A stretch of 64,000 nt of DNA, taken from contig NZ_CP060497.1 of NCBI RefSeq assembly GCF_014334135.1, positions 124,001 through 188,000 on the forward strand, written 5' to 3'. Origin of the DNA: Olivibacter sp. SDN3 (GTDB lineage: Bacteria > Bacteroidota > Bacteroidia > Sphingobacteriales > Sphingobacteriaceae). How positions within the stretch are numbered: position 1 is the first letter of the stretch; every line of letters starts with the position of its first letter. The notes beneath the pieces are model-generated. The model was given only the letters and a program-made list of their open reading frames with translations, was not told the origin of the DNA and ran no database searches. The translations under genes and the position numbers were made by a program. Below are positions 1 through 64,000 of the stretch, one piece after another.

Positions 1-303
1 ACGTTTTATCTCTACATAAGGATTATCCACTTCGTTCACCAAGAAATTAACGTTACCTTCTGTCATTGGCCAATAACGGGCTTGAATAGGATGATCGTGC
101 AACATCTGCTGACTACGATTATTCCTGTAAGGGTATTCCCAAATATTTCTAGCTGCGAAATCGTAATCCTTAATATGCTCCACATTCCGTCCCCTATCCA
201 ATAGCAATGTTTTCAGTCCCTTTTCGGTCAGTTCTTTTGCAGCCCAGCCCCCACTTATACCCGATCCAATAACAATTGCGTCATATGCATTATCAGCTAC
301 CAT
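1..303 (-). CDS. GMC-family oxidoreductase, N-terminal part (runs off the window)
   Basis: The first 101 codons of a gene that starts at the ATG at 303 and continues beyond base 1. The N-terminus reads MVADNAYDAIVIGSGISGG, which is the beta-alpha-beta FAD-binding fold with a GxGxxG-type glycine cluster, followed by LLLDRGRN at the end of the second strand. This opening, and the following segment ending WPMTEGNVNF, fits Bacteroidota GMC (glucose-methanol-choline) oxidoreductases, which oxidise sugars or sugar alcohols with FAD. No signal peptide is visible in the translated part. In this phylum such genes often sit beside a gluconate 2-dehydrogenase subunit 3 gene; the upstream neighbour here is unrelated and divergent, and the downstream side is outside the window. 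The substrate cannot be told. Confidence 0.85.
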   Translation of the reverse strand, partial: MVADNAYDAIVIGSGISGGWAAKELTEKGLKTLLLDRGRNVEHIKDYDFAARNIWEYPYRNNRSQQMLHDHPIQARYWPMTEGNVNFLVNEVDNPYVEIKR

Positions 304-613
304 GGTTTTTGTTAATTAGTTTATCTGTTATATTTTAGTAGTTCTCCCAATACCAACGTTTGCATAAATTAACATAACGCTAATAAATCCATCAGCTTCA
401 TTCTTTTTCAGATTGCGATATGTTTATGAACAGTTAGTTGCCGATATGTATCGGTATTTTCAAACTTAGATAAACTTTCGTTTATATACAACTCTCGGTA
501 AGTAAAAAGAATATGTAATGGTAATTTCATTTATGCTATAATATCTATATATTTTTTCACGTTGGTATAACAAATTTTTATCTTGCACGTCTTAATGGTG
601 TTTTGTTTGAAAC
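304..613. other. Divergent intergenic region
   Basis: 310 bases between the divergent oxidoreductase (minus) and phosphoesterase (plus) genes. It is AT-rich and must hold the promoters of both. A TATCTTGC box near 579-586 resembles the TAnnTTTG -7 element, but no -33 box is correctly spaced. No ORF, RNA gene or strong inverted repeat was seen. Confidence 0.5.
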
Positions 614-1831
614 ATGCTGAGTAGAATTCTTTTTATCATTCCCATATGGATCATCGTAGATCTATATTTTTTTCAAGCCTTAAAAAGCGTTGTAGGTCAT
701 TGGCAACTACCTGCTAAACAAACCATTTATTGGGCATACTGGATGTTTGACCTATTGCTCATACTGTTCATCCTATACCTAAGTTTCATTGACTCAAAGA
801 TTATTCCGACACGTTACGGGTTCCTCTTCGTAGGTTTTGTATTTATCTCTATTATCCCAAAGTTATTTGCTTTACCTTTTCTGTTGTTAGAGGATTTGAC
901 CAGGCTAGGAAGTTATATTGTTCATTATAGCTCAGAAAAAACCTATCCAGAACGCCGCAGGTTTATAGGTCAACTTATACTGGGCATCAGTACCATTCCT
1001 TTTGGAGCAATCATATATGGTATGGCCAAAGGAAAATACAATTATAAAGTACATCGTAGCACACTATACTTTAAGGATTTACCCCAGACTTTTGATGGCT
1101 TTACTATTACCCAGCTTTCGGACATCCATTGTGGTAGTTTTACTGATCATACCGCAGTAAAACGGGGTATAGAGCTGGCAAACGCACAAAAAAGCGATTT
1201 AATGGTGTTAACCGGCGACCTTGTTAATAATGAAGCCGAAGAACTAGATGAATGGCAGAGCACTCTTGCCCGATTGAGTGCTCCTTTAGGCGTTTATTCT
1301 GTTTTGGGCAACCATGATTATGGTGATTACATCGCATGGCCATCATCAGACGCTAAGCAAGCTAATCTTAATCGTTTAAAAACCATGCAACGCGAGATGG
1401 GTTTCCGTCTGTTAATGGATGAGCATGTGAAAATTGAAAAAAACGGTCAGTTTTTTAACCTTGTCGGTATTCAGAACTGGGGCAAGAGTTTTGCTCAATA
1501 TGGTGATCTGCACAAATCGATGCAAACCGTCGAAGAGAACACCTTTTCTGTGCTGCTGTCGCATGACCCTACACATTGGGAAGCTCAGGCATTACAACAT
1601 CCCAAACCTATCCATCTCACATTGGCCGGACATACCCATGGTATGCAATTCGGCATTGAGATTCCCGGTTTGAGGTGGAGTCCAGTAAAATACATTTACA
1701 AACAATGGGCAGGCGTCTATAAGATAGGATTTAAATACATCAATGTTAACCGGGGTTTCGGTTTTATCGGTTTCTCCGGTAGAGTCGGGATCTGGCCAGA
1801 AATTTCTGTTATTACTTTACGAAAAGGATAA
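614..1831 (+). CDS. Membrane-anchored metallophosphoesterase (calcineurin-like)
   Basis: A 405-residue protein with three or four hydrophobic segments in about the first 100 residues, then a short linker, then a calcineurin-like phosphoesterase domain from about residue 160. The metal-binding motifs are in the usual order: DIHCG (about 170), GDLVNN (about 200), GNHDYG (about 232), SHDP (about 316) and GHTHG (about 339). This is the YkuE/YaeI-like branch of membrane-tethered phosphoesterases, some of which act on lipid or UDP-sugar phosphoesters. The substrate here is unknown. The ATG at 614 is followed at once by a hydrophobic segment, which supports the start. It is transcribed alone, ahead of the fluoride-controlled CLC gene. 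Confidence 0.9.
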   Translation: MLSRILFIIPIWIIVDLYFFQALKSVVGHWQLPAKQTIYWAYWMFDLLLILFILYLSFIDSKIIPTRYGFLFVGFVFISIIPKLFALPFLLLEDLTRLGSYIVHYSSEKTYPERRRFIGQLILGISTIPFGAIIYGMAKGKYNYKVHRSTLYFKDLPQTFDGFTITQLSDIHCGSFTDHTAVKRGIELANAQKSDLMVLTGDLVNNEAEELDEWQSTLARLSAPLGVYSVLGNHDYGDYIAWPSSDAKQANLNRLKTMQREMGFRLLMDEHVKIEKNGQFFNLVGIQNWGKSFAQYGDLHKSMQTVEENTFSVLLSHDPTHWEAQALQHPKPIHLTLAGHTHGMQFGIEIPGLRWSPVKYIYKQWAGVYKIGFKYINVNRGFGFIGFSGRVGIWPEISVITLRKG

Positions 1832-1961
1832 ATAGGTATAAAATTTCAGACTGAATATTGTGCTTGGATAAAATAACGAACACTTCTAAAAAGCAATTAC
1901 TGATTAAATTTATTTTCATCGGCGTTCGTGAATGTCACGCTTTTTGCCTAAGTTTACCTCA

Positions 1962-2014
1962 CGGAAATGATGCCTTCCGACTGAACCGCCCTAAAAAGCT
2001 GATGGCGTCTACTG
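1962..2014 (+). promoter_or_regulatory. Fluoride riboswitch (crcB motif) upstream of the CLC gene
   Basis: The segment fits the fluoride aptamer. CGGAA (1962-1966) pairs with TTCCG (1975-1979) as stem P1. The loop sequence GATGCC (1969-1974) can pair with GGCGTC (2004-2009) to form the pseudoknot. Between them lie AACCGCC and the nearly invariant GCTGATGG block followed by CTACTG. Laid against the Thermotoga petrophila aptamer as I remember it, the order of elements and most conserved bases agree. The inner P2 stem is weak (only two clear G-C pairs). It lies 66 bases before the CLC start at 2080. Fluoride exporters are the usual targets, so the context agrees. I had no covariance model to run. 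Confidence 0.85.
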
Positions 2015-2025
2015 AATCAATGTAT

Positions 2026-2054
2026 ATAAGCAGCAAATGTGCTTATTGCATTTG
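2026..2054 (+). promoter_or_regulatory. Candidate expression platform: two mutually exclusive hairpins
   Basis: Directly after the aptamer, ATAAGCA (2026-2032) is complementary to TGCTTAT (2040-2046), a 7-bp hairpin. CAAATG (2034-2039), which lies in the loop of that hairpin, is complementary to CATTTG (2049-2054), a 6-bp hairpin whose loop swallows the first hairpin's right arm. Simple nested folding allows only one at a time. Neither is followed by a U-run, so the switch would act on translation or by another route rather than by a classical terminator. This is inferred from base pairing only. Confidence 0.45.
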
Positions 2055-2079
2055 TAGACACTTTATTAGCTTTATTATC

Positions 2080-3384
2080 ATGGCACACAAGTTTCATCAA
2101 TCTTTTGAACAAATTCGCATTTTTAAAAGCCTTGTCCGTTGGACGGTCATTCTTTTACCTGTATCAGTCAGTATAGGTTCTGTAGTTGCCTTCTTTTTAT
2201 GGTTATTAAACGCAGCCACCCATTTTCGTTTTCAGTATCCCTGGCTTCTTTATTTTTTGCCATTAATTGGACTACTTATTCATTTTATCTACAAGTTTTG
2301 TGGTAAAACTTCCGAAAAAGGAAACAACCTCATTCTCGAAGAGGTTCATACACCTGGAGAAGGCATACCTAAGAGAATGGCACCAATCGTATTGGCAAGC
2401 ACGGTGCTCACCCATCTTTTCGGTGGATCAGCGGGCCGCGAGGGCACCGCCGTGCAGATCGGAGGGAGTCTCGCTCAAATGTTCAGTAAATGGTTTAAGT
2501 TAAACGCTCAAGAAACCTCTATATTATTGACTGCGGGGATAGCCGCCGGTTTTGGAGCCGTTTTCGGGACACCTTTAACTGGTGCCATCTTTGCACTAGA
2601 GGTGCTCGCCATTGGTAGGATACAGTATTACGCAGTTTTTCCCTGTCTGGTAGCGAGTTTAGTTGGTGATCTGACAGTATCTGCATGGCAGATACACCAT
2701 ACCACTTACCGAATAGATACACTCGACATACCCAATTTATTCGAAACTTACTTTTCCTTAAACATATTACTTATGGTAAAGGTAGTGGTCGCTTCCATTG
2801 CTTTTGGTTTAGCAAGCCTATTGTTTGCACAATTAATCCATCGCTTGAGAAAATTTTTTCTAAACTTTATTTCACACACTTGGCTTATTCCTATTATTGG
2901 AGGTATAGTGATTATACTACTAACGGTTATTTTAGGGAAACCAGATTACCTTGGTTTAGGGGTGGATACAATATATCCTGGAGCAACCACAATTCCATCG
3001 GCTTTTACGGCGGGTGGAGCAGATACCTGGAGCTGGCTTTGGAAAACTATTTACACCGCCTTTACGCTTAGTACAGGCTTTAAAGGTGGAGAAGTTACCC
3101 CGCTATTTTATATCGGCGCTACTTTCGGTAATGTCTTGTCTATATTACTGAATGCACCTGTTAGCCTTTTCGCTGCATTGGGCTTTATTGCCGTTTTCGC
3201 AGGTGCTACGAATACACCGTTGGCATGCACCATCATGGGCGTCGAACTTTTTGGGGGGGAGTATCTGATTTACTTTGCCATTGCCTGTTATACCGCTTAT
3301 TTTTTTAGTGGGCATTGTGGTATTTATAGTGCGCAAAAAACAGCCATACCGAAAGGGAAGCCCTATCATCGAGAAATTGATTAA
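2080..3384 (+). CDS. CLC-family chloride/fluoride channel or antiporter (CLC-F candidate)
   Basis: A 434-residue polytopic protein of the CLC family. The selectivity motifs are visible: GEGIP (about residue 92), GREGT (about 119, carrying the gating glutamate), GFGAVFGTPLTG (about 157) and GGEVTP (about 335). GREGT in place of GKEGP is a feature I associate with the fluoride/proton antiporter branch. I chose ATG 2080 (MAHKFHQSF). A longer open frame from 1858 would place the riboswitch inside the coding region and adds a stretch with no CLC similarity. The upstream fluoride aptamer indicates that the gene is induced by fluoride and that the protein exports F-. Chloride transport is the alternative. 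Confidence 0.9.
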   Translation: MAHKFHQSFEQIRIFKSLVRWTVILLPVSVSIGSVVAFFLWLLNAATHFRFQYPWLLYFLPLIGLLIHFIYKFCGKTSEKGNNLILEEVHTPGEGIPKRMAPIVLASTVLTHLFGGSAGREGTAVQIGGSLAQMFSKWFKLNAQETSILLTAGIAAGFGAVFGTPLTGAIFALEVLAIGRIQYYAVFPCLVASLVGDLTVSAWQIHHTTYRIDTLDIPNLFETYFSLNILLMVKVVVASIAFGLASLLFAQLIHRLRKFFLNFISHTWLIPIIGGIVIILLTVILGKPDYLGLGVDTIYPGATTIPSAFTAGGADTWSWLWKTIYTAFTLSTGFKGGEVTPLFYIGATFGNVLSILLNAPVSLFAALGFIAVFAGATNTPLACTIMGVELFGGEYLIYFAIACYTAYFFSGHCGIYSAQKTAIPKGKPYHREID

Positions 3385-3405
3385 AACAAATGTAGGAGAG
3401 GAATG

Positions 3406-4191
3406 CTAAGTGCAACTATTCCTAATGTAACACTCTTCATATTCGCCAACCACTTCAAAACCCATTTTTTTATAACACTTGATTGCTGCGTGGTTATCTG
3501 ATTTCACATTTAATCCGATAAAATTAACACTTCTATTTAATTCTGCACAAAGTTTTGATACTAGCTTCGTTCCTATTTGCTGCCCTCGGTGATCTGGATG
3601 CGTTGCGATATTACCCAGGGCAGCTACCTTAAATTCAGCTGAATATACATGAACACCTGCAAGCCCCACTAATTTATTGTCGAGAAAATATCCAAAATAC
3701 TTTTCCGTTTCCATCATTCGCTCATCAAACCAATTATCTGGATAAGCTATTGCATAAAAATTCCGAATTAACGACAGCTCATTTACTGTTAATCGCCTGA
3801 TATTTTCATCCACTATTGTTAGCGCTTCTTTCTTTAATAACATTTTATAATGGAATCCATAATATTCAATTACATGCTTCCTGCCAAACACATCGATTAA
3901 ATCAGGGCTGAGATGTGCCAAAAATTTGCCCGGAAGATTCGATTTAATCCGTTTCAATAATTCAACAGCATAATCTGCGTTATTTTCGTAAAACGTTAAA
4001 AGTGTTGGTATTTGCATACCGGTGTACAGCAAAGCGATAGATAGGATATCGTTATTCTTCACTAGGCCATACCAAATGGTTTTTGACCAGAAAAATTCAT
4101 CCAAATCACCAATACAATATATTTGAATGGCTGTATTTTTCTTTAAAAAATTTAATATAGGTTTTTTGTTATGTAAGATCTGAATTTCCAC
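3406..4191 (-). CDS. GNAT-family N-acetyltransferase
   Basis: A 261-residue protein with a C-terminal GNAT domain. The acetyl-CoA-binding motif A is seen as the strand VAALGNIATHPDHRGQQIGT (about residues 188-207), with the R/QxxGxG loop RGQQIG, followed by a helix and the NVKSDNHAAIKCYKKMGF motif B end. The N-terminal 130 residues look like the extra N-terminal GNAT-like half found in two-domain members. The only start that uses the full fold is GTG at 4191 (MEIQILHN). It converges on the CLC gene with a 21-base gap and is separate from the GH140-like gene upstream. The substrate is unknown. Confidence 0.85.
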   Translation of the reverse strand: MEIQILHNKKPILNFLKKNTAIQIYCIGDLDEFFWSKTIWYGLVKNNDILSIALLYTGMQIPTLLTFYENNADYAVELLKRIKSNLPGKFLAHLSPDLIDVFGRKHVIEYYGFHYKMLLKKEALTIVDENIRRLTVNELSLIRNFYAIAYPDNWFDERMMETEKYFGYFLDNKLVGLAGVHVYSAEFKVAALGNIATHPDHRGQQIGTKLVSKLCAELNRSVNFIGLNVKSDNHAAIKCYKKMGFEVVGEYEECYIRNSCT

Positions 4192-4349
4192 TGAATATTA
4201 GCAGTTTTTTATATGTGTACAGTTTATCTCAACTTCTCAATGAGGTGTTTTAACTAGTGCCATCGACAAATATAATCCTATTCAAACTTAAACAAACCTG
4301 TCTTTACAGACAAAAGACAAAAGGTATGTCGAACAACATTCGTGTTTAT

Positions 4350-5750
4350 TCACTTCCCTGGGGGGGCATACTTTTTTTCGGCATCATCAATAACCAATAC
4401 CCAATCATTTCCTTCCCCTTCGGTTGGTGAGGTAAAAGCCATCCTATTCAACCGGTTCGCAGTTCCAATTTTCGCTATCTCTCCATTTTTCGGATTATAC
4501 CACCAGGTTGTAATCTGTTTAGCCTTCGTGAAAGAAGTATTGACTTCTACCGTTCGGCCAATTGGTAGATAGATCATTGCATAACCATTTTCATCTCCCC
4601 GAAAAGCCTCTATATGTGTAGCATTTTCTCCTTTATCGCCCGCAACAATGGTGGAGTCGGGCACTCGCTTTTGCATCGGTCGCGATTCCATTAAATTTCG
4701 TAAATAACCTACTTGGAAAGCACCTGGACGATCCATTGCATTCCTCCAACCCCGATCGGCAAAATTAATAACCTCCTCCCGATCTCCCATAAATTGCCAA
4801 ATGGCGTGATGCCCATAAGTGACACCACAAGCGCCGGCAAATACAGAACGGTAACACTGTTTTCTAACATCATAGTCGCGGAAGTACCCATTATCGGGAT
4901 TCCATTTCGGCCAAGGGTTTACGGGATGATCTTCATAATTTGGCTCGGCATCTAGGGTAGGTTTTGAAGGATGCTTTTCTCTGTCATACTTTACGGTTTC
5001 CCAATTAGCTACATCTCGCCCACTTCCATGGCCTGATTGGAACATGTTTAAACCCAGCCATTTTTCCTCATGAAACCACTGAGAAGTAGAAATATTCCCT
5101 CCAGATGGATGATAGGTTATCAAGCAGCTGTCTTTAGTAGCTTCACTAATACCCCTTGCCATCGCTCTCCATAGTGAACGCCAGTCACCCTTATCGGCAA
5201 TTGCAGGCCTATCACCCCCCAATATCCAGATAATGTTCTTATAAATTTTATAACGCTCTCCTAGCCATGCCCCATAGTGATATGCGTTTACCGTGTCAAA
5301 AACTACCGGTCCGACACCCCAATCAGGCGTTACCTTATCTCCCCATGTAGGCAGTAATCCTACAAACATATTCCGGTCTCCCGCCATTTCTATCGTGCTA
5401 TCGATTATCGCAAAATATCGGTCGTTCGGCTTTGTTGGATCATCATTTTTGAAAGGAGTTTCTCCATATCTATTCGGCACATGTAGTCCATCAAATTCGG
5501 CCAAGGCGACAGCTTGAATAACAGTGAACCCTTTCGCCGAACGATTATCAAGGTATTCTCTTATTTCTGCTAAGTTAAGGCGATGAAACAATTCCCAGCC
5601 GGTATCTCCAAGCCAAAAAAAGGGGCTACCATCTTCATACTGGAGATCGTGTCCATTTGGCACAATTCGCATCTTCTTTTTATCTAAATCTTGTGCGATA
5701 AGCACGGCATGCGCCAAAAAGCTAAACGTAATTAAGATGAATTGTTTCAT
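4350..5750 (-). CDS. GH140-like glycoside hydrolase (DUF4038, apiosidase-like), exported
   Basis: A 466-residue protein with a signal peptide (first 19 residues, ending LIAQ). The catalytic barrel of the DUF4038/GH140 family follows, starting at [18 protein letters not shown]. The ILGGDRP motif (Asp about 178) and DAEPNYED (Glu about 265) fit the general acid and nucleophile positions of the family. The C-terminal 90 residues match the small beta-sandwich usually annotated as a putative collagen-binding domain of a collagenase. Characterised members are endo-apiosidases that act on pectic rhamnogalacturonan II side chains. The gene stands alone here, not next to a SusCD pair. A run of seven C residues lies five codons before the stop and would only affect the last few residues if it slipped. 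Confidence 0.85.
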
Positions 5751-6058
5751 TTTTAAGTAGTATTGTTGATGAATATTTCTTCATTATTTAATTTCGTATT
5801 AAAATAAGCATTTATTTTTAACAGTCTACATAGCTCACATAAAGAGTAAACACATTTTAATACCCATTTTAGTCAACACACGTTGTCTTATTTAAAAAAT
5901 ATGTAATTAAACCTCTTTTTAAGATATTGCCGAGATTTTTCATCTCACGGTTATGTTCAAGATATCACTTTGAAACATGTCAACAAAAAAGTCAAGCTGA
6001 CGAGGGACGATGGAGCGCTATATGTGCATATTAATGCAACGTAGCTTAATCAGCATGC
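5751..6058. other. Apparently decayed intergenic DNA
   Basis: 308 bases between the GH140-like gene start and the Crp remnant. The first 130 bases are AT-rich and probably contain the GH140-like promoter. On the plus strand a short open stretch ending at 6043 (including KVKLTRDDGALYVHIN, then stop) resembles the C-terminal beta-strands of some glycoside hydrolases, but it is too short to assign. Confidence 0.3.
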
Positions 6059-6239
6059 ATGCAGAAACGCATCACCTGCACGTTAAGCGCTACAGCGAAA
6101 GAGCGCTACCATAGATTTCTAGCGGATCAACTCAGTATCGTTCAAGGGGTGCCACAACATATGCTAGCTTCCTTTTTTGGGGATAACGCCGGAAACACTG
6201 AGCGGAGTGAGAAAACAAATAATCACCTGGAACCTATAA
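6059..6239 (+). pseudogene. Remnant of a Crp/Fnr-type regulator (HTH end only, frameshifted)
   Basis: The reading frame from 6059 gives AKERYHRFLADQLSIVQG followed by VPQHMLASFFG. This is the helix and first HTH helix of Bacteroidota Crp/Fnr proteins. At the GGGG run (6179-6182) the frame is lost. Dropping one G continues as ITPETLSGVRKQII and stops at 6237-6239, which completes the expected recognition helix. The N-terminal cyclic-nucleotide-binding domain is missing: a stop lies just upstream and the preceding DNA does not encode it. It is therefore a truncated and frameshifted gene relic. A sequencing error could explain the single base but not the missing N-terminus. Confidence 0.7.
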
Positions 6240-6528
6240 CAAATATCTTGATCTATATCAATGGAAACGATCTTCGGTGCCTTAAATTCGTAATGTAATT
6301 ACATGCGAAGGATAAAGATGATAAAAACAAAGGTAGCTTAATCCCGTTGGTACTGTGGGTAACGATATGGGTGCTCTGAAACAGATCGCAATCTTATTCA
6401 AGGCAATTACTAAATTCAACAAATAGCGTTCTTCTATGATTACGAAGTAGGTGGTTCATCGACGCTTCTACAGCATAAATAAGGTTCTCAAACATATGTA
6501 TTTCTTTACAGATGGTTATAAAAACACT
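6240..6528. other. Non-coding stretch downstream of the Crp remnant
   Basis: About 290 bases with no convincing ORF on either strand. All frames are interrupted within 40-70 codons and none resembles a protein I know. It is probably the decayed continuation of the lost locus. Confidence 0.3.
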
Positions 6529-6559
6529 GCCTGTTGCAGATGATGTACATGCAACAGGC
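6529..6559 (-). terminator. Rho-independent terminator after the HMA-like gene
   Basis: A perfect 10-bp stem (GCCTGTTGCA at 6529-6538 with TGCAACAGGC at 6550-6559). Read on the minus strand it is followed by AGTGTTTTTAT. It sits 25 bases beyond the stop of the small gene at 6584 and ends the Kef/HMA unit. Confidence 0.75.
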
Positions 6560-6583
6560 GTTTCCCAATAACCCTAGTATGTG

Positions 6584-6805
6584 CTAACCCTCTTCGTAGA
6601 GCCTGACAGCATTAACTCCGGCAAACTGAAGACTTTTCACAATATCCGACGCGCACAATCCAATTCCTTCAACAATCAGTAAATTATAAATAGAATCAAA
6701 GTCTACAGTCCATCGTTTTAAACCACTCACTTCTTTTAACAGTATGCCTATTCGCTCTATGCTTGATGGAGTTGTTAAACTCGTCTTAAATTTTAAAGTT
6801 TCCAT
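6584..6805 (-). CDS. Small HMA-like (ferredoxin-fold) protein lacking the CxxC metal site
   Basis: A 73-residue protein with the beta-alpha-beta-beta-alpha-beta pattern of heavy-metal-associated domains: METLKFKTSL, then a helix SSIERIGILLKEV, strands WTVDFDSIYNLLIVEG, a helix SASDIVKSLQ-like segment and AVRLYEEG. The loop that carries CxxC in copper chaperones reads TSLTTPSS, so no cysteine is available to bind metal. The only cysteine is further along in GLCASD. It follows the Kef-type antiporter by 60 bases on the same strand and is probably cotranscribed. It may be a regulatory or structural ferredoxin-fold domain rather than a metal carrier. The function is unknown. Confidence 0.7.
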   Translation of the reverse strand: METLKFKTSLTTPSSIERIGILLKEVSGLKRWTVDFDSIYNLLIVEGIGLCASDIVKSLQFAGVNAVRLYEEG

Positions 6806-6865
6806 AAGATTATAAGTTTTACTGTATACAATATATTTATTCTAAAGCCACATGTATTATCTATA

Positions 6866-9154
6866 TCAGGCAGGTTTCATGATCAAAACCGACGGTGTTT
6901 TAGATAGCCAGACACTTCTCGTCTCCAACGCTCTCTTCCAACTGCTCAAACTGATGACCATCAAATCATGTGTTGTCAATATTTCCGTATCCATCTTGTC
7001 TTTATGAAGCCAAACCAAGTGATCAGGAGCTACCTGTTGCACCGCTCTTATGGATTCCTTAAACTCCACGTCTTGCTTGATCGTTCCTACGATATCCAAT
7101 AACGTTACCTTCACCTGTCCATTGTGTATAAGTTTTTGTATGTAGATTAAAAGAAAACTATCACTCAGAGAGAAGATAGGAACAATTACCTGTTTGACCT
7201 CTTGGAGTTTCTTATCAATCAGAATCCCTGTTGGAATTTTGGTTGACCGGAGAAGCTGTTTTGTCCGCTCGTCAAAGACTCCCATCGCGAAGGGATTTTC
7301 TTTACCCGTAATCGTGCCATATAACCTTTCTGGATTAATTACCCGAGTGGTAAAACCCAATATTTTACCTAAAAAAGTACCCTCAAAAACCGACTGACCT
7401 ATGCCTATTAAAAGCAAATCGAAGTCGCCCTCATTTGCCGTTTCAACAATTTCTTCGTCAATGTTTTGTGAAGGTTTAAAAAGAGATATAACCGGCTGAT
7501 CAAGATGATTTGCTTCTTCCTTAATTGGAGCGAAACTTTCCCGTTCGTATTCACCAGCGTTGAATTGCGTTAACTCGTTTCCCGGCGACAAATGTAGCGC
7601 GGTGATGGTCGCCGACTCTTTGGATTTTCTAATCAAGGCATTCGCAAGACGAACTAAAAGTTTTCCGGTCAACGGGTTTCCAAAGGAAATTAAAATATTA
7701 TATTTATCCTTTTGACTGAGTTCTACGATCAAACCATCTTCTTTGTTGAAGAGTTTATTGATGAGGTCAAGTGCAGGTCCCGTCATAAAAGTGGTGATGA
7801 GAGCCATTAATACGAGCATAGCAAACATTTCTGGGCTCAGCACACCCAAATCATAACCAATGTTTAGGGCTACAAGCTCCATCAGTCCCCGCGTATTCAT
7901 TAAGGCCCCTATGGTAAGGCTGCTGTGCCAATTTTGTCCTACAAATCGTGCGGCAAGCGCACTGCCAAGAAACTTACCCGTTACAGCCACCAATATTACC
8001 ACTATACACAACTTCCACATACCTGGTTCATTAAGCAGGCCTATCTGCGTTCTCAACCCAGTAAACACAAAAAACAGTGGCAACAGTAACACCAACGCTA
8101 CATCTTCCACCTTATCAACAAATACATTTCTGAATTTGACATTTGCCGGCATGATTACGCCAGCCATAAATGCACCGAAAAGCGCATGAATACCAATAAC
8201 TTCCGTACACCAAGCAGAAAGCAACAATGTAACAAAGAAAATCCCTACAATAGGTTTACTCAAAGCTTCTTTATTGGTATAAATATCACCTATACGCCGC
8301 AAAAAAGGTCTTACAAATCGCAGCATCACAAATACATAAGCAACTGCTAACAATATGGTATAACCCGCACTTAAGAATGAACCTGCTTTCACAATGGCAA
8401 TAACCGCTGCTAAAATGCACCAAGCAGTAATATCATCTGCTGCTGCGCATGTAATCACGATAGACCCCAATCGACTTCTGGTGAGTCCTCGTTCCTGCAC
8501 AATTCGGGCAAGCACCGGAAAAGCAGTGATACTCATAGAAATTCCGATGAACAATGCAAATGAAATAAAGTTGATTCCCTCCGGAGCCATACTCTCATAA
8601 ATGAAATAGGCAAATAGTACGCCCAGAGCAAAGGGAAAAATAATACTGGCGTGACTGATAACAACTGCTTCATGAGCTTGATTACGCAATACCTTTAAAT
8701 CCAGCTCCATGCCAACAACGAACATAAACAAAATCAATCCGATTTGGCTCATGACGCCCAGGTTACCTAAAGAAGACTCCGGAAAAAGAAAAACCGAAAA
8801 TTCGGGAAAATAATAGCCCACGATTGATGGACCTAAAAAGATCCCAGCTACAATTTCTCCAATGACAGACGGTTGCCCAATTTTCTTGCAGAAATAACCA
8901 AAAATCCTTGCTACTAATATGATGGTAATAATCTGTAATAAAAGGATAGCCAACGGGTATTTTACGTTATCTATGAGCCCTTCTATAAAATGACTCCAAC
9001 TGGAAGAATTCGCATCAAATGAGGTATTCATCAATTGCGTATTTTCCAATGCTGCGCCCTTATAGATCGTTAAATAGATCAGTGCCGACAGTCCTCCTAT
9101 TACACTTATATAAAATATTACATTTCTGATTTTCCTCATAACCGCAGATGCCAT
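6866..9154 (-). CDS. Kef-type cation/proton antiporter (CPA2) with cytoplasmic Usp-like tail
   Basis: A 762-residue protein. The first membrane segment is at residues 10-30. The Na+/H+ exchanger domain follows (about 70-460), with about a dozen helices and recognisable CPA2 stretches such as GQPSVIGEIVAGIFLGPSIV, GLILFMFVVGMELDL and CAAADDITAWCIL, where the paired acidic residues (DD) are the ion-coupling site. From about residue 475 the protein is soluble, with a universal-stress-protein-like fold (YNILISFGNPLTGKLLVRLA) that ends LSKTPSVLIMKPA. This replaces the RCK/KTN domain of KefB/C. It probably exchanges K+ or Na+ for H+ in the inner membrane. A small HMA-like gene follows on the same strand. 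Confidence 0.9.
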   Translation of the reverse strand: MASAVMRKIRNVIFYISVIGGLSALIYLTIYKGAALENTQLMNTSFDANSSSWSHFIEGLIDNVKYPLAILLLQIITIILVARIFGYFCKKIGQPSVIGEIVAGIFLGPSIVGYYFPEFSVFLFPESSLGNLGVMSQIGLILFMFVVGMELDLKVLRNQAHEAVVISHASIIFPFALGVLFAYFIYESMAPEGINFISFALFIGISMSITAFPVLARIVQERGLTRSRLGSIVITCAAADDITAWCILAAVIAIVKAGSFLSAGYTILLAVAYVFVMLRFVRPFLRRIGDIYTNKEALSKPIVGIFFVTLLLSAWCTEVIGIHALFGAFMAGVIMPANVKFRNVFVDKVEDVALVLLLPLFFVFTGLRTQIGLLNEPGMWKLCIVVILVAVTGKFLGSALAARFVGQNWHSSLTIGALMNTRGLMELVALNIGYDLGVLSPEMFAMLVLMALITTFMTGPALDLINKLFNKEDGLIVELSQKDKYNILISFGNPLTGKLLVRLANALIRKSKESATITALHLSPGNELTQFNAGEYERESFAPIKEEANHLDQPVISLFKPSQNIDEEIVETANEGDFDLLLIGIGQSVFEGTFLGKILGFTTRVINPERLYGTITGKENPFAMGVFDERTKQLLRSTKIPTGILIDKKLQEVKQVIVPIFSLSDSFLLIYIQKLIHNGQVKVTLLDIVGTIKQDVEFKESIRAVQQVAPDHLVWLHKDKMDTEILTTHDLMVISLSSWKRALETRSVWLSKTPSVLIMKPA

Positions 9155-9280
9155 ATCTAAATGTGCCGTTGCTAAAATAACACACCCAATTTACATTTTT
9201 ACGCGGGAGTAATATTTATTGTAACCAAAAGGAGGAATTTTGTAATAAAGCCGGAGAACATACAGAGATTTGACTTATCC

Positions 9281-9994
9281 TCAAAGCCGTCTATTCTCCA
9301 TAAAGCTTTTACGGTAGTGCTCGTTTAAAGGTAACTGTAAAAGTTTACCATTGGCATCCAAGATATTCGTACTTACCGTTTCATGTGTATAAGCCACAAT
9401 TGTGCGAACGGCGATAATCGTTTGCCTATTGATCCTTATGAATTCCTTGATTGGCAGCAATCTGATCAGTTCATCAAACGAGATATTCTTTAGGATAATT
9501 TCTGAACTATTCTTCATAAATGCCTTTTTATCGCGCTTGTCGTTATCCGCAACAGTTATATAAAGTAGATCATCATAATTAAGTAGTGTTTTACCCCTAT
9601 TACTATTTAACTTGACAAAAGTGCTGATTGGTTTCTTTTTGTTATCGACAAAGATTTTCGCTTTATGAAAAGCCTTTTCCAAGCGATCCCGCTGTATAGG
9701 TTTTCGCACATAATCGATTGCTTCAAGATCAAATGCTTCTGCCGCATATTGTTTATAGGCAGTACAGAAGATGATTGCTTTCCCTTTTAATATTTTTGCC
9801 ACATCTAACCCGTTGACACCGGGCATTTCAATATCCAGTACGCACACATCAAAATCTAAATGTCCCACCTCTTTTAAAAGTTTTTCTGGATTATTAAAGG
9901 CTCTTACCACTTCCACATCTTCTATCTGTTCACATAAACGGCGTATGTAAGTAAGTCCGGGCAGTTCGTCATCTAACAACACACACTTAAGCAT
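9281..9994 (-). CDS. LytTR-family response regulator
   Basis: A 237-residue protein. The receiver domain (1-120) has the acidic pair DDE (residues 8-10), the phospho-acceptor Asp in CVLDIEMPG (about 55), the Thr in IIFCTAYKQYA and the Lys in YVRKPI. A LytTR DNA-binding domain follows (about 140-237) with the typical IRINRQTIIAV block. It overlaps the end of the sensor kinase gene by 8 bases, so the two are translationally coupled and make one two-component system. The target genes are not evident from the neighbourhood. Confidence 0.92.
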   Translation of the reverse strand: MLKCVLLDDELPGLTYIRRLCEQIEDVEVVRAFNNPEKLLKEVGHLDFDVCVLDIEMPGVNGLDVAKILKGKAIIFCTAYKQYAAEAFDLEAIDYVRKPIQRDRLEKAFHKAKIFVDNKKKPISTFVKLNSNRGKTLLNYDDLLYITVADNDKRDKKAFMKNSSEIILKNISFDELIRLLPIKEFIRINRQTIIAVRTIVAYTHETVSTNILDANGKLLQLPLNEHYRKSFMENRRL

Positions 9995-10733
9995 ATTTTT
10001 CCAGTAGTTTTATTTCTAAACGGATTGTATAAATCCCATTTCCTACGGATTCATTATAACGGTAATTTTTACCGTATACTGTCTCCAATCGCTTGTTAAA
10101 TGCGAGATTTCCCACACCACCTTTCGTATTGGTTGTTGTTACGTTTTCTTCTACACTATTGGCCACAGAAAGTTGGAACCAGCCATCTATCACATCAAAT
10201 ACAATCGAAATAAAGGCGCTTTCCCGTTGTAAGTCGACGTGTTTAAAAGCATTTTCTATGGGGTTTATAGTAATCAGAGGTGCAATGAGTTGTTGCTCGT
10301 ATATCACTTTCTCCTTACTTATTTTATTTTTCACGTGGAGATTAAATAGCGGGCTTGTTTTTAAGCGATTGATTTCGATCAAGCTTTGCGCAAAAGCCAC
10401 TTCGTCTGTTAATGCTACATACTTCACATCAGATTCATAAAGAATGTAATCCAGCACATTAGACAACTTATCTAATGCATAATAACTTTGGTACGCATGG
10501 GACTGAATAGCGTTCAAGGCATTTCTAAACAAATGTGGGTTTAATTTGTATTTCAACAGATCATCATTTATACTGTTTTCCTTTTCGAGCTCCAAGTATT
10601 TTTTTTCCGAGACATCTTTTTCTTGCCTAGCTATCTTTAAACGGTTGAAAAGTATAACAACAATTACTAGGAGAGTAACTATCAATATACTAATAAATAC
10701 ACTGACGATCAAAATATTTCCCGTGCTTAACAA
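9987..10733 (-). CDS. LytS-like sensor histidine kinase (His_kinase/HATPase), TTG start
   Basis: A 248-residue membrane kinase. One N-terminal membrane helix (ILIVSVFISILIVTLLVIVVILF) is followed by a short coiled coil and the His_kinase motif LNPHLFRNALNAIQSHAYQS (His about 68). A reduced ATPase domain follows with NPIENAFKHVD (N box) and GVGNLAFNKRLETVYG (G box). It has no periplasmic sensing domain, so any signal must be sensed in the membrane or through a partner. The only start that includes the membrane helix is TTG at 10733; there is no ATG upstream in frame before a stop. It is paired with the LytTR regulator. A good promoter lies 19-50 bases upstream. Confidence 0.85.
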   Translation of the reverse strand: MLSTGNILIVSVFISILIVTLLVIVVILFNRLKIARQEKDVSEKKYLELEKENSINDDLLKYKLNPHLFRNALNAIQSHAYQSYYALDKLSNVLDYILYESDVKYVALTDEVAFAQSLIEINRLKTSPLFNLHVKNKISKEKVIYEQQLIAPLITINPIENAFKHVDLQRESAFISIVFDVIDGWFQLSVANSVEENVTTTNTKGGVGNLAFNKRLETVYGKNYRYNESVGNGIYTIRLEIKLLEKYA

Positions 10734-10751
10734 GCTGCTATCTGTTTTTCA

Positions 10752-10783
10752 CAAACTTAACTAAAATTCGTGTGAGGTACAAA
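10752..10783 (-). promoter_or_regulatory. Promoter of the LytS/LytTR operon
   Basis: On the minus strand a TTTG (10783-10780) and a TAAGTTTG (10759-10752) are 20 bases apart. This matches the Bacteroidota sigma consensus TTTG-N19/20-TAnnTTTG. The expected start is near 10746, giving a leader of about 13 bases before the TTG codon. The -33 box overlaps the T-run that ends the small-RNA unit upstream. Confidence 0.6.
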
Positions 10784-10849
10784 AAACGAAAGGTCTCCAA
10801 TCGGGGAGACTGAAGACCTTTACTAACCAATTATAAACCTAAATTATGA
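10781..10849 (-). ncRNA. Candidate small RNA (copy B)
   Basis: A complete transcription unit of about 70 nt with no ORF. The promoter is TTTG (10886-10883), 20 bases, then TATCTTTG (10862-10855). The body contains TTTAGGTTTATAATTGGTTAG. The end is a hairpin (AAAGGTCT/AGACCTTT arms at 10789-10796 and 10814-10821, with an alternative inner GTCTCC/GGAGAC pairing) followed by CGTTTTTT. A second unit with the same promoter box, the same ACATCA start and the same body is found on the plus strand at 24.07 kb, with an unrelated terminator sequence. I know of no named RNA family that matches. Confidence 0.55.
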
Positions 10850-10854
10850 TGTCA

Positions 10855-10886
10855 CAAAGATAAGTACCGGAAAGGTTCCCTGCAAA
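10855..10886 (-). promoter_or_regulatory. Promoter of small RNA copy B
   Basis: TTTG (10886-10883) and TATCTTTG (10862-10855) on the minus strand are separated by 20 bases, a full match to the Bacteroidota -33/-7 consensus. Confidence 0.6.
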
Positions 10887-10914
10887 TATTTTTGATGTTT
10901 TAACATATTTTAAC

Positions 10915-10936
10915 AAAAAAGCTAACGGGTTTTAGC
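10915..10936 (-). terminator. Terminator after the DUF2264 remnant
   Basis: On the minus strand GCTAA and TTAGC (5-bp stem) are followed by TTTTTTG. It lies about 20 bases beyond the stop of the DUF2264 tail and is probably the original terminator of that lost gene. Confidence 0.55.
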
Positions 10937-10948
10937 ATGCGTTATATA

Positions 10949-11170
10949 TTAAATATTTACATGATAATCTTTCTTGATCGATTCTCCGTTCCAGGCCTTC
11001 TTCATCGTCCACGGTGAAAATGGGCTGTTCCAGAACGGATTACTCTCGGGCAAACCCAAAGGTAAAAAGGATAAAGATGTTAGGTACATGCTTCCAGTAT
11101 TGCTATAATAGTCGGCCAAACTTGCTTGTTGATTTCCAATGATCCCCATACCGTTCGCCGGTACCTGCCC
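10949..11170 (-). pseudogene. C-terminal tail of a DUF2264 protein (5' part deleted)
   Basis: The minus-strand frame ending at 10949 reads NQQASLADYYSNTGSMYLTS followed by LSFLPLGLPESNPFW and PWTMKKAWNGESIKKDYHVNI. This is the conserved end of DUF2264 proteins (secreted Bacteroidota and fungal proteins linked to glycan use), in which YxxTGSLYLxxxxFLPLGLPxxxPFW is a hallmark. Only about 65-70 codons remain. Upstream, at about 11165-11175, the sequence changes abruptly into the N-terminal propeller of a hybrid sensor in another frame. The remnant has no start of its own and is most likely not translated. Confidence 0.7.
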
Positions 11171-11921
11171 TATAGTTCCTAAGCTCATTATTATTTGGGT
11201 TATACATGAACACACCCTTTTTATCTGTACCGATCCAAAGATTTCCTCCACCATCTTCCAAAATGGTAGCGACTACGAACGGCCTGTCATCAGCAAAAAG
11301 GCGTTTGTTTAAATGCGAAAGTAAATCAATTTCCAATTTATTATGCTGAAAGCTTATCTTCTTTATTCCATCATTGGTAGAGGCCCATACACCACCATCT
11401 TTGGCCTTTTCAAGCGCATAAAATATATTTTTAGACCAAGCCAAAATAGGTTGATCATCGTATTGAATAATATTTAGTCCGCCACGCGTTCCCACCCATA
11501 ATTTCCCGTCCTTATCCTCTGTCAGAGAACAAATGACATCATTGCTCAGTCGAAATCTTTTTTCCGAAGTGCTGTTATATCGCTGAAACACCTCTTTCTC
11601 GTCGTCATAACGATTTAAGCCATAAGAAGTTCCCACCCACAGAACGCCCTTATGATCTACCAACATGCTATTCAAATAATCGCTTGAGCTCAAACTGTTA
11701 TCCAGCTCAGTTTGTTTAAAAATGCGGAAGCTTCGAGTGTCATATCTATTGAGTCCGTAACGGGTACCAATCCATATAAAGCCACTTGAATCTTGCGCAA
11801 TAGATAGCACAGAGCTGTTTGACAAACCCTCTTTGGTTCCTAATTGATCGAACTTGATCTGCCCCTGCCCCAAAAGTAAGGACGGCCATATAAACAGCAA
11901 TAGAACCAAAAACTTGATCAT
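11103..11921 (-). pseudogene. Truncated hybrid two-component sensor (N-terminal propeller only)
   Basis: It starts at ATG 11921 (MIKFLVLLLFIWPSLLLGQG, a signal peptide). The typical HTCS opening follows: FDQLGTKEGLSNSSVLSIAQ, then repeats of the form GFIWIGTRYGLNRYD, GVLWVGTSYGLNRYD, GKLWVGTRGGLNII and GNLWIGTDKKGVFMYNP. These are blades of the two-component-regulator propeller. A full HTCS is about 1300-1400 residues, with propellers, Y_Y_Y domain, kinase, receiver and AraC domain. Here coding similarity stops after NNNELRNY (about 11175), and the frame runs out at 11103 through the foreign DUF2264 tail. A deletion has removed all signalling domains, so it cannot act as a sensor kinase. Confidence 0.8.
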
Positions 11922-12179
11922 AATAGCATATTTAGTAGGTTGAACAATGAATCCTCCATTAGTTTTAAAACAATGATCTAAAAAATTTATTGAATTGCAA
12001 TATTTCATACTGTGCAATCGATTGCTCAAAAATAAAAAGCCATGTAATACTTCACTTGTAATAACAATAAGATAATGTAGGGACTACATTTCATACATAT
12101 TGAAGCCCTTAATTTGACTATAGAAATAAATAAACGAATGCTTTGTTATTCGGCTTAAGATAACCAATAATTTATTCTT

Positions 12180-13448
12180 ATGAAAAAACAAATTTACACT
12201 TTCACATTGGTGATGTCTCTTTACGGCTGTTCTAGACAAGAGTTATCCCAAATGTCACCAACCTCATCAGAGCGTGATGAAATAACTAGAACATCTCCAT
12301 CAAATTTAGTACTGGCTAATAATGTAAGCGTTACATACACCGATGAAAGCTCTTTTGTTGAAAGTTTAGCGATGTATGATTTCAAAAGTATCGATCAACT
12401 TAATTTAAACAGACAAGGTCAGGTAAGTGGCTATAACAGCACTTATGGATTCAATATTCCTGCAGACAGGCAGGTAAAAGGTTTCAAATGGAATAAAGGC
12501 GATCAGGACACTAAAGAATGGCGTCCACAGGGTATAACAGGTTTCGAACGAAATGGAAAGACTTATTTGATCACTACCTGGTATGGCGTAGGGCCTTCAA
12601 ATATTCCCGGCGTACATAACCAGCACAAGGGTGTGAGGGTAAGCTTAGTGGATATCACTAATATGTCGAACATCACATATCGCCATATACTACTAGTACA
12701 AAACAAGGAAAATATGGGCAACAGCGAATTGTATAGGCCATCTAATCCTTATACGCAGCTAGAAGGCTATGCTCCGGTTACCATTCACGCTGGCGGTGTG
12801 GCTTATTATGATGGTAAGATTTATGTAGCAGATACCCGGTTAGGCATCCGAGTCTTCGATTTGGATAAATTCATTAGCGCCGAAGGTGATGTCAACAAAA
12901 ATAAAATAGGCGTCGAGCATAGCAGTACACTCAAGGCATTCGACTATGGATATATTTTGCCTCAAATTGGTTACTACAAGATAACTGATGGTTCGCCATT
13001 TTCATGCATAGCTCTTGGAGAAGGCAGTACTTCTTTAGAAAAGAGGTTGTGGACAGGGCAGTATCTTGCTCCAGACGCTGGTCGTACTCCCACCATATAC
13101 GGCTTTCCTATAAATGAGCAGGGACAACTATACGGCAATGTAGAAAGCATTTCGCCACTTGATAAATATGACACGCCTGTATATCGTATGCAGGGAGTTT
13201 ACCGTTCAAATGCTAAGACCGTCATGACGACAACGGGTAACGGTAATTATGAAGGTTCAACCGCTCGTCTGGTACGATATAGTGACGGCACCGCAGCGGC
13301 TACCCGATACAGATGGCCTCATGGAGCCGAAGACCTATATTTGGACACATCAACCGGTTTACTATGGAATCTTACCGAATATGAAACAGAAAAATATGGC
13401 AAAGAAAACCGGGCGGTTTTCGCGGTGAGGTATGCTGACTATGATTAG
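12180..13448 (+). CDS. Secreted lipoprotein of unknown function, propeller-like
   Basis: A 422-residue protein with a lipoprotein signal (MKKQIYTFTLVMSLYGC, lipid-modified Cys at 17). The mature part contains WRPQGITGFERNGKTYLIT, HKGVRVSLVDITNMSNITY, IHAGGVAYYDGKIYVADTRL and GIRVFDLDKF. These repeats of YDGKIYVADT and VFDL type suggest a beta-propeller related to LVIVD or NHL repeats. Proteins with the same order of motifs are common as uncharacterised secreted proteins in actinomycetes. No catalytic motif is evident. It stands between the deleted sensor locus and the first SusCD locus, on the opposite strand to both, and has its own terminator. Confidence 0.8.
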   Translation: MKKQIYTFTLVMSLYGCSRQELSQMSPTSSERDEITRTSPSNLVLANNVSVTYTDESSFVESLAMYDFKSIDQLNLNRQGQVSGYNSTYGFNIPADRQVKGFKWNKGDQDTKEWRPQGITGFERNGKTYLITTWYGVGPSNIPGVHNQHKGVRVSLVDITNMSNITYRHILLVQNKENMGNSELYRPSNPYTQLEGYAPVTIHAGGVAYYDGKIYVADTRLGIRVFDLDKFISAEGDVNKNKIGVEHSSTLKAFDYGYILPQIGYYKITDGSPFSCIALGEGSTSLEKRLWTGQYLAPDAGRTPTIYGFPINEQGQLYGNVESISPLDKYDTPVYRMQGVYRSNAKTVMTTTGNGNYEGSTARLVRYSDGTAAATRYRWPHGAEDLYLDTSTGLLWNLTEYETEKYGKENRAVFAVRYADYD

Positions 13449-13475
13449 CTGATAAGAAGAATTTGCCTTAAGATC

Positions 13476-13510
13476 AAAGCTCCGGTCTATATTTACATCC
13501 GGAGCTTTTT
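13476..13510 (+). terminator. Rho-independent terminator
   Basis: AAAGCTCCGG (13476-13485) pairs with CCGGAGCTTT (13499-13508), 10 bp, and merges into a T6 run. It ends the lipoprotein transcript 28 bases after its stop. Confidence 0.85.
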
Positions 13511-13525
13511 ATCTATAGAGACGGA

Positions 13526-13670
13526 CTATTCCTTATAGGCAGCAAATTCTGCTAAGTGCGTGTAGTTAATATCAAAATGACTGTTTTGCGTTACCAACTT
13601 AACGTAGCGAAAGGTTTGCTCAGTAGCTAAAACGATGTAATTCGATAAGACATAGGAAAGCATCAAACCA
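13526..13670 (-). pseudogene. C-terminal remnant of a discoidin (F5/8 type C) domain protein
   Basis: The minus-strand frame ending with the stop at 13528-13526 reads LSNYIVLATEQTFRYVKLV followed by TQNSHFDINYTHLAEFAAYKE. This is the final beta-strand region of the discoidin-like domains found at the C-terminus of many Bacteroidota glycan-binding proteins and enzymes (RYVKLV...NYTHLAEFxxY). It starts directly beyond the SusD terminator hairpin and has no upstream part. About 45 codons remain. It suggests that a carbohydrate-binding or enzyme gene once followed susD here. Confidence 0.6.
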
Positions 13671-13674
13671 AAAT

Positions 13675-13700
13675 AGGCTCGACCAATATTGGTCGAGCCT
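13675..13700 (-). terminator. Terminator of the first SusCD operon
   Basis: A 26-base perfect palindrome with 13-base arms (AGGCTCGACCAAT and its complement), 15 bases beyond the susD stop. Read on the minus strand it is followed by ATTTTGG. The T-tail is short, so termination efficiency is uncertain. Confidence 0.65.
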
Positions 13701-13714
13701 GATTACCTATTGCA

Positions 13715-15304
13715 TCAGTATCCAGGGTTCTGCACTAAATTAGTGTTTAAACGCATCTCTGATGTTGGTACTGGATAAATACGATAGTTAGGAGGCTGTT
13801 CTCCTTCATTGAAAGCCCAGGAACCTTCAAATTTTCCAAAACGTATCAGATCGTTTCTTCTCCATGCTTCCCAAGCGAACTCCCTTCCACGTTCCTCTAA
13901 TAATTCATCTAGTATAATACCTTTTACCAAAGGAGCTCCCACCCTTTCACGTATTTTATTTACCAACACATCTGCCGTTTGCAATTCTCCTCTAGCGGTA
14001 CTAGCAGAGGCACCGCGAAGAATAGCTTCCGCCTTCATGAGATATACGTCTGCTAAACGAAATACCGGCACATCATTATTTGAATCTCTAGTACTTGGAT
14101 GCGTATTTTTATCTGGATAGAACTTAACGGAGCGCACACCCCGAGCCTGTCCCAATTGGTCATTACCCACATCCATAGTTGCCACATTTCTCAGTGGCAT
14201 TTCAGGAGTAAACTCCAAGTGCCAATCAATTTCCTGCGTGGGATTGGGACCGTTGTATGTGGCATCCAAACCTCTATTAGTCGTTCTGATCAAAATAGGA
14301 TTACCTCCAAAGTCAAATTGCTGTCCAGCTAGCCATGTTTCGTTTCTTCTGTCACCGTCAAGGTCAAATAGGGCATAGAAATCAGCGACGGTACTCAATG
14401 CAATACTAGGCCGGAAGGGCAACTCGTACTTCGCTTCTAACGCGGTATGCAACCCAAATCGCGAAAATTGGTTTCCCTGTGCAACATTGGCATCGTAAGG
14501 GACTGCCAATATAGTTTCACTATTTGGCCCGTTATCTGGCATAAACAAACTGAGAAAATCTGCTACCAATGCAAGGTCAGATTCCTCAAGCAATTTATCC
14601 GCATATTCAACCGATTCGTTATATCGGGGAGTCCCGGTATAATACTCGGCATTCAGATACAATTTTTGCAATAAGACATAAGCTGTCCAACGATTAGGTC
14701 TGCCATAAATGATCTGTCCTGTCTCCGTCGATAAATCAGGGATAATGCTCAATAATTCCGATTCTATGTAGTTAAACACCTCAGTACGTGATGAAGTAAC
14801 CGGCTGTTCGGTGCTACCGAAAGTAGTAAACAACGGAACATTTCCGTAAAGGTCCATCATAAAAAAGTAGAATAACGACCGCATAGCACGCATCTCCCCG
14901 ATAGTCTGGTTTCTCGTTTCACTTTCCTCTACCTGTTCAAACATGTTAATAATGCGATTGCAGGTTTGTATACCACCAAAGCCCCATTCCCACACCGAAC
15001 GAACAGTAGGATGATCGGGAGTCCAATTGTGTTTATGTAGCATTCGGTACTGGCCACCGTCATCGTAATTTCCATCACGGGCAGGGATGATAGCTTCTTC
15101 GGTAGACAACTCCTGTAGACGCCAGTAGTCTACCGCATAACGTTCTCTAAACTGTGTGTACACCGGACCTGTAGCCGCAACAAAAGACTCTGGCGAATCT
15201 GGAAAATTTTCTGGTGTGAGTTCAGATTCAATAGGTATATCTAGCTTGGTACAAGCTGTTAGCGAAACGACTAAACAGGCTGACAATATATATTTTCTAT
15301 TCAT
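13715..15304 (-). CDS. SusD-like outer-membrane glycan-binding lipoprotein (locus 1)
   Basis: A 529-residue RagB/SusD-family protein. It has a lipoprotein signal (MNRKYILSACLVVSLTACTK, Cys about 18). The N-terminal SusD-like TPR region follows (ETRNQTIGEMRAMRSLFYFFMMDLYGNVPL) and then the C-terminal RagB region ending YRIYPVPTSEMRLNTNLVQNPGY, a nearly universal SusD ending. It sits at the cell surface as the lid over its SusC partner, whose gene ends 22 bases upstream on the same strand. A perfect palindrome terminates the operon after it. The ligand is unknown, because no enzyme gene is attached to this locus. Confidence 0.93.
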   Translation of the reverse strand: MNRKYILSACLVVSLTACTKLDIPIESELTPENFPDSPESFVAATGPVYTQFRERYAVDYWRLQELSTEEAIIPARDGNYDDGGQYRMLHKHNWTPDHPTVRSVWEWGFGGIQTCNRIINMFEQVEESETRNQTIGEMRAMRSLFYFFMMDLYGNVPLFTTFGSTEQPVTSSRTEVFNYIESELLSIIPDLSTETGQIIYGRPNRWTAYVLLQKLYLNAEYYTGTPRYNESVEYADKLLEESDLALVADFLSLFMPDNGPNSETILAVPYDANVAQGNQFSRFGLHTALEAKYELPFRPSIALSTVADFYALFDLDGDRRNETWLAGQQFDFGGNPILIRTTNRGLDATYNGPNPTQEIDWHLEFTPEMPLRNVATMDVGNDQLGQARGVRSVKFYPDKNTHPSTRDSNNDVPVFRLADVYLMKAEAILRGASASTARGELQTADVLVNKIRERVGAPLVKGIILDELLEERGREFAWEAWRRNDLIRFGKFEGSWAFNEGEQPPNYRIYPVPTSEMRLNTNLVQNPGY

Positions 15305-15326
15305 GATAGTTTTTCTTAATCATTTG

Positions 15327-18305
15327 TTAAAAGACTAGGTTCAATCCCAACATAAAAGTCCGTGTTTTCGGGTAATAATTACGATTATCAATCCCCGGTT
15401 CAATACCTCCCATATTAATTTCCGGATCAATACCACGGTAATTTGTTATGATAAACAAGTTATTAGCTCCAGCATAAACGCGCACCTGATTATTCCGCTT
15501 CGTTTTAAAATTATATCCCAAAACGGCATTATCCATTCGCAGGTAGGAACCACTTTCTATAAATCGATCAGAGATAAAATAAGCATTGTTATCATCGATT
15601 GACTCGCCTATGCTAAATGTAGGAATATTCGTTTGCGTAGCATTATTTGGTGCATTCATGTCTGCAAGTGTTGCATTCAATATTTTGTTTCCTGCCACTC
15701 CCCGTAAAAAGAAGGTTAAATCAACGTTTTTGTATTTAAATACATTATTCCAACCATACATAAGTTTAGGTTGTGCATTTCCGGTATAATAAAAGTCGTT
15801 CGACGTAGGTGAAATCGTCAAATTTCCTTCTTGATCATAAAACTGCGAGATACCATCCTCATTTTTTCCTGCATAACGCCATGTATAAAAGGTACCCAGT
15901 GAACGCCCTTCCTGCACAAGCTGCGAGGCATTACCCGATTGCCCTCTACCATTAAGATAAGCAGTTTGAATGAGTGGAAGATCAAAATTATCATTTGACA
16001 GCGAAACTAGTTCATTGGTGTTATGGGAAACATTTACACTAGTTGTCCAGCTAAAATCAGCTTTCCTTATAGGAGATGCTGCAAGGGTAAACTCGACACC
16101 TCGGTTACTCATTTCACCAGCATTGGCAGTAAGCGTATTAACAAAGTACTGCGTAGTTGACACCGGATACGTCCAGATCAGATCTGAAGTACGCTTATCA
16201 TACACATCAATAGAGCCCGACAATATATTATTGAACAAACCGAAATCAAGTCCCAAATTAATCGTTGCTGTGCGTTCCCATTTTAAGTCGGGATTATCGT
16301 TCTGAAAAGGGCCTATGGCATTTATAAAGCTGCCATTATAATAAAACCTTCCTGAGCTACGATACAATAATGTAGAAGTAAAAGCATCAAAACCGAGCGA
16401 GTTTCCTGACACACCATAACCGGCTCGTAATTTCAGCTCGCTAATAGCATCTATATCCTGCATAAACGATTCTCTATTAATGAGCCAACCAGCGGAAAAA
16501 GCAGGAAAAAGGCCCCACCTATTGTTAATACCGAAAGCTGACGAACCGTCCTGTCGTAAAGAAGCCTGTAAAAGGTATTTATTTTGGTATTGATAATTTA
16601 CTCTACCATAAAAAGATATCAACCGGAGCACCTGAATGCGTTTATTCCCATAGTCTACCACAACACCTTCTGGCGGGTTACCCAGGCCAGGATTATTATA
16701 TGATAAACCATCGGTTACAAAACCTTGATTACTTGTCTGAAAACCATCGCCCAGACGATCTTCCTGCCAAGAATACCCCGCGAGTATTTTCATGCCGTGT
16801 TCGCCAAAATTACGGTCGTAATTAAAAAAAGATTCTAACACTTTTTTCGTATTGGTAACCGTATTCCTTATAGCTTGCCCATCTAGATTCTGTGCCAATC
16901 CTGAAAACCTATTCCTATAGATATTGGTATCAATACGTTCGTCCTGATAAGAAACGCTAGTGGTAAAATCCAATCCTTCCAATATATTCACTGTGGCCTG
17001 ACCATTGACTAGAAACAATTTTGTTTTTTGTTGATGAGTATTGTTTTCAATTAAAGACACGGGGTTCAAATAACCTCTAGTTCTACTAAAATCTTCCATA
17101 TAAGAGCCATCTGGCCTTTTTACAGCAACAGTAGGGAGATAAGTAAGCATGTTACTATAAACCTCATCTGGCACTAATTCACTGGTGGTATTGCTATTCG
17201 TAACACTCAAATTCAGCTTTAGACGATCGTTAAAAGCTCGCTGTTCCATGTTTCCACGTACAATGAATCGTTCGAGGGAAGACCCCTTTATAATCCCTTC
17301 GTTATTCAGGTAGTTCACACTGGCACCGTAAGAAGAATTTTGACTACTGCCATTAAAAGACAGGTTATGGTTATGGGAAATACCGGTACGACTCACCTCA
17401 TCCTGCCAGTTGGTATTGTTCCCATCGTCGTTAATTTCATCCAAACTCCGTCCGTATCCGTTAAGATAATTACGTAAACCATCGCCGGACATCATATCAA
17501 TAGTATTAGAAATATTCTCTACCGCAGCATAAGTGCTGTATGAAAGGCGTGACGCTCCCTCTTTGGCCTTTCTTGTAGTTACCATGATTACCCCGTTGGC
17601 GGCTCTCGAGCCATAGATAGCAGTAGAAGCAGCGTCTTTTAATACATCTATACTAATGATATCATCTGGCGCCACAAGATCAATAGAGGCGCCAGGCACT
17701 CCATCTATTACATAGAAAGGCTCCTGCGCACCGGCCCTCAATGTTGATGGACCTCTCAGGATTACCGCAGGCCTTGCATTTGGATTACCGCTGCGGGTAA
17801 TATTTAGTCCTGCCACTTTACCTTGAAGTAACTGACTAGGTGCGTTGAATACTCCTGTATTAAACTCCTCACTGCTAACCGAAGTAATCGATCCTGTGAT
17901 CTCACTTCTGGAACTGCTTCCATATCCCACTACTACTACTTCTCCCAGTCCCATAGGTTCTTCGCGAAGTTTAACATTTAAAGTGATTTGTTTACCCTGT
18001 ACAATTTGATAATTTCTAAGCGTGTCAGACATGTAGCCAATATAGCTGAATATGAATTCGTACATGCCCTGATCAGAAAAGCTCATAAAGCTAAACAGCC
18101 CCTGCTCTGAAGTGCTTGTCTGAAAACTCCTTTGCGTACTTTGGTTAACCGCCTTGACACTTACCCCCTGAAGGGGCGCACCTAAAGTATCTTGTACTAA
18201 ACCCATTACATGGGCTTTTTCTCGTTGTGCCCACGCTTGTTGGGCTAGAGCTAACAAGCAAAGCATAAGCAAGATACGGCTTCTGAGATGTTGAAATACA
18301 TTCAT
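15327..18305 (-). CDS. SusC-like TonB-dependent transporter without STN domain (locus 1)
   Basis: A 992-residue outer-membrane transporter. It has a signal peptide (to about residue 26, AWAQ), a carboxypeptidase-regulatory-like domain (AHVMGLVQDTLGAPLQGVSV onwards), a TonB box region (EVVVVGYGS), a plug domain with the SusC signature (FYVIDGVPG...DDIISIDVLKDAASTAIYGSRAANGVI) and a beta-barrel ending in TRTFMLGLNLVF. It imports an oligosaccharide or other large ligand with its SusD partner. It lacks the N-terminal STN signalling domain that FecR-type systems normally use, although a FecR/sigma pair lies directly upstream on the same strand. Confidence 0.95.
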   Translation of the reverse strand: MNVFQHLRSRILLMLCLLALAQQAWAQREKAHVMGLVQDTLGAPLQGVSVKAVNQSTQRSFQTSTSEQGLFSFMSFSDQGMYEFIFSYIGYMSDTLRNYQIVQGKQITLNVKLREEPMGLGEVVVVGYGSSSRSEITGSITSVSSEEFNTGVFNAPSQLLQGKVAGLNITRSGNPNARPAVILRGPSTLRAGAQEPFYVIDGVPGASIDLVAPDDIISIDVLKDAASTAIYGSRAANGVIMVTTRKAKEGASRLSYSTYAAVENISNTIDMMSGDGLRNYLNGYGRSLDEINDDGNNTNWQDEVSRTGISHNHNLSFNGSSQNSSYGASVNYLNNEGIIKGSSLERFIVRGNMEQRAFNDRLKLNLSVTNSNTTSELVPDEVYSNMLTYLPTVAVKRPDGSYMEDFSRTRGYLNPVSLIENNTHQQKTKLFLVNGQATVNILEGLDFTTSVSYQDERIDTNIYRNRFSGLAQNLDGQAIRNTVTNTKKVLESFFNYDRNFGEHGMKILAGYSWQEDRLGDGFQTSNQGFVTDGLSYNNPGLGNPPEGVVVDYGNKRIQVLRLISFYGRVNYQYQNKYLLQASLRQDGSSAFGINNRWGLFPAFSAGWLINRESFMQDIDAISELKLRAGYGVSGNSLGFDAFTSTLLYRSSGRFYYNGSFINAIGPFQNDNPDLKWERTATINLGLDFGLFNNILSGSIDVYDKRTSDLIWTYPVSTTQYFVNTLTANAGEMSNRGVEFTLAASPIRKADFSWTTSVNVSHNTNELVSLSNDNFDLPLIQTAYLNGRGQSGNASQLVQEGRSLGTFYTWRYAGKNEDGISQFYDQEGNLTISPTSNDFYYTGNAQPKLMYGWNNVFKYKNVDLTFFLRGVAGNKILNATLADMNAPNNATQTNIPTFSIGESIDDNNAYFISDRFIESGSYLRMDNAVLGYNFKTKRNNQVRVYAGANNLFIITNYRGIDPEINMGGIEPGIDNRNYYPKTRTFMLGLNLVF

Positions 18306-18348
18306 TTGATTGATCGTTTTAATTACGTTTAAAATGGTTTAAGGTGTA

Positions 18349-19380
18349 CTATTGTATGGGTTGAATTTTATAACTCCTAGGCTGCTCTTCTGTAAGTACA
18401 AAGCTGTTTAGCAAACAAATTTTTTCTAACACCTCTTCTACTTCTTCCTGAGTAACGTTGACTTCTCCAGTGTAATAAATTGGTTGCAGGTCCAAGTTCG
18501 TTTTTGTCAGAATTTCCACTTGATATTCCTCCGCTAGGATCTCGAAAACTTCTTTCAGTTGAACATTCTTAAAGAATAAAGCATCTCCAGTTTTCGAGTA
18601 TAGGCTCTCGAGCATTTCCTCCGCTTGCGCTTTCTTTTTAATGGTCCTCTCATTCACCGAAGGATTAAAAGTAAAATGTTCCCCTGGAAATAAGATTCTC
18701 TTAGAAAACTGTTGATTGGCTTCTTCAGCTTCCACTTGCACCTTGCCTTTATGAAGTTTTATGGTTACCAGTTCATTTTTTTTATTTGCTTGTACCGTAA
18801 AGGTGGTTCCAAGAGCAGTTGTTTTAGTTTTACCAGCATATACGCTAAAGGGTCTACTAGGGTCATTGGCGACTTCAAAAACAGCCATACCCTCTAAATA
18901 ACTTTCACGGATAGTTTGAGAGAAATTAGATAAATATTTCAATTTACTATGCGGGTATAAACGAACAATCGATGAATCAGGTAAAACTAAACTGAAAGGT
19001 TCTTCTGAAGAATTCGTATGTGTTTGCCACAGCGGTGCCATCTCAACAGGCATGTTGGCCGGATGTACATGCCGCGGATCCTTAAGCGAGACTTTCCAAA
19101 GTACCACAGCCATCAATAAGGGTAACAGTGTTGCGGCTAGAGCGGTGACTCCTGGCCAATAGATTTCTTTTGTTTCTCTTACGGGAATGGTTTGTTCATC
19201 GAGGGGCAATCGTTGATGGATTTGCTTTAACAACTGTTCAGAATGTGTCTCTGCCAGTTTATCCTCCGTAGTGAACGACTGCCAGTCATCCTCCGGAAAG
19301 AGACATGCTATTCGCTCTGGTTTTTTCCACAACAATTGCCTGAGATATTTTCTTGCCTTCATATACCCCTTAATACGCAT
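18349..19380 (-). CDS. FecR-family anti-sigma factor with DUF4974 (locus 1)
   Basis: A 343-residue inner-membrane protein. The cytoplasmic N-terminal 70 residues bind the sigma factor. A single membrane helix (GVTALAATLLPLLMAVVLW, about 72-90) follows, then the periplasmic FecR domain (FSLVLPDSSIVRLYPHSKLKY ... PFSVYAGKTKTTALGTTFTV) and a C-terminal DUF4974 domain (FFKNVQLKEVFEILAEEYQVEI to the end). It would hold the upstream ECF sigma factor inactive until the outer-membrane receptor signals. The gene lies between sigma and susC on the same strand, with gaps of 66 and 43 bases. Confidence 0.93.
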   Translation of the reverse strand: MRIKGYMKARKYLRQLLWKKPERIACLFPEDDWQSFTTEDKLAETHSEQLLKQIHQRLPLDEQTIPVRETKEIYWPGVTALAATLLPLLMAVVLWKVSLKDPRHVHPANMPVEMAPLWQTHTNSSEEPFSLVLPDSSIVRLYPHSKLKYLSNFSQTIRESYLEGMAVFEVANDPSRPFSVYAGKTKTTALGTTFTVQANKKNELVTIKLHKGKVQVEAEEANQQFSKRILFPGEHFTFNPSVNERTIKKKAQAEEMLESLYSKTGDALFFKNVQLKEVFEILAEEYQVEILTKTNLDLQPIYYTGEVNVTQEEVEEVLEKICLLNSFVLTEEQPRSYKIQPIQ

Positions 19381-19446
19381 GCCAGAGCAACACCCCTAAA
19401 CACTTAACAATAATTTAACATATTGTCGGTTTTTCCCTGCCAACAT

Positions 19447-19974
19447 TTAAAACAAAACGGAATACATATATTGTCTTAGGCGACTCAGCACTTTAGTAAT
19501 ATGCGCTTCCACTGTTTTAATTGAGACCCCCATCATCTCAGAGATTTCTTTATGGCTCATACCTTTTTCTCTACTTAAGGTAAAGATCAGTTTACGCATT
19601 GCAGGCATATCTGAAAGTTCTTCATCAAAAATCCGCATCAGATCTTTTGCTTCGATCATTCGAATGAGATTATCGGTAAATGGCGTTTCAGCACTATCTC
19701 CCTCGTATTTGCTTCTGACTTGTTCTTTTCGCAGTTGATCAATAAGTACTTGCTTAGCCATATGAAAAAGTTGCACAGAGATATCGATATGGCTTCTCAG
19801 TATCGTTTTACAGTTCCACAATTTAATAAAAGTGAGTTGTACAACCTCCTCGGCTAAAAACACCGAATGCGTTTTTTTCTTAATGAAGAAGTAGAGTCTT
19901 TGATGATACTCGGCATAGATAGCATTAAATGCTTCCAAATTCCCTTGTTTAAGATGGTCAACTAATGATTGCAT
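19447..19974 (-). CDS. ECF RNA polymerase sigma factor (locus 1)
   Basis: A sigma-70 family ECF factor of about 175 residues. Region 2 is seen as FNAIYAEYHQRLYFFIKKKTHSVFLAEEVVQLTFIKLWN and region 4 as MRKLIFTLSREKGMSHKEISEMMGVSIKTVEAHITKVLSRLRQY. I prefer ATG 19974 (MQSLVDHLKQ). An in-frame GTG at 19995 would add seven residues without similarity. It heads the sigma/FecR/SusC/SusD series on the minus strand and should activate transcription of the transporter genes when released by FecR. Confidence 0.92.
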   Translation of the reverse strand: MQSLVDHLKQGNLEAFNAIYAEYHQRLYFFIKKKTHSVFLAEEVVQLTFIKLWNCKTILRSHIDISVQLFHMAKQVLIDQLRKEQVRSKYEGDSAETPFTDNLIRMIEAKDLMRIFDEELSDMPAMRKLIFTLSREKGMSHKEISEMMGVSIKTVEAHITKVLSRLRQYMYSVLF

Positions 19975-20091
19975 AGGACTCAAAATTAGCGTCACGCTTT
20001 TAGCTTAAACAACATAATATATTAAGCTTTTATTAAGCCATGCCAAATAAACCTATTTAGCTGGTTGTTTATAATGGTTATTTTGCTCCAA

Positions 20092-21783
20092 TTACCAAAA
20101 TCTAATATATAGTACAGCTAACAACAATATTACGGTAACACTTAATATAATAGAGCTTGGTTCTAACTTGAACATTGATTTGTCTAAGATAAATGCCTTT
20201 TTACTTACTTTAGGCGCATATAAACTAATGATTACCATGACTATCACCGTAGTTAAGAAAGACCAGCCCAAACAAATGAAAAAAGGAATTTCATATACCC
20301 CATCACGATTTAGAAAGGCCGAGTAAAGCCAAGTTTCGGGGCCAAAAATTTTAACCGCTAGTTGATTGAAAAAAATAGAAGCGAGGAAACCGGTTAAGAT
20401 ACCCGCTATAGCAGCTGTTCCGCTGGTTCGTTTCCAGAACATACCAAGTAGAAAGGTAGCAAATACACCCGGGCTAATGAAGCTGGAATATTTTTGAACA
20501 AAGGTATAACCACCTTCGCCACTTATGCCAAGCAAATCGTTCCAAGTAAATGAAACACTGAGCAGCATAGCGATCAACACCGCCCATCTTCCAGTTTTTA
20601 CCATTGTACGTTCGCTCGCATCTTTATGGATGTATTTCTTGTAGATATCCAGTGTAAATATAGTTGAGATACTGTTGGCTTTACCTGCCAGTGACGCTAC
20701 AATCGCTGCGGTTAATGCGGCTACAGCCATACCTTTTAGGCCTGCTGGCAGGAAAGTTAAGATGGCTGAATAGGCCGAGTCTTTGTTAGTCCCATCCATT
20801 GCTGGTAACAACCCCTTATTGTACAGCACAAAAGCAATAATTCCTGGCAATAATACAATAATAGGCATTAAAATTTTTAATAGACTGGCAAATAATATCC
20901 CTGTACGTGCCGTCTTTAAATCCGCACCAAGCGCTCTTTGCGTAATATACTGATTACACCCCCAATAGTTGAGATTACTGATCCATTGCCCCGCTGCATA
21001 CATTCCAAAGGCCGGTAGTATCAAGTATTTGTCAACATAATCTTGAGGAGCATCGACCTGCGGTTTTTTGAACATAAGATGAAAATGATCTGGTGCCTCG
21101 TTGAGTAAAACCTTGAAGCCTGCATAAATATCTTTTCCGAAACCAAAATTTTCACTTACTACCAATAGCGCCATATAAGTGGTAGCCAAGCCCCCTATAA
21201 TCAGCACAGCGACTTGTATCGCATCCGTGTATCCAATTACCTTCATACCACCCAATGTTATTATAATGGCAAACAAGGCCAGCACCACCATAATCTCATG
21301 AAAGTAAAAGCCTCCTAATAAACCGTTAATAGCCAAAGCTCCCAAATAGAGTATAGATGTAAGGTTTACGAATACATATAAAAATATCCAGAAAATAGAC
21401 ATAATAAGCGCCACCTGTTCATTATAGCGCATAGTTAAGAACTGAGGCATGGTAAATATCCGGTTCTTTATATAGATTGGCATGAAAAACACAGCCACCA
21501 AAATGAGTGCGGCAGCTCCTACCCATTCGTATACAGCAACGGCAATGCCCGCAAAAAAACCATCGCCACTCATACCGATAAACTGTTCAGCAGAAATGTT
21601 AGAAGCTATAATAGACGCGCCGATGGCCCACCATGTTAAGGAACCTTCTGCTAAAAAAAAGTCTTTAGCATTTTCTGTCTCCGTATGCCTTCTTTTTTTA
21701 TAAATCCAATAACCGTAACAACTAACAATAATAATATAGAGGGCAAAAACCAGATAATCCCAAGTAACGAGTTGGCCAGACAT
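20092..21783 (-). CDS. Sodium:solute symporter (SGLT-like), probable inositol or sugar importer
   Basis: A 563-residue SSS-family transporter with about 14 membrane helices. Typical stretches are SLTWWAIGASIIASNISAEQFIGMSG (helix 1, sodium site), the WISNLNYWGCNQYITQRALGA block and AALTAAIVASLAGKANSISTIFTLDIYKK. The sequence resembles the SGLT/SMIT sugar and inositol symporter branch. It follows the inositol oxygenase gene on the same strand after 109 bases, so myo-inositol is the most likely substrate. A TAAGTTTG box at 21848-21855 with TTGC 18 bases upstream may give it an additional promoter. The lacI-type regulator diverges from the pair. Confidence 0.9.
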   Translation of the reverse strand: MSGQLVTWDYLVFALYIIIVSCYGYWIYKKRRHTETENAKDFFLAEGSLTWWAIGASIIASNISAEQFIGMSGDGFFAGIAVAVYEWVGAAALILVAVFFMPIYIKNRIFTMPQFLTMRYNEQVALIMSIFWIFLYVFVNLTSILYLGALAINGLLGGFYFHEIMVVLALFAIIITLGGMKVIGYTDAIQVAVLIIGGLATTYMALLVVSENFGFGKDIYAGFKVLLNEAPDHFHLMFKKPQVDAPQDYVDKYLILPAFGMYAAGQWISNLNYWGCNQYITQRALGADLKTARTGILFASLLKILMPIIVLLPGIIAFVLYNKGLLPAMDGTNKDSAYSAILTFLPAGLKGMAVAALTAAIVASLAGKANSISTIFTLDIYKKYIHKDASERTMVKTGRWAVLIAMLLSVSFTWNDLLGISGEGGYTFVQKYSSFISPGVFATFLLGMFWKRTSGTAAIAGILTGFLASIFFNQLAVKIFGPETWLYSAFLNRDGVYEIPFFICLGWSFLTTVIVMVIISLYAPKVSKKAFILDKSMFKLEPSSIILSVTVILLLAVLYIRFW

Positions 21784-21847
21784 GAATAAAGCTAGAATCT
21801 AATTAAAAATATGTAACGAAAAACCTTTAGGCATAATTTATCCGCCA

Positions 21848-21877
21848 CAAACTTAATTAAAATAGTGAAATATGCAA
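21848..21877 (-). promoter_or_regulatory. Possible internal promoter of the symporter gene
   Basis: On the minus strand TTGC (21877-21874), 18 bases, then TAAGTTTG (21855-21848), about 65 bases ahead of the symporter ATG. The -7 box fits the consensus; the -33 box is only partial. Confidence 0.4.
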
Positions 21878-21892
21878 GAATACTGATCTACT

Positions 21893-22777
21893 CTAAAATC
21901 GAAGCGTTTCAGGAAGATATTTGGCTACCAAGTCTTCGTAGTAGGGTTTTAACTTACTCCAATCGGGAGGTATCGGATTTTTTGAATATAAATCATAAGG
22001 GTTAAAAAGTTTCACCCATCTAAACATTTCATGATCATGTGCATTCATTAAATGACTGTACGCATTTTCCCGATGCTGAGCATAAAAGGAATGATAACGC
22101 AACATATATAACGCACTCTCAGGCAAGTAGTCTTTCATCATGTGATAAATATATTCATCATGCCCCCATGAAAGCTGTACGGCATCCAATCCACAATTTG
22201 GCTCATAGATACCATACTTGGTATTAAAGGTCTCATTATCATAGTCAGCGTTAGACTTAAAGAATTCCGGATATACGATTTTATCGGAGAAAGCACAGCC
22301 TACGGGGAAGGTGTCACCTACAACGGCCCACTGGGGTTCTCCAAATAAACATAACACTTTTCCCATATCATGAAATAGGCCTGTAAGCACCATCCAGTCG
22401 GGGTGGCCGTCAGCCCTAATTGCTTCCGCTGTTTGCAGCAAGTGCTGAAATTGGTCGAGGTCGGTGTCTGGATCTGAATCATCCACTAACTGGTTTAAAA
22501 ATTCGAAAGCATCCCACACAGGCATTTCTTTCTTATCAAATTTTAAAAAATCATCCTTCTTCTGTTGAACAAACTCATAAGACTGATAGGTATGATTGAG
22601 CCGATAAAACTCCTTCACACTATCACGACCTGGGTCTTCGTAGTTTCGATAAGCTTCTTTAGTTTTTGCTGTAGCTATCACATCAGGATCTGGATAACGG
22701 CGCAAAAGATCGTCTTCCCAATGATCTAAATCCTCCAATGGATTATTCTCTGTTATATTTGCTTGCTTATTCATCAT
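21893..22777 (-). CDS. myo-Inositol oxygenase (MIOX)
   Basis: A 294-residue protein that matches the eukaryotic-type myo-inositol oxygenase over its whole length. This is a di-iron HD-domain enzyme that opens myo-inositol to D-glucuronate with O2. The expected ligand motifs are present: GLFHDMGKVL (HD pair), LSWGHDEYIYH, LRYHSFYAQHRE and HDHEMFRWVKLFNPYDLYSK. Substrate-loop residues PVGCAFSDKIVYPEFF are also there. The cytosolic product, glucuronate, would feed uronate catabolism. The gene forms an operon with the downstream symporter and is divergent from a LacI-type regulator with an operator-like palindrome between them. ATG 22777 and ATG 22774 are both possible starts. Confidence 0.95.
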   Translation of the reverse strand: MMNKQANITENNPLEDLDHWEDDLLRRYPDPDVIATAKTKEAYRNYEDPGRDSVKEFYRLNHTYQSYEFVQQKKDDFLKFDKKEMPVWDAFEFLNQLVDDSDPDTDLDQFQHLLQTAEAIRADGHPDWMVLTGLFHDMGKVLCLFGEPQWAVVGDTFPVGCAFSDKIVYPEFFKSNADYDNETFNTKYGIYEPNCGLDAVQLSWGHDEYIYHMMKDYLPESALYMLRYHSFYAQHRENAYSHLMNAHDHEMFRWVKLFNPYDLYSKNPIPPDWSKLKPYYEDLVAKYLPETLRF

Positions 22778-22900
22778 AATGTGTTAGTTGGTTAATTTTT
22801 AGTTTTTGGCGTTACGCGCTATTCCATAGACGCTAGCTTTTACTTGTTTATTCAAATTTGCAATAAATTCTTTAGGATAAATTGCTTTTAAATGGATATA

Positions 22901-22922
22901 TTTACTTAAACGATTACGTAAA
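22901..22922. promoter_or_regulatory. Candidate LacI-type operator
   Basis: A 22-base imperfect palindrome with arms TTTAC and GTAAA and a central CG. By hand count, 18 of 22 positions agree with the reverse complement. It lies between the divergent inositol oxygenase and LacI-family genes, 47 bases before the regulator start. A central CG and this length are usual for LacI-family operators, so it is probably bound by the adjacent regulator. Confidence 0.6.
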
Positions 22923-22968
22923 CTATTATAATCCACTTTCCAGAAATAGCAAATTGACCTATAGGGTA

Positions 22969-23970
22969 ATGAAAAAAGTTACGATGAAACAATTGGCAAC
23001 AGCACTTAACCTGTCATCTGCCACGGTTTCAAAAGCACTAAGAGACAGTTATGATATCAGCGAAGCTACCAAACAACGTGTACTGAAACTTGCTGAAAAA
23101 TTAAACTATAGCCCTAACGCACATGCCAGCAGTTTAAGAGGTAAGCAGAGTAAAACGATTGCTGTGGTTATCCCCGAAGTTGCCGATAGTTTTTTTGCAC
23201 AGGCTATCAATGGCGTAGAATCTATAGCACAGGCTGCGGGCTATCATGTACTCATCTATCTTACGCATGAAAAGCTTCAGAAGGAGCGGGACATATTGAA
23301 AGAATTGCAGAATGGACGGGTAGACGGCGTATTATTATCGGTAAGCACAGAAAGTGTCCACAGTAGGCATATTGACGAATTGCAAGCTGCCGGTATGCCC
23401 GTCGTATTATTTGATCGAATTATTGAGCAGACAGGAATAGGGCAAGTCTACACTAATGATCAGGAAAGCTGCTGTCAGTTAACACAACACTTAATTAGCC
23501 TACAATGTAAAAAGATTACCTTTCTCGCTATCTCAGATGCACCTTTTGTTTCCAAACGGCAAAAAGGTTTTCGAAAAGCAGTAGAGAGTCAAGGTGTATC
23601 TGGCAATGTTTTATATTGTTCTAATGACGAAAATCAGAACCGTTTATTAATACACGATTTACTAACAGGGACTGACAAACCCGATGGCATTATTGCCTCA
23701 GTGGAAAAACTCACTACCGGTGTTTATCTAGCCTGTCAGGAAATGAACATAGCCATTCCTCAAGCCCTCAAATTCGGGGTATTCTCCAATCTGAACAGCG
23801 CAGCCATACTAGCACCCCCACTGACTACCATTACCCAACCGGCTTTTGAAATTGGTGAGGCGGCAGCTTCCATTTTACTTAAATTTTTAAAAGAAATTCC
23901 CTTTGATACAGATGAAAGAACGATTATGATCCCTGCAAGATTGGATATTCGAGCATCTACACAGGTCTAG
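22969..23970 (+). CDS. LacI-family transcriptional regulator (probable inositol regulator)
   Basis: A 333-residue protein from ATG 22969 (MKKVTMKQLATALNLSSATVSK). The HTH and hinge helix (ISEATKQRVLKLAEKLNYSPNAHASSLRG) are at residues 5-57. A periplasmic-binding-protein-like effector domain follows (IAVVIPEVADSFFAQAINGVESIA ... TTITQPAFEIGEAAASILL). An in-frame ATG at 22882 would add 29 residues before the HTH and would swallow the operator-like palindrome, so the later start is better. It diverges from the inositol oxygenase/symporter operon and is likely to control it in response to inositol or a derivative. Confidence 0.9.
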   Translation: MKKVTMKQLATALNLSSATVSKALRDSYDISEATKQRVLKLAEKLNYSPNAHASSLRGKQSKTIAVVIPEVADSFFAQAINGVESIAQAAGYHVLIYLTHEKLQKERDILKELQNGRVDGVLLSVSTESVHSRHIDELQAAGMPVVLFDRIIEQTGIGQVYTNDQESCCQLTQHLISLQCKKITFLAISDAPFVSKRQKGFRKAVESQGVSGNVLYCSNDENQNRLLIHDLLTGTDKPDGIIASVEKLTTGVYLACQEMNIAIPQALKFGVFSNLNSAAILAPPLTTITQPAFEIGEAAASILLKFLKEIPFDTDERTIMIPARLDIRASTQV

Positions 23971-24030
23971 AATCTAGTAAAAAGGCGCCTATTAACCACT
24001 GTTCACACATTTTACATTTTTTTAAAAAAA

Positions 24031-24063
24031 GTATACTAAATTAGTAGACTTTTTATATCTTTG
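24031..24063 (+). promoter_or_regulatory. Operator-like palindrome and -7 box of small RNA copy A
   Basis: AGTATACT and AGTAGACT (24030-24037 and 24043-24050) form an inverted repeat with one mismatch around AAATT. Six bases later comes TATCTTTG (24056-24063), a full -7 match. No TTTG is found at -33; the palindrome occupies that place. This suggests an activator-dependent or repressed promoter. A perfect version of the same palindrome is at 41324-41348. Confidence 0.5.
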
Positions 24064-24068
24064 CTACA

Positions 24069-24150
24069 TCAAACATGCCTTCTCTTCTCATATATATTAG
24101 GTTTTATAATTGGTTAGCTCAAAGTACCCGCCCATCGGGTACTTTGTTTC
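24069..24150 (+). ncRNA. Candidate small RNA (copy A)
   Basis: A promoter-to-terminator unit of about 80 nt with no ORF. After the TATCTTTG box it shares CTACATCA (GACATCA in copy B) and the core TTAGGTTTTATAATTGGTTAG with copy B at 10.8 kb. It carries about 27 extra bases between these blocks. It ends with an 11-bp GC-rich hairpin (CAAAGTACCCG / CGGGTACTTTG) and TTTCT. It lies between the LacI gene and the convergent MBL-fold gene. The shared core with different flanks and terminators argues for a functional pairing segment. Confidence 0.55.
24120..24150 (+). terminator. Terminator of small RNA copy A
   Basis: Perfect 11-bp stem, CAAAGTACCCG (24120-24130) with CGGGTACTTTG (24136-24146), loop CCCAT, then TTTCT. 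It can also act in reverse for the MBL-fold gene, whose stop is 28 bases away; in that direction the tail is poor. Confidence 0.8.
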
Positions 24151-24177
24151 TAACAATTTCTTAACTATCTGATTTCA

Positions 24178-25167
24178 CTACAGCTGCCACCATAAAGTAT
24201 TAGGATATTTTTTATCGATCCATACCGGTTCCCCGATAAGGGGAGTTGTAAGTTTAACTTTTTTGGCTTTTGACGCATCTAACAAGCGCATAACCGGCTC
24301 ATTCCATGGGTGATTAGCTAATCTAAACTTCCCCCAATGTACGGGCATCAACACCTGCGCTTGCAAGTCTATCGCCGCCTGTGCGGTCTCCTCGGGCATC
24401 ATATGAATATGCGGCCAAGCCTCATTATACTGTCCACATTCCAATAAGGCAATATCAAATGGACCAAATGATTCACCTATTGCTTTAAAATGCCTATCGT
24501 AACCGGAGTCACCTCCAATAAAGATTTTATACCCATCTATTTCCAACACGAAAGAAGACCACAATGACCGGCCCCTAACAAAACCTCGGCCCGAAAAATG
24601 TCGAGCAGGGGTAGCGGTCAACACAATATTATCATCAAACGTCATCCGATCCCACCAATCCATCTCCCGGATATCCAGTTGCCGATTGTCCGTGCATTTT
24701 ATGATATCTTTCCCTACACCGAGACCTGTACAAAAGACTTTTACAGCCGGCGTTAATTTGAGCAATGTCTTCCTATCCAGATGATCATAATGGTTATGTG
24801 TAATTATCATTAGATCTATAGGCGGCATATCCTCAGTTTTATAAATATCTGTTCCCGGAAAAGCTTTAACTGTTCCAGGTATCGGTGAAGCGCTTCCACT
24901 GAAAACCGGGTCTACTAAAACATACTTTCCTTTACTGCAAATGAGGTAAGAAGAATGCCCAAACCAAACGATAACTGGTGTTTCTGCATCCAGTGATGCA
25001 AGCTCAGTACGTATTGACGGTAAACTTACGGGCGGAATAGTGGATTTGGGTTGTCTAAACTGTTTATGCAAGATCCTCCACCAGCTGTAGCCTTTCGCAA
25101 GCATGGGTGTAAGCGATTGATTCTGGAATTTCCCACTCCTGAAATTCGACGAATTTTTAGCTACCAT
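24178..25167 (-). CDS. MBL-fold metallohydrolase (UlaG/NAPE-PLD-like)
   Basis: A 329-residue beta-lactamase-fold hydrolase from ATG 25167 (MVAKNSSNFRSG). A longer frame begins at a TTG and adds nothing recognisable. Motifs: WFGHSSYLI, DPVFSG, ITHNHYDHLD (HxHxDH zinc site, about residue 150), ATPARHFSGRG, GGDSGY and MPVHWGKF. The order is that of the RomA/NAPE-PLD-like group of MBL enzymes, which cleave phosphodiester or lactone-type substrates. There is no clear export signal. It stands alone, convergent with small RNA copy A. The substrate is unknown. Confidence 0.88.
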   Translation of the reverse strand: MVAKNSSNFRSGKFQNQSLTPMLAKGYSWWRILHKQFRQPKSTIPPVSLPSIRTELASLDAETPVIVWFGHSSYLICSKGKYVLVDPVFSGSASPIPGTVKAFPGTDIYKTEDMPPIDLMIITHNHYDHLDRKTLLKLTPAVKVFCTGLGVGKDIIKCTDNRQLDIREMDWWDRMTFDDNIVLTATPARHFSGRGFVRGRSLWSSFVLEIDGYKIFIGGDSGYDRHFKAIGESFGPFDIALLECGQYNEAWPHIHMMPEETAQAAIDLQAQVLMPVHWGKFRLANHPWNEPVMRLLDASKAKKVKLTTPLIGEPVWIDKKYPNTLWWQL

Positions 25168-25307
25168 AAGACACTCCAATCGTTTTATTTCGATAAACTT
25201 AAATAAATTCCCTTTAAAGAACAACTTTACACCTAAATATCACCCTGAGGTCGAAAGAAGCAGGTAAATGACGAAACACTTTACGACAGCCTTCCAAGAA
25301 ATGAATC

Positions 25308-26951
25308 TTATTGAGGTTGTTTATCAGACAGCTTCTCAAGCACAAGGTAACGATCACGATGCTGTTCAGTTTCTGCCTGCGTATACGTATCGATACGTAT
25401 CAGCTCTGCCGGCTTACCGCTTTCTACGGCAGGCCATTTCGGTATGCCCAAACCATTTGGATTGCCCGTTTTTATAAAATTCACAAAATACGCCTGCATC
25501 ATAGCGGAGACTTTAAAGTCTTGCGGCTGCCAATCATACACCCGGTTAGTAGATAAATTACCGAGTGCATACTCAATTTCCGCTGAATGCACCGCACCGG
25601 AAGGAGCTTTCGGTTGCTCTTCCACACCTGTCTTATCCTCCTCTCCTCTAATTATACCACCTGCTAAACCCGCGGTCGCGCTCCCCATTTCAGTCCGCAT
25701 TGGCGGACGCGGTCTAGCGTATAAATATCGGTATACCGTGCTCTTGCCTGTACGGCTATGTACATCACACCATTTCCACGTACCGTAACCTATAAATTGG
25801 TCACCAGCGAAATCTGTAGCCACCTGCGCTACCGACTCATCTGTTTCTGCTCGATAAACTTCTAAAACTTCGTCGGCGTCTTTCCCATAAACCTCTTGTA
25901 CTGCCGTTCTAAAATTATCCAAGGAGGGCTCATTGTCTCCCAACAAAGCACGATAGTTCATCTCCTCCGAATTCCATCCTACTAATAATGGTACCTGAGC
26001 CTGACCTCCAACTTCAAAAACCGCCAATGGGCTTTTGGTAAAGAAATAGCCATCTATGGTAACCGGAAAACTACTCCATTCAGGTGCAGCGGTAAATTCC
26101 AACAACTCTTCAGCAGATATTGCACGCAATTCGGCTAGAGATTTTTTTTGAATAGCATCTCCAAATGCCCTTCCTTTGTTCTCTGCCTCTTTTAACGAAG
26201 CAATAGGTCTATCTCCCAATAGAGAGCCGCTCTCTCCTATTGCCTTTTGAAACAGGCCTTTTGACAATGGAGAAGCCATTTGAGCGCTGACAGAGAAGGA
26301 ACCGGCCGACTCGCCTGCTATAGTAACCTGACGCGGGTCTCCTCCGAAGGCAGCAATATTATCCTGTACCCATTTAAGGGCAGCGTATTGATCCATCAAT
26401 CCATAATTCCCCGACGCCCGATTGGGTGATTCGCGTGTAAGGTCAGGGTGTGCAAAAAAGCCAAAAATATTTAATCTATAATTTACGGTAACAGCTACAA
26501 TACCATTACGAGCCATACTTTCACCATCATAACGTGGTTCAGAACTATCTCCGGCTAGCAGCCCACCGCCATAGAAGTACACTAAAACCGGAAGCTTTTC
26601 CTTCCCGGTTTGTGCAGGAGTCCATATGTTTAAGTATAAACAATCTTCACTCATACCATCCGAACGAAAGTTCATATCACCAAAAATCGGCCGCTGCATT
26701 GCCCGAGGTCCGAACTTTTCTGCTTTACGCACACCTTTCCAATTTTCAACTGGCTGAGGCTCTCGCCACCTCAACGGTCCTATAGGGGGAGCAGCAAAAG
26801 GTATTCCCTTAAAAGTATAAATGCCAGACTCGTCAAGCCCTTGGAGTTTACCGTTGTCGATTTTTACAAGGGGATTATTTCTATTGTCTTTTAACTGCGC
26901 ATAAGTTGCATGCACGAAAAGTATCGCGAAGAGTGAGAAGAAAATTTTCAT
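25308..26951 (-). CDS. Carboxylesterase type B, exported
   Basis: A 547-residue alpha/beta-hydrolase of the cholinesterase-like type B family. It has a signal peptide (MKIFFSLFAILFVHATYAQ). The opening GLDESGIYTFKGIPFAAPPIGPLRWREP is diagnostic. The oxyanion loop is YFYGGGLLAGD. The nucleophile lies in TIAGESAGSFSVSAQ (Ser about 214), and the catalytic His is probably in SGAVHSAEIEYALGN. It probably de-esterifies glycans or aryl esters in the periplasm. The frame ends at 25308; the flanking genes are in other units. Confidence 0.92.
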   Translation of the reverse strand: MKIFFSLFAILFVHATYAQLKDNRNNPLVKIDNGKLQGLDESGIYTFKGIPFAAPPIGPLRWREPQPVENWKGVRKAEKFGPRAMQRPIFGDMNFRSDGMSEDCLYLNIWTPAQTGKEKLPVLVYFYGGGLLAGDSSEPRYDGESMARNGIVAVTVNYRLNIFGFFAHPDLTRESPNRASGNYGLMDQYAALKWVQDNIAAFGGDPRQVTIAGESAGSFSVSAQMASPLSKGLFQKAIGESGSLLGDRPIASLKEAENKGRAFGDAIQKKSLAELRAISAEELLEFTAAPEWSSFPVTIDGYFFTKSPLAVFEVGGQAQVPLLVGWNSEEMNYRALLGDNEPSLDNFRTAVQEVYGKDADEVLEVYRAETDESVAQVATDFAGDQFIGYGTWKWCDVHSRTGKSTVYRYLYARPRPPMRTEMGSATAGLAGGIIRGEEDKTGVEEQPKAPSGAVHSAEIEYALGNLSTNRVYDWQPQDFKVSAMMQAYFVNFIKTGNPNGLGIPKWPAVESGKPAELIRIDTYTQAETEQHRDRYLVLEKLSDKQPQ

Positions 26952-27285
26952 GTGGTTTCCCGTTTAATACATTAGCAAGATAAAAAATAACCAATAAGCG
27001 AGCAATCGCCATAAACACTATCCAGATCCGTGTTTTTGCATACTAATTTTTGTTTGTTAAAGCCTCAATAAAGATAGCGCTTATTTTGAACAGGAACCTT
27101 TCATTCATTATATTTTTCAATCGTTAACAACCAAATAGTCATTTTATTATCAAAACAATAACAAAACCAGTTGGCAACCCTATAAATCAAACAAAAAATT
27201 TAATTCTGTAAAAATATTTCTCCATTTTCGCAGCAATTTTTATTAACCCATAAAAATTGCAAAAGGGAAAAAGCAAATAAACGAA
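26952..27285. other. Intergenic region upstream of the HPP gene
   Basis: 334 AT-rich bases between the esterase start (minus) and the HPP start (plus). It should hold two divergent promoters. The one clear structure is the inverted repeat at 27233-27260. No ORF was found. Confidence 0.5.
27233..27260 (+). promoter_or_regulatory. Inverted repeat in the HPP 5' region
   Basis: Perfect 11-bp arms GCAATTTTTAT and ATAAAAATTGC with a TAACCC loop, ending 25 bases before the GTG start. It may be a leader hairpin or an operator. No T-run follows, so it is not a classical terminator. Confidence 0.45.
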
Positions 27286-27834
27286 GTGAAAAAAAGAATC
27301 AGAAGAAGTTACAGAGTTGCTAAATATGTTGTTTACCGGCAAACGATATTAGAACCCATAGATCATTTATGGACATTTGTTGGGGCATTTATAGGTATTG
27401 GTCTTATCGGTTTAATGAACAGCTCAAAATTTGGCGATGAACTTAACATTATGCTTATCGGATCCTTTGGTGCATCTGCCGTTTTAGTATTTGGCGCGAC
27501 AAACAGCCCACTTGCACAACCAAGAAATTTAGTTGGGGGCCATCTCATTGCCGCATTTATTGGTGTTACTGTTCAATTATTGGTGCCGGGAGACCTTTGG
27601 GTAAAAGCATCTCTTGCGGTTTCGCTAGCCATTGTAGGTATGCAGATTAGTAAAACGATGCACCCACCAGGTGGCGCCACTGCCCTCATTGCCAATATAG
27701 GATCTGACGAAATTAAGGAATTGACCTATTATTATATAGTATCGCCCGTACTAAGCGGTGTGTTAACCTTATATCTCACAGCTATTATTGTAAATAACAT
27801 CCCTAAGGACCGAAACTACCCTTATAGAAAATGA
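27286..27834 (+). CDS. HPP-family integral membrane protein, GTG start
   Basis: A 182-residue protein with four to five membrane helices and the family signature HPPGGATALIANIGSD (about residue 126). An N-terminal basic stretch (KKRIRRSYRVAKY) is followed by GAFIGIGLIGLMNS and LMLIGSFGASAVLVFGATNSPLAQPRNLVGGHL. Related plant and cyanobacterial proteins transport nitrite across membranes; bacterial functions are mostly unknown. The start is GTG 27286, because no ATG occurs before the second helix. Its stop abuts the convergent glutamine cyclotransferase gene with no spacer. Confidence 0.88.
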   Translation: MKKRIRRSYRVAKYVVYRQTILEPIDHLWTFVGAFIGIGLIGLMNSSKFGDELNIMLIGSFGASAVLVFGATNSPLAQPRNLVGGHLIAAFIGVTVQLLVPGDLWVKASLAVSLAIVGMQISKTMHPPGGATALIANIGSDEIKELTYYYIVSPVLSGVLTLYLTAIIVNNIPKDRNYPYRK

Positions 27835-28659
27835 TCACCGATGCAATTTGACCTTAAAAATCAATGGCCAATTTTTCCCCGTAAGGTACATAATCTCATG
27901 CGTGTGATCCCAAGCAATGCCATTTAAAACTTTTTCAGTGTCCTGTTCAAAATGCGGCGCATATTGCTGGATCAATCCTTCCAAATGCATCATACCTACC
28001 ACATATCCTGAAGCCGGATCAATTTTATAAATCTTATCATGATGCCATCTATTGGCATAAATATACCCATCAATATACTCCAGTTCATTTAATTGATCAA
28101 CGGCTCCCGAATGGTCGTTCACTGAGAGGGTTTTTATTAACTTAAAATTATCGGGATCAACATAACTGATTGTCGAACTACCATCACTTAACAGCAAATA
28201 CTCCCCATCATTGCACAAACCCCAACCTTCTTTAGGCCACCTTAATTCGGCAACAGACCTATTTAAATCCTTTTGATTATACACAAACACCTGATTCGTC
28301 TGATAGGTCAGCTGGTAGAGCTTTCCATCGAAAAGTGTGATTCCTTCTCCAAAAATCTTTTGATCGTTATTGGAAAAACGTTCGATCGTCTTGCCATTTT
28401 CCGGATTGATTTTTCTAATAGAAGTGCTTCCATACTCTCCCGTACTTTCAAACAAACTCCCGTTGTGATATTCAAATCCCTCTGTAAAAGCTGATGTATC
28501 ATGTGGAATGGTATCCACTATATCATACAATAAAGTAACAGGGTTTGGGGCAGTAATACGATAGGTATCGTCTAAATCATTGGTATCTGTCCGTTTCGTA
28601 TTACAAGCAATTGGACTTAAGGTAATAATAAGACCTAAAATTTTAAATAGTCTGAGCAT
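27835..28659 (-). CDS. Glutaminyl-peptide cyclotransferase (bacterial/plant type), lipoprotein
   Basis: A 274-residue protein with a lipoprotein signal (ILGLIITLSPIACNTK). The glutamine-cyclotransferase five-bladed propeller follows: IPHDTSAFTEGFEYHNGSLFESTGEYGSTSIRK, FGEGITLFDGKLYQLTYQTNQVFVYN, WGLCNDGEYLLLSDGSSTISYVDP, LNELEYIDGYIYANRWHHDKIYKIDP and VLNGIAWDHTHEIMYLTGKNWP. It converts N-terminal glutamine of exported proteins to pyroglutamate, probably at the periplasmic face. Its minus-strand stop abuts the convergent HPP gene. Confidence 0.93.
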   Translation of the reverse strand: MLRLFKILGLIITLSPIACNTKRTDTNDLDDTYRITAPNPVTLLYDIVDTIPHDTSAFTEGFEYHNGSLFESTGEYGSTSIRKINPENGKTIERFSNNDQKIFGEGITLFDGKLYQLTYQTNQVFVYNQKDLNRSVAELRWPKEGWGLCNDGEYLLLSDGSSTISYVDPDNFKLIKTLSVNDHSGAVDQLNELEYIDGYIYANRWHHDKIYKIDPASGYVVGMMHLEGLIQQYAPHFEQDTEKVLNGIAWDHTHEIMYLTGKNWPLIFKVKLHR

Positions 28660-28720
28660 ACTTTCAACAAAAAGGTGATTAATGTACGAAAATAGCTATT
28701 TATTATATGTATATAAAGTA

Positions 28721-28748
28721 GCCTCATACCGTCAAAATGACATGAGGC
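28721..28748 (-). terminator. Terminator of the fucosidase operon
   Basis: GCCTCAT (28721-28727) pairs with ATGAGGC (28742-28748), with an inner GTC/GAC pair. On the minus strand it is followed by TACTTTAT. It ends the sigma-SusC-SusD-GH29 side 35 bases beyond the fucosidase stop. Confidence 0.6.
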
Positions 28749-28782
28749 TAAAATCTTCACCACTGTGGGTGTATTAATTAAC

Positions 28783-30282
28783 TTATTGCTTATAAAGACC
28801 TATATGAGATATCATAGGATTTAACCTCGAGGACGTTATGCGCAATCGAATGTTATCAGCACGAACCGTATCGAACTTGAGCAAACGTTTATATCCAACA
28901 GTAGTTCCTCTCGCTACCTCTTTCCAAGAGTCGCCTTCTTTATATTCGAGGACAAATTGTTCAATACGTTGTCCCTTTTTTATAAACTCCTGCACACTAA
29001 GCACATTAAATGTAATGGCTTCATCGAGGGTAAAAAGCAGTTCTGTTTCGCTATCAGTGTCTGTGGGAGTCCAATAAGTTTCTTTGTTATTATCGACTAA
29101 CCGCGGTAATCCTGTAACATTGGCTGCAGATATTTCGGCCTTTTCAAGTAAGTTTGTTTCAAAAATATTATCGATGTTTTTTTTCCATTCGCGAAGATAC
29201 TGCACGTCCGACTCATGGATACGTCCTCGCTTGTCTGGTGGAATGTTGAGCAATAGCACACCATTTTTGCCAACCGAGTTAAAATAAATATCCAACAGTT
29301 TTTCTGGTGTTTTCACCTGATCATCCTCTTTAGTATGGTAAAACCAACCTGGCCGGATAGAAACATCCGTTTCTGCAGGGTACCAAACCAATCCCTTAGC
29401 TTTATATATTTTTTCGCGTCCGCCAAGATCATCTCCCCGCATATCGCCAGATGGCTTAAATGCTAAATCTTGCTGAGAATTGTCTGACACGGCTGACTGA
29501 TCAAGATTGTCAGCCGGAACAACACTCCACTCAGTTTCTCTACCATATCCCGTTTCAGTTCCAACCCATCTTACATCAGGCCCCATGACAGCTATCACGG
29601 CTCGGGGTTGCAGTTTCCTGATAAGTGCATACCAACGCTCAAAATCATATACTTGCTTTTTACCATTCGGTCCTTCACCATTTGCCCCATCAAACCAGAC
29701 TTCATCTACTACACCGTATTGCGTTAGTAGCTCGGTAAGTTGATTAACAAAAAAATCATTATAAGCTACTGTCCCATAAGTACTTTCATGACGATCCCAA
29801 GGTGACAAGTATATACCAAAACCAACCCCTAATTTCCTACAGGCATTGGCTACCTCCCTTACTATATCACCTTTACCTTGTTTCCACGGACTGCTAGCTA
29901 CAGAGTGCTTTGTATATTTACTGGGCCACAAGCAAAACCCATCGTGATGCTTCGCTGTGATAATCACTTGCTTTATGCCACCATCTTTTGCTGCCTTTAC
30001 CCATTGTACGGCATCTAAAGCTTCCGGGTTAAAGAGTGATGGATCTTCCTTTCCGTCTCCCCATTCTCTATCAGTAAAGGTGTTGATACCAAAGTGAAAA
30101 AAACCGGTAACCTCTAATTCCTGCCACCTTAACTGTCTCTCTGTTGGTATAATATTCGCGGCTTTCTCAATTATCTTTGCTGGCAAATCATCTTGTTCTA
30201 TTAATACGTAGCTCTGTGCGTTTAATTGACTATAATAACATAAAATAATGACGAAGCTTATTATATAGTTTTTAAAATTCAT
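28783..30282 (-). CDS. GH29 alpha-L-fucosidase with C-terminal discoidin-like domain
   Basis: A 499-residue exported enzyme from ATG 30282 (MNFKNYIISFVIILCYYSQLNAQ, signal peptide). A start at 30312 would overlap susD. GH29 motifs: FFHFGINTFTDREWGDGKEDP, KHHDGFCLWPSKYTKHSVASSPWK and VDEVWFDGANGEG, with the catalytic nucleophile Asp about residue 195. The barrel ends near residue 345. The C-terminal 140 residues (ATVTGL-like opening, then TYWTPTD, FNVLSVQEFIKKGQRIEQF, ADNIRLRITSSRLNPMISHIGLY) form an F5/8 type C-like domain. It is the enzyme of locus 2, 17 bases after susD, and points to a fucosylated glycan as ligand. Confidence 0.93.
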   Translation of the reverse strand: MNFKNYIISFVIILCYYSQLNAQSYVLIEQDDLPAKIIEKAANIIPTERQLRWQELEVTGFFHFGINTFTDREWGDGKEDPSLFNPEALDAVQWVKAAKDGGIKQVIITAKHHDGFCLWPSKYTKHSVASSPWKQGKGDIVREVANACRKLGVGFGIYLSPWDRHESTYGTVAYNDFFVNQLTELLTQYGVVDEVWFDGANGEGPNGKKQVYDFERWYALIRKLQPRAVIAVMGPDVRWVGTETGYGRETEWSVVPADNLDQSAVSDNSQQDLAFKPSGDMRGDDLGGREKIYKAKGLVWYPAETDVSIRPGWFYHTKEDDQVKTPEKLLDIYFNSVGKNGVLLLNIPPDKRGRIHESDVQYLREWKKNIDNIFETNLLEKAEISAANVTGLPRLVDNNKETYWTPTDTDSETELLFTLDEAITFNVLSVQEFIKKGQRIEQFVLEYKEGDSWKEVARGTTVGYKRLLKFDTVRADNIRLRITSSRLNPMISHIGLYKQ

Positions 30283-30299
30283 TTTGCTATATTTTATAT

Positions 30300-31970
30300 T
30301 TACTGTTGCCATCCTGGATTTTGTTCCAAATTTGGATTCAAACCGATTTCCTGTAAAGGTATAGGATATAGGTACATTTTATCCTCCCACGTTCTCCGCT
30401 GTATACCTGTATAGATGCGTACGTATTCGTCGTCATTTACCACGATACCATTAACCTGAGAGGCAGGATACTGTGCTCTTAAAGTAGATGTCAACTTCAT
30501 TCCCAATATAGTTTCAGGTTTTTCAATCTGCTTTCCTGCTTTCCACCGCAACAGATCGTCAAATCTAAAACCTTCGTCTGCAAGTTCGACCCTTCTTTCT
30601 CTCCTTATTTCGTCTATTAGTATTGGCAGGTCTGGAAATTCTGAATTAGGATCTCGTTGTAAAGTTGCGATCTGCATGGAAGGCATACCAACTCTTGCTC
30701 TCAATAAGTTGATACTCGCGTCAATGTCTTGTTGTACAGCCTCACCCAACTCAGCTTTAGCTTCTGCATATATCAGTAAAATTTCTGCATAGCGAAAGAT
30801 GAAAAAATCTAACGTTGATTGGTTTGCCTGCCACATCGCAGGATCCGAACTCCTTCCTTTTATTAATTGATAACCTGTATTTGCCGTATTGGTACCGATA
30901 CGCGGCAAGTCAATAATATCCTGCGAGCCATCGCTGTTTTGCAACAATACGAACCCCTTGGTAGCAATGGTTTGGAAAGATCGGGGATCACGATTGGCAA
31001 ACTCTTCCCCAGGTGTGTCATCCCCCTGATAAAGTGGGCTGAGCCCTGTAGGTAAACCATCGGTACAGAGATAAGACCTTACAAAGTTCTTGCTATAACC
31101 TGTACCCGACTCTCCCAATGTTCTGCTAATATTATTCATTAAGATGGCTTGCAGGTAGCGTCTCGGGAGTATTGCTTCGGGGTTTCCGTTCAACTCCTGT
31201 TGAATGAATAGTTCATAGTAATCTGTTTCAGGATTACCACTTGAATATAGCTCAAATCTCCCAGCATTCATAATAAGCTCAGCTGCATCTACAGCTTCCC
31301 TTAGGTAAAGCTCACTTCCTTCTTCATTAAAGTATTTTCTTCGGGTTCCTTCCCACAAGCAAATACGTGCCTTTAACGCTGCCGCTGCATATTTATGCAG
31401 CCTTCCTGTTGACACATCTTCCGGTATATGATCAACTGCAAAATTAAGATCCAGTAATATAGAATCCATTACTGCTGCTCGAGGGGTTCTTGGATCATAA
31501 AGCTCTTCACTTTCTTCGGTTAAGTCTTTGCTGTACCACGAAACATCTCCATAACGCTTCGATAGCCTCCAATAAAATAAGGCTCTAAAAAGGCGCACTT
31601 CTCCTGCATAAATGTTCTTTGTTTCGTCGCTGGCCTCTGCATTCTGGTAGCGCTGGAGAAAATAATTTGCATTCCGGATGTTAGTCCAGTCGTAGTTTTC
31701 ATCTGTAGACGGTATTACATATTGCCCCGCTAAAAAGGGATCGATATTATTAGGCACCTTGTCGTCGGATTGATTATCCTGAATAAAGTTCTGTGTAGGC
31801 AGCTCTGCATAAAACTGATTGGCATATAATTGCAGGTCATTCTCATTCTTAAAAAATGTAGGCTCTGCAATGGAAGATAGAGGTAAACGATCCAAGTAGC
31901 TATCGTGCTTACATGACTGCCATATAAAGGCTACCATAATGAAAAAAGTATATTTTTTAAAAGTGTTCAT
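30300..31970 (-). CDS. SusD-like outer-membrane glycan-binding lipoprotein (locus 2)
   Basis: A 556-residue RagB/SusD protein with a lipoprotein signal (MNTFKKYTFFIMVAFIWQSCKH, Cys about 20). Recognisable segments are AEPTFFKNENDLQLYANQFY, GEVRLFRALFYWRLSKRYGDVSWYS (TPR-like region), FRYAEILLIYAEAKAELGEA and a C-terminus LYPIPLQEIGLNPNLEQNPGW. It caps the SusC partner encoded 29 bases upstream. With the GH29 gene downstream, it probably binds a fucose-containing oligosaccharide at the cell surface. Confidence 0.93.
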   Translation of the reverse strand: MNTFKKYTFFIMVAFIWQSCKHDSYLDRLPLSSIAEPTFFKNENDLQLYANQFYAELPTQNFIQDNQSDDKVPNNIDPFLAGQYVIPSTDENYDWTNIRNANYFLQRYQNAEASDETKNIYAGEVRLFRALFYWRLSKRYGDVSWYSKDLTEESEELYDPRTPRAAVMDSILLDLNFAVDHIPEDVSTGRLHKYAAAALKARICLWEGTRRKYFNEEGSELYLREAVDAAELIMNAGRFELYSSGNPETDYYELFIQQELNGNPEAILPRRYLQAILMNNISRTLGESGTGYSKNFVRSYLCTDGLPTGLSPLYQGDDTPGEEFANRDPRSFQTIATKGFVLLQNSDGSQDIIDLPRIGTNTANTGYQLIKGRSSDPAMWQANQSTLDFFIFRYAEILLIYAEAKAELGEAVQQDIDASINLLRARVGMPSMQIATLQRDPNSEFPDLPILIDEIRRERRVELADEGFRFDDLLRWKAGKQIEKPETILGMKLTSTLRAQYPASQVNGIVVNDDEYVRIYTGIQRRTWEDKMYLYPIPLQEIGLNPNLEQNPGWQQ

Positions 31971-31999
31971 ATCTTGTTTACTTTATTTTTTGAATCATT

Positions 32000-34900
32000 T
32001 TAAAATCCTAACTGTAAACCAAAGGCTATCGATTTCATCAGGGGTGCATCCTGAAAATTAAGCACCTCTGGATCAAAAGCTTCAAAGAGTTTTGTGAATG
32101 TGAAAAGATTCTGTGCCGTCACATATAGCCTTACACGGTTAAGTTTAGCTTTTTGTACTAAGGTCTGCGGTAAAGAATACCCCAATGTTAGCTGTTTTAC
32201 CCGTAGATAGGAAGCATCCTGTAGATATCTTGTTTGGGCTTGAGCATTTCCGCCGTTTTCAAATCGTAAACGAGGAAAATAAGCATTGGTGTTTTCGGGT
32301 GTCCAATAATCTGTTGCATATACAAAAGGTACATTCCACTCACTTGTAAACCCCCAGAAGGCACTGTTGTCTAACCAAACATCCCGTTTCCCAATCCCCT
32401 GTAAGAAGGTTGTGAAATCAAAATTTTTATAATTCAGTCCTATATTAAGTCCAAATGCATAACGCGGTGTTGAATTACCTATGATCCTCCGGTCGCCAGG
32501 ATTACCTACGGTATTTGTTCCGAAGTTAATTACACCATCGCCATTTAAATCTACATACTGCACATCTCCAGGCCTCCAGCTTCCTCCCCAGATTTGGGCC
32601 TGACCTGGTGCTTGATCAATTTCCTCTTGCGAATTAAAGTAACCTCCTGTTTCGAAACCCCATATTTCATTTTCTACCCTACCTTCATACCATTGGTCTT
32701 CCGTGAATACTTTGTTGGGATTTAAGGGATAACTCGTTAACCTAGCCTGATTATCAGATAAAGAAAGTAATACATCATAAGAAAAATCATCGCCAATACG
32801 ATCATTCCAATTGACGCTCAATTCCCAACCTTTTGTTATCAACACGCCAGCATTCTGTTGAGGAGCATTCGTACCTAATACGGCAGGAAGGGGCACCCCA
32901 GCAACCAACATATCTCGCGTACGACGTTCGTAAATATCAAAAGTACCCGTAAGTTTATTATTGAGAAATCCGAAATCTAAGCCAAAATTGGTAGTGGCAG
33001 ATTTCTCCCAGGTAAAATAAGTACTTACCAAACCCGGTGTACCAACCCCCACTCCCGTTTGGTTTCCGAAAATATATTCTAAGTTATTGTCAATAGGCAT
33101 TGTTGGCAAATAAGGGTAAAAATTAAGCGTCTCATATAATTCGTCTTGATTAAAGCCCTGATTAGGTAGTTCTCCGTAAGATCCCCTTAATTTGAGATCG
33201 CTCAGGACACCTCGAGTTCCTGCCATAAAATTTTCTTCAGAAATACGCCATCCTGCCGAAACCGAAGGTGTAAATACATACCGAGTGTCGGAAGAAAACC
33301 GAGAGGATCCATCATAGCGCCCATTTACTTCTAACAAATATTTATTATCGAAAATATAATTTAACCTAAACACGCTACCAAACAAGGCCCATTCATTATC
33401 GGCCCCAGTAATATTTGGGCGTGGATCGTTATTTAGATTAATAGCAGGTAATGTGGGATCTACTAAATTATTAGCAAACACCTGCATTCGCTTATATCGG
33501 CTGCTTTCACGATTTAAACCCACCATTGCCTTAAAATAATGTTTATCGGCGAAGGTATTTTCATAGGTTGCGAAAGCGTTTAATGCAAAGTAATTATTAT
33601 TATCGGTTATTTCAGTTACAGACGAAGGTGTTGTCCAGGGATATGTTCCTAAAAGAATGCCATCAACGCCATATTCCTGAAAAGGAATTTGGTGGTTTTG
33701 GTTAAAACCACTATAAGCATTCCAAGTGTAATTAGCGGTTAATGTGACATGTTCTATTGGGCGAATATCTACTCCACCTGTCAACCAAATATCATTTGAA
33801 TACTCTTTTCTTCTACCATTCTGTAAGGCTACCGCAAAGGGGTTGGTAAAACTTCCCTGACCGGAAAAGTTGCCGTCAGGATGGCGAACAGGCATAATAG
33901 GTCTTAAATCTCCTGAAATCCATCCACTGGTCGTCCAGCCAGGAGCTACTCCCGCCGCTTCATTATCGCTGATGTGGGTCATGGCGAAGTTTCCATGAAC
34001 AGTAATCCAATCGGCTATCTCAGAGTTCACCTTCAAAGTTGGATTTAAACGCTGAAATTTCTGATCAGCAGCCTTAAAGAGACCTTCTTGCCCTAGATAC
34101 CCTAGGGATGCTAATACAGAAGTAGCTCCTTGCCCTCCCTGCAACGATACGTTATGGCGTTGCATAGGTGCCCAACCCGGATATTGTTCTTTAATCCAAT
34201 CTGTATTCCCTACGTAACGATATCTAGCCGGATTAGAGGGATCTATATATACAGGCAAATTATTTACAGGATCATTAAAATAAGCCTGCGCACGAATAGA
34301 ATCTTCTACGGTAAAAATTTCGGTTGCAGTAGTTCCGCCATCCTGACCATTACGGTTAGCTTCTCTATGCATCCTTATATAGTCAATTGAATTAATATAC
34401 CGTGGCATTTTTGTAGGTCGTGAAGTGGTATATTCTCCAGAGTAGTTGATTTGGGGTTTTTGATTAACAGGATTCTTTGTTTGGATCAGGATAACTCCGT
34501 ATGCGGCTCGACCTCCATAGATGGCAGCTGCCGCTGCATCTTTCAGCACTGTAACACTTTCCACATCAGAAGGGTCAATAGAGTTGGGATCACGTTGAAC
34601 ACCGTCCACTAAAATAAGTGGACTTGCCTTTCCCGCATCAATAGATCCAGTTCCCCTCACATTAAAGTTCGAGCCTGTGCCGGGTTTTCCATTATCCGAA
34701 GAAATATTCAGGTTGGGAACTAACCCCTGAAGTCCCTGACCAAGATTTGCTACTGGCCGATTTTCCAACTTTTTCGCATCAACAGAAGCTATGGCTCCTG
34801 TAAGATTTTCTTTCTTCTGTGTACCAAATCCCACCACTACTACTTCCTCCAAGTTTTCTTGATCTTCTTCCATAACCACTCGAAGGGGTTCTGCTGTAGC

Positions 34901-35413
34901 CAAGATTTCCTGACTGACATATCCCATAGAGCTGAATACAATAGACACAGAAGCAGTTGATACGACCAACGAAAATTCGCCATCTTCATTTGTTGTTGTA
35001 CCGTTCTTCGTACCTCTTTCAAGCACACTAACTCCAGGCAAAGTTTCCCCACTTTGATCGGTCACTACTCCTTTCACGGTCAACTGTCGCTTAGCCATTA
35101 ACGGCCTTATCATTGATTCGGTTCTTCTTTGCACCAGAATCGTTTTGTTTTCCACCTGATATTGAAGCGGTTGCCCTTCGAAAACTAAAGTCAATACTTC
35201 TTCAATATTTCCTTGGTTAATTTTCACTGTTACAGGTTTTGCTTCTCGGAGTAAGTCAGCATTGTAAAGCAACTGGTAGCCACTTTGCTTTCTAATTTCT
35301 GTAAGTACCGATTTTAGCGATTCGCCGTTAGTGTGCAGACTTATCTGCTGCGAAAAAGCATAGGCAGATATCTGCAAGCACACTAAGGAAAAAAAAATTA
35401 CACTTCGGTTCAT
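32000..35413 (-). CDS. SusC-like TonB-dependent transporter with STN signalling domain (locus 2)
   Basis: From ATG 35413 (MNRSVIFFSLVCLQISAYAFSQQ, signal peptide), 1137 residues. The STN domain follows (SLKSVLTEIRKQSGYQLLYN ... LTLVFEGQPLQYQVENKTILV, about 30-95), then a carboxypeptidase-regulatory-like domain (VKGVVTDQSGETLPGVSVLERG), the TonB box region LEEVVVVGFGTQ, the plug with LVDGVQRDPNSIDPSDVESVTVLKDAAAAAIYGGRAAYGVI and a barrel ending SIAFGLQLGF. The upstream in-frame start at 35503 has no leader-like sequence. The STN domain fits signalling to the FecR/sigma pair just upstream, so this locus has the complete regulatory set. Confidence 0.95.
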   Translation of the reverse strand: MNRSVIFFSLVCLQISAYAFSQQISLHTNGESLKSVLTEIRKQSGYQLLYNADLLREAKPVTVKINQGNIEEVLTLVFEGQPLQYQVENKTILVQRRTESMIRPLMAKRQLTVKGVVTDQSGETLPGVSVLERGTKNGTTTNEDGEFSLVVSTASVSIVFSSMGYVSQEILATAEPLRVVMEEDQENLEEVVVVGFGTQKKENLTGAIASVDAKKLENRPVANLGQGLQGLVPNLNISSDNGKPGTGSNFNVRGTGSIDAGKASPLILVDGVQRDPNSIDPSDVESVTVLKDAAAAAIYGGRAAYGVILIQTKNPVNQKPQINYSGEYTTSRPTKMPRYINSIDYIRMHREANRNGQDGGTTATEIFTVEDSIRAQAYFNDPVNNLPVYIDPSNPARYRYVGNTDWIKEQYPGWAPMQRHNVSLQGGQGATSVLASLGYLGQEGLFKAADQKFQRLNPTLKVNSEIADWITVHGNFAMTHISDNEAAGVAPGWTTSGWISGDLRPIMPVRHPDGNFSGQGSFTNPFAVALQNGRRKEYSNDIWLTGGVDIRPIEHVTLTANYTWNAYSGFNQNHQIPFQEYGVDGILLGTYPWTTPSSVTEITDNNNYFALNAFATYENTFADKHYFKAMVGLNRESSRYKRMQVFANNLVDPTLPAINLNNDPRPNITGADNEWALFGSVFRLNYIFDNKYLLEVNGRYDGSSRFSSDTRYVFTPSVSAGWRISEENFMAGTRGVLSDLKLRGSYGELPNQGFNQDELYETLNFYPYLPTMPIDNNLEYIFGNQTGVGVGTPGLVSTYFTWEKSATTNFGLDFGFLNNKLTGTFDIYERRTRDMLVAGVPLPAVLGTNAPQQNAGVLITKGWELSVNWNDRIGDDFSYDVLLSLSDNQARLTSYPLNPNKVFTEDQWYEGRVENEIWGFETGGYFNSQEEIDQAPGQAQIWGGSWRPGDVQYVDLNGDGVINFGTNTVGNPGDRRIIGNSTPRYAFGLNIGLNYKNFDFTTFLQGIGKRDVWLDNSAFWGFTSEWNVPFVYATDYWTPENTNAYFPRLRFENGGNAQAQTRYLQDASYLRVKQLTLGYSLPQTLVQKAKLNRVRLYVTAQNLFTFTKLFEAFDPEVLNFQDAPLMKSIAFGLQLGF

Positions 35414-35502
35414 AATAGCAGTAATCGTAGGTTGGTTAACGGTTCGTTTTTTCCACTTTTGCTTCGAGCAAAAGAATACTTTACATAATGTAATCAAATG
35501 CA

Positions 35503-35608
35503 TACATTTGTTAGGTTAAGGGTTAATCACTTAATTAATTTCTCTTCAATTTTGGGTTTTGCCTTTAAAACTACCGATTACGTTGCCGCGTAATCGGTTT
35601 GCTTTTTT
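35503..35608 (+). ncRNA. Candidate antisense RNA over the susC leader (copy C)
   Basis: On the plus strand TTTA (35480-35483), 19 bases, TACATTTG (35503-35510) forms a promoter match. The transcript would begin near 35516 with TTAGGTTAAGGGTTAAT and end at a 10-bp hairpin (ACCGATTACG 35573-35582 with CGTAATCGGT 35589-35598) followed by TTGCTTTTTT. It is wholly antisense to the leader of the locus 2 susC gene. Cis-antisense RNAs at polysaccharide loci are known in Bacteroides (DonS is the example I recall). The start shares TTAGGTT with copies A and B but not the whole core. Confidence 0.45.
35573..35608 (+). terminator. Bidirectional terminator between FecR and SusC genes (locus 2)
   Basis: Stem ACCGATTACG / CGTAATCGGT (10 bp), plus-strand tail TTGCTTTTTT. 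On the minus strand the tail is AGTTTTAAAGG, weaker, and would separate fecR from susC transcription. Confidence 0.75.
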
Positions 35609-35638
35609 CATATCAACTGTTACATAGGCTTAATATAT

Positions 35639-36754
35639 TTATCTAACTACTCGAATGGTTCCATCTGTCAGTTCAAATTTCACATCGCCGGTTTTCTCCA
35701 GCATCTTCAAAACCTCTCCCAAAGAGACATTACGTGAAATAAATCCGTTATAAAGTATATTGGGTACATTACTATTATCTATACGAACAGCATACCATCT
35801 TCCTAAGATCTTTAACACTTCCAGCAACGGACTTTCATTAAACAGAAAATTTCCTTCCTTCCAGGCAACCTCGGATTCAGCATCCACGGCAAGCAACTGA
35901 ATATTGGGCTTCCCTCGACGTTTAAGTGACTGTTCTCCTGGATTAAGTACCATTTTCTGTCCAGACAAATTATCTACTTCTATACTTCCCTCCAGCAATG
36001 TCGTCTTTGTAACGTGATCATCATCATAAGCACTAATATTAAAATGGGTTCCCAGTACTTTTATCTGCTGACCAGACAACTCCACATAGAACGGTCTATT
36101 TTCATTTTTTGCCACTTCAAAATAACCCTCACCTTCTAATTGAACACGTCGTTCATTTTTGGCAAAGCTTACCGGATATTTTAATGACGAAGACGAATTC
36201 AACCATACGCTACTTCCATCTGGTAGTATCACCTGATATTGCCCTCCCTCTGGTACGTAGATGGTATTAAATGATTGCTCACTGCGATACCCCTCAACAA
36301 TTCTTTCAGCTTCATACACTAAGAGACCGCTTTCCGTAGCCGATAATTTTATATTATCCTGCCCTAATGATGGATCATCATTTTCTTCACCTAGCACAAC
36401 TTCCTTTCCGCTAGCGAGCTTTAATACCGCTTTATTTGAGCCTGGTTTTACTTGATCAGCCAATTCGTGCTTAGCAGTAATACGCTCATTTTTTGTGTTG
36501 AAAAGCATAAACATCAATGACGCAGTCAGACAAACCATCGCTGCGTAAGCTATCCAACTAAACTTTTTCTTTTTATGACTTAGTCCATCATATTGTTCAA
36601 AGACATGATGCAAGTCTTCATCCATAGATTTCAACAGGTTGTTATCTAATTCTCCATCTTTTATAAGTTTGATAAACACCCTTAATTCTTTTTCAGAAAT
36701 ATCTCCGTTTAAATATCGTTTGATCAAAAGTTTATAATGCTGTTGCTCTTTCAT
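35639..36754 (-). CDS. FecR-family anti-sigma factor with DUF4974 (locus 2)
   Basis: A 371-residue protein from ATG 36754 (MKEQQHYKLLIKRYLNGDISEKEL, the usual cytoplasmic sigma-binding start). An upstream in-frame start adds 22 residues of no similarity. The membrane helix is WIAYAAMVCLTASLMFML (about 64-81). The FecR domain (IYVPEGGQYQVILPDGSSVWLNSSSSLKYPVSF ... PFYVELSGQQIKVLGTHFNISAY) is followed by DUF4974 (FNESPLLEVLKILGRWYAVRI to the end). It links the STN domain of the locus 2 SusC to the ECF sigma factor. Confidence 0.94.
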   Translation of the reverse strand: MKEQQHYKLLIKRYLNGDISEKELRVFIKLIKDGELDNNLLKSMDEDLHHVFEQYDGLSHKKKKFSWIAYAAMVCLTASLMFMLFNTKNERITAKHELADQVKPGSNKAVLKLASGKEVVLGEENDDPSLGQDNIKLSATESGLLVYEAERIVEGYRSEQSFNTIYVPEGGQYQVILPDGSSVWLNSSSSLKYPVSFAKNERRVQLEGEGYFEVAKNENRPFYVELSGQQIKVLGTHFNISAYDDDHVTKTTLLEGSIEVDNLSGQKMVLNPGEQSLKRRGKPNIQLLAVDAESEVAWKEGNFLFNESPLLEVLKILGRWYAVRIDNSNVPNILYNGFISRNVSLGEVLKMLEKTGDVKFELTDGTIRVVR

Positions 36755-36877
36755 TGGCTGTTTCTTATATATTAAGACAACCATCGAGTCAGCTAGGGTA
36801 GCGAAAAAAAAATAAAACAATTAACAGGTTGATGTACAGCGACAAAAAAAATAAAACCTGTGATTTTTCAAAGAAGG

Positions 36878-37465
36878 TTAACAGAAGATCATAAAAATAA
36901 GCACCAAGGTGATATCCAGTTTATCGGATGCAACATGACTTAATGTTTTCATTGCCTTTACCATATGGTTTTTTATGGCATTTCGAGATACACCCAAGGT
37001 TGCGGCAGCTTCTTCGTAACTCTTGCCTTCCTCTCTGCATAGCTTAAAGATTTTTAATGTCCTTTCAGGCATTTCGTACAATGCCATATCAATAAACTGA
37101 TTATATTCTTTAAACTGCAACTCGTCCAAGGTAGTACTACATTCAGGTAAATGTGTAGTAAGATGATTTAGTGCATCCTCAGCGTGTACAATTCTTTTCA
37201 GGCAATTTAAAGTATGATTTCTTGCTACCGTGAACAGATAAGATTTAAATGACTTTATTCCAGCTATTTTATCTCTGTTTTCCCAAATTTTTATAAAAAT
37301 CTCCTGCGTTATATCGTCGGTTTGTGTGCGACAGTGCACATATTTCAGCACAAATTGCGCGATGGGTTGTTTATATTTTCTGTAAATCGTTTCGAATGCC
37401 CTTTCGTCACCTTTACTCATTAAGAAAAGGAGGCGAGTCACGTCATTATCTATGCTAGGTTTCAT
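36878..37465 (-). CDS. ECF RNA polymerase sigma factor (locus 2)
   Basis: About 195 residues from ATG 37465 (MKPSIDNDVTRLLFLMSKGD); the frame is open upstream only to a TTG. Region 2: FETIYRKYKQPIAQFVLKYVHCRTQTDDITQEIFIKIWENRDKI, followed by FKSYLFTVARNHTLNCLKR. Region 4: EMPERTLKIFKLCREEGKSYEEAAATLGVSRNAIKNHMVKAM. The C-terminus carries a short hydrophobic tail (ITLVLIFMIFC), as in many Bacteroidota SusC-linked sigma factors. It is the first gene of the locus and would be freed by FecR when the SusC ligand binds. Confidence 0.93.
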   Translation of the reverse strand: MKPSIDNDVTRLLFLMSKGDERAFETIYRKYKQPIAQFVLKYVHCRTQTDDITQEIFIKIWENRDKIAGIKSFKSYLFTVARNHTLNCLKRIVHAEDALNHLTTHLPECSTTLDELQFKEYNQFIDMALYEMPERTLKIFKLCREEGKSYEEAAATLGVSRNAIKNHMVKAMKTLSHVASDKLDITLVLIFMIFC

Positions 37466-37777
37466 AAAGGTCAAATAGTCTCTGTTTTTAGTGACCAACG
37501 ATTTAGTTATTATATATCGAGGAACCTTCTTTCGGTGGTATTAGCAACTTTTTCTCTTAGGCTAAGCTTTATGGTTTTTACGTAATAGTCTCTTGAAGAG
37601 AAGATTCTGTGCAAATGTTTATATTTTCTTTTAGAATTCATTATGTTCAATTAGCCAACCAATCTGCTATATTAGCATCGGCTTCCTGTATACGCTTGTA
37701 AATCAAGACAAGTTTATCTATGTTTGATTAACCAAAACATATAAGCCATGCCATTAATACTATCAATCGCAAGTCTT

Positions 37778-39061
37778 ATGAAACGGCCGCTATTGTTGGC
37801 AATCCTACTTTTTTCACTCTTATTCGGTAGAGCGCTTTTTGCGCAGCAATTATTTGATAAAAATACAGCTACTGAAAGTAACGGTTTTTCGAATAAGCGA
37901 CTATTACGCATAGATAAGCTCATTCAGCAGTACATTGACAGTAACTGGGTTAAAGGAGCGGTGGGTTTTATAGCAAAAGATGGCTATCTCGTTTACCATA
38001 AGGCTTTTGGAATAGATGATATTCAACGTGGCACACCCATGCAGGGTGATGCTATTTTTAGGATTGCTTCCCAAACGAAAGCCATTACCAGCATTGCCGT
38101 AATGATGTTGTTTGAAGAAGGCAAGTTTTTGCTTGATGATCCCATATCCAGATATATTCCAGCATTTGCTAACCCGAGCGTATTGCAAGATTTCAACGAA
38201 GCCGATACCACATACACCACTATACCTGCCAAAAACGAAATTACCATCCGCCATTTGCTTACACACACTTCAGGCATTGATTATGCACAAATGGGTTCCT
38301 CAAAGATGAAAGCGATTTATGCTAAGGCCGGCATAGCCGCAGGATTTCTTCCCCACAAACAACTATTGGCTGATGCCATCGACACACTAGGCAAATTACC
38401 ACTTATCCATCACCCTGGAGAGCAATGGACTTATAGTTTAAGTACTGACGTATTGGGCAGATTGGTTGAAATAATATCCGGCATGTCTTTAGATGAATTT
38501 TTAACACAACGACTTTTCATCCCTTTGGGCATGCATGACACCTACTTCCATCTACCAGAAGGGAAAAGGAGTAGACTAGTTCAGGTTTATACGGAAGATC
38601 CAGAAAACCGTCAAATCGAGCTATGGAAAGAAGACACCTTCCCGGGGTTAACGGTTGATTACCCTATCAATAATAATGGTTACTATGCCGGTGGAGCCGG
38701 ATTGGTGTCGACCATTTCCGATTATGCCATCTTTTTGCAAATGCTTATCAATGGAGGGGTATACAATGGTTCTCAACTACTCTCCAGACGTACGGTAGAC
38801 ATGATTACCATGAACCAAATAGGTGAACATTCACTTGGAGACAATAAATTCGGACTTGGTTTTGAGGTTATCACAAAAAAGGGAATGGCAAAGCTTGGAC
38901 AATCCACTGGGAGCTTTGCTTGGGGAGGTTTTTTCGGCACCATTTTCTGGGCGGACCCTAAGGAAAAAATAGTAGCTTTGCTATTCATTCAACAGCATCC
39001 TTTTTCCCATGGTGAGCTACACGATAAATTTAAAGCCCTGGTTTATCAGGCCTTAAAATAA
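37778..39061 (+). CDS. Serine beta-lactamase-family hydrolase (class C-like), exported
   Basis: From ATG 37778 (MKRPLLLAILLFSLLFGRALFAQQ, signal peptide), 427 residues; ATG 37748 would put ten residues ahead of the signal. The Ser-x-x-Lys motif is ASQTKAITS (Ser about 97). The Tyr motif is WTYSLSTDVLG (about 218), where the usual YSN is YSL. The third motif is probably near the C-terminus in STGSFAWGGFFGT. Such secreted proteins are mostly esterases or D-aminopeptidases rather than antibiotic resistance enzymes. A GH43 gene follows on the same strand after 35 bases and may be cotranscribed. Confidence 0.9.
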   Translation: MKRPLLLAILLFSLLFGRALFAQQLFDKNTATESNGFSNKRLLRIDKLIQQYIDSNWVKGAVGFIAKDGYLVYHKAFGIDDIQRGTPMQGDAIFRIASQTKAITSIAVMMLFEEGKFLLDDPISRYIPAFANPSVLQDFNEADTTYTTIPAKNEITIRHLLTHTSGIDYAQMGSSKMKAIYAKAGIAAGFLPHKQLLADAIDTLGKLPLIHHPGEQWTYSLSTDVLGRLVEIISGMSLDEFLTQRLFIPLGMHDTYFHLPEGKRSRLVQVYTEDPENRQIELWKEDTFPGLTVDYPINNNGYYAGGAGLVSTISDYAIFLQMLINGGVYNGSQLLSRRTVDMITMNQIGEHSLGDNKFGLGFEVITKKGMAKLGQSTGSFAWGGFFGTIFWADPKEKIVALLFIQQHPFSHGELHDKFKALVYQALK

Positions 39062-39096
39062 TAAGAAAATTTTACTAAAATGTTTAAAATATAAAT

Positions 39097-40233
39097 ATGC
39101 TTATTGGAAAGAACACTTGTACAACGGTTGTTAGCTCATTATTTTTAGTTGCTATTTCGTTATTCGGCTTTAGCGAACACATTCTTGCGCAGCAGGAAGC
39201 TTTGAATACCGTAAAAATAGCCAACCCGTTACCTATTGCCGTAGGTGATCCTTACGTACTTTACCATAATCAAGATAGCAGCTATTATATGTATGGTACC
39301 GGAGGCGATGTTAAAGATGGTTTTGGTGTTTTTCAGTCGAAAGACCTTTCGTCATGGGTGTTTAAAGGGCAAGTATATTTTGGCAACAATGAAGATTCGT
39401 GGGGTACGCACTCCTTTTGGGCACCTGAAGTATATGAATTTCAAGACAAGTTTTATCTTTTTTACAGCGCCCATTGGAAGGAAAACCCAAGGGATGAATT
39501 GGAAAATTTCCGGATAGGTGTTGCCGTATCCGACTCCCCTTTGGGTCCCTTTAAAGACTTGAGCGACCGTCCGCTCTTTGATCCGGGCTATCCGATAATA
39601 GATGCCAATGTATTTGCAGATACTGACGGAAAGCTCTATCTGTATTATTCACGTTGTTGCTATAAACACTCTGTACAAAGTGAGATAGCTGATTGGGCAA
39701 AAAAAGAAAGGTTGTTTGATGAGATTGAAGAAAGCTGGGTCTATGGCATCGAACTCAAACCCGATTTTTCTGGAGTTGTCGGAGATCCTGTGCTACTGCT
39801 ACGCCCTCCTATGCATATGAACGATAAGCAAGCCGAATGGGAGAGTCGCTCAGTAACCTCCGGTGAAGTCAACCGCAGGTGGACCGAAGGTTCGGTAACC
39901 TTTAAACATGGTAGCACCTATTATATGATGTATTCCGCAAACCATTTTGGCGGAGAACATTATGCCGTAGGATATGCTACTGCCGAACATCCTTTAGGCC
40001 CTTTTGTGAAAGCTTCAAACAACCCTGTTATTGAGCAAAACATAAAAGTGGGAGGAGATGTGAGTGGCACTGGTCATAACAGTATTATTTTCTCTCCTAC
40101 CGATAGTAAAATGTACTGTGTATACCATGGTAGGACAAAGCAAACTGGCAATGACCGCGTAGTGTTCATCGATGAAATGGAGATTCGAGAAGACGGCACA
40201 TTGATAGTGCATGGACCTACTACTGCAAAGTAA
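39097..40233 (+). CDS. GH43-family glycoside hydrolase, exported
   Basis: A 378-residue protein with a signal peptide (to about residue 31, ILAQ). The five-bladed propeller of GH43 starts with NPLPIAVGDPYVLYHNQDSSYYMYGTGG, where the Asp in GDPYV (about 51) is the catalytic base. The HSFWAPEVYEFQDKFYLFYSA block and IDANVFADTDGKLYLYYSR (pKa-modulating Asp) follow, and TEGSVTFKHGSTYYMMYSANHFGG carries the likely acid Glu (about 264). Family members remove arabinose or xylose from plant glycans. It follows the serine hydrolase gene on the same strand. Confidence 0.92.
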   Translation: MLIGKNTCTTVVSSLFLVAISLFGFSEHILAQQEALNTVKIANPLPIAVGDPYVLYHNQDSSYYMYGTGGDVKDGFGVFQSKDLSSWVFKGQVYFGNNEDSWGTHSFWAPEVYEFQDKFYLFYSAHWKENPRDELENFRIGVAVSDSPLGPFKDLSDRPLFDPGYPIIDANVFADTDGKLYLYYSRCCYKHSVQSEIADWAKKERLFDEIEESWVYGIELKPDFSGVVGDPVLLLRPPMHMNDKQAEWESRSVTSGEVNRRWTEGSVTFKHGSTYYMMYSANHFGGEHYAVGYATAEHPLGPFVKASNNPVIEQNIKVGGDVSGTGHNSIIFSPTDSKMYCVYHGRTKQTGNDRVVFIDEMEIREDGTLIVHGPTTAK

Positions 40234-40241
40234 TTCTTTTG

Positions 40242-40312
40242 AAGCCGCGGGCAGATTCGAACTGCCGTAGAAGGTTTTGCAGACCTCAACCTAACCACTC
40301 GGCCACGCGGCT
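40242..40312 (-). tRNA. tRNA-Cys (GCA anticodon)
   Basis: A 71-base cloverleaf on the minus strand. The acceptor stem is AGCCGCG/CGCGGCT with discriminator T, as expected for Cys. The D arm contains GAGTGGTTAGG, the anticodon loop is CTGCAAA (anticodon GCA), and the T loop is TTCGAATC. The CCA end is not encoded. It lies between the GH43 and PhyH genes. Confidence 0.95.
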
Positions 40313-40326
40313 ATGGGAATATTAAA

Positions 40327-41133
40327 CTATTTTACTATTCCTGCAAAACGTTGATAAAACAATGTTGGACTATTTTCGTTTTTCGGGGCATATTTTCCAG
40401 CAATGATCGGAATATAAATTACCCTCCTTCTACTTTCTTCACCCACCACGTTTGATTTCGCTACCCGATGCCATAAGCGACCATCGTGAATGGTTAAATC
40501 GCCCGCCTCCGGCATGATCGCCAATTCGCTGGGGTCAGTGTCATGCGAAACAAAATATTTTTTCCTAAACAAGAGTTGATATAAGTTTTGCCGGTGTGTT
40601 CCGGGCAAAATACGCAGTCCTCCATTCTCCTCCCTTAGTGTACTCAAATGAATACCCACATTTAGCATCGGGTTCAACCTAGCGCCCTGAAAAATATCAC
40701 GAAGACCGTCAGTATGCCAGCCCATCTGCGTAAATTTACTGTCAGGGCCATTGATATAATGGTTAAACACCATACCATCTTTTTCTTCTGTGCCTAAGCG
40801 GGCTCCGGGACCAACTAGATCCAACAATTTCTGAAAACGCGGATCTAATGAAAATTCTTTTAATACCGAATGATGCTGATTGATGAAAGCAAAGCGTTGG
40901 ACAATCTTCTTCCCATTCAGATCCACGCCATATTTGATGGGCACACCATTAATCTTTTCCACATTTCCATCAATCCACCGTTTTTCCACTTCCTTAGAAG
41001 CTTCTATGATAGCTTGCACCGTTTCAGGTTTGATAAAATGCTTAAAATGAATAAAACCATGTGCATTAAAGAAGTCGAGCTGTTCTTCTGTAAGCCTATC
41101 AGCCAACCGAAAAGTTTGATAACTTGTTGCCAT
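40327..41133 (-). CDS. Phytanoyl-CoA dioxygenase (PhyH)-family protein
   Basis: A 268-residue Fe(II)/2-oxoglutarate-dependent oxygenase. The iron ligands are visible as WHTDGLRD (HxD, about 138) and GRLWHRVA (distal His, about 222), with the 2-oxoglutarate-binding Arg probably in SRRRVIYIPII. It opens with LTEEQLDFFNAHGFIHFKHFIKPE, typical of the family. No signal peptide. Members hydroxylate diverse small molecules; the substrate cannot be named. The upstream region contains a palindrome (41324-41348) shared with the promoter of small RNA copy A. Confidence 0.9.
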   Translation of the reverse strand: MATSYQTFRLADRLTEEQLDFFNAHGFIHFKHFIKPETVQAIIEASKEVEKRWIDGNVEKINGVPIKYGVDLNGKKIVQRFAFINQHHSVLKEFSLDPRFQKLLDLVGPGARLGTEEKDGMVFNHYINGPDSKFTQMGWHTDGLRDIFQGARLNPMLNVGIHLSTLREENGGLRILPGTHRQNLYQLLFRKKYFVSHDTDPSELAIMPEAGDLTIHDGRLWHRVAKSNVVGEESRRRVIYIPIIAGKYAPKNENSPTLFYQRFAGIVK

Positions 41134-41323
41134 AAAATTTAAGATTATTATGTGAATATTTAATTAGATAAAATCAGCGAGTGAAAGATTATACGAAAAA
41201 CCAGTGAGGTTCGTATGTCAGGTAGCGCGTTAACAATAACAGCAACATACCAGTAAATGCAGGCGCATTCGCATGGATAAATTATGTTGGTGATATGTTA
41301 ATATAAGATTCATTATAAAAATA

Positions 41324-41348
41324 AAGTCTACTTAATTAGTAGACTTTA
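41324..41348. promoter_or_regulatory. Palindrome AAAGTCTACT...AGTAGACTTT: operator or terminator
   Basis: Perfect 10-base arms around TTAAT. On the minus strand it is followed by ATTTTTAT, so it may terminate the pst/SDR operon, whose stop is at 41392. It is also placed 190 bases before the PhyH start with a TTTG just upstream. The same palindrome (one mismatch) overlaps the -33 region of small RNA copy A, which argues for a transcription-factor site. Confidence 0.5.
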
Positions 41349-41391
41349 CAAAAGTAGTATAAATACTTGAATTTCAAAATTTTTAAAATTT

Positions 41392-42168
41392 TTATTTGTC
41401 GTAAAGATTGGCAGCTATACGCTCTACGAGTATTTTCGGGAAAAATTTCACACCGATAAGTTGAAGTTTGTTCATCGCTCCAGGGACTATCTCGGCCTTT
41501 CTTTCAAACAAGCCTTTAACTGCCTCTTCCGCTACCACGGCAGGCTTCATATTATACTTTTCGGTAAGATGGCTCAGCGCCTGCATTCCAGCTCTATTGG
41601 CAAAACCGGTTGCCACAGGGCCCGGCGATAAACAACTCACATACACCCGATGTTTCTTAAGTTCCTGCCGAATTGCACGCGTAAAGCTCAGCACATAGGC
41701 TTTTGAGGCGGCATAAACCGCTAAGCTAGGAACAGACTGGTAAGCCGCCGTACTGGCAACCTGAAGGATGTAGGCCTCTTTCTGCTGTTTAAGCTTGGGC
41801 AGTAAATAAGCCGTTAGTGCCGTTAGCGCTCCTATGTTTAATGCAATCATCTGTTGTTGCTCTGCCAGGGAAAGTTCTTCAAATCTTCCCCAAAGCCCAA
41901 AACCGGCATTATTAACCAACACACTAATCGGCACTTCTAGTTCATCGATCCATTGTTTTATCAAAACCGGAGAATCTGACAGAGAGAGATCCAGTGCATA
42001 TACCTCGACGCTTATATGGTGGTCAATTTCCAACTCTTCCTTAAAAGATAGAAGAACATCTTTTGATCTTGAAACCAATAAGAGGTTGTATCCTTTTTTT
42101 GCCAAAATTTCGGCTATATATTTACCTATCCCTTGGCTTGCACCTGTTACTAAAGCGTATTCGTTCAT
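41392..42168 (-). CDS. Short-chain dehydrogenase/reductase
   Basis: A 258-residue SDR. The cofactor loop is VTGASQGIGKYIAE (TGxxxGIG), followed by the NNAGFG motif and the catalytic pair YAASKAY with upstream Ser in LQVASTAAY. The C-terminus LIGVKFFPKILVERIAANLYDK suits the DltE/YqjQ-like general SDR branch. Its start is only 5 bases after the pstB stop, so it is the last gene of the pst operon, an unusual passenger. The substrate is unknown. Confidence 0.9.
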   Translation of the reverse strand: MNEYALVTGASQGIGKYIAEILAKKGYNLLLVSRSKDVLLSFKEELEIDHHISVEVYALDLSLSDSPVLIKQWIDELEVPISVLVNNAGFGLWGRFEELSLAEQQQMIALNIGALTALTAYLLPKLKQQKEAYILQVASTAAYQSVPSLAVYAASKAYVLSFTRAIRQELKKHRVYVSCLSPGPVATGFANRAGMQALSHLTEKYNMKPAVVAEEAVKGLFERKAEIVPGAMNKLQLIGVKFFPKILVERIAANLYDK

Positions 42169-42173
42169 TATAC

Positions 42174-42935
42174 TTAGCTAATAAAACCTTTCACATACTC
42201 CTTGGTAAGATCCTCTTTTGGATTTAACAATACTTCTTCGGTAGGACCAAATTCGATTATCTGCCCCATGTATACAAAAATAATATAATCTGATACGCGG
42301 CGGGCCTGCCGAAGAATATGGGTAACCAGTACAATGGTATATTTACTTTTTAGATGAATAATCAAGTCTTCAATGATTTTAGTAGAAATCGGGTCTAAAG
42401 CTGAAGTGGATTCATCTCCGAGAATAATTTCTGGCTCTACGGCTAAGCCTCTAGCTAAGCACAGACGTTGTTGTTGCCCAATAGACAGCGCCAAAGCTGA
42501 ACCATGCAAGCGGTTTTTCACTTCTTCCCAAAGACCTACTGCCCGTAAATAATGTTCAACCAAATCATTTATCTGCTTTTTATCACGCATTCCGTGAATG
42601 CGCGGTCCGTAGGCGATATTGTCATAAATAGACATAGGTAAAGGATAAGGCCTCTGCGATAATAAGCCCATTTTTTTTCTTATATGGGTTACTTCGGCCT
42701 TTGGGTCATAAATATCCTCACCATCTACCAACACACTACCACTAATTTTCACCTGCGGCACATCGTCCAGTAAACGATTAAAACTTTTCAGCAACGTCGT
42801 CTTTCCACATCCCGAAGGCCCGATAATAGAAGTAACACTTTTATCAGGAATGTTGATATTAATATTTTTTAATAGGTGATTACCTCCTATATGGACGTTC
42901 AAATCTTTTACACTGATATGTGGGTATTGAGTCAT
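42174..42935 (-). CDS. pstB: Phosphate ABC transporter ATP-binding protein PstB
   Basis: 253 residues from ATG 42935 (MTQYPHISVKDLNVHIG); a longer in-frame start would overlap pstA. Walker A GPSGCGKTTLLKSFNRL, the Q-loop region MGLLSQRPYPLPMSIYDNIAYGPRIHG (typical of PstB), signature LSIGQQQRLCLARGLA and Walker B EIILGDESTSALDP are seen. The signature has Ile in place of the first Gly of LSGGQ, and Walker B has GDES for the more usual MDEP. It energises phosphate uptake with PstA/PstC. Gene order is pstS-C-A-B-SDR on the minus strand. Confidence 0.93.
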   Translation of the reverse strand: MTQYPHISVKDLNVHIGGNHLLKNININIPDKSVTSIIGPSGCGKTTLLKSFNRLLDDVPQVKISGSVLVDGEDIYDPKAEVTHIRKKMGLLSQRPYPLPMSIYDNIAYGPRIHGMRDKKQINDLVEHYLRAVGLWEEVKNRLHGSALALSIGQQQRLCLARGLAVEPEIILGDESTSALDPISTKIIEDLIIHLKSKYTIVLVTHILRQARRVSDYIIFVYMGQIIEFGPTEEVLLNPKEDLTKEYVKGFIS

Positions 42936-42942
42936 TTTAGTC

Positions 42943-43776
42943 TTAGTTGCGTTTTTTGGTAAGGATAGTTGTAAGTACCACAATAATTAGGATAAATATG
43001 GTAAGGATCAGCGCCGACGCATATGCTCGGCCCTGCACCTCTGGAATTGGACTACTCAGTTGAAAAAACACAGCCAGAGGCAATGTTGCCGCCGGTTCAT
43101 TCAAAGAAACCGGTATATGATCGCTAAAACCTGCTGTAAACATCACAGCTGCAACGTCGCCAACTCCCCGTCCAAAGGCGAGCAAGATAGCCGTTAAGAT
43201 ACCCGGTCTGATTTGCCGGATATACACTTTTGCCGTTTCCCAGCGTGTAGCGCCGAGAGCAAGCACCGCTTCTTTCAGTTCTTTGGGAACCGTTGTGACC
43301 ACTTCATCTAAAGTTCTGACCATGATAGGGATGATCAGCAAGGTTACCGCAATTATTCCTCCCAATAGAGATGCCCGTACACCCAAATAAACCATTAGGC
43401 TAAACGCAAAAGCTCCGTACACAATAGAAGGCACTCCGAAAAGTACATCAAAAGAAAGTTTAGCTAATTTCCCAAAGGCATTGGATTTTTTTAGATAAAC
43501 GTTCAGGTATATTGATACAGGTATGCTGATCAGCAAACCGATAATAGTTGCACCACCCGCAATATACAAAGATCCCACAATAGCATTCAACATACCCCCG
43601 GAACGTCCAAAATAATATCCCCCGTCTGGGATTTTACTTATCATATCCCAGTTGAGGTAAGGCACGCCTTTCACCACAATAGTTCCGATGATGAGGAACA
43701 AACAGGCGCTAACAGCCAAGGTAGACAATACCATAAGCGCCTTAAAAAACATTTCTTCTAATTTTCTTCTACGCAT
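42943..43776 (-). CDS. pstA: Phosphate ABC transporter permease PstA
   Basis: A 277-residue inner-membrane permease with six helices. The BPD_transp_1 domain is seen with the EAA-like loop VPKELKEAVLALGATRWETAKV. The family features IPDGGYYFGRSGGMLNAIVGSLYIAGGATIIGLLISIPVSIYL and GVPSIVYGAFAFSL are those of PstA. Its start overlaps the end of pstC by 8 bases and its stop is 7 bases before pstB, so translation is coupled. It pairs with PstC to form the phosphate channel. Confidence 0.93.
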   Translation of the reverse strand: MRRRKLEEMFFKALMVLSTLAVSACLFLIIGTIVVKGVPYLNWDMISKIPDGGYYFGRSGGMLNAIVGSLYIAGGATIIGLLISIPVSIYLNVYLKKSNAFGKLAKLSFDVLFGVPSIVYGAFAFSLMVYLGVRASLLGGIIAVTLLIIPIMVRTLDEVVTTVPKELKEAVLALGATRWETAKVYIRQIRPGILTAILLAFGRGVGDVAAVMFTAGFSDHIPVSLNEPAATLPLAVFFQLSSPIPEVQGRAYASALILTIFILIIVVLTTILTKKRN

Positions 43777-44659
43777 TTCTCACCTCAAGTTTATTAAGTA
43801 TCAGCCTCGAGACCATATTAAACAACAATATAATAATAAATAGAGCCAAAGCTGAAAACATCAATGCAGCATCGTATAAAGGTATAGACATCATTTCACC
43901 AAAATTATTTGCCAGCAACGCCGGCAAAGGGTAACCCGGGTCGAATACTGATCTAGGCGCTATTGGTACATTTCCACATACCATCAAAACAGCTATAGTC
44001 TCTCCAAATGCACGTGAGATAGCCAATACTGTTGCGGCAAAAATTCCTGGTCGTGCTTTTTTTAGCATTACCTTCTTGATAGTCTCCCATTTAGTAGCCC
44101 CCAGCGATAGGGACGCTTCCTTTAGTTCTTTAGGAACGGTAGCTAGAACCTCTGTCACAATACTCACCAACAATGGAAAAATCATTACAGCTAATACCAC
44201 GCCACCGGAAAGTACAGTAAAACCTGTTGAAAACTCCACAAAATGTGGGGCCACATATTGCTGTACAATAGGCACTATAAAAAACACACCCCATACACCA
44301 TAAATAACCGGGGGAATACCTGCTAACATATTCACTATAGGCAGGAAAATCCCTTTCAATCTTACAGGGGCATATTCTACCAGATAAATTGCAGTCAATA
44401 AGCATAAGGGCAAAGCAATTATAATGGCAATACCAGTTACCCATAAGGTTCCCATAATAAATGGATAAAAGCCGAATTCGCCTTTCATTGGCCGCCAAGC
44501 ACTGGAAGAAATGAGTTCCCAGATACTGTGTTTATCCAGTATTGGTTGTGCTCGCAAGTAAAGACCAATACCTATCAAAAAAACTAAGGATATAGCCAGT
44601 ATTGCTAGTGTTAGCATACCAGTTCCTATCGCTTTATCTTTTACTAAACGTATATTCAT
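43769..44659 (-). CDS. pstC: Phosphate ABC transporter permease PstC
   Basis: A 296-residue permease with six predicted helices. The MKGEFGFYPFIMGTLWVTGIAIIIALPLCLLTAIYLVEYAP and LAGIPPVIYGVWGVFFI segments are typical of PstC. The EAA-like loop is VPKELKEASLSLGATKWETIKKVML. Its ATG overlaps the pstS stop by four bases (ATGA type), and its own end overlaps pstA by eight. It acts with PstA in the inner membrane. Confidence 0.93.
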   Translation of the reverse strand: MNIRLVKDKAIGTGMLTLAILAISLVFLIGIGLYLRAQPILDKHSIWELISSSAWRPMKGEFGFYPFIMGTLWVTGIAIIIALPLCLLTAIYLVEYAPVRLKGIFLPIVNMLAGIPPVIYGVWGVFFIVPIVQQYVAPHFVEFSTGFTVLSGGVVLAVMIFPLLVSIVTEVLATVPKELKEASLSLGATKWETIKKVMLKKARPGIFAATVLAISRAFGETIAVLMVCGNVPIAPRSVFDPGYPLPALLANNFGEMMSIPLYDAALMFSALALFIIILLFNMVSRLILNKLEVRNA

Positions 44660-45627
44660 TGTATTTTCTTTAATTCAGCAGCCACGGTCTCCTCGCTCAA
44701 CTTCACATAGCCATTCTCTGGTAGGCGAGCCTGACCTTCGGGCGAAAGGATATATTCGATGAAGGCTAAAAGAGTTTTATTTTCAGGTCTTCCATGAAAT
44801 AGGAAACCCAACGTGCGCGCAGGTGGGGAGGGATAACGTCCGTCGCCTATCGCATTATTCAGACTATCCAAATGTTGATAAAAAAACTCTTCTGGATCGA
44901 TTTTACCATTCTCATTCCAATCAACGGGTATAATCTGCACATTCGGCTGTGGCAAACGATCTTTTAAACTATATACATAATTCAGATTACTGAATCCAAT
45001 TGAAAGTGGGTCCCGCATAATGGCCTGTGCCTGACCGGGATCACCGAAAACGCCGATACCAGATAAGTCTTCCTGCGAACAATCTAAGAATTTTGCCCAA
45101 GTCTCGGCAGCTCCAGCTGCATCAGACCTAACATAAACATGCATGTCGTAGTCGGCAGAAATACCCGGCAATTGACTCCACCTGTGAACATCTCCTTCAA
45201 CAAAAATCTTTACGAACTCCCGCTTAGTCAATCCTCTTCTTAGAATATTGTCAACCGCTGGATTATTCGAATTGAACGTCGCTACCACAGCATCGTTGGC
45301 TACATTGATGAGATATCCCCCTTTTTCAAACTCTTCCGGATGGATATCCCGAGACACCAAACCGATATCTACCATTCCTGACAATACGTCGGCAATACCT
45401 TTACCTGCACCTCCAGCGGAGATGTTAAAACGTACCTCTGGATGGATCTTCCTGAAATCTTCACTCCATTGTACCACCATTGGATACAGCGCAAAGGCGC
45501 CTGAAATAGCAATAGTTTCAGTGGTCTCTGTACGATCTTTTTTAAAAGAGCCCGCACAACTACCCATAGTAAAGCATAAAAATAAATAACCCGCAACTAT
45601 ATAAATCCTTTTCAGATCAACTTTCAT
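44656..45627 (-). CDS. pstS: Phosphate ABC transporter substrate-binding lipoprotein PstS
   Basis: A PBP-like protein of 323 residues from ATG 45627; an alternative TTG lies two codons upstream. The signal is lipoprotein type (YLFLCFTMGSCAGS). The binding domain has SGAFALYPMVVQWSEDFRKIHPEVRFNISAGGAGKGIADVLSGMVDIGLVSRDI and, further on, YVRSDAAGAAETWAKFLD. This is the PstS variant common in Bacteroidota; related proteins bind other oxyanions, but the full pstCAB set behind it supports phosphate. No phoU gene is present beside the operon. A TACCTTTG box lies about 40 bases upstream of the start. Confidence 0.9.
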   Translation of the reverse strand: MKVDLKRIYIVAGYLFLCFTMGSCAGSFKKDRTETTETIAISGAFALYPMVVQWSEDFRKIHPEVRFNISAGGAGKGIADVLSGMVDIGLVSRDIHPEEFEKGGYLINVANDAVVATFNSNNPAVDNILRRGLTKREFVKIFVEGDVHRWSQLPGISADYDMHVYVRSDAAGAAETWAKFLDCSQEDLSGIGVFGDPGQAQAIMRDPLSIGFSNLNYVYSLKDRLPQPNVQIIPVDWNENGKIDPEEFFYQHLDSLNNAIGDGRYPSPPARTLGFLFHGRPENKTLLAFIEYILSPEGQARLPENGYVKLSEETVAAELKKIQ

Positions 45628-45633
45628 CTTCAA

Positions 45634-46050
45634 ATTGTTTCCTAACGGTTTCTGTCGATTGAAAACAAAGGTATAAGAAAATATCTACAATAAAATATAA
45701 AATCTATGTTTATACTAGATTAACATGTTTTTTCTACGTATCTGTAGTGCTGGCAGATCACACATCATAGAGCTCCATAAATTAAATGATCAAAAGTGCT
45801 TTCTTTTCATCTATAAAATCATTTTTCCAATGGGAATAAGAATCGACGAACGAGCCCGGCAACCACGAATACGTCACGGAATCTACATTATTTTTTCATT
45901 GGTGTTAGGCTTAGCGGAATTTTCGGCAGAGGCTAACTAATATGCTATTTATGACATTGTTATTTATACCGACGACGAAAACTGACAGTTGTGAAAAAAG
46001 CAATTCATCTTTTGAGTTTGTTTTCAATGCATTTTATCTAAGTTTGGAGC
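45634..46050. other. Divergent intergenic region between pst operon and MFS gene
   Basis: 417 AT-rich bases with only short, unconvincing frames. On the minus strand TACCTTTG (45673-45666) is a -7 candidate for pstS. On the plus strand TTTG (46017-46020), 18 bases, TAAGTTTG (46039-46046) matches the promoter consensus, but it ends only 4 bases before the MFS ATG. If real, the MFS mRNA would be leaderless. Confidence 0.45.
45666..45673 (-). promoter_or_regulatory. Candidate -7 element of the pst operon
   Basis: TACCTTTG on the minus strand fits TAnnTTTG and would start transcription about 33 bases ahead of the pstS ATG. The -33 box is not clear, which may mean an activator (PhoB-like) is needed. 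Confidence 0.4.
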
Positions 46051-47208
46051 ATGAAGCATCCGATCTACAACGTGCCTTTTGCACTTCTTTGTTTAAGCTC
46101 TCTTCTATTTTCGGCCAGCTTCAATATGTTGATTCCAGAATTGCCCGCCTATTTGAGCAGTTTAGGCGGAGCATCATATAAAGGATTAATTATTGCGTTA
46201 TTTACGCTTACAGCAGGCATTTCACGTCCTTTCAGTGGAAAACTGACAGACACTATTGGTAGGGTTCCTGTGATGGCTATTGGTTCTTCTGTTTGTTTTA
46301 TCTGTGGTTTTTTATACCCTGTACTCAGCAGTATTTCGGGCTTTCTCTTCTTAAGGCTTTTACATGGGTTTTCCACAGGTTTCAAACCTACGGCCACTGC
46401 CGCATACGTTGCCGACATTATTCCGAAAGAACGATGGGGTGAAGCCCTAGGCATACACGGTTTATGCTTCAGTACAGGTATGGCTATCGGACCGGCTATT
46501 GGTGGTGCAATCAGTGCTTTCTATTCTATTGATGTACTTTTCTACACGTCATCTTTACTTGCGTTTTTATCCATTGCCATTCTACTTAACATGAAGGAAA
46601 CCCTTCGTGAAAAACAGCATTTTCGATTTTCCCTGCTACGCATTTCACGACATGATATTATTGCCATTCAAGTCTTGCCTGCAGCGATCGTTACACTGTT
46701 GTCGTATTTTGCTTATGGCGCTATTCTGACATTAATACCCGACTGGAGCGAGCATCTTGGTTTTGCTAACAAAGGAATGTTTTTTATTGTTTTTACGATT
46801 GCTTCCCTGTTTATTCGCTTCTTTGCTGGCAAACTATCCGACCAATATGGACGTGAAAGAGCTATTAAGCTAGGACTGATCTTACTCACCGTTTCGTTAC
46901 TCCTTATTGCCTCTATCCACAGTACTGTAAGTCTGCTGTTGGGAGCAATAATTTATGGTATTGCAACAGGCATATTATCGCCCGCCACAAATGCTTGGAC
47001 AGCAGATCTCAGCAATCCTGAGCAACGTGGAAAAGCCATGGCCACCATGTATATTGCCCTTGAAATTGGCATAGGTCTAGGCGCCCTACTGGCAGGATGG
47101 TTTTATCAGGATGAGCTACGTATGATCCCGATTATGATATACACTGCGGCAGCGTTCGCCTTCGTCTCGCTAGTCTATATGTTGGCCAGAACGACGGGCA
47201 AACGTTAA
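46051..47208 (+). CDS. Major facilitator superfamily transporter
   Basis: A 385-residue MFS protein with 12 predicted helices. The motif A-type loops are SRPFSGKLTDTIGRVPVM (between helices 2 and 3) and IRFFAGKLSDQYGRERAIKLG in the second half. It also has GFSTGFKPTATAAYVADIIPKERWGEALG, usual in drug/metabolite efflux members. It starts at ATG 46051 just after a promoter-like TTTG/TAAGTTTG pair. The stop overlaps the end of the convergent beta-helix gene by four bases. The substrate is unknown. Confidence 0.88.
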   Translation: MKHPIYNVPFALLCLSSLLFSASFNMLIPELPAYLSSLGGASYKGLIIALFTLTAGISRPFSGKLTDTIGRVPVMAIGSSVCFICGFLYPVLSSISGFLFLRLLHGFSTGFKPTATAAYVADIIPKERWGEALGIHGLCFSTGMAIGPAIGGAISAFYSIDVLFYTSSLLAFLSIAILLNMKETLREKQHFRFSLLRISRHDIIAIQVLPAAIVTLLSYFAYGAILTLIPDWSEHLGFANKGMFFIVFTIASLFIRFFAGKLSDQYGRERAIKLGLILLTVSLLLIASIHSTVSLLLGAIIYGIATGILSPATNAWTADLSNPEQRGKAMATMYIALEIGIGLGALLAGWFYQDELRMIPIMIYTAAAFAFVSLVYMLARTTGKR

Positions 47209-48872
47209 AAAATCAATTTCTCCCCGTCTGCGTATACACTACCGGACCCTTTCAATCGTATTGATCTATCCGTCCGTTTACCTCTCGCGTAGTACTCATT
47301 GCTCTGCAATTCCAATACATGAGGGTCAATCGCAACAATCGCATCTTCGCTTCCTTTTAATTTACTATAATTCAGCCGGTTACCCACAATTTTTAATTTT
47401 TTTGAACCCAAATCTTCTATACAAGCTTTTGTAGCTGAAATATCGTTTTTGTTAAGGAGGATACTATTAGCTTCTTTATAAATAGATATTGCATTTCCGT
47501 CTGATGCTTTAATATCATTATCTTCCAAGTATGCCTGGTCTACCTTCCATATTGAAATAGCCCCTCGCGGAGACTTACTTGACAAGGTGTTTTTCCTGAA
47601 AGCCAACAGCCCGTTCATGTTAATATGAATGTTGCCATGAAGTCTGTTTTCCTGTAAAATTAAACTATCCACCGAAATACTGCTCGGAAAAGAAATGTCT
47701 CGTATCGTATTCGATTGCAGCATAAGTTTTTCAGCCTGCATACCTGCAAGCACACGCAATCCCCCCAGCTGATTTTCCTTTAAATGTACCTGCCCGTTTT
47801 TTCCCACCAATTCTGCAAAATCATCAGCTTCATTGCCCTGTGCTTGTATGCGATCACAACTTCGAATATAAAGCGCCGGACGATTATTATTCAAAGATTT
47901 ATTGTCGCTAACCATAACGTTAGAAACACCAACAAGTGTAGCTATCCCAGACCCGTCTGGTGTTTTTTTTCCGTTGACCCAACCATTTGCTTTGCTAAAA
48001 TTACGTGCGATGTGTGCATTCAAATCAACTAAACGCCGCTCATTCATATTGTTTATATCAATACCATCTGCAGCATTTTCTTCTAATCTGTTCTCTACGA
48101 TTTTATAGTTACGTTCCACTCCCGCTGAACCAAACGCAATCTGTATGCCACTCATGCCATTGTGATGAATACGGTTATTTACTAACTCCACATCCTTGCT
48201 TGCATGAAAAAACACGCCGTTTTCACCATTTTTGAATATTTCGTTATCTCTTATTTGAATATTTTGACAACTCTGTATACGGATGCCCGTTCCGGGCTGA
48301 TAATGATGGGTATCTTCTCGTGGTACACCATAATTTGCAATCTTGCTATTTTCAATACGCACGCCTCGACACGCAAGTAAGTAAATCCCTGCGAAAGACT
48401 TAACTTTTGTGAAATCGCCCTTAAAATAACTATTTTCGACTTTTACGTTTTCACAACTATCAAGGTGTATCGCTTCATTTCTGGTTTCTGCTTTCAAGCT
48501 TAAGCTTACGTCCTTCAAGTTCTTCCCATACAACAGAGGATATGAAGAGTACTGTTTTTCAATACTAAAGTTAACCATCGAGTCACTTGGCAACTGCTTC
48601 AACCAGCCGCGAGATTCGATATGAATACCTTCTCTTAGATATAGCGTACGCACGTAATGATCTCCTTTACCAATAATTACAGTATCCCCTATCTTCGCAC
48701 GATCAATCAGCGCTTGAATGTCAGCTGTTTCGTCCAATTTTTTAGCGTTTACAACCGCTATGTACTGTTTAACGGGGTTTCCATCTGATACTGTTCGACG
48801 GATTTGAGCAGATTTGACAGGGATATTACTAAAAACTAATAACTTTATCGACAACAATATATTATAAAACAT
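47205..48872 (-). CDS. Right-handed parallel beta-helix protein (pectate-lyase-like fold)
   Basis: A 555-residue protein. The first 22 residues are hydrophobic (signal-like). From about residue 45 it follows the pattern of right-handed beta-helix proteins: IQALIDRAKIGDTVIIGKGDHYVRTLYLREGIHIES, then repeated short strands such as VKVENSYFKGDF, VRIENSKIANYG, IQIRDNEIFKNGENGVFFH, VELVNNRIHHNGMSGIQIAFG and VMVSDNKSLNNNRPALYI. The repeats resemble PbH1 rungs found in polysaccharide lyases, epimerases and adhesins. No catalytic residues can be assigned. It ends convergently with the MFS gene (4-base overlap). Confidence 0.85.
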   Translation of the reverse strand: MFYNILLSIKLLVFSNIPVKSAQIRRTVSDGNPVKQYIAVVNAKKLDETADIQALIDRAKIGDTVIIGKGDHYVRTLYLREGIHIESRGWLKQLPSDSMVNFSIEKQYSSYPLLYGKNLKDVSLSLKAETRNEAIHLDSCENVKVENSYFKGDFTKVKSFAGIYLLACRGVRIENSKIANYGVPREDTHHYQPGTGIRIQSCQNIQIRDNEIFKNGENGVFFHASKDVELVNNRIHHNGMSGIQIAFGSAGVERNYKIVENRLEENAADGIDINNMNERRLVDLNAHIARNFSKANGWVNGKKTPDGSGIATLVGVSNVMVSDNKSLNNNRPALYIRSCDRIQAQGNEADDFAELVGKNGQVHLKENQLGGLRVLAGMQAEKLMLQSNTIRDISFPSSISVDSLILQENRLHGNIHINMNGLLAFRKNTLSSKSPRGAISIWKVDQAYLEDNDIKASDGNAISIYKEANSILLNKNDISATKACIEDLGSKKLKIVGNRLNYSKLKGSEDAIVAIDPHVLELQSNEYYARGKRTDRSIRLKGSGSVYADGEKLIF

Positions 48873-49025
48873 AGACTATCCTTTTATCTTGATCAATTAT
48901 CAAAAAAATGATCGTACCACAAAATCCTTACTATAGAAACGTCAGTTTCTTCAAATGTTTTATCTGTTGTGTCAAAAAATCTCAATTTTTTGAATTTCTC
49001 CGTCCAATTACATGATACACGCACA

Positions 49026-50195
49026 TCAATAAACAGCTATTTTATGTGTTCTTACTTGATAAGGTATCTTTTCTTTAGAATTACTTTTCTGAAAACCGAT
49101 ATCATCAGATGTCTGTATGGGCATATGACAATCCACACAATTGGTATTTACCGTACTCGCCTGCATGTTGTTTAATGATGAATGTTTTACCTCTTGGTGG
49201 CAGCTGATACACTGTTTAGCATGCGCGACTAAAGAAGGCGATTCTTTTTGATGAACACTATGACAAGTATTGCAATCCATCTTGCTCATCTGATAACACT
49301 TGCTAGCCTCGATCAATTGTTTTTGTTTACCATGAACATCGATATTACCTCCTACATAATCCGCAAATTCCGGCAAAGTTTTAACCGTATCGCCTGGTTT
49401 TACAAAAAATGTTGAATTTGTTACTTGTAAGCTTGCGCCTGAATGGCATATCCCGCACATATCCATACGTTGTTCTTTTGAAAGTTGCCGATAACCTACT
49501 AGTTTCTTCCCTTCTTTTAATTCAGGATTTTGCTGATGAAAAGATACATGCTCTGCCGCCGGACCATGGCAGCGTTCACAGTCGACACCTGCCATAAGAG
49601 AGTTTTTCACAAATTCCTCCTCTACAGTCATGTTAGATTGGGGGATCAAATTTGTCTTTACATAAGAACCGTGGCATTCCAGACAACGCGAAACAATGGC
49701 TCTACCAAAATAAATCTGATCGGAGGGAAAACCCGGACTGTTAACCCAAAGATGTTCTTTGACCAAGAAATTGAGCGGCATCTGCATCAATTTGTTACCA
49801 TACCAATAAGCTAGTGTATAAGCCGTCTTTCCCGATCCGAATACAATGTCTGCTTTTTCAGATTTCACATTCTCCCCCCGAATATAAGCAGTTTGATACA
49901 GACCGCCCGGCGTCTTCTCTATCCCTACTTTCGTATGTTCGTTAAAGATAAAGTCACCGTCTTCTACCCCTAAACTATCAATATCTTCTCCCGTTGTTAA
50001 TGTTTTCGATGTATTAAAATGTGCATTTTGCAAATAATCATCCACTATCCCTTGATGGCAGGAGCGGCAACTGTGCATACCGATATAGGTCTCTCCTCTC
50101 ACGTCCACACGTTCTTCCTCCTCCTTACACTGACTGATAATAATCAGTACACAGCTTAAAAGGAAAAAAAGTAAGATAAAGTTTCGACGTTTCAT
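49026..50195 (-). CDS. Seven-heme cytochrome c lipoprotein (cytochrome c554-like)
   Basis: A 389-residue exported protein with a lipoprotein signal (FFLLSCVLIIISQCKEEE, Cys about 23) and seven CxxCH heme sites: CRSCH (43), CLECH, CERCH, CGICH, CNTCH, CISCH and CVDCH. The region TYIGMHSCRSCHQGIVDDYLQNAHFNTSKT is typical of multiheme cytochromes of the cytochrome c554/NrfB-like superfamily. The spacing between sites 4 and 5 is long. It probably carries electrons or reduces a nitrogen or sulfur compound in the periplasm. No other respiratory gene lies beside it. Confidence 0.93.
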   Translation of the reverse strand: MKRRNFILLFFLLSCVLIIISQCKEEEERVDVRGETYIGMHSCRSCHQGIVDDYLQNAHFNTSKTLTTGEDIDSLGVEDGDFIFNEHTKVGIEKTPGGLYQTAYIRGENVKSEKADIVFGSGKTAYTLAYWYGNKLMQMPLNFLVKEHLWVNSPGFPSDQIYFGRAIVSRCLECHGSYVKTNLIPQSNMTVEEEFVKNSLMAGVDCERCHGPAAEHVSFHQQNPELKEGKKLVGYRQLSKEQRMDMCGICHSGASLQVTNSTFFVKPGDTVKTLPEFADYVGGNIDVHGKQKQLIEASKCYQMSKMDCNTCHSVHQKESPSLVAHAKQCISCHQEVKHSSLNNMQASTVNTNCVDCHMPIQTSDDIGFQKSNSKEKIPYQVRTHKIAVY

Positions 50196-50441
50196 AAAGG
50201 TTCATCCTATTTAGTTTAGCATTCTAATGTACAAAAAGAAATGCAATAGGTAACGATTAGCAAATTAATCTTTGGAAAAAATACTAGGAAAAGAATGTCA
50301 TTCAATTTCCATCGATTGAACAGGCTCCTAAAGTCCATTTTTCTGTTAAACCCCTTAAAAAAGTAGGAATTCTTAACGAAAAAACTTAATTTTCAGTTTT
50401 CAATAAAAAACGTAGATCAATTATTAACACATTTCATATTT

Positions 50442-51881
50442 ATGAGTTCAAAGGATTTCTCAAGAAGATCATTTTTAAAGAATGCCATGTATTTAACGGC
50501 GGGGGCGGCAGCCTTCCCTCATCTGGCCACTGCGGCAACCACAAATTTTACCAAACCAAAGTTTGCATCACCTAATGAACGTGTGAATCTTGCCTGTTGC
50601 GGCATTGGTAATAGAGGGGGTGAAATTATCGGCGATTTATACGATACAGGGCTTGCCAATATTGTGGCCCTCTGTGATGTAGACATGGAGGCCCCCCATA
50701 CGACAAAAGTGCTAGAACAATTTCCTGATGTACCTCGTTTTAAGGACTTCAGAAGTATGTTCGACAAAATGGGTAATCAAATAGAAGCGGTGACAGTAGG
50801 TGTACCCGATTTTTCACATTTCCCCATTTGTATAGAAGCCATGTCACGTGGTATTCATGTGTACGTAGAAAAGCCCATGGCCCGCACATTTAACGAATGT
50901 GAGCTTTTAATGAAAGCTGCTAACAAATACAGCAATGTAGTCACACAAATGGGCAACCAAGGCCATTCGGAGGCCAACTATTTCCAATTTAAAAGCTGGT
51001 TTGAAGCAGGCATTATCAAGGACGTTACCGCTATTACGGCCCATATGAATGCACCCAGGAGATGGCACGAGTGGGATCCAAACATCAGCTCTTTTCCGCC
51101 AGCCGAGCCCATACCCTCGACTCTTGATTGGGATGAATGGCTTTCAACCCGTCCATTCCATGATTATAACAAAGATTTTGTCAATGGGCAGTGGCGCTGC
51201 TGGTACGACTTTGGAATGGGGGCATTGGGTGATTGGGGAGCACATATCATAGACACGGCACATGAATTCTTAGACCTCGGTCTGCCTTATGAAGTTGACC
51301 CCATAAAACTAGAGGGTCACAATAAGTTCTTCTTTCCGATGAGTACTACTCTTGCCTTTAAATTTCCAGAACGTAATGGCATGCCTGCTTTAGATATTAC
51401 TTGGTACGATGGTATAGATAATCTACCTCCTATTCCAGATGGGTACGGCGTGTCCGGTCTTGATCCAAACATTCCACCTCCAAGCACTGGGGAGATTGAA
51501 CCTGCAAAGTTAAACCCTGGCAAGATTATTTACAGCAAGGAGCTTACCTTTAAAGGTGGATCGCATGGCAGTGCGTTGTCGATCATTCCAGAAGAAAAAG
51601 CACAGGAAATGGCGACAAAACTTCCTGAAGTTCCAGAAACTCCATCCAATCACTTCAAGAACTTTTTATTGGCCTGCAAAGGGCAAGAACAAACACGTTC
51701 ACCATTCCATATTGCCGGACCATTGAGTCAAGTGTTCTGCCTGGGCGTCCTTGCACAGCAGCTCAATACCAAGCTGGAGTTTGATCGCGAAAAGAAAATC
51801 ATCACTAACAACAAAACAGCCAATGAACTGCTGATAGGCCCGCCACCAAGAAAAGGATGGGAGCAGTACTACAAGGTATAA
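50442..51881 (+). CDS. Gfo/Idh/MocA-family oxidoreductase, Tat-exported (first)
   Basis: A 479-residue NAD(P)-binding oxidoreductase. A twin-arginine signal SRRSFLKNAMYLTAGAAAFPHLATA leads, then the Rossmann fold VNLACCGIGNRGGEIIGDLYD, GIHVYVEKPMARTFNECELL (the EKP motif with catalytic Lys) and the QMGNQGHSEANYF block. The C-terminal part carries GALGDWGAHIIDTAHEFLDLGLPYEV, a motif of secreted Bacteroidota Gfo/Idh proteins. Exported members act as NAD-dependent glycosidases or sugar dehydrogenases in some cases. A second Tat-exported member converges on it, sharing a terminator. Confidence 0.93.
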   Translation: MSSKDFSRRSFLKNAMYLTAGAAAFPHLATAATTNFTKPKFASPNERVNLACCGIGNRGGEIIGDLYDTGLANIVALCDVDMEAPHTTKVLEQFPDVPRFKDFRSMFDKMGNQIEAVTVGVPDFSHFPICIEAMSRGIHVYVEKPMARTFNECELLMKAANKYSNVVTQMGNQGHSEANYFQFKSWFEAGIIKDVTAITAHMNAPRRWHEWDPNISSFPPAEPIPSTLDWDEWLSTRPFHDYNKDFVNGQWRCWYDFGMGALGDWGAHIIDTAHEFLDLGLPYEVDPIKLEGHNKFFFPMSTTLAFKFPERNGMPALDITWYDGIDNLPPIPDGYGVSGLDPNIPPPSTGEIEPAKLNPGKIIYSKELTFKGGSHGSALSIIPEEKAQEMATKLPEVPETPSNHFKNFLLACKGQEQTRSPFHIAGPLSQVFCLGVLAQQLNTKLEFDREKKIITNNKTANELLIGPPPRKGWEQYYKV

Positions 51882-51900
51882 TATATTCTAGGGTTTATAA

Positions 51901-51935
51901 AAAGGCACTTAACATTTATTTTAAGTGCCTTTTTT
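51901..51935. terminator. Bidirectional terminator between the two Gfo/Idh genes
   Basis: AAAGGCACTTAA (51901-51912) pairs with TTAAGTGCCTTT (51921-51932), 12 bp. There is a T-run in the plus direction and an A-run upstream that serves as T-run for the minus strand. It sits between the two convergent stops. Confidence 0.85.
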
Positions 51936-51945
51936 GTGGATAAAA

Positions 51946-53355
51946 TTATGCTAAGTGGCCTCTTGTAGGGTGTGGTTGTATCTCCGTGAGATCGCCAATT
52001 TTAATTGGTTTATTTGTTTCAATACTTTTTCTCGCTGCGATACCAATCAGCACAGACATTATACCGTCACGAATTCCCGCAGCATGCTTGTAGGGATCAT
52101 CTGCCTGTGGATTTAGGAATAACTTGTCGTGTAACCTTTTATCACCACCACCATGTCCGGCTCGTTCACTCACCACTTGGATGGTTTGGTAATCCTCCCA
52201 CGTTTTATAAAAAATAAGTGGCTCGCTGATTGTTTCTTGATCTCCAGATTGATTCATTTCTGCGTCATGCAATTCGGACTGGTCTAGCTGCTCATTTTTC
52301 ATCCATGGAATATCCAACCAAGCTTCTATCCTCCCTTTATGCCCATTAAAGGCAATGCGCCATCCTTCAAATGGGGAATATGTAGTTAATGAATAATTAA
52401 CGACTGCTTGGTTGGCATACCTTATCTGAGCAGACATCTTATCGTATATATCAATTTCTTTACGGAAGAGACAATTATCCCGTATATAACCGTCGTATTG
52501 TTCATTGGCTACATACATCTTCATATCATGCTCATTTTTAGTAATATCCCAATGGTAGTTACATTCACTTTTATGATTGCAGTCGCGGCAGCTTTTACCT
52601 CTGAAAGGGCCATTAGCGCCATAGTGCTCTAGCTTACCATACGCAAAGACCTCTTCAGGATCCGAGTCCAGCCACCAATTTAGCAAATCGAAATGATGAG
52701 TAGCTTTATGCACCCAAAGCGAGCCACCACCATTCATCAGGCCATGCCATCTTCTAAAATAAGACGCTCCATGGTGCACATTCAGATACCAATTAAAATC
52801 TACTGAAGTAATCTCGCCAATAGCTTTTTCTTGTAACAACTCCTTAATTTTCGTCATATATGGCCCCCAACGGTAATTGAAACCGACAATCAGATTTTTG
52901 TTGGATTTCTTTTCGGCGGCCAAGATTGCCTTACACTTTTCTTCATCAGTAGTTAACGGCTTCTCAGTCAACACATCACAACCTGCTTCCAGTCCTTTAA
53001 TAATAAACTCATGATGCGTAGAATCTTTGGTCGTAACAATGACCAAGTCCGGCCCTACTTCCCGTAACATCTTATCAAAATCGGTATAGGTGGGGCAGTT
53101 AACGCCCATATACTCCTTCGCATACTGTACACGACCTGGATTAATATCGCAGAGTCCAACAAAGTCCAATTTATCTGGATATTGTTCTACCAAGCGTTTT
53201 CCCCAAAAGGAAGTTCCACGAACACCTGTGCCTACCAAAACCAATTTGAGTTTATTTTGGGGCCCGAATCCAACTAAAGGACTTGCTACTGCAGCACCTG
53301 CTGCCAACATGCTAATAGAGTAAATAAATGATCTTCTAGAAAAAGAGCTTTCCAT
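51946..53355 (-). CDS. Gfo/Idh/MocA-family oxidoreductase, Tat-exported (second)
   Basis: A 469-residue protein with the twin-arginine signal SRRSFIYSISMLAAGAAVASPLVG. Then comes the Rossmann fold KLVLVGTGVRGTSFWGKRLVEQ, CDVLTEKPLTTDEEKCKAIL (EKP motif) and NGGGSLWVHKATHHFDLLNWWLDSDPEEV. It carries a Cys-rich stretch (CRDCNHKSECNYH) in the middle that the first member lacks and that may hold a metal. It is convergent with the first Gfo/Idh gene. The substrate is unknown, but a glycoside or cyclitol is likely. Confidence 0.93.
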   Translation of the reverse strand: MESSFSRRSFIYSISMLAAGAAVASPLVGFGPQNKLKLVLVGTGVRGTSFWGKRLVEQYPDKLDFVGLCDINPGRVQYAKEYMGVNCPTYTDFDKMLREVGPDLVIVTTKDSTHHEFIIKGLEAGCDVLTEKPLTTDEEKCKAILAAEKKSNKNLIVGFNYRWGPYMTKIKELLQEKAIGEITSVDFNWYLNVHHGASYFRRWHGLMNGGGSLWVHKATHHFDLLNWWLDSDPEEVFAYGKLEHYGANGPFRGKSCRDCNHKSECNYHWDITKNEHDMKMYVANEQYDGYIRDNCLFRKEIDIYDKMSAQIRYANQAVVNYSLTTYSPFEGWRIAFNGHKGRIEAWLDIPWMKNEQLDQSELHDAEMNQSGDQETISEPLIFYKTWEDYQTIQVVSERAGHGGGDKRLHDKLFLNPQADDPYKHAAGIRDGIMSVLIGIAARKSIETNKPIKIGDLTEIQPHPTRGHLA

Positions 53356-53472
53356 TTTGTTGTTTAATTAGTTAGTAGCCATAAACATATTAAACAAAAA
53401 GCGCTGTTCTAAAAGATTACAAAAATAAATCTACGCAATCGTTTCCAAGAAAATGCTTATTCCCTTTTTTAG

Positions 53473-54084
53473 TTATTGTTTTGGGAAACCACTGGCTTTT
53501 TTGATCTCCTCAATCTGTGCAGTATGGCGCAGGCTATGTCCAGCAATGTAAAGTAAAAACCGATAAGCATCCGTGTATTCTTTTGCCGGTGTAATTGTAA
53601 TATGGTTGCGTAGCTCTTCTTCGGGAGTATCATTGATTAAGTCAAGTGTAATATTCCGTTCCTTTTCCAATACGGCCAATTCGTTCTTCAGATTATATGT
53701 ATTACTTTGCGGCCGTAACATTTCGGGAGCCTCCGCTTTAAAGCTTCGATCTTGCATCATACTTACCACCTGTGCACCTGAGGTTTTTATCTCTCCTCTT
53801 TTTTCAGGGTTTGCCGGTTTCGCCAACAAATCTATCACCATATCCCGCAACATCCCTTCGGTTTTAGCGATATGCTCAACACACTGACCGATAGACCAGC
53901 TATTGGCGTCTGGTTTAAAATTAAATTGTTCGTCACTTAGTCCATCTATACTTGCCAACAACTGCGCCTTTGCATCATCAAAATAATGCAACAAGGTATC
54001 CTTATCATTCACATACAGATTTTTTCCCTTAACTGCTATTGAGCCCGACAGCAGAAAAGCCAATACGAGTATTAAATTTCTCAT
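53473..54084 (-). CDS. DinB-like protein, exported
   Basis: A 203-residue protein with a signal peptide (MRNLILVLAFLLSGSIAVKGK). The DinB four-helix bundle follows: LLHYFDDAKAQLLASIDGLSDEQFNFKPDANSWSIGQCVEHIAKTEGMLRDMV ... YRFLLYIAGHSLRHTAQIEEIKKASGFP. The three His ligands of the usual metal site are H in VEHI and the pair in GHSLRH. Family members act as thiol transferases or have unknown roles. The signal peptide puts this one in the periplasm, which is common in Bacteroidota. Confidence 0.88.
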   Translation of the reverse strand: MRNLILVLAFLLSGSIAVKGKNLYVNDKDTLLHYFDDAKAQLLASIDGLSDEQFNFKPDANSWSIGQCVEHIAKTEGMLRDMVIDLLAKPANPEKRGEIKTSGAQVVSMMQDRSFKAEAPEMLRPQSNTYNLKNELAVLEKERNITLDLINDTPEEELRNHITITPAKEYTDAYRFLLYIAGHSLRHTAQIEEIKKASGFPKQ

Positions 54085-54177
54085 GGTTTAATAATTTAGT
54101 TAAGCTAAGTTAACACTAATTTCAGCATAGATAAAGGGCATTACGCGACAATTTAGGGGTTAAATACGACGTCTCAA

Positions 54178-54759
54178 TCAGCCCAAATCTTCTTCAAAGA
54201 AGTAAACAACCAGCATTACCGCTTTGTAAGAACCCATATTTTTTGGTGTATGAGGTATCCGCCCATCAAAAAGCACCGAATCTCCGGCACTCATCCGAAC
54301 GCTTTCGTCTTCGAAACGATACGCTATTTCCCCAGACAGAATATAGTTATATTCAAGGGCCATCGTTTCTACCATAGGTTTGCTGGCATTTGATTCTAGT
54401 TCTAGCAAAACAATATCTACGGTAGATTTTCTAATGTTGCGGGTTAATATACGCTGGTAATGGAAACCTATAGCTTCTCCCTCCTTAAAACAACTGTATT
54501 CTTCCTTTTTTTTCAGTAAAATGGTTTTGGTTGTTTTGTTAATACCAATATCTTTAAAAAAAACATTTAGATCAAGATCAAGCGACCGGATAATATCAAT
54601 AAGCACCACCAGAGACGGAATCACTCGATTGTTTTCTATTTGGGAAATCAAGCCCTTGCTCACAGAAGCCCTATCGGCCAGTTCCTGTACCGTAATACGC
54701 TCACTTTTTCGTCGTTCTTTGATCTGGTTCCCTATCTGAATCAGGATATCATCTCTCAT
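54178..54759 (-). CDS. XRE-type HTH regulator with C-terminal cupin
   Basis: A 193-residue protein. The HTH_3 domain (IGNQIKERRKSERITVQELADRASVSKGLISQIENNRVIPSLVVLIDIIRSLD) is at residues 6-62. A short linker is followed by a cupin (KPMVETMALEYNYILSGEIAYRFEDESVRMSAGDSVLFDGRIPHTPKN, about 130-180). This is the architecture of small-molecule responsive repressors. The promoter is TATGTTTG at 54794-54801 with TTG 20 bases further. The next gene (isoaspartyl methyltransferase) ends 90 bases upstream on the same strand. Target and ligand are unknown. Confidence 0.9.
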   Translation of the reverse strand: MRDDILIQIGNQIKERRKSERITVQELADRASVSKGLISQIENNRVIPSLVVLIDIIRSLDLDLNVFFKDIGINKTTKTILLKKKEEYSCFKEGEAIGFHYQRILTRNIRKSTVDIVLLELESNASKPMVETMALEYNYILSGEIAYRFEDESVRMSAGDSVLFDGRIPHTPKNMGSYKAVMLVVYFFEEDLG

Positions 54760-54793
54760 CTAAATACATTTGCTGAATCAAAAAATATCAGCA

Positions 54794-54824
54794 CAAACAT
54801 AGATAAATCGCTTTTTATAAGCAA
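54794..54824 (-). promoter_or_regulatory. Promoter of the XRE-cupin gene
   Basis: On the minus strand TTG (54824-54822), 20 bases, then TATGTTTG (54801-54794), a good -33/-7 pair about 35 bases before the ATG. Confidence 0.55.
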
Positions 54825-54848
54825 TTTAAAAGAGAATTGTATTGCCAT

Positions 54849-55541
54849 TCAATCGTTTCCGCGCGTAAAAGGGACAAAACGTACCGGGGTGAGAGCCGTT
54901 TTCAGCAGCTTGCCCTCTTTCTTTTCCAGCAGCATCAGATTTTGCACATCTGCAGCGGCCCCTATGGGTATAATCATCTTTCCTCCTTCTTTCAGCTGTT
55001 CTATTAATGGATCAGGTATCTCTTCTGCCGCAGCCGTTACGATAATAGCGTCGTAGGGGGCTTTTTTTTTATAACCTTGATAGCCGTCTCCTATAATAAC
55101 ATGTACATTATTGTAGCCTAGCTCACGCATCAGTTTTTTAGTTTGTTCACCGAGGTTTTTCACAATTTCAATAGTGTAAACCTCCTGAACTATCTCTCCC
55201 AGCACCGCCGCCTGATAACCAGACCCAGCTCCAATTTCCAACACCCGATATCCTTTTTTGGGAGCAAGCAGCTGAGTCATTTCAGCAACAATAAATGGTT
55301 GGGAAATTGTCTGCCCATACCCAATGGGCAGAGGAGTATCTTCATAAGCTCGCTTTCGGTGTGCAGCAGGTACGAATAAGTGTCGTTCTACTTTACGCAT
55401 GGTATTGAGGGTTAGATTATGCGTAATTCCGCGAGACTCTATTTGAGAACGAACCATGTTTTCGCGTAGGCGCTTAAAGTCTTGCGATTCTGTAGTAGGA
55501 GAAACCCACATGGCCAGTAATATTGATAGAAACTGTTTCAT
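54849..55541 (-). CDS. Protein-L-isoaspartate O-methyltransferase, exported
   Basis: A 230-residue PIMT-type enzyme. It begins with a hydrophobic leader (MKQFLSILLAMWVSPTTESQ), which suggests export. The body has MVRSQIESRGI, TPLPIGYGQTISQPFIVAEMTQLL, the SAM-binding motif VLEIGAGSGYQAAVLGEIV, VHVIIGDGYQGY and APYDAIIVTAAAEEIPDPLIEQLKEGGKMIIPIG. It would methylate isoaspartyl residues to start their repair. The same enzyme type is used by some peptide-natural-product clusters, and a GG-leader peptide gene diverges 192 bases away. How an exported enzyme would get SAM is unclear, as in other Bacteroidota homologs. Confidence 0.9.
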   Translation of the reverse strand: MKQFLSILLAMWVSPTTESQDFKRLRENMVRSQIESRGITHNLTLNTMRKVERHLFVPAAHRKRAYEDTPLPIGYGQTISQPFIVAEMTQLLAPKKGYRVLEIGAGSGYQAAVLGEIVQEVYTIEIVKNLGEQTKKLMRELGYNNVHVIIGDGYQGYKKKAPYDAIIVTAAAEEIPDPLIEQLKEGGKMIIPIGAAADVQNLMLLEKKEGKLLKTALTPVRFVPFTRGND

Positions 55542-55732
55542 AATATCAACCCTTTATCTTTCTGGTTCTCCAAAAGGTACTACTAATTTACAAAAAAATT
55601 TAAAATAACCAGACTTACTTCACTCTAGAAAAATTATAGTAAACTTCTGTTAATTAGCCATCAAAGATGGAGCCGACAACCCAAGGTTCCAAATAATTAA
55701 GATAAGTAGTAAAAATTAAAAAGCAATTAAAC

Positions 55733-55927
55733 ATGGAATCATTAAGCATCACAAATTCAGAACTAAAAGAGCTTAGCTCAGTCGAGTTGGACGAAGTTTC
55801 AGGAGGAACTTATTATGAAGCATACAGACATTCTATGGGAGGAGGTCTTTATCTATCAGTGTTTACGTTCGACAACAACGGTAACATAACAGACATTACC
55901 ATCATGCCCGATCCATTTGGAGAATAA
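55733..55927 (+). CDS. Small peptide with double-glycine leader (bacteriocin/RiPP precursor-like)
   Basis: A 64-residue peptide. The first 25 residues end in LSSVELDEVSGG, a match to the double-glycine leader pattern LSxxELxxVxGG cleaved by C39 peptidases. The remaining 39 residues (TYYEAYRHSMGGGLYLSVF...DPFGE) contain GGG, no cysteine and several Asp and Asn (DNNGN, ITDIT). I do not recognise a family. No peptidase-ABC exporter, radical SAM enzyme or immunity gene is nearby. A divergent isoaspartyl methyltransferase lies upstream. A hairpin at 55973-56001 could end the transcript. It is probably a secreted signalling or antimicrobial peptide, unproven. Confidence 0.65.
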   Translation: MESLSITNSELKELSSVELDEVSGGTYYEAYRHSMGGGLYLSVFTFDNNGNITDITIMPDPFGE

Positions 55928-55972
55928 GCAGGTTCTACACCTAACGTCGTAAAAAGTCTTTTTAGGAACGAT

Positions 55973-56001
55973 AGGAAGAGGTGTTGGGATCACCTCTTCC
56001 T
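55973..56001 (+). terminator. Possible terminator of the GG-peptide gene
   Basis: AGGAAGAGGTG (55973-55983) pairs with CACCTCTTCCT (55991-56001), 11 bp. The following bases (TGTATGACC) are only slightly T-rich, so it may be a stabilising 3' hairpin instead. Confidence 0.55.
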
Positions 56002-56196
56002 TGTATGACCATCAGACATACCCCAAAACAACTGACAGTTTGTTCTTTTGTTAACCATGAGATGAACTGTACCTTCCCCATACTCCATGGCAAAGTTTAA
56101 AGTCAAAACTTTAACGTATTTGCGTTACTTTTCTTCAGTTCAGCGACACATACTATAAACGGGACGTACTCTCAATAAAATCAATTAAGTTTGTAT

Positions 56197-57654
56197 ATGG
56201 CTTATTTACTTTCCTTGTTACCTATTTTTTCCTTGCTGGTACTGTCCTTAACAAAGGGGGTAAAGACTGCGGTAATGTTCACCTGTGTACTCACCGTATT
56301 GTTGTTTTTTTACTGGGGTGCCGGTTTCGCTCGTTTTTTTGCAGGACTGAGTGTTAGTGCGTTAACAACTTTAAATATATTAATGATTGTTTTAGGTGCA
56401 ACATTCTTGTACAACATCATGTCTCACACCGGCATGATTGATAAGATAAGTCACTCACTAGACGATTTGAGTAATTCGCGCGCTATCCGCTTTTTTATTG
56501 TTGCTTTTGGCCTCACCTCTTTTTTTGAAGGTGTGGCAGGTTTTGGAACTCCAGGAGCCATCGTACCACTCATTCTTATCGCCATGGGATACGAACCTAT
56601 GCGTTCAATCGCAGCGGTGTTGTTATTTGACTGCCTTTTCTCCTTATTTGGTGCTGTGGGTACTCCCATTATCAGTGGCCTTCAACACCCGCTTCAACTT
56701 AGCTACATCACTATTCAGCATGTTAGTTTCTGTGCCTCCGTACTCATTTCACTAGCAGGCCTGGTGCTCATTTTTCTCATTTTTCATAAAGATAGAAAAA
56801 AAATGTTTATCGAAGCCAACATAGGTTATGCTAGGCTATATCTATTGTACACGTTTTTTGTTATCCCATTTTGTGTGTCTGCTTGGTTTGCTCCAGAATT
56901 AGCGTCTGTTATCGGCGCCTTATCTATGTTGTTCTTCTCCTTTTTATATCTCCGAAAAGCCAATACCAAAATTAATTTCACGCCTTGGGTGCCATATGCT
57001 TTGCTTGCTTTACTCCTATTACTTCCAAAAGTGGTACCGCGCTTACGCAATTGGTTAGTAATAGATATACATTTCAACAACATTTTAGACACTGGAATCA
57101 ACGGTAGTCTTCAGCCGCTTTTATCGCCATTGTTTCCTTTTATCCTCGTTGGCTTGTGCGTGATATTTTATAAAAAAAGCACCTCATTACATCTAAGACC
57201 ATTATTCATAAAAATTTGGAATGTTTCCCTTGTACTATATCCATCCATCGTTATTGCCCAGCTCATGATCATATCCGGTGTACAACAACCCTCAATGGTA
57301 CAAAATTTAGCCACTATGATGAGCCAATTGGGCGATGTCTATCCAATATTTGCTCCATTCATTGGCATGGTAGGCACATTCATCACAGGCAGTACCACCT
57401 TATCTAATATAGTGTTCGCGCCATCACAACTTGAAGCTGCACATAAACTGCTTATCGATGAACAGACCGTCCTTTCACTCCAGCTGAGCGGGGCAAGTGC
57501 CGGAAATGGGATTTGTTTGTTCAACATCATTGCCGCGGCCTCAATAGCAGGCATTCAGAACTACAGAGCTATCCTTACAGACAATATAATCCCCACCTTA
57601 TGGATGGGGGCAGTGATTGGTTTGATAGGTTTCGGCTTAATATACGTTGCTTAA
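56197..57654 (+). CDS. L-lactate permease family transporter (LctP)
   Basis: A 485-residue protein from ATG 56197; a TTG lies two codons upstream. Twelve or more membrane helices. The LctP family signature is present: FFEGVAGFGTPGAIVPLILIAMGYEPMRSIAAVLLFDCLFSLFGAVGTPIISGL. The C-terminal half has GMVGTFITGSTTLSNIVFAPSQ and SGASAGNGICLFNIIAAAS. It imports lactate (or glycolate) with protons. The next gene, a D-lactate-dehydrogenase-like enzyme, follows on the same strand after 105 bases, consistent with a lactate module. Confidence 0.9.
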   Translation: MAYLLSLLPIFSLLVLSLTKGVKTAVMFTCVLTVLLFFYWGAGFARFFAGLSVSALTTLNILMIVLGATFLYNIMSHTGMIDKISHSLDDLSNSRAIRFFIVAFGLTSFFEGVAGFGTPGAIVPLILIAMGYEPMRSIAAVLLFDCLFSLFGAVGTPIISGLQHPLQLSYITIQHVSFCASVLISLAGLVLIFLIFHKDRKKMFIEANIGYARLYLLYTFFVIPFCVSAWFAPELASVIGALSMLFFSFLYLRKANTKINFTPWVPYALLALLLLLPKVVPRLRNWLVIDIHFNNILDTGINGSLQPLLSPLFPFILVGLCVIFYKKSTSLHLRPLFIKIWNVSLVLYPSIVIAQLMIISGVQQPSMVQNLATMMSQLGDVYPIFAPFIGMVGTFITGSTTLSNIVFAPSQLEAAHKLLIDEQTVLSLQLSGASAGNGICLFNIIAAASIAGIQNYRAILTDNIIPTLWMGAVIGLIGFGLIYVA

Positions 57655-57759
57655 AAGGTAAAAGGTAAAAACCTTACCAAAACCCGTTAAAAATTTGAGA
57701 TCGAGTTTTTTTTTCCCAACTTAGAAAAGAAATACTTTATTCATCTCAAAATAGCACAT

Positions 57760-58752
57760 ATGAAAGTCGTTTTTTACAGTTCGAAAGCTTATGATATTGA
57801 TTTTTTCAAAAAAAGTCCTTTCGGTGAGCAGCATCAGTTGAATTTCCTAGAAGTTCAACTTAACACCCAAACAGCAGTTTTGGCACAAGGTCATGACACT
57901 GTCTGTGTATTTGTGAACGACATTGTCAATGCAGAAGTCATTCAAATATTAGCCGATCAGGGAGTCAAACTTATAGCGCTACGCTGCGCAGGTTTTAACA
58001 ATGTAGACCTCGATATGGCTCAGTCATTAGGCCTCAAGGTAGTACGGGTACCTGCCTATTCACCCTATTCGGTAGCAGAGCATACACTTGCTCTTATCCT
58101 CACGCTTAACCGTAAAACCCACCGCGCTTTCAATCGTGTACGAGAGGGCAATTTTTCCTTGCACGGACTGATGGGCTTTGACTTAAATGGAAAAACAGTA
58201 GGACTTATCGGTCTAGGCAAAATAGGTTTGGTCACGGCGAAGATTTTGACCGGCTTTGGATGTCGTGTATTAGGATATGATATCAATACCAGCGAGGAAG
58301 TAGAGCAACTAGGCATAGAATTTTCCACACTAGATGACATATATTCCGAAGCAGATATCATCTCCCTGCATTGCCCACTCACTCCGCAAACTTACCATTT
58401 AATCAATAAGGATGTAATCAACAAACTAAAAAAGGGAGCTATGCTTATCAATACCAGCAGGGGAGCATTAGTTGATACAAAAGCTGTAATTGAGGCACTG
58501 AAGTCTGGGCAGATAGGTCACCTTGGTTTAGACGTTTATGAGGAAGAAGAGCACCTATTCTTCGAAGATCTTTCGGAAACGGTTATTCAGGATGATGTAT
58601 TTATGCGTTTACTTTCTTTCAATAACGTACTGATAACTGGGCATCAGGCGTTTCTTACGAGTAATGCCTTAAGCAACATTGCAGACACCTCCTTGCAGAA
58701 CATCAGTGCTTTTGAAGAAGGCAATGAATTGGTAAATGAGGTGAAAATCTAA
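57760..58752 (+). CDS. 2-hydroxyacid dehydrogenase (D-lactate dehydrogenase type)
   Basis: A 330-residue NAD-dependent D-2-hydroxyacid dehydrogenase. The catalytic domain LRCAGFNNVDLDMAQSLGLKVVRVPAYSPYSVAEHTLALILTLNRKTHRAFNRVREGNF is close to D-LDH of Gram-negative bacteria. The Rossmann motif is GLIGLGKIGLVTAKIL. The active-site residues are Arg in INTSRGALVDT, Glu in LDVYEEEEHLFFEDLS and His in ITGHQAFLT. Next to the lactate permease it probably interconverts pyruvate and D-lactate in the cytosol. Confidence 0.93.
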   Translation: MKVVFYSSKAYDIDFFKKSPFGEQHQLNFLEVQLNTQTAVLAQGHDTVCVFVNDIVNAEVIQILADQGVKLIALRCAGFNNVDLDMAQSLGLKVVRVPAYSPYSVAEHTLALILTLNRKTHRAFNRVREGNFSLHGLMGFDLNGKTVGLIGLGKIGLVTAKILTGFGCRVLGYDINTSEEVEQLGIEFSTLDDIYSEADIISLHCPLTPQTYHLINKDVINKLKKGAMLINTSRGALVDTKAVIEALKSGQIGHLGLDVYEEEEHLFFEDLSETVIQDDVFMRLLSFNNVLITGHQAFLTSNALSNIADTSLQNISAFEEGNELVNEVKI

Positions 58753-59270
58753 TGATATCGTTAATAAACTTAATTATGCTTCATTGAAGTATTTCGTATA
58801 TAACATCCCAATAATACGCCAACTTGCTCCAGTGAAATTACCAGACCAGACTGACGTTCATTATCCGTTGATTTGGATACATTCCAGATCAAGTAAATCA
58901 TTCGACTACAAGAGGATCAACTTTTACTTAAAGAACTACTTCCTATTCAATTAAGTTTTCTTTTTTAACCTTTCAACTGAATATAAATACTAATAGCTTC
59001 TTCTATTTCTTAATCGCACTACTGACATAAACACTAAATAACACAAAATAAATCGTTTTAGTTAAAACAATATCTTCTCTTTTGTGTTCGTTATGAAGTT
59101 ATTATTAATGGTTATTCTAATTTTAGGAAACAACCATTTTAACCAATTATAACACCAGTTGGACATAAATTTATAATGCTTAAGATATCCGGCATCATTA
59201 AATTTTACTATTGAAAATAGTTTCATTTTTAAAAAGGCAATTATCCATTTATTTATAAACACTTAGTAAA
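58753..59270. other. Intergenic region upstream of the GH76 gene
   Basis: 518 AT-rich bases. Short frames on both strands are not protein-like. It contains TAACCAATTATAA at 59140-59152, a 13-base perfect complement of the core of small RNAs A and B, in the 5' region of the GH76 gene. No terminator or convincing promoter was recognised. Confidence 0.5.
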
Positions 59271-60533
59271 ATGAGAAATTCAACATTTATTTCACTGATC
59301 ACCGTCCTATTTTCGTCCTTTATTATGTTATCCTGTAGCAAAGACATCGCAGAAGAGAAGACCTTCAACGAAAAGTTTGCATTTAAGGCTGGCAAAGCAG
59401 GCGATATTCCGATGTTTTTAACCCGAGCAGACACTTTAATGAGTTCTATCACCACGTTGTACTTAGACGGTATGCCTCGAGACATCTGGAGTTCTAATTA
59501 TCCGCGCACCGACGGGTATTGGGATGGAGCGGCAGTTATCTGGGGGCATGGGGCAGCTTTTTCCGGATATGCAGCGCTAAGGGAAGCCGCGGAAGGATTT
59601 CCAGCATACAAGTCCCGCTATGAATCAGACTATGACGATCGGTTATTAACCGCCATTGACCAATTTCGAAACACCCGAGACGGCGGTGCAGAGGCCTACG
59701 CCGTTTATCCGGGAGATGGTGACGAACGCTATTTTGACGATAATATCTGGATAGGGATAGACATGTTAGATTTGTATGAGTTGACAAATGACAGCAAGTA
59801 CCTAGACCGTGCCGAACTCGTTTGGAATTTCATATTAACAGGTACCGATGATATTATGGGTGGTGGCGTTTATTGGAAAGAAGGCAGTATGTCCAAGCAC
59901 ACTTGTTCAACTGCGCCAGCAGCAGTATTGGCTGCAAAATTATACCTAGCAACTAATGAGGAGCATTATTTAACAAGTGCAGAAGACCTGTATGCATGGT
60001 GTAAAGAGATGCTGCAAGATCCCAATGATTACCTTTATTGGGATAACGTTCGTCTGTCGGATGAAGATGATCCGGATTCTGAGATCATCGTATCCGAGGA
60101 AAAATACACTTACAATTCGGGCCAACCCATACAAGCGGCGTCTCTTTTATATACCATTACACAAGACCCACAATACCTAACTGATGCTCAAAACATCGCA
60201 GAAGCAGCTTATAATAAATGGTTTATCTCTTTTCAGTCAGATATTTTAGGCGAGACCTTTCAGGTTTTAGAGCCCGGGCATGTATGGTTTCAGGCTATTA
60301 TGTTCAGAGGTTACATAGAGTTATACAAAATAGATCATAATAGAACCTATATAACCGCCTATGAAAAAACATTGACCCATGCCTGGCTATCCGATTGCCG
60401 TAATGAAGAAACTCATCTGTTAAATGGCGACTTTAGAGGTGGCACCAATCAAGACAGCTGGGAAATACTTCATGAAGGAGCTTGTGTGGAAATGCTGGCA
60501 CGTTTAGCCGCTCTCGAACGCGACGGTATGTAG
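59271..60533 (+). CDS. GH76-family alpha-1,6-mannanase-like lipoprotein
   Basis: A 420-residue protein with a lipoprotein signal (MRNSTFISLITVLFSSFIMLSCSK, Cys about 22). The alpha/alpha barrel of GH76 follows: DGYWDGAAVIWGHGAAFSGYAALREAAEG, then YFDDNIWIGIDMLDLYELTNDSKYLDRAE with the paired catalytic Asp (about 155), MGGGVYWKEG, PAAVLAAKLYLATNEEHYL, and NSGQPIQAASLLYTIT. It should cleave alpha-1,6-mannan backbones, such as yeast mannan, at the cell surface. It is monocistronic with a strong terminator. Confidence 0.93.
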   Translation: MRNSTFISLITVLFSSFIMLSCSKDIAEEKTFNEKFAFKAGKAGDIPMFLTRADTLMSSITTLYLDGMPRDIWSSNYPRTDGYWDGAAVIWGHGAAFSGYAALREAAEGFPAYKSRYESDYDDRLLTAIDQFRNTRDGGAEAYAVYPGDGDERYFDDNIWIGIDMLDLYELTNDSKYLDRAELVWNFILTGTDDIMGGGVYWKEGSMSKHTCSTAPAAVLAAKLYLATNEEHYLTSAEDLYAWCKEMLQDPNDYLYWDNVRLSDEDDPDSEIIVSEEKYTYNSGQPIQAASLLYTITQDPQYLTDAQNIAEAAYNKWFISFQSDILGETFQVLEPGHVWFQAIMFRGYIELYKIDHNRTYITAYEKTLTHAWLSDCRNEETHLLNGDFRGGTNQDSWEILHEGACVEMLARLAALERDGM

Positions 60534-60554
60534 ACTAAACCCACTATGATATCA

Positions 60555-60612
60555 ATAAATATACATCAGTGCTTATGCTATAGCACTGATGTATATTTAT
60601 TTTCTTTTTATT
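60555..60612 (+). terminator. Strong terminator after the GH76 gene
   Basis: A 19-bp perfect stem (60555-60573 with 60582-60600, core ATACATCAGTGCT) followed by TTTCTTTTTATTCTTTTTT. It lies between the convergent GH76 and alginate-lyase-family genes. Confidence 0.85.
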
Positions 60613-60631
60613 CTTTTTTGATTCCAAATTA

Positions 60632-61819
60632 TCAGAACCAGATGATGGGGTTCCGCACCGGCAAGTTCCTAATCACTTCCTCCACATCCGGGTTATGCTC
60701 AAGATCGCGCCACACATCAAACCATGTTATCTCATCAAAAGCATTGGCTGCAAACAACAAAGCAGGTTGTGCCATGGGCCAGTTCTCCCAGTACATGACA
60801 TCTTTGTCTAATGGCCACGTTTCTTTATTCTCGATATATGGAAACATAAATTCCACTCCCTTCCTGATCGACCTGCCATCTTCCAATGTATATTTCCACA
60901 GGTTATCTTCGGGTGTACTTAATATTTGACATATCATGACCATGGCATCCAAATTAAACAAGGAGTAGCCATAAGGTTTGGTGCGAGCCAGCTCTCTTAG
61001 AAAGCTGCCGTCTTTATCCATTTGATCCGGCAGCAATAAGGTTTTATAGCGGTTACGACAAAAGTCGAGCAACTCTTCATTACCTACCAATCTAGCAAAT
61101 GCCGAAACCTGCATGACCCAACAAGTACCATGATTGTTCTCGGCATTCATCTCATCTTTGCCATAAGGATGCTGAGTTAGCCATTGCAAGTAAGCAGAAA
61201 ACCATTCTTTAATGGGTTCTAATTGCGTAGATGGAAAAATCTGAGCCTCTTTCATTACAAGGACACCCTGCGCCACCTCCATCAGGTGAATGGTATCGAT
61301 AATACCTATCCCCCTTCCGGTAAATCGTCCCTTAATCGCCTGAGCATACTGTAAATGCGGATTCATAAGCGTTTCCTGATTTATAAACCAAGCATCTAGG
61401 TGTTTAAGCGCATGTATTACATATTTTTCATCTTTAGTAATTTTGTAGGCCGAAGCCAAGGCCCCTATAATCTGGCTAAATCGAATCATCGCCTGACGAT
61501 GTGCAACAAAGTTTTCCGGATTGGTCATGCCATCTCGCTGCATATATGGCCCATCCAGATAAGCAGGATCTGGCCACCAATAATCGCCTTCAGAAAAGAA
61601 ATCATGTTTTCCACCGCCACTTCTTGGCGACTGCGTGGCCGTTACGGTAATAGGCGCTTGCTGTAAGGCCCATTGTGCTTGCTTAAGTATTTGTTCATGC
61701 AGCAATTGTGCTGCAGGCCTTTCAAACGGGGCATCATACCTGTCGAATGTGCACGACAATATGGTTGCGACAGCGCAAAAAGCAAAATAAAAAAGGTACC
61801 TAATCCCAATAAAGGTCAT
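60632..61819 (-). CDS. Alginate-lyase-family polysaccharide lyase (lipoprotein)
   Basis: A 395-residue protein of the alginate_lyase (PF05426-like) alpha-barrel group. The lipoprotein signal is YLFYFAFCAVATILSCTFDR. Conserved parts are SPRSGGGKHDFFSEGDYWWPDPAYLDGPYMQRDGMTNPENFVAHR, the NNHGTCW motif (catalytic Asn/His, about 230) and DGSFLRELARTKPYGYSLFNLDAMV (with the likely catalytic Tyr). Such enzymes eliminate in alginate or in glucuronan (PL5/PL38-type); which applies here is open. It starts 6 bases after the GH2 stop on the same strand, so the two are one operon. Confidence 0.88.
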   Translation of the reverse strand: MTFIGIRYLFYFAFCAVATILSCTFDRYDAPFERPAAQLLHEQILKQAQWALQQAPITVTATQSPRSGGGKHDFFSEGDYWWPDPAYLDGPYMQRDGMTNPENFVAHRQAMIRFSQIIGALASAYKITKDEKYVIHALKHLDAWFINQETLMNPHLQYAQAIKGRFTGRGIGIIDTIHLMEVAQGVLVMKEAQIFPSTQLEPIKEWFSAYLQWLTQHPYGKDEMNAENNHGTCWVMQVSAFARLVGNEELLDFCRNRYKTLLLPDQMDKDGSFLRELARTKPYGYSLFNLDAMVMICQILSTPEDNLWKYTLEDGRSIRKGVEFMFPYIENKETWPLDKDVMYWENWPMAQPALLFAANAFDEITWFDVWRDLEHNPDVEEVIRNLPVRNPIIWF

Positions 61820-61825
61820 AACTAT

Positions 61826-64000
61826 TTATTTCTCATTTAAGGTTATCATTGCGGTAGGTAAATCATCCGATTGAACACTTGCGACGCACTCCGTTCCATT
61901 GAGACGCACCTTTATCATGGCCCTTCCATTATAGAGCTGCACTTTCCGCGAGCCATTGGAAGTCCCCTGATTATCAATCAATTTACCATCACCTATAGTT
62001 TCGAAAACCACCCAATTTTGAGCATCAAGGCAGATTGCGCCCTCAGCATCCAATAAGGTCACTTGAATGCTAGCCATATCGCCCTCCTGATCAACTTGTT
62101 CCAATAACATGCGCTCAGGCCTTTCCCACTTTGCTGTTTGATAATACTGCGTAAATTCATCGTCCACCGTCTCCTCTCCTTTTTTTGCCACCGCCTTGAT
62201 ATGATTCTCTCCATCCTTAAACTGTATCATCCAACGCAGGCCTGCGGCAGGAAAATCTTGCGTGTTTCTTTTTTTACTTCCAAGGCTTTTACCGTTCACA
62301 AAGAGTTCCACTTCCGATGCGTTGGAATACACTTTAACCATTTTCTCTTCATCTGCGCTACCCCATCTGGTTGGCCAAGAATGCCCATAGATATGCACCA
62401 TAGGCTTTTCTGTCCAATACGATTGGAACACGTAGTAAGCTTCCTTTTTTTCAAAGTTACGTTCAACCACGCCTTTTTGATTAACATATGGTACGGGGTT
62501 ATCCGGCCTAACCGGGGTGGAGAAATCTTTAAAGGGCCAATAAGCTGTACCGGTAAGCCAAGGCATTGTTTTCTGTTCCTTTAAATGCCAATCAATTAAG
62601 TTACAGATATAACTTTCACTCCAATCGCCATCTTTCGAAACCCTCGCTGCCCCACCGTATAGGGAAGCATCGCCAGCCCGTTCATCTGTGCCACTGCCTC
62701 CGGCAACCTCTGCAAGCACCTTATCAGGATTTTCAGCATGCCTTCCGGCATGGCTATCTCCTCCCCACTCTACATGTAGGAAATGATTTACTTGCCGCAT
62801 TTCTTCTTCAGAAGACTCCTTGTAATCGGTGTACTGTCCTCGATACCACCCTGCCCAAATAGAAGGAGAATAAACATCGACAATATCCTTACAAAAGTCA
62901 CATCTTCTGATAGCCGTTTTTCTGGTCGGATCCAGACGATGTGACAGATCGTTCAGTTCTGCCATGAATACCCTAATTTTCTCTTTGTCAAAAACCGAAA
63001 AATCACCTGGCCAATCGTTCTCATTTCCCAAGCCCCAAATAATAATCGAGGGGTGGTTATAATGTTGTTCAATCATGTTGGTAAGCATACGCTTCGCCTG
63101 CTCTTGATAAGCGCTTCCGCCAAGGCCGCCCCGGCACCAGGGAATTTCTTCCCAAACCAATATCCCGAGGCTATCACATGCATTCAACACCTCTCTCGAT
63201 TGTTGATAATGTCCTAAACGAATAAAGTTAACGCCCATCTCTTTCATCATAAGCATTTCCTGCCTGATCATGGAATCCGTCATCGCTGCCCCCACACCAG
63301 CGTGGTCTTCATGCCGATGTGTACCACGTAACAGTAAACGTTTTCCATTTAAATAGAATGGGCCTTTTTCTTTAAACGCCACATGACGGAAACCTATTTT
63401 TTCCCGATGCACATAAATATCACTACCTGCTTTCGCTGTCACCACGAGTGTATATCGTTCCGGAACGTCAGGATGCCATAGGGTAGGCTTGTTGATAAGC
63501 AATTCGCCGATAGCTAGATCGCCGTTCAAATCTGTAAACCCTTTTGTCAATTGTGCCACCTCTTTCCCTGCTGGATCTAACAACGTCACATCAACTGCAA
63601 CATTTTGATGATCAGCATAATTCACCAGGCGTGTTTTCACATAAACTTTCCCTTCTTTCCCTTTATCATCTACCTTCGCTTCCGCAAAAACCCCGTCAAC
63701 AAACAGCTGGGGAACATACCTTAAATTCAAGTGTCTGTAAATACCCCCATAAAGATTGAAATCAGATAAATCTGAGGGTATCATTTCCAAATCTCTCGAA
63801 TTATCCACCTTGATGGCAATCGGAATTTCGCCGTTAAATTGCTTAGTACATATGGGATTTTCCTTAAATGCCTCAACGGCCTCCGTAATATCTACGCTCC
63901 ACTCATCATAACCACCGGTATGTTCACCAACCTTAGTGGTATATACAAATACCTCGGTTTTTTGTCCAACTCCTTCGAAATGGAGCAATATACGTCCATT
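61826..64000 (-). CDS. GH2-family glycoside hydrolase (5' end outside the window)
   Basis: About 724 codons are visible; the frame is open to base 64000 and continues beyond it. Order: sugar-binding domain (RILLHFEGVGQKTEVFVYTT at the very edge), immunoglobulin-like domain, catalytic barrel with the acid/base Glu in IIIWGLGNENDWPG and the nucleophile Glu in HFLHVEWGGDSHAG, then C-terminal domains (DUF4982-like, EKKEAYYVFQSYWTEKPMVHIYGHSWPTRW). The substrate may be a galactoside or glucuronide. It is the upstream gene of the operon with the alginate-lyase-family gene (6-base gap). Confidence 0.93.
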   Translation of the reverse strand, partial: NGRILLHFEGVGQKTEVFVYTTKVGEHTGGYDEWSVDITEAVEAFKENPICTKQFNGEIPIAIKVDNSRDLEMIPSDLSDFNLYGGIYRHLNLRYVPQLFVDGVFAEAKVDDKGKEGKVYVKTRLVNYADHQNVAVDVTLLDPAGKEVAQLTKGFTDLNGDLAIGELLINKPTLWHPDVPERYTLVVTAKAGSDIYVHREKIGFRHVAFKEKGPFYLNGKRLLLRGTHRHEDHAGVGAAMTDSMIRQEMLMMKEMGVNFIRLGHYQQSREVLNACDSLGILVWEEIPWCRGGLGGSAYQEQAKRMLTNMIEQHYNHPSIIIWGLGNENDWPGDFSVFDKEKIRVFMAELNDLSHRLDPTRKTAIRRCDFCKDIVDVYSPSIWAGWYRGQYTDYKESSEEEMRQVNHFLHVEWGGDSHAGRHAENPDKVLAEVAGGSGTDERAGDASLYGGAARVSKDGDWSESYICNLIDWHLKEQKTMPWLTGTAYWPFKDFSTPVRPDNPVPYVNQKGVVERNFEKKEAYYVFQSYWTEKPMVHIYGHSWPTRWGSADEEKMVKVYSNASEVELFVNGKSLGSKKRNTQDFPAAGLRWMIQFKDGENHIKAVAKKGEETVDDEFTQYYQTAKWERPERMLLEQVDQEGDMASIQVTLLDAEGAICLDAQNWVVFETIGDGKLIDNQGTSNGSRKVQLYNGRAMIKVRLNGTECVASVQSDDLPTAMITLNEK

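Follow-up and report, generated by a model that had tools for sequence, protein, structure and literature searches.

A fluoride riboswitch ahead of a CLC-F gene in Olivibacter sp. SDN3 and a predicted Shine–Dalgarno-free switch over the start region

By what means might a riboswitch gate translation in a phylum whose mRNAs are described as lacking Shine–Dalgarno sequences, and in which initiation is reported to track low structure around the start codon and the presence of A at positions −3 and −6 (PMC6847099, PMC7366714)? The question is raised by a locus of Olivibacter sp. SDN3, family Sphingobacteriaceae, that lies in a stretch of 64,000 nucleotides (the window, in whose numbering positions are given) and for which an earlier note, made from the letters alone, had proposed a fluoride riboswitch in control of a CLC gene.

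All elements of the fluoride aptamer were found in order, as the earlier note had claimed, and their letters were confirmed: the P1 stem (CGGAA at 1962–1966 with UUCCG at 1975–1979), the pseudoknot (GAUGCC with GGCGUC at 2004–2009, A1970 pairing with U2008), GCUGAUGG at 1998–2005 and CUACUG at 2009–2014; the 3' strand of the aptamer, GGCGUCUAC, occupies 2004–2012. The comparison with Rfam RF01734 that had been proposed as a check gave a significant result, the cmscan search of the whole window returning a forward-strand match at 1954–2018 with 39.3 bits against a gathering cut-off of 34 (E 2.3e-7) and an alignment covering the full length of the model (positions 1–64). This match is the sole one above the cut-off, both within the window and in the genome of 6.1 Mb, and the identity of the element as a fluoride riboswitch is confirmed at the level of sequence. 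A second genomic candidate, C1:534999–535068 (26.4 bits), was rejected as probably a chance match, since it falls below the cut-off and is antisense to a 563-codon ORF. The second aptamer stem (P3) is weak, with two non-standard pairs marked in the RF01734 alignment, and the same short stem is recurrent in many relatives. The common form of the pseudoknot in the relatives is GGUGUC with GGCGCC, from which the window differs by a compensated change of G–C to A–U at A1970–U2008; this pair is G–C in 107, A–U in 19 and A–C in one of the 127 riboswitches (out of 128) in which the loop pattern was found.

The protein encoded behind the aptamer matches PF00654 (Voltage_CLC) with 242.7 bits (7.9e-72), and among solved proteins it is closest to three CLC-F sequences (6d0j, 6d0k and 6d0n; E 1.7e-64 for 6d0j), other solved CLCs matching at 1.2e-10 or worse. 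The GREGT motif, previously pointed out as one associated with F−/H+ CLC antiporters, is present in the protein and is accompanied by GNNLI and GEVTP, the signatures of CLC-F being given as GNNLI/GMGLI, GREGT/V and GEVTP (PMC11139923, PMC5100911). The solved F−/H+ antiporter 6d0j shares GEVTP with the window protein over a nearly full-length match, but carries GMNLV and GREGV where the window protein has GNNLI and GREGT. The suggested tree was also built, from 43 CLC proteins that included all 29 CLC loci available beside the window's own, nine further matches having no locus, and it places the protein with CLC-F and apart from other CLCs: the 18 proteins with GREGT/V and GEVTP are split from the 25 others with a branch support of 100/99. 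The Olivibacter rows and the window protein form one group (100/100), the other CLC of the genome (L202) stands on the non-CLC-F side, and the long branches of L210, L222 and L209 make other joins in the tree unsure. A smaller tree, from which 16 loci were left out, agrees (19 versus 9). The window protein is likely to be an F−/H+ antiporter of the CLC-F type. It also appears to be the only fluoride exporter recognised in the genome, since a search there for CrcB/Fluc (PF02537) gave no match; 15 of the 26 genomes searched had one. Four of the five genomes of the genus that were searched (G000, G015, G052 and G063) contain the riboswitch and CLC-F with no CrcB match, and the fifth (G037) contains a CrcB match and neither a riboswitch match nor CLC-F.

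The longest ORF starts with TTG at 1858 and passes through the aptamer, and gene annotation by longest ORF would carry the CLC-F gene through its own riboswitch. The shift of the start to ATG 2080, proposed earlier, is supported, although not proved, by the alignment of this ATG in four Olivibacter loci; a further in-frame ATG is located at 2020. The start at 2080 has A at both −3 and −6. Just before the aptamer stands TAAGTTTA, which resembles the −7 consensus TAnnTTTG of Bacteroidota (PMC7366714), and because of this element the transcript should begin near the 5' edge of the aptamer. In the 22 nt preceding P1, an exact TAnnTTTG occurs in 32 of 54 cluster representatives and a version with five or more of the six specified bases in 51, against 2 % and 26 %, respectively, in base-shuffled upstream controls; an exact copy stands at the same distance in each of the other three Olivibacter loci. 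A general scan of 1800–3500 for promoter patterns returned four sites versus 4.5 by chance and was set aside. The unit probably consists of one gene, given that a phosphoesterase gene upstream stops at 1831 and an acetyltransferase gene (3406–4191, reverse strand) converges on it from downstream. The view that aptamer and CLC gene form a single coherent fluoride unit has gained support from the promoter-like element of its own, the convergent downstream gene and the position of the protein in the CLC-F clade. The features are collected in Table 1.

Table 1. Features of the putative fluoride-responsive unit in window coordinates
Feature	Position	Strand	Basis
Promoter −7 element-like TAAGTTTA (TAnnTTTG, 5/6 specified bases)	1949..1956	+	Ends 6 nt before P1
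Fluoride riboswitch aptamer, RF01734	1954..2018	+	39.3 bits, gathering 34, model 1–64
Pseudoknot 5' strand GAUGCC	1969..1974	+	Sequence; pair counts over 127 riboswitches
Aptamer 3' half AAAAAGCUGAUGGCGUCUAC, pseudoknot partner or, alternatively, putative OFF-helix 5' arm	1993..2012	+	Minimum-free-energy fold, pairing with 2054–2073
Putative OFF-helix strand GUAGAC, complementary to GUCUAC 2007–2012	2054..2059	+	Fold; kept in four Olivibacter loci; covariation over relatives
Putative second strand of the OFF helix, UUAUUAGCUUU, paired with AAGCUGAU in the aptamer	2063..2073	+	Fold; ends 6 nt before AUG
Probable CLC-F fluoride/proton antiporter gene, 434 codons, GNNLI/GREGT/GEVTP	2080..3384	+	PF00654, 6d0j match, trees

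The link between aptamer and gene is potentially provided by a helix that competes with the pseudoknot. In the minimum-free-energy fold of 1950–2100 (−35.5 kcal/mol; z −2.46, four of 200 shuffles reaching this stability), positions 2054–2073 are paired with the aptamer 3' half. When the aptamer strands were withheld in a fold of 1958–2110, this OFF helix was lost, the energy changed from −36.8 to −21.2 kcal/mol, pseudoknot and ligand energy not being counted, and the unpaired fraction of 2060–2077 rose from 0.30 to 0.65. The openness of AUG 2080 was the same in the OFF fold (0.62 versus 0.62) and only the upstream arm changed; the ligand-free helix of the window is predicted to cover the region before the AUG and not the AUG itself. 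The window is looser in this respect than most of its relatives, its AUG being separated from the core helix by 20 nt, a gap bridged by the second arm. The expected number of pairs between the aptamer 3' half and the start region is 18.5, compared with 2.6 (sd 3.95) for a shuffled tail, and one of 200 shuffles reaches 18.5; a plain duplex test with the narrow strand gave z −1.31, with 9 of 60 shuffles as good. The nearest loci, which are those of Olivibacter (77–80 % identical), have a similar arrangement: the three other leaders of the genus contain a near-identical aptamer and, after a linker that differs in length and sequence, GUAGAC and UAGCUU before the AUG. The same two-part helix is present in their minimum folds (z −3.02, −2.93 and −2.39), with 1, 1 and 6 of 200 shuffles as low.

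The fluoride riboswitch is widespread in the family, being matched in 104 of 201 Sphingobacteriaceae genomes (99 over the cut-off) and in 43 of 296 genomes drawn from the phylum (35 over the cut-off). The sample in which the helix was analysed comprised 183 loci (CLC loci, riboswitch-match loci and the window), of which 153 were distinct and 128 fit the core pattern; of the Sphingobacteriaceae riboswitch matches, 30 + 80 loci entered the sample and the rest were unused. The counts omit the 25 distinct loci without the core pattern, of which several show a clear CCUGAUUA...UAAUCAGG helix ahead of the AUG, and at least two of the 128 kept loci (L190 and L192) score under the Rfam cut-off. Within 120 nt, 92 of the 128 loci have a contiguous helix through CUAC/CUGC, and the exclusion of five helices more than 75 nt downstream left 87. 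The ends of these helices are closely associated with start codons. A start codon opening at least 20 codons lies at −4 to +3 of the helix end in 67 of the 87 (18.9 expected at random positions), at −4 to +10 in 79 (31.4 expected) and at −4 to +20 in 85 (45.6 expected). By class, GUG lies within the helix in 37 cases and AUG in one, AUG follows at 0 to 3 in 29, AUG or UUG at 4 to 10 in 11 and one, respectively, and AUG at 11 to 20 in six, among them the window (+20); two helices have none.

The pairing itself was assessed in several ways. The plain duplex test gave a median z of −1.82, with z below −2 in 51 of 128 loci and at most one of 60 shuffles as good in 38 of 128; as proof of the helix this score was dropped, being too weak for single loci, and ensemble pairing, covariation with the tested pair left out and start-codon placement were used for this reason. 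Among 80 loci in which the first ATG of the CLC gene was chosen regardless of the helix, the mean pairing was 10.9 versus 4.3 when shuffled, and 76 exceeded their own shuffle mean; taken singly in the ensemble test, 32 of the 80 were in the top 2 of 31. For the 34 cluster representatives of these loci, with the window scored from 2080, a mean of 11.1 pairs was obtained, compared with 3.7 for shuffled tails, 7.9 for tails swapped in from other clusters and 1.2 for the aptamer 5' half, with 31 clusters above the mean of shuffles (sign test, 8e-7) and 28 above the mean of swapped tails (2e-4). Since swapped tails still form 7.9 pairs, part of the complementarity, and indeed much of it, is common to the family. 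Three of the 34 clusters fail (L083, L096 and L165), the real start in L083 and L096 probably being the GUG in the helix. Among the 36 of 128 loci with no contiguous helix through CUAC, 31 have a CLC ATG, and 30 of these, many of them near relatives, exceed the shuffle mean. The loci are related, and the counts are thus not independent.

Covariation was analysed with the tested pair left out of the choice of helix, with one row per cluster and 2000 permutations. Position 2008 covaries with its OFF partner (C–G 26 and U–A 10 of 43, 36 of 43 Watson–Crick; 0 of 2000 permutations as good), as does 2011 (A–U 20, G–C 10 and G–U 5 of 37, 30 of 37 Watson–Crick; 0 of 2000) and also 2013 (A–U 25, U–A 4 and C–G 2 of 41, 31 of 41 Watson–Crick; 1 of 2000), at which the window itself is unpaired. 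Support is weak at 2014, where 20 of 2000 permutations were as good by pairing and 82 of 2000 by Watson–Crick pairing, and position 2007, paired in 32 of 37, varies with no covariation support, 743 of 2000 permutations doing equally well. Positions 2009, 2010 and 2012 are uninformative because the aptamer side is invariant. Position 2008 pairs in both the pseudoknot and the OFF helix, and, with the helix again chosen without that pair, the pseudoknot partner, the strand base and the OFF partner read G/C/G in 60, A/U/A in 7, A/U/G in 1 and otherwise in 6 of 74 loci. Where 2008 is C (n=65), pseudoknot partner and OFF partner are both G in 60; where it is U (n=9), A stands opposite it in the pseudoknot, and the OFF helix offers A in 7 cases and G in 1. 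Such three-way agreement is as predicted for two partners competing for one strand, and suggests that U2008 has to fit both the pseudoknot and the OFF helix, although the U forms are confined to a few lineages and so represent few independent changes.

Fluoride binding, switching, control at the step of translation, and transport are inferred from what the analysis shows: an aptamer match, a protein that belongs to CLC-F by sequence, and a predicted competing helix that is conserved, covaries and in the relatives usually sits at a start codon. We consider it quite probable that a fluoride-responsive ON switch controls the CLC-F exporter, most likely at translation initiation and without a Shine–Dalgarno sequence. 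Transcription would start near the 5' edge of the aptamer, and without fluoride the aptamer 3' half (1993–2012) would pair with leader positions 2054–2073, burying most of the 26 nt before AUG 2080. In the presence of Mg2+ and fluoride, the same aptamer strand would be held in the pseudoknot with 1969–1974, and the leader would open and become accessible to a ribosome that does not need a Shine–Dalgarno sequence but does need an unstructured start region. CLC-F would then be made and F− exported in exchange for H+. Covering the start region suffices to hinder initiation.

A transcriptional switch, in which the helix 2007–2012/2054–2059 would terminate transcription ahead of CLC-F, intrinsically or with the help of Rho, and fluoride would prevent this, is unlikely, though the most probable of the three alternatives. 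The stem of the window is followed by five U in 8 nt, as might be expected of a weak terminator, with no run of four U within 10 nt; five U in 8 nt follow 14 of the 87 helices, the window included, but TTTT within 10 nt follows only 7, and the search for six U in 8 nt gave 0 of 87. In four distant Bacteroidota loci (L238, L240, L248 and L250) a U-tract was seen by eye after the stem on the corresponding strand, and the phylum may use both platform types; moreover, translational riboswitches can be linked to Rho termination, according to work cited in PMC13273304. On the other hand, a start codon lies in the stem or within 3 nt of its end in 67 of 87 helices, an A-rich sequence follows the stem in the group with GUG, and neither of the two sites returned by a terminator pattern scan of 1800–3500 (shuffle mean 1.6) is on the OFF stem, a loop as large as this being missed at the loop limit of 8 used. 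It is on the U-tract counts and on the placement of start codons that translational control is preferred to termination.

A real aptamer with an incidental helix, control being exerted by the aptamer fold alone (e.g. through mRNA stability) or translation beginning at ATG 2020, is very improbable. The region 2019–2095 folded alone is no more stable than its shuffles (z 0.12), and the window scored from the in-frame ATG at 2020 shows 0.17 pairs with the aptamer 3' half; nevertheless, covariation and start-codon placement in the relatives speak against an incidental helix, and the ATG that corresponds to 2080 is, in each of the other three Olivibacter loci, the first one in the CLC frame downstream of the aptamer. 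That a chance resemblance or a decayed aptamer precedes an ordinary chloride CLC is hardly credible, for although the score exceeds the cut-off by only 5.3 bits and the second stem contains two non-standard pairs, RF01734 matches recur in the corresponding position of the other three Olivibacter loci (39.2–46.3 bits) and within the fetched DNA of 72 of the 80 CLC loci related to the window protein, which itself belongs to the CLC-F clade. In two of the eight aptamer-less loci (L081 and L082), contig coordinates indicate an aptamer that is cut by the locus edge or lies outside it.

Among the relatives of the window, the helix ends in GUG in 41 loci, and CLC was found in the fetched DNA of 37, the other four being left out of the frame comparison. 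The GUG is in frame with CLC in 12, its frame stops within 30 nt of the CLC ATG in 17 and earlier in 8, whereas the control frames gave, in the same order, 0, 2 and 35 (+1) and 0, 4 and 29 (+2), the latter with four later stops. This comparison of the GUG frame with the two other frames argues that the GUG in the helix is a real start from which the leader would be translated. In the eight loci with an earlier stop, CLC is more than 1.3 kb away in six and 367 nt away in L098, and L126 is a plain exception. Seven relatives (L066, L075, L078, L084, L097, L100 and L111), in which the helix lies about 40 nt behind the CUAC of the aptamer, contain GUG-started leader ORFs of 34–58 codons with a stop that adjoins or overlaps the CLC-F ATG; the leader ends in an 8-nt overlap of the ATGACTGA type in L060, L066, L078, L097 and L100 and in ATGA in L075. 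The overlap suggests translational coupling of the leader ORF to CLC-F, and these relatives offer a testable case of riboswitch-controlled translational coupling. In three other relatives (L057, L090 and L182), the leader ORF behind a fluoride aptamer ends at or near a gene starting ...AREILDSR or ...AREVLDSR, which by eye looks like enolase.

The aptamer and the CLC-F gene add one more example of a known pair, and it is the expression platform that appears to be of a new form and is the more useful part. The fluoride riboswitch of Pseudomonas syringae governs a CLC-F gene with ON logic. It shares with the window the aptamer, the pseudoknot and the sharing of the aptamer 3' strand with the expression platform, and differs in that the window would cover a start region without a Shine–Dalgarno sequence and its relatives the GUG start codon itself. 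Translational fluoride riboswitches, that of P. syringae and another, serve as controls in PMC13273304. In the transcriptional crcB riboswitch of Bacillus cereus (PMC11077080, PMC13273304) the aptamer strand likewise competes with a downstream hairpin, but the U-tract of this terminator type, sought as six U in 8 nt, is absent from all 87 helices examined here. The leader of ppe2 in Mycobacterium tuberculosis (PMC11260477) resembles the relatives with GUG leaders, where the arrangement is inferred, in that a riboswitch gates translation of a short ORF to which the real gene is coupled; it is a B12-responsive OFF switch, whereas the relatives here have fluoride riboswitches, and no leader ORF of this kind is present in the window. 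PMC13273304 presents a covariation model that joins the fluoride aptamer to its downstream hairpin and is taken there to span transcriptional and translational platforms, and strand sharing itself is therefore not new. The main text of that paper does not contain the terms 'Bacteroid' or 'Shine-Dalgarno', and among literature titles and the beginnings of abstracts, mostly outside subscription journals, no description of a Bacteroidetes fluoride platform was recognised.

On balance, the Sphingobacteriaceae seem to possess a class of Shine–Dalgarno-free fluoride platforms in which one strand of the pseudoknot would serve as an anti-start element, a single base (U2008 here) fitting both partners, and of which one branch would capture the GUG start of CLC-F or of a short coupled leader ORF; the window would represent the Olivibacter form, with a two-part helix over the start region. 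If true, the platform shows how a riboswitch gates translation in a phylum whose mRNAs lack Shine–Dalgarno sequences, and provides dozens of natural variants with compensatory changes that may be used for testing start-region masking.

Three further features of the window lie outside the fluoride unit. A protein of the Na+/H+ exchanger family (PF00999) is encoded at 6866–9154 on the reverse strand, 3.5 kb from the unit and with no RF01734 match near it; elsewhere, Na+/H+ antiporter genes are often associated with fluoride riboswitches (PMC11139923). An apiosidase-like glycosidase with a putative collagen-binding-type domain (PF13204, PF12904) is encoded at 4350–5750, and a tRNA gene (RF00005, 56.9 bits) lies at 40242–40312, both on the reverse strand.
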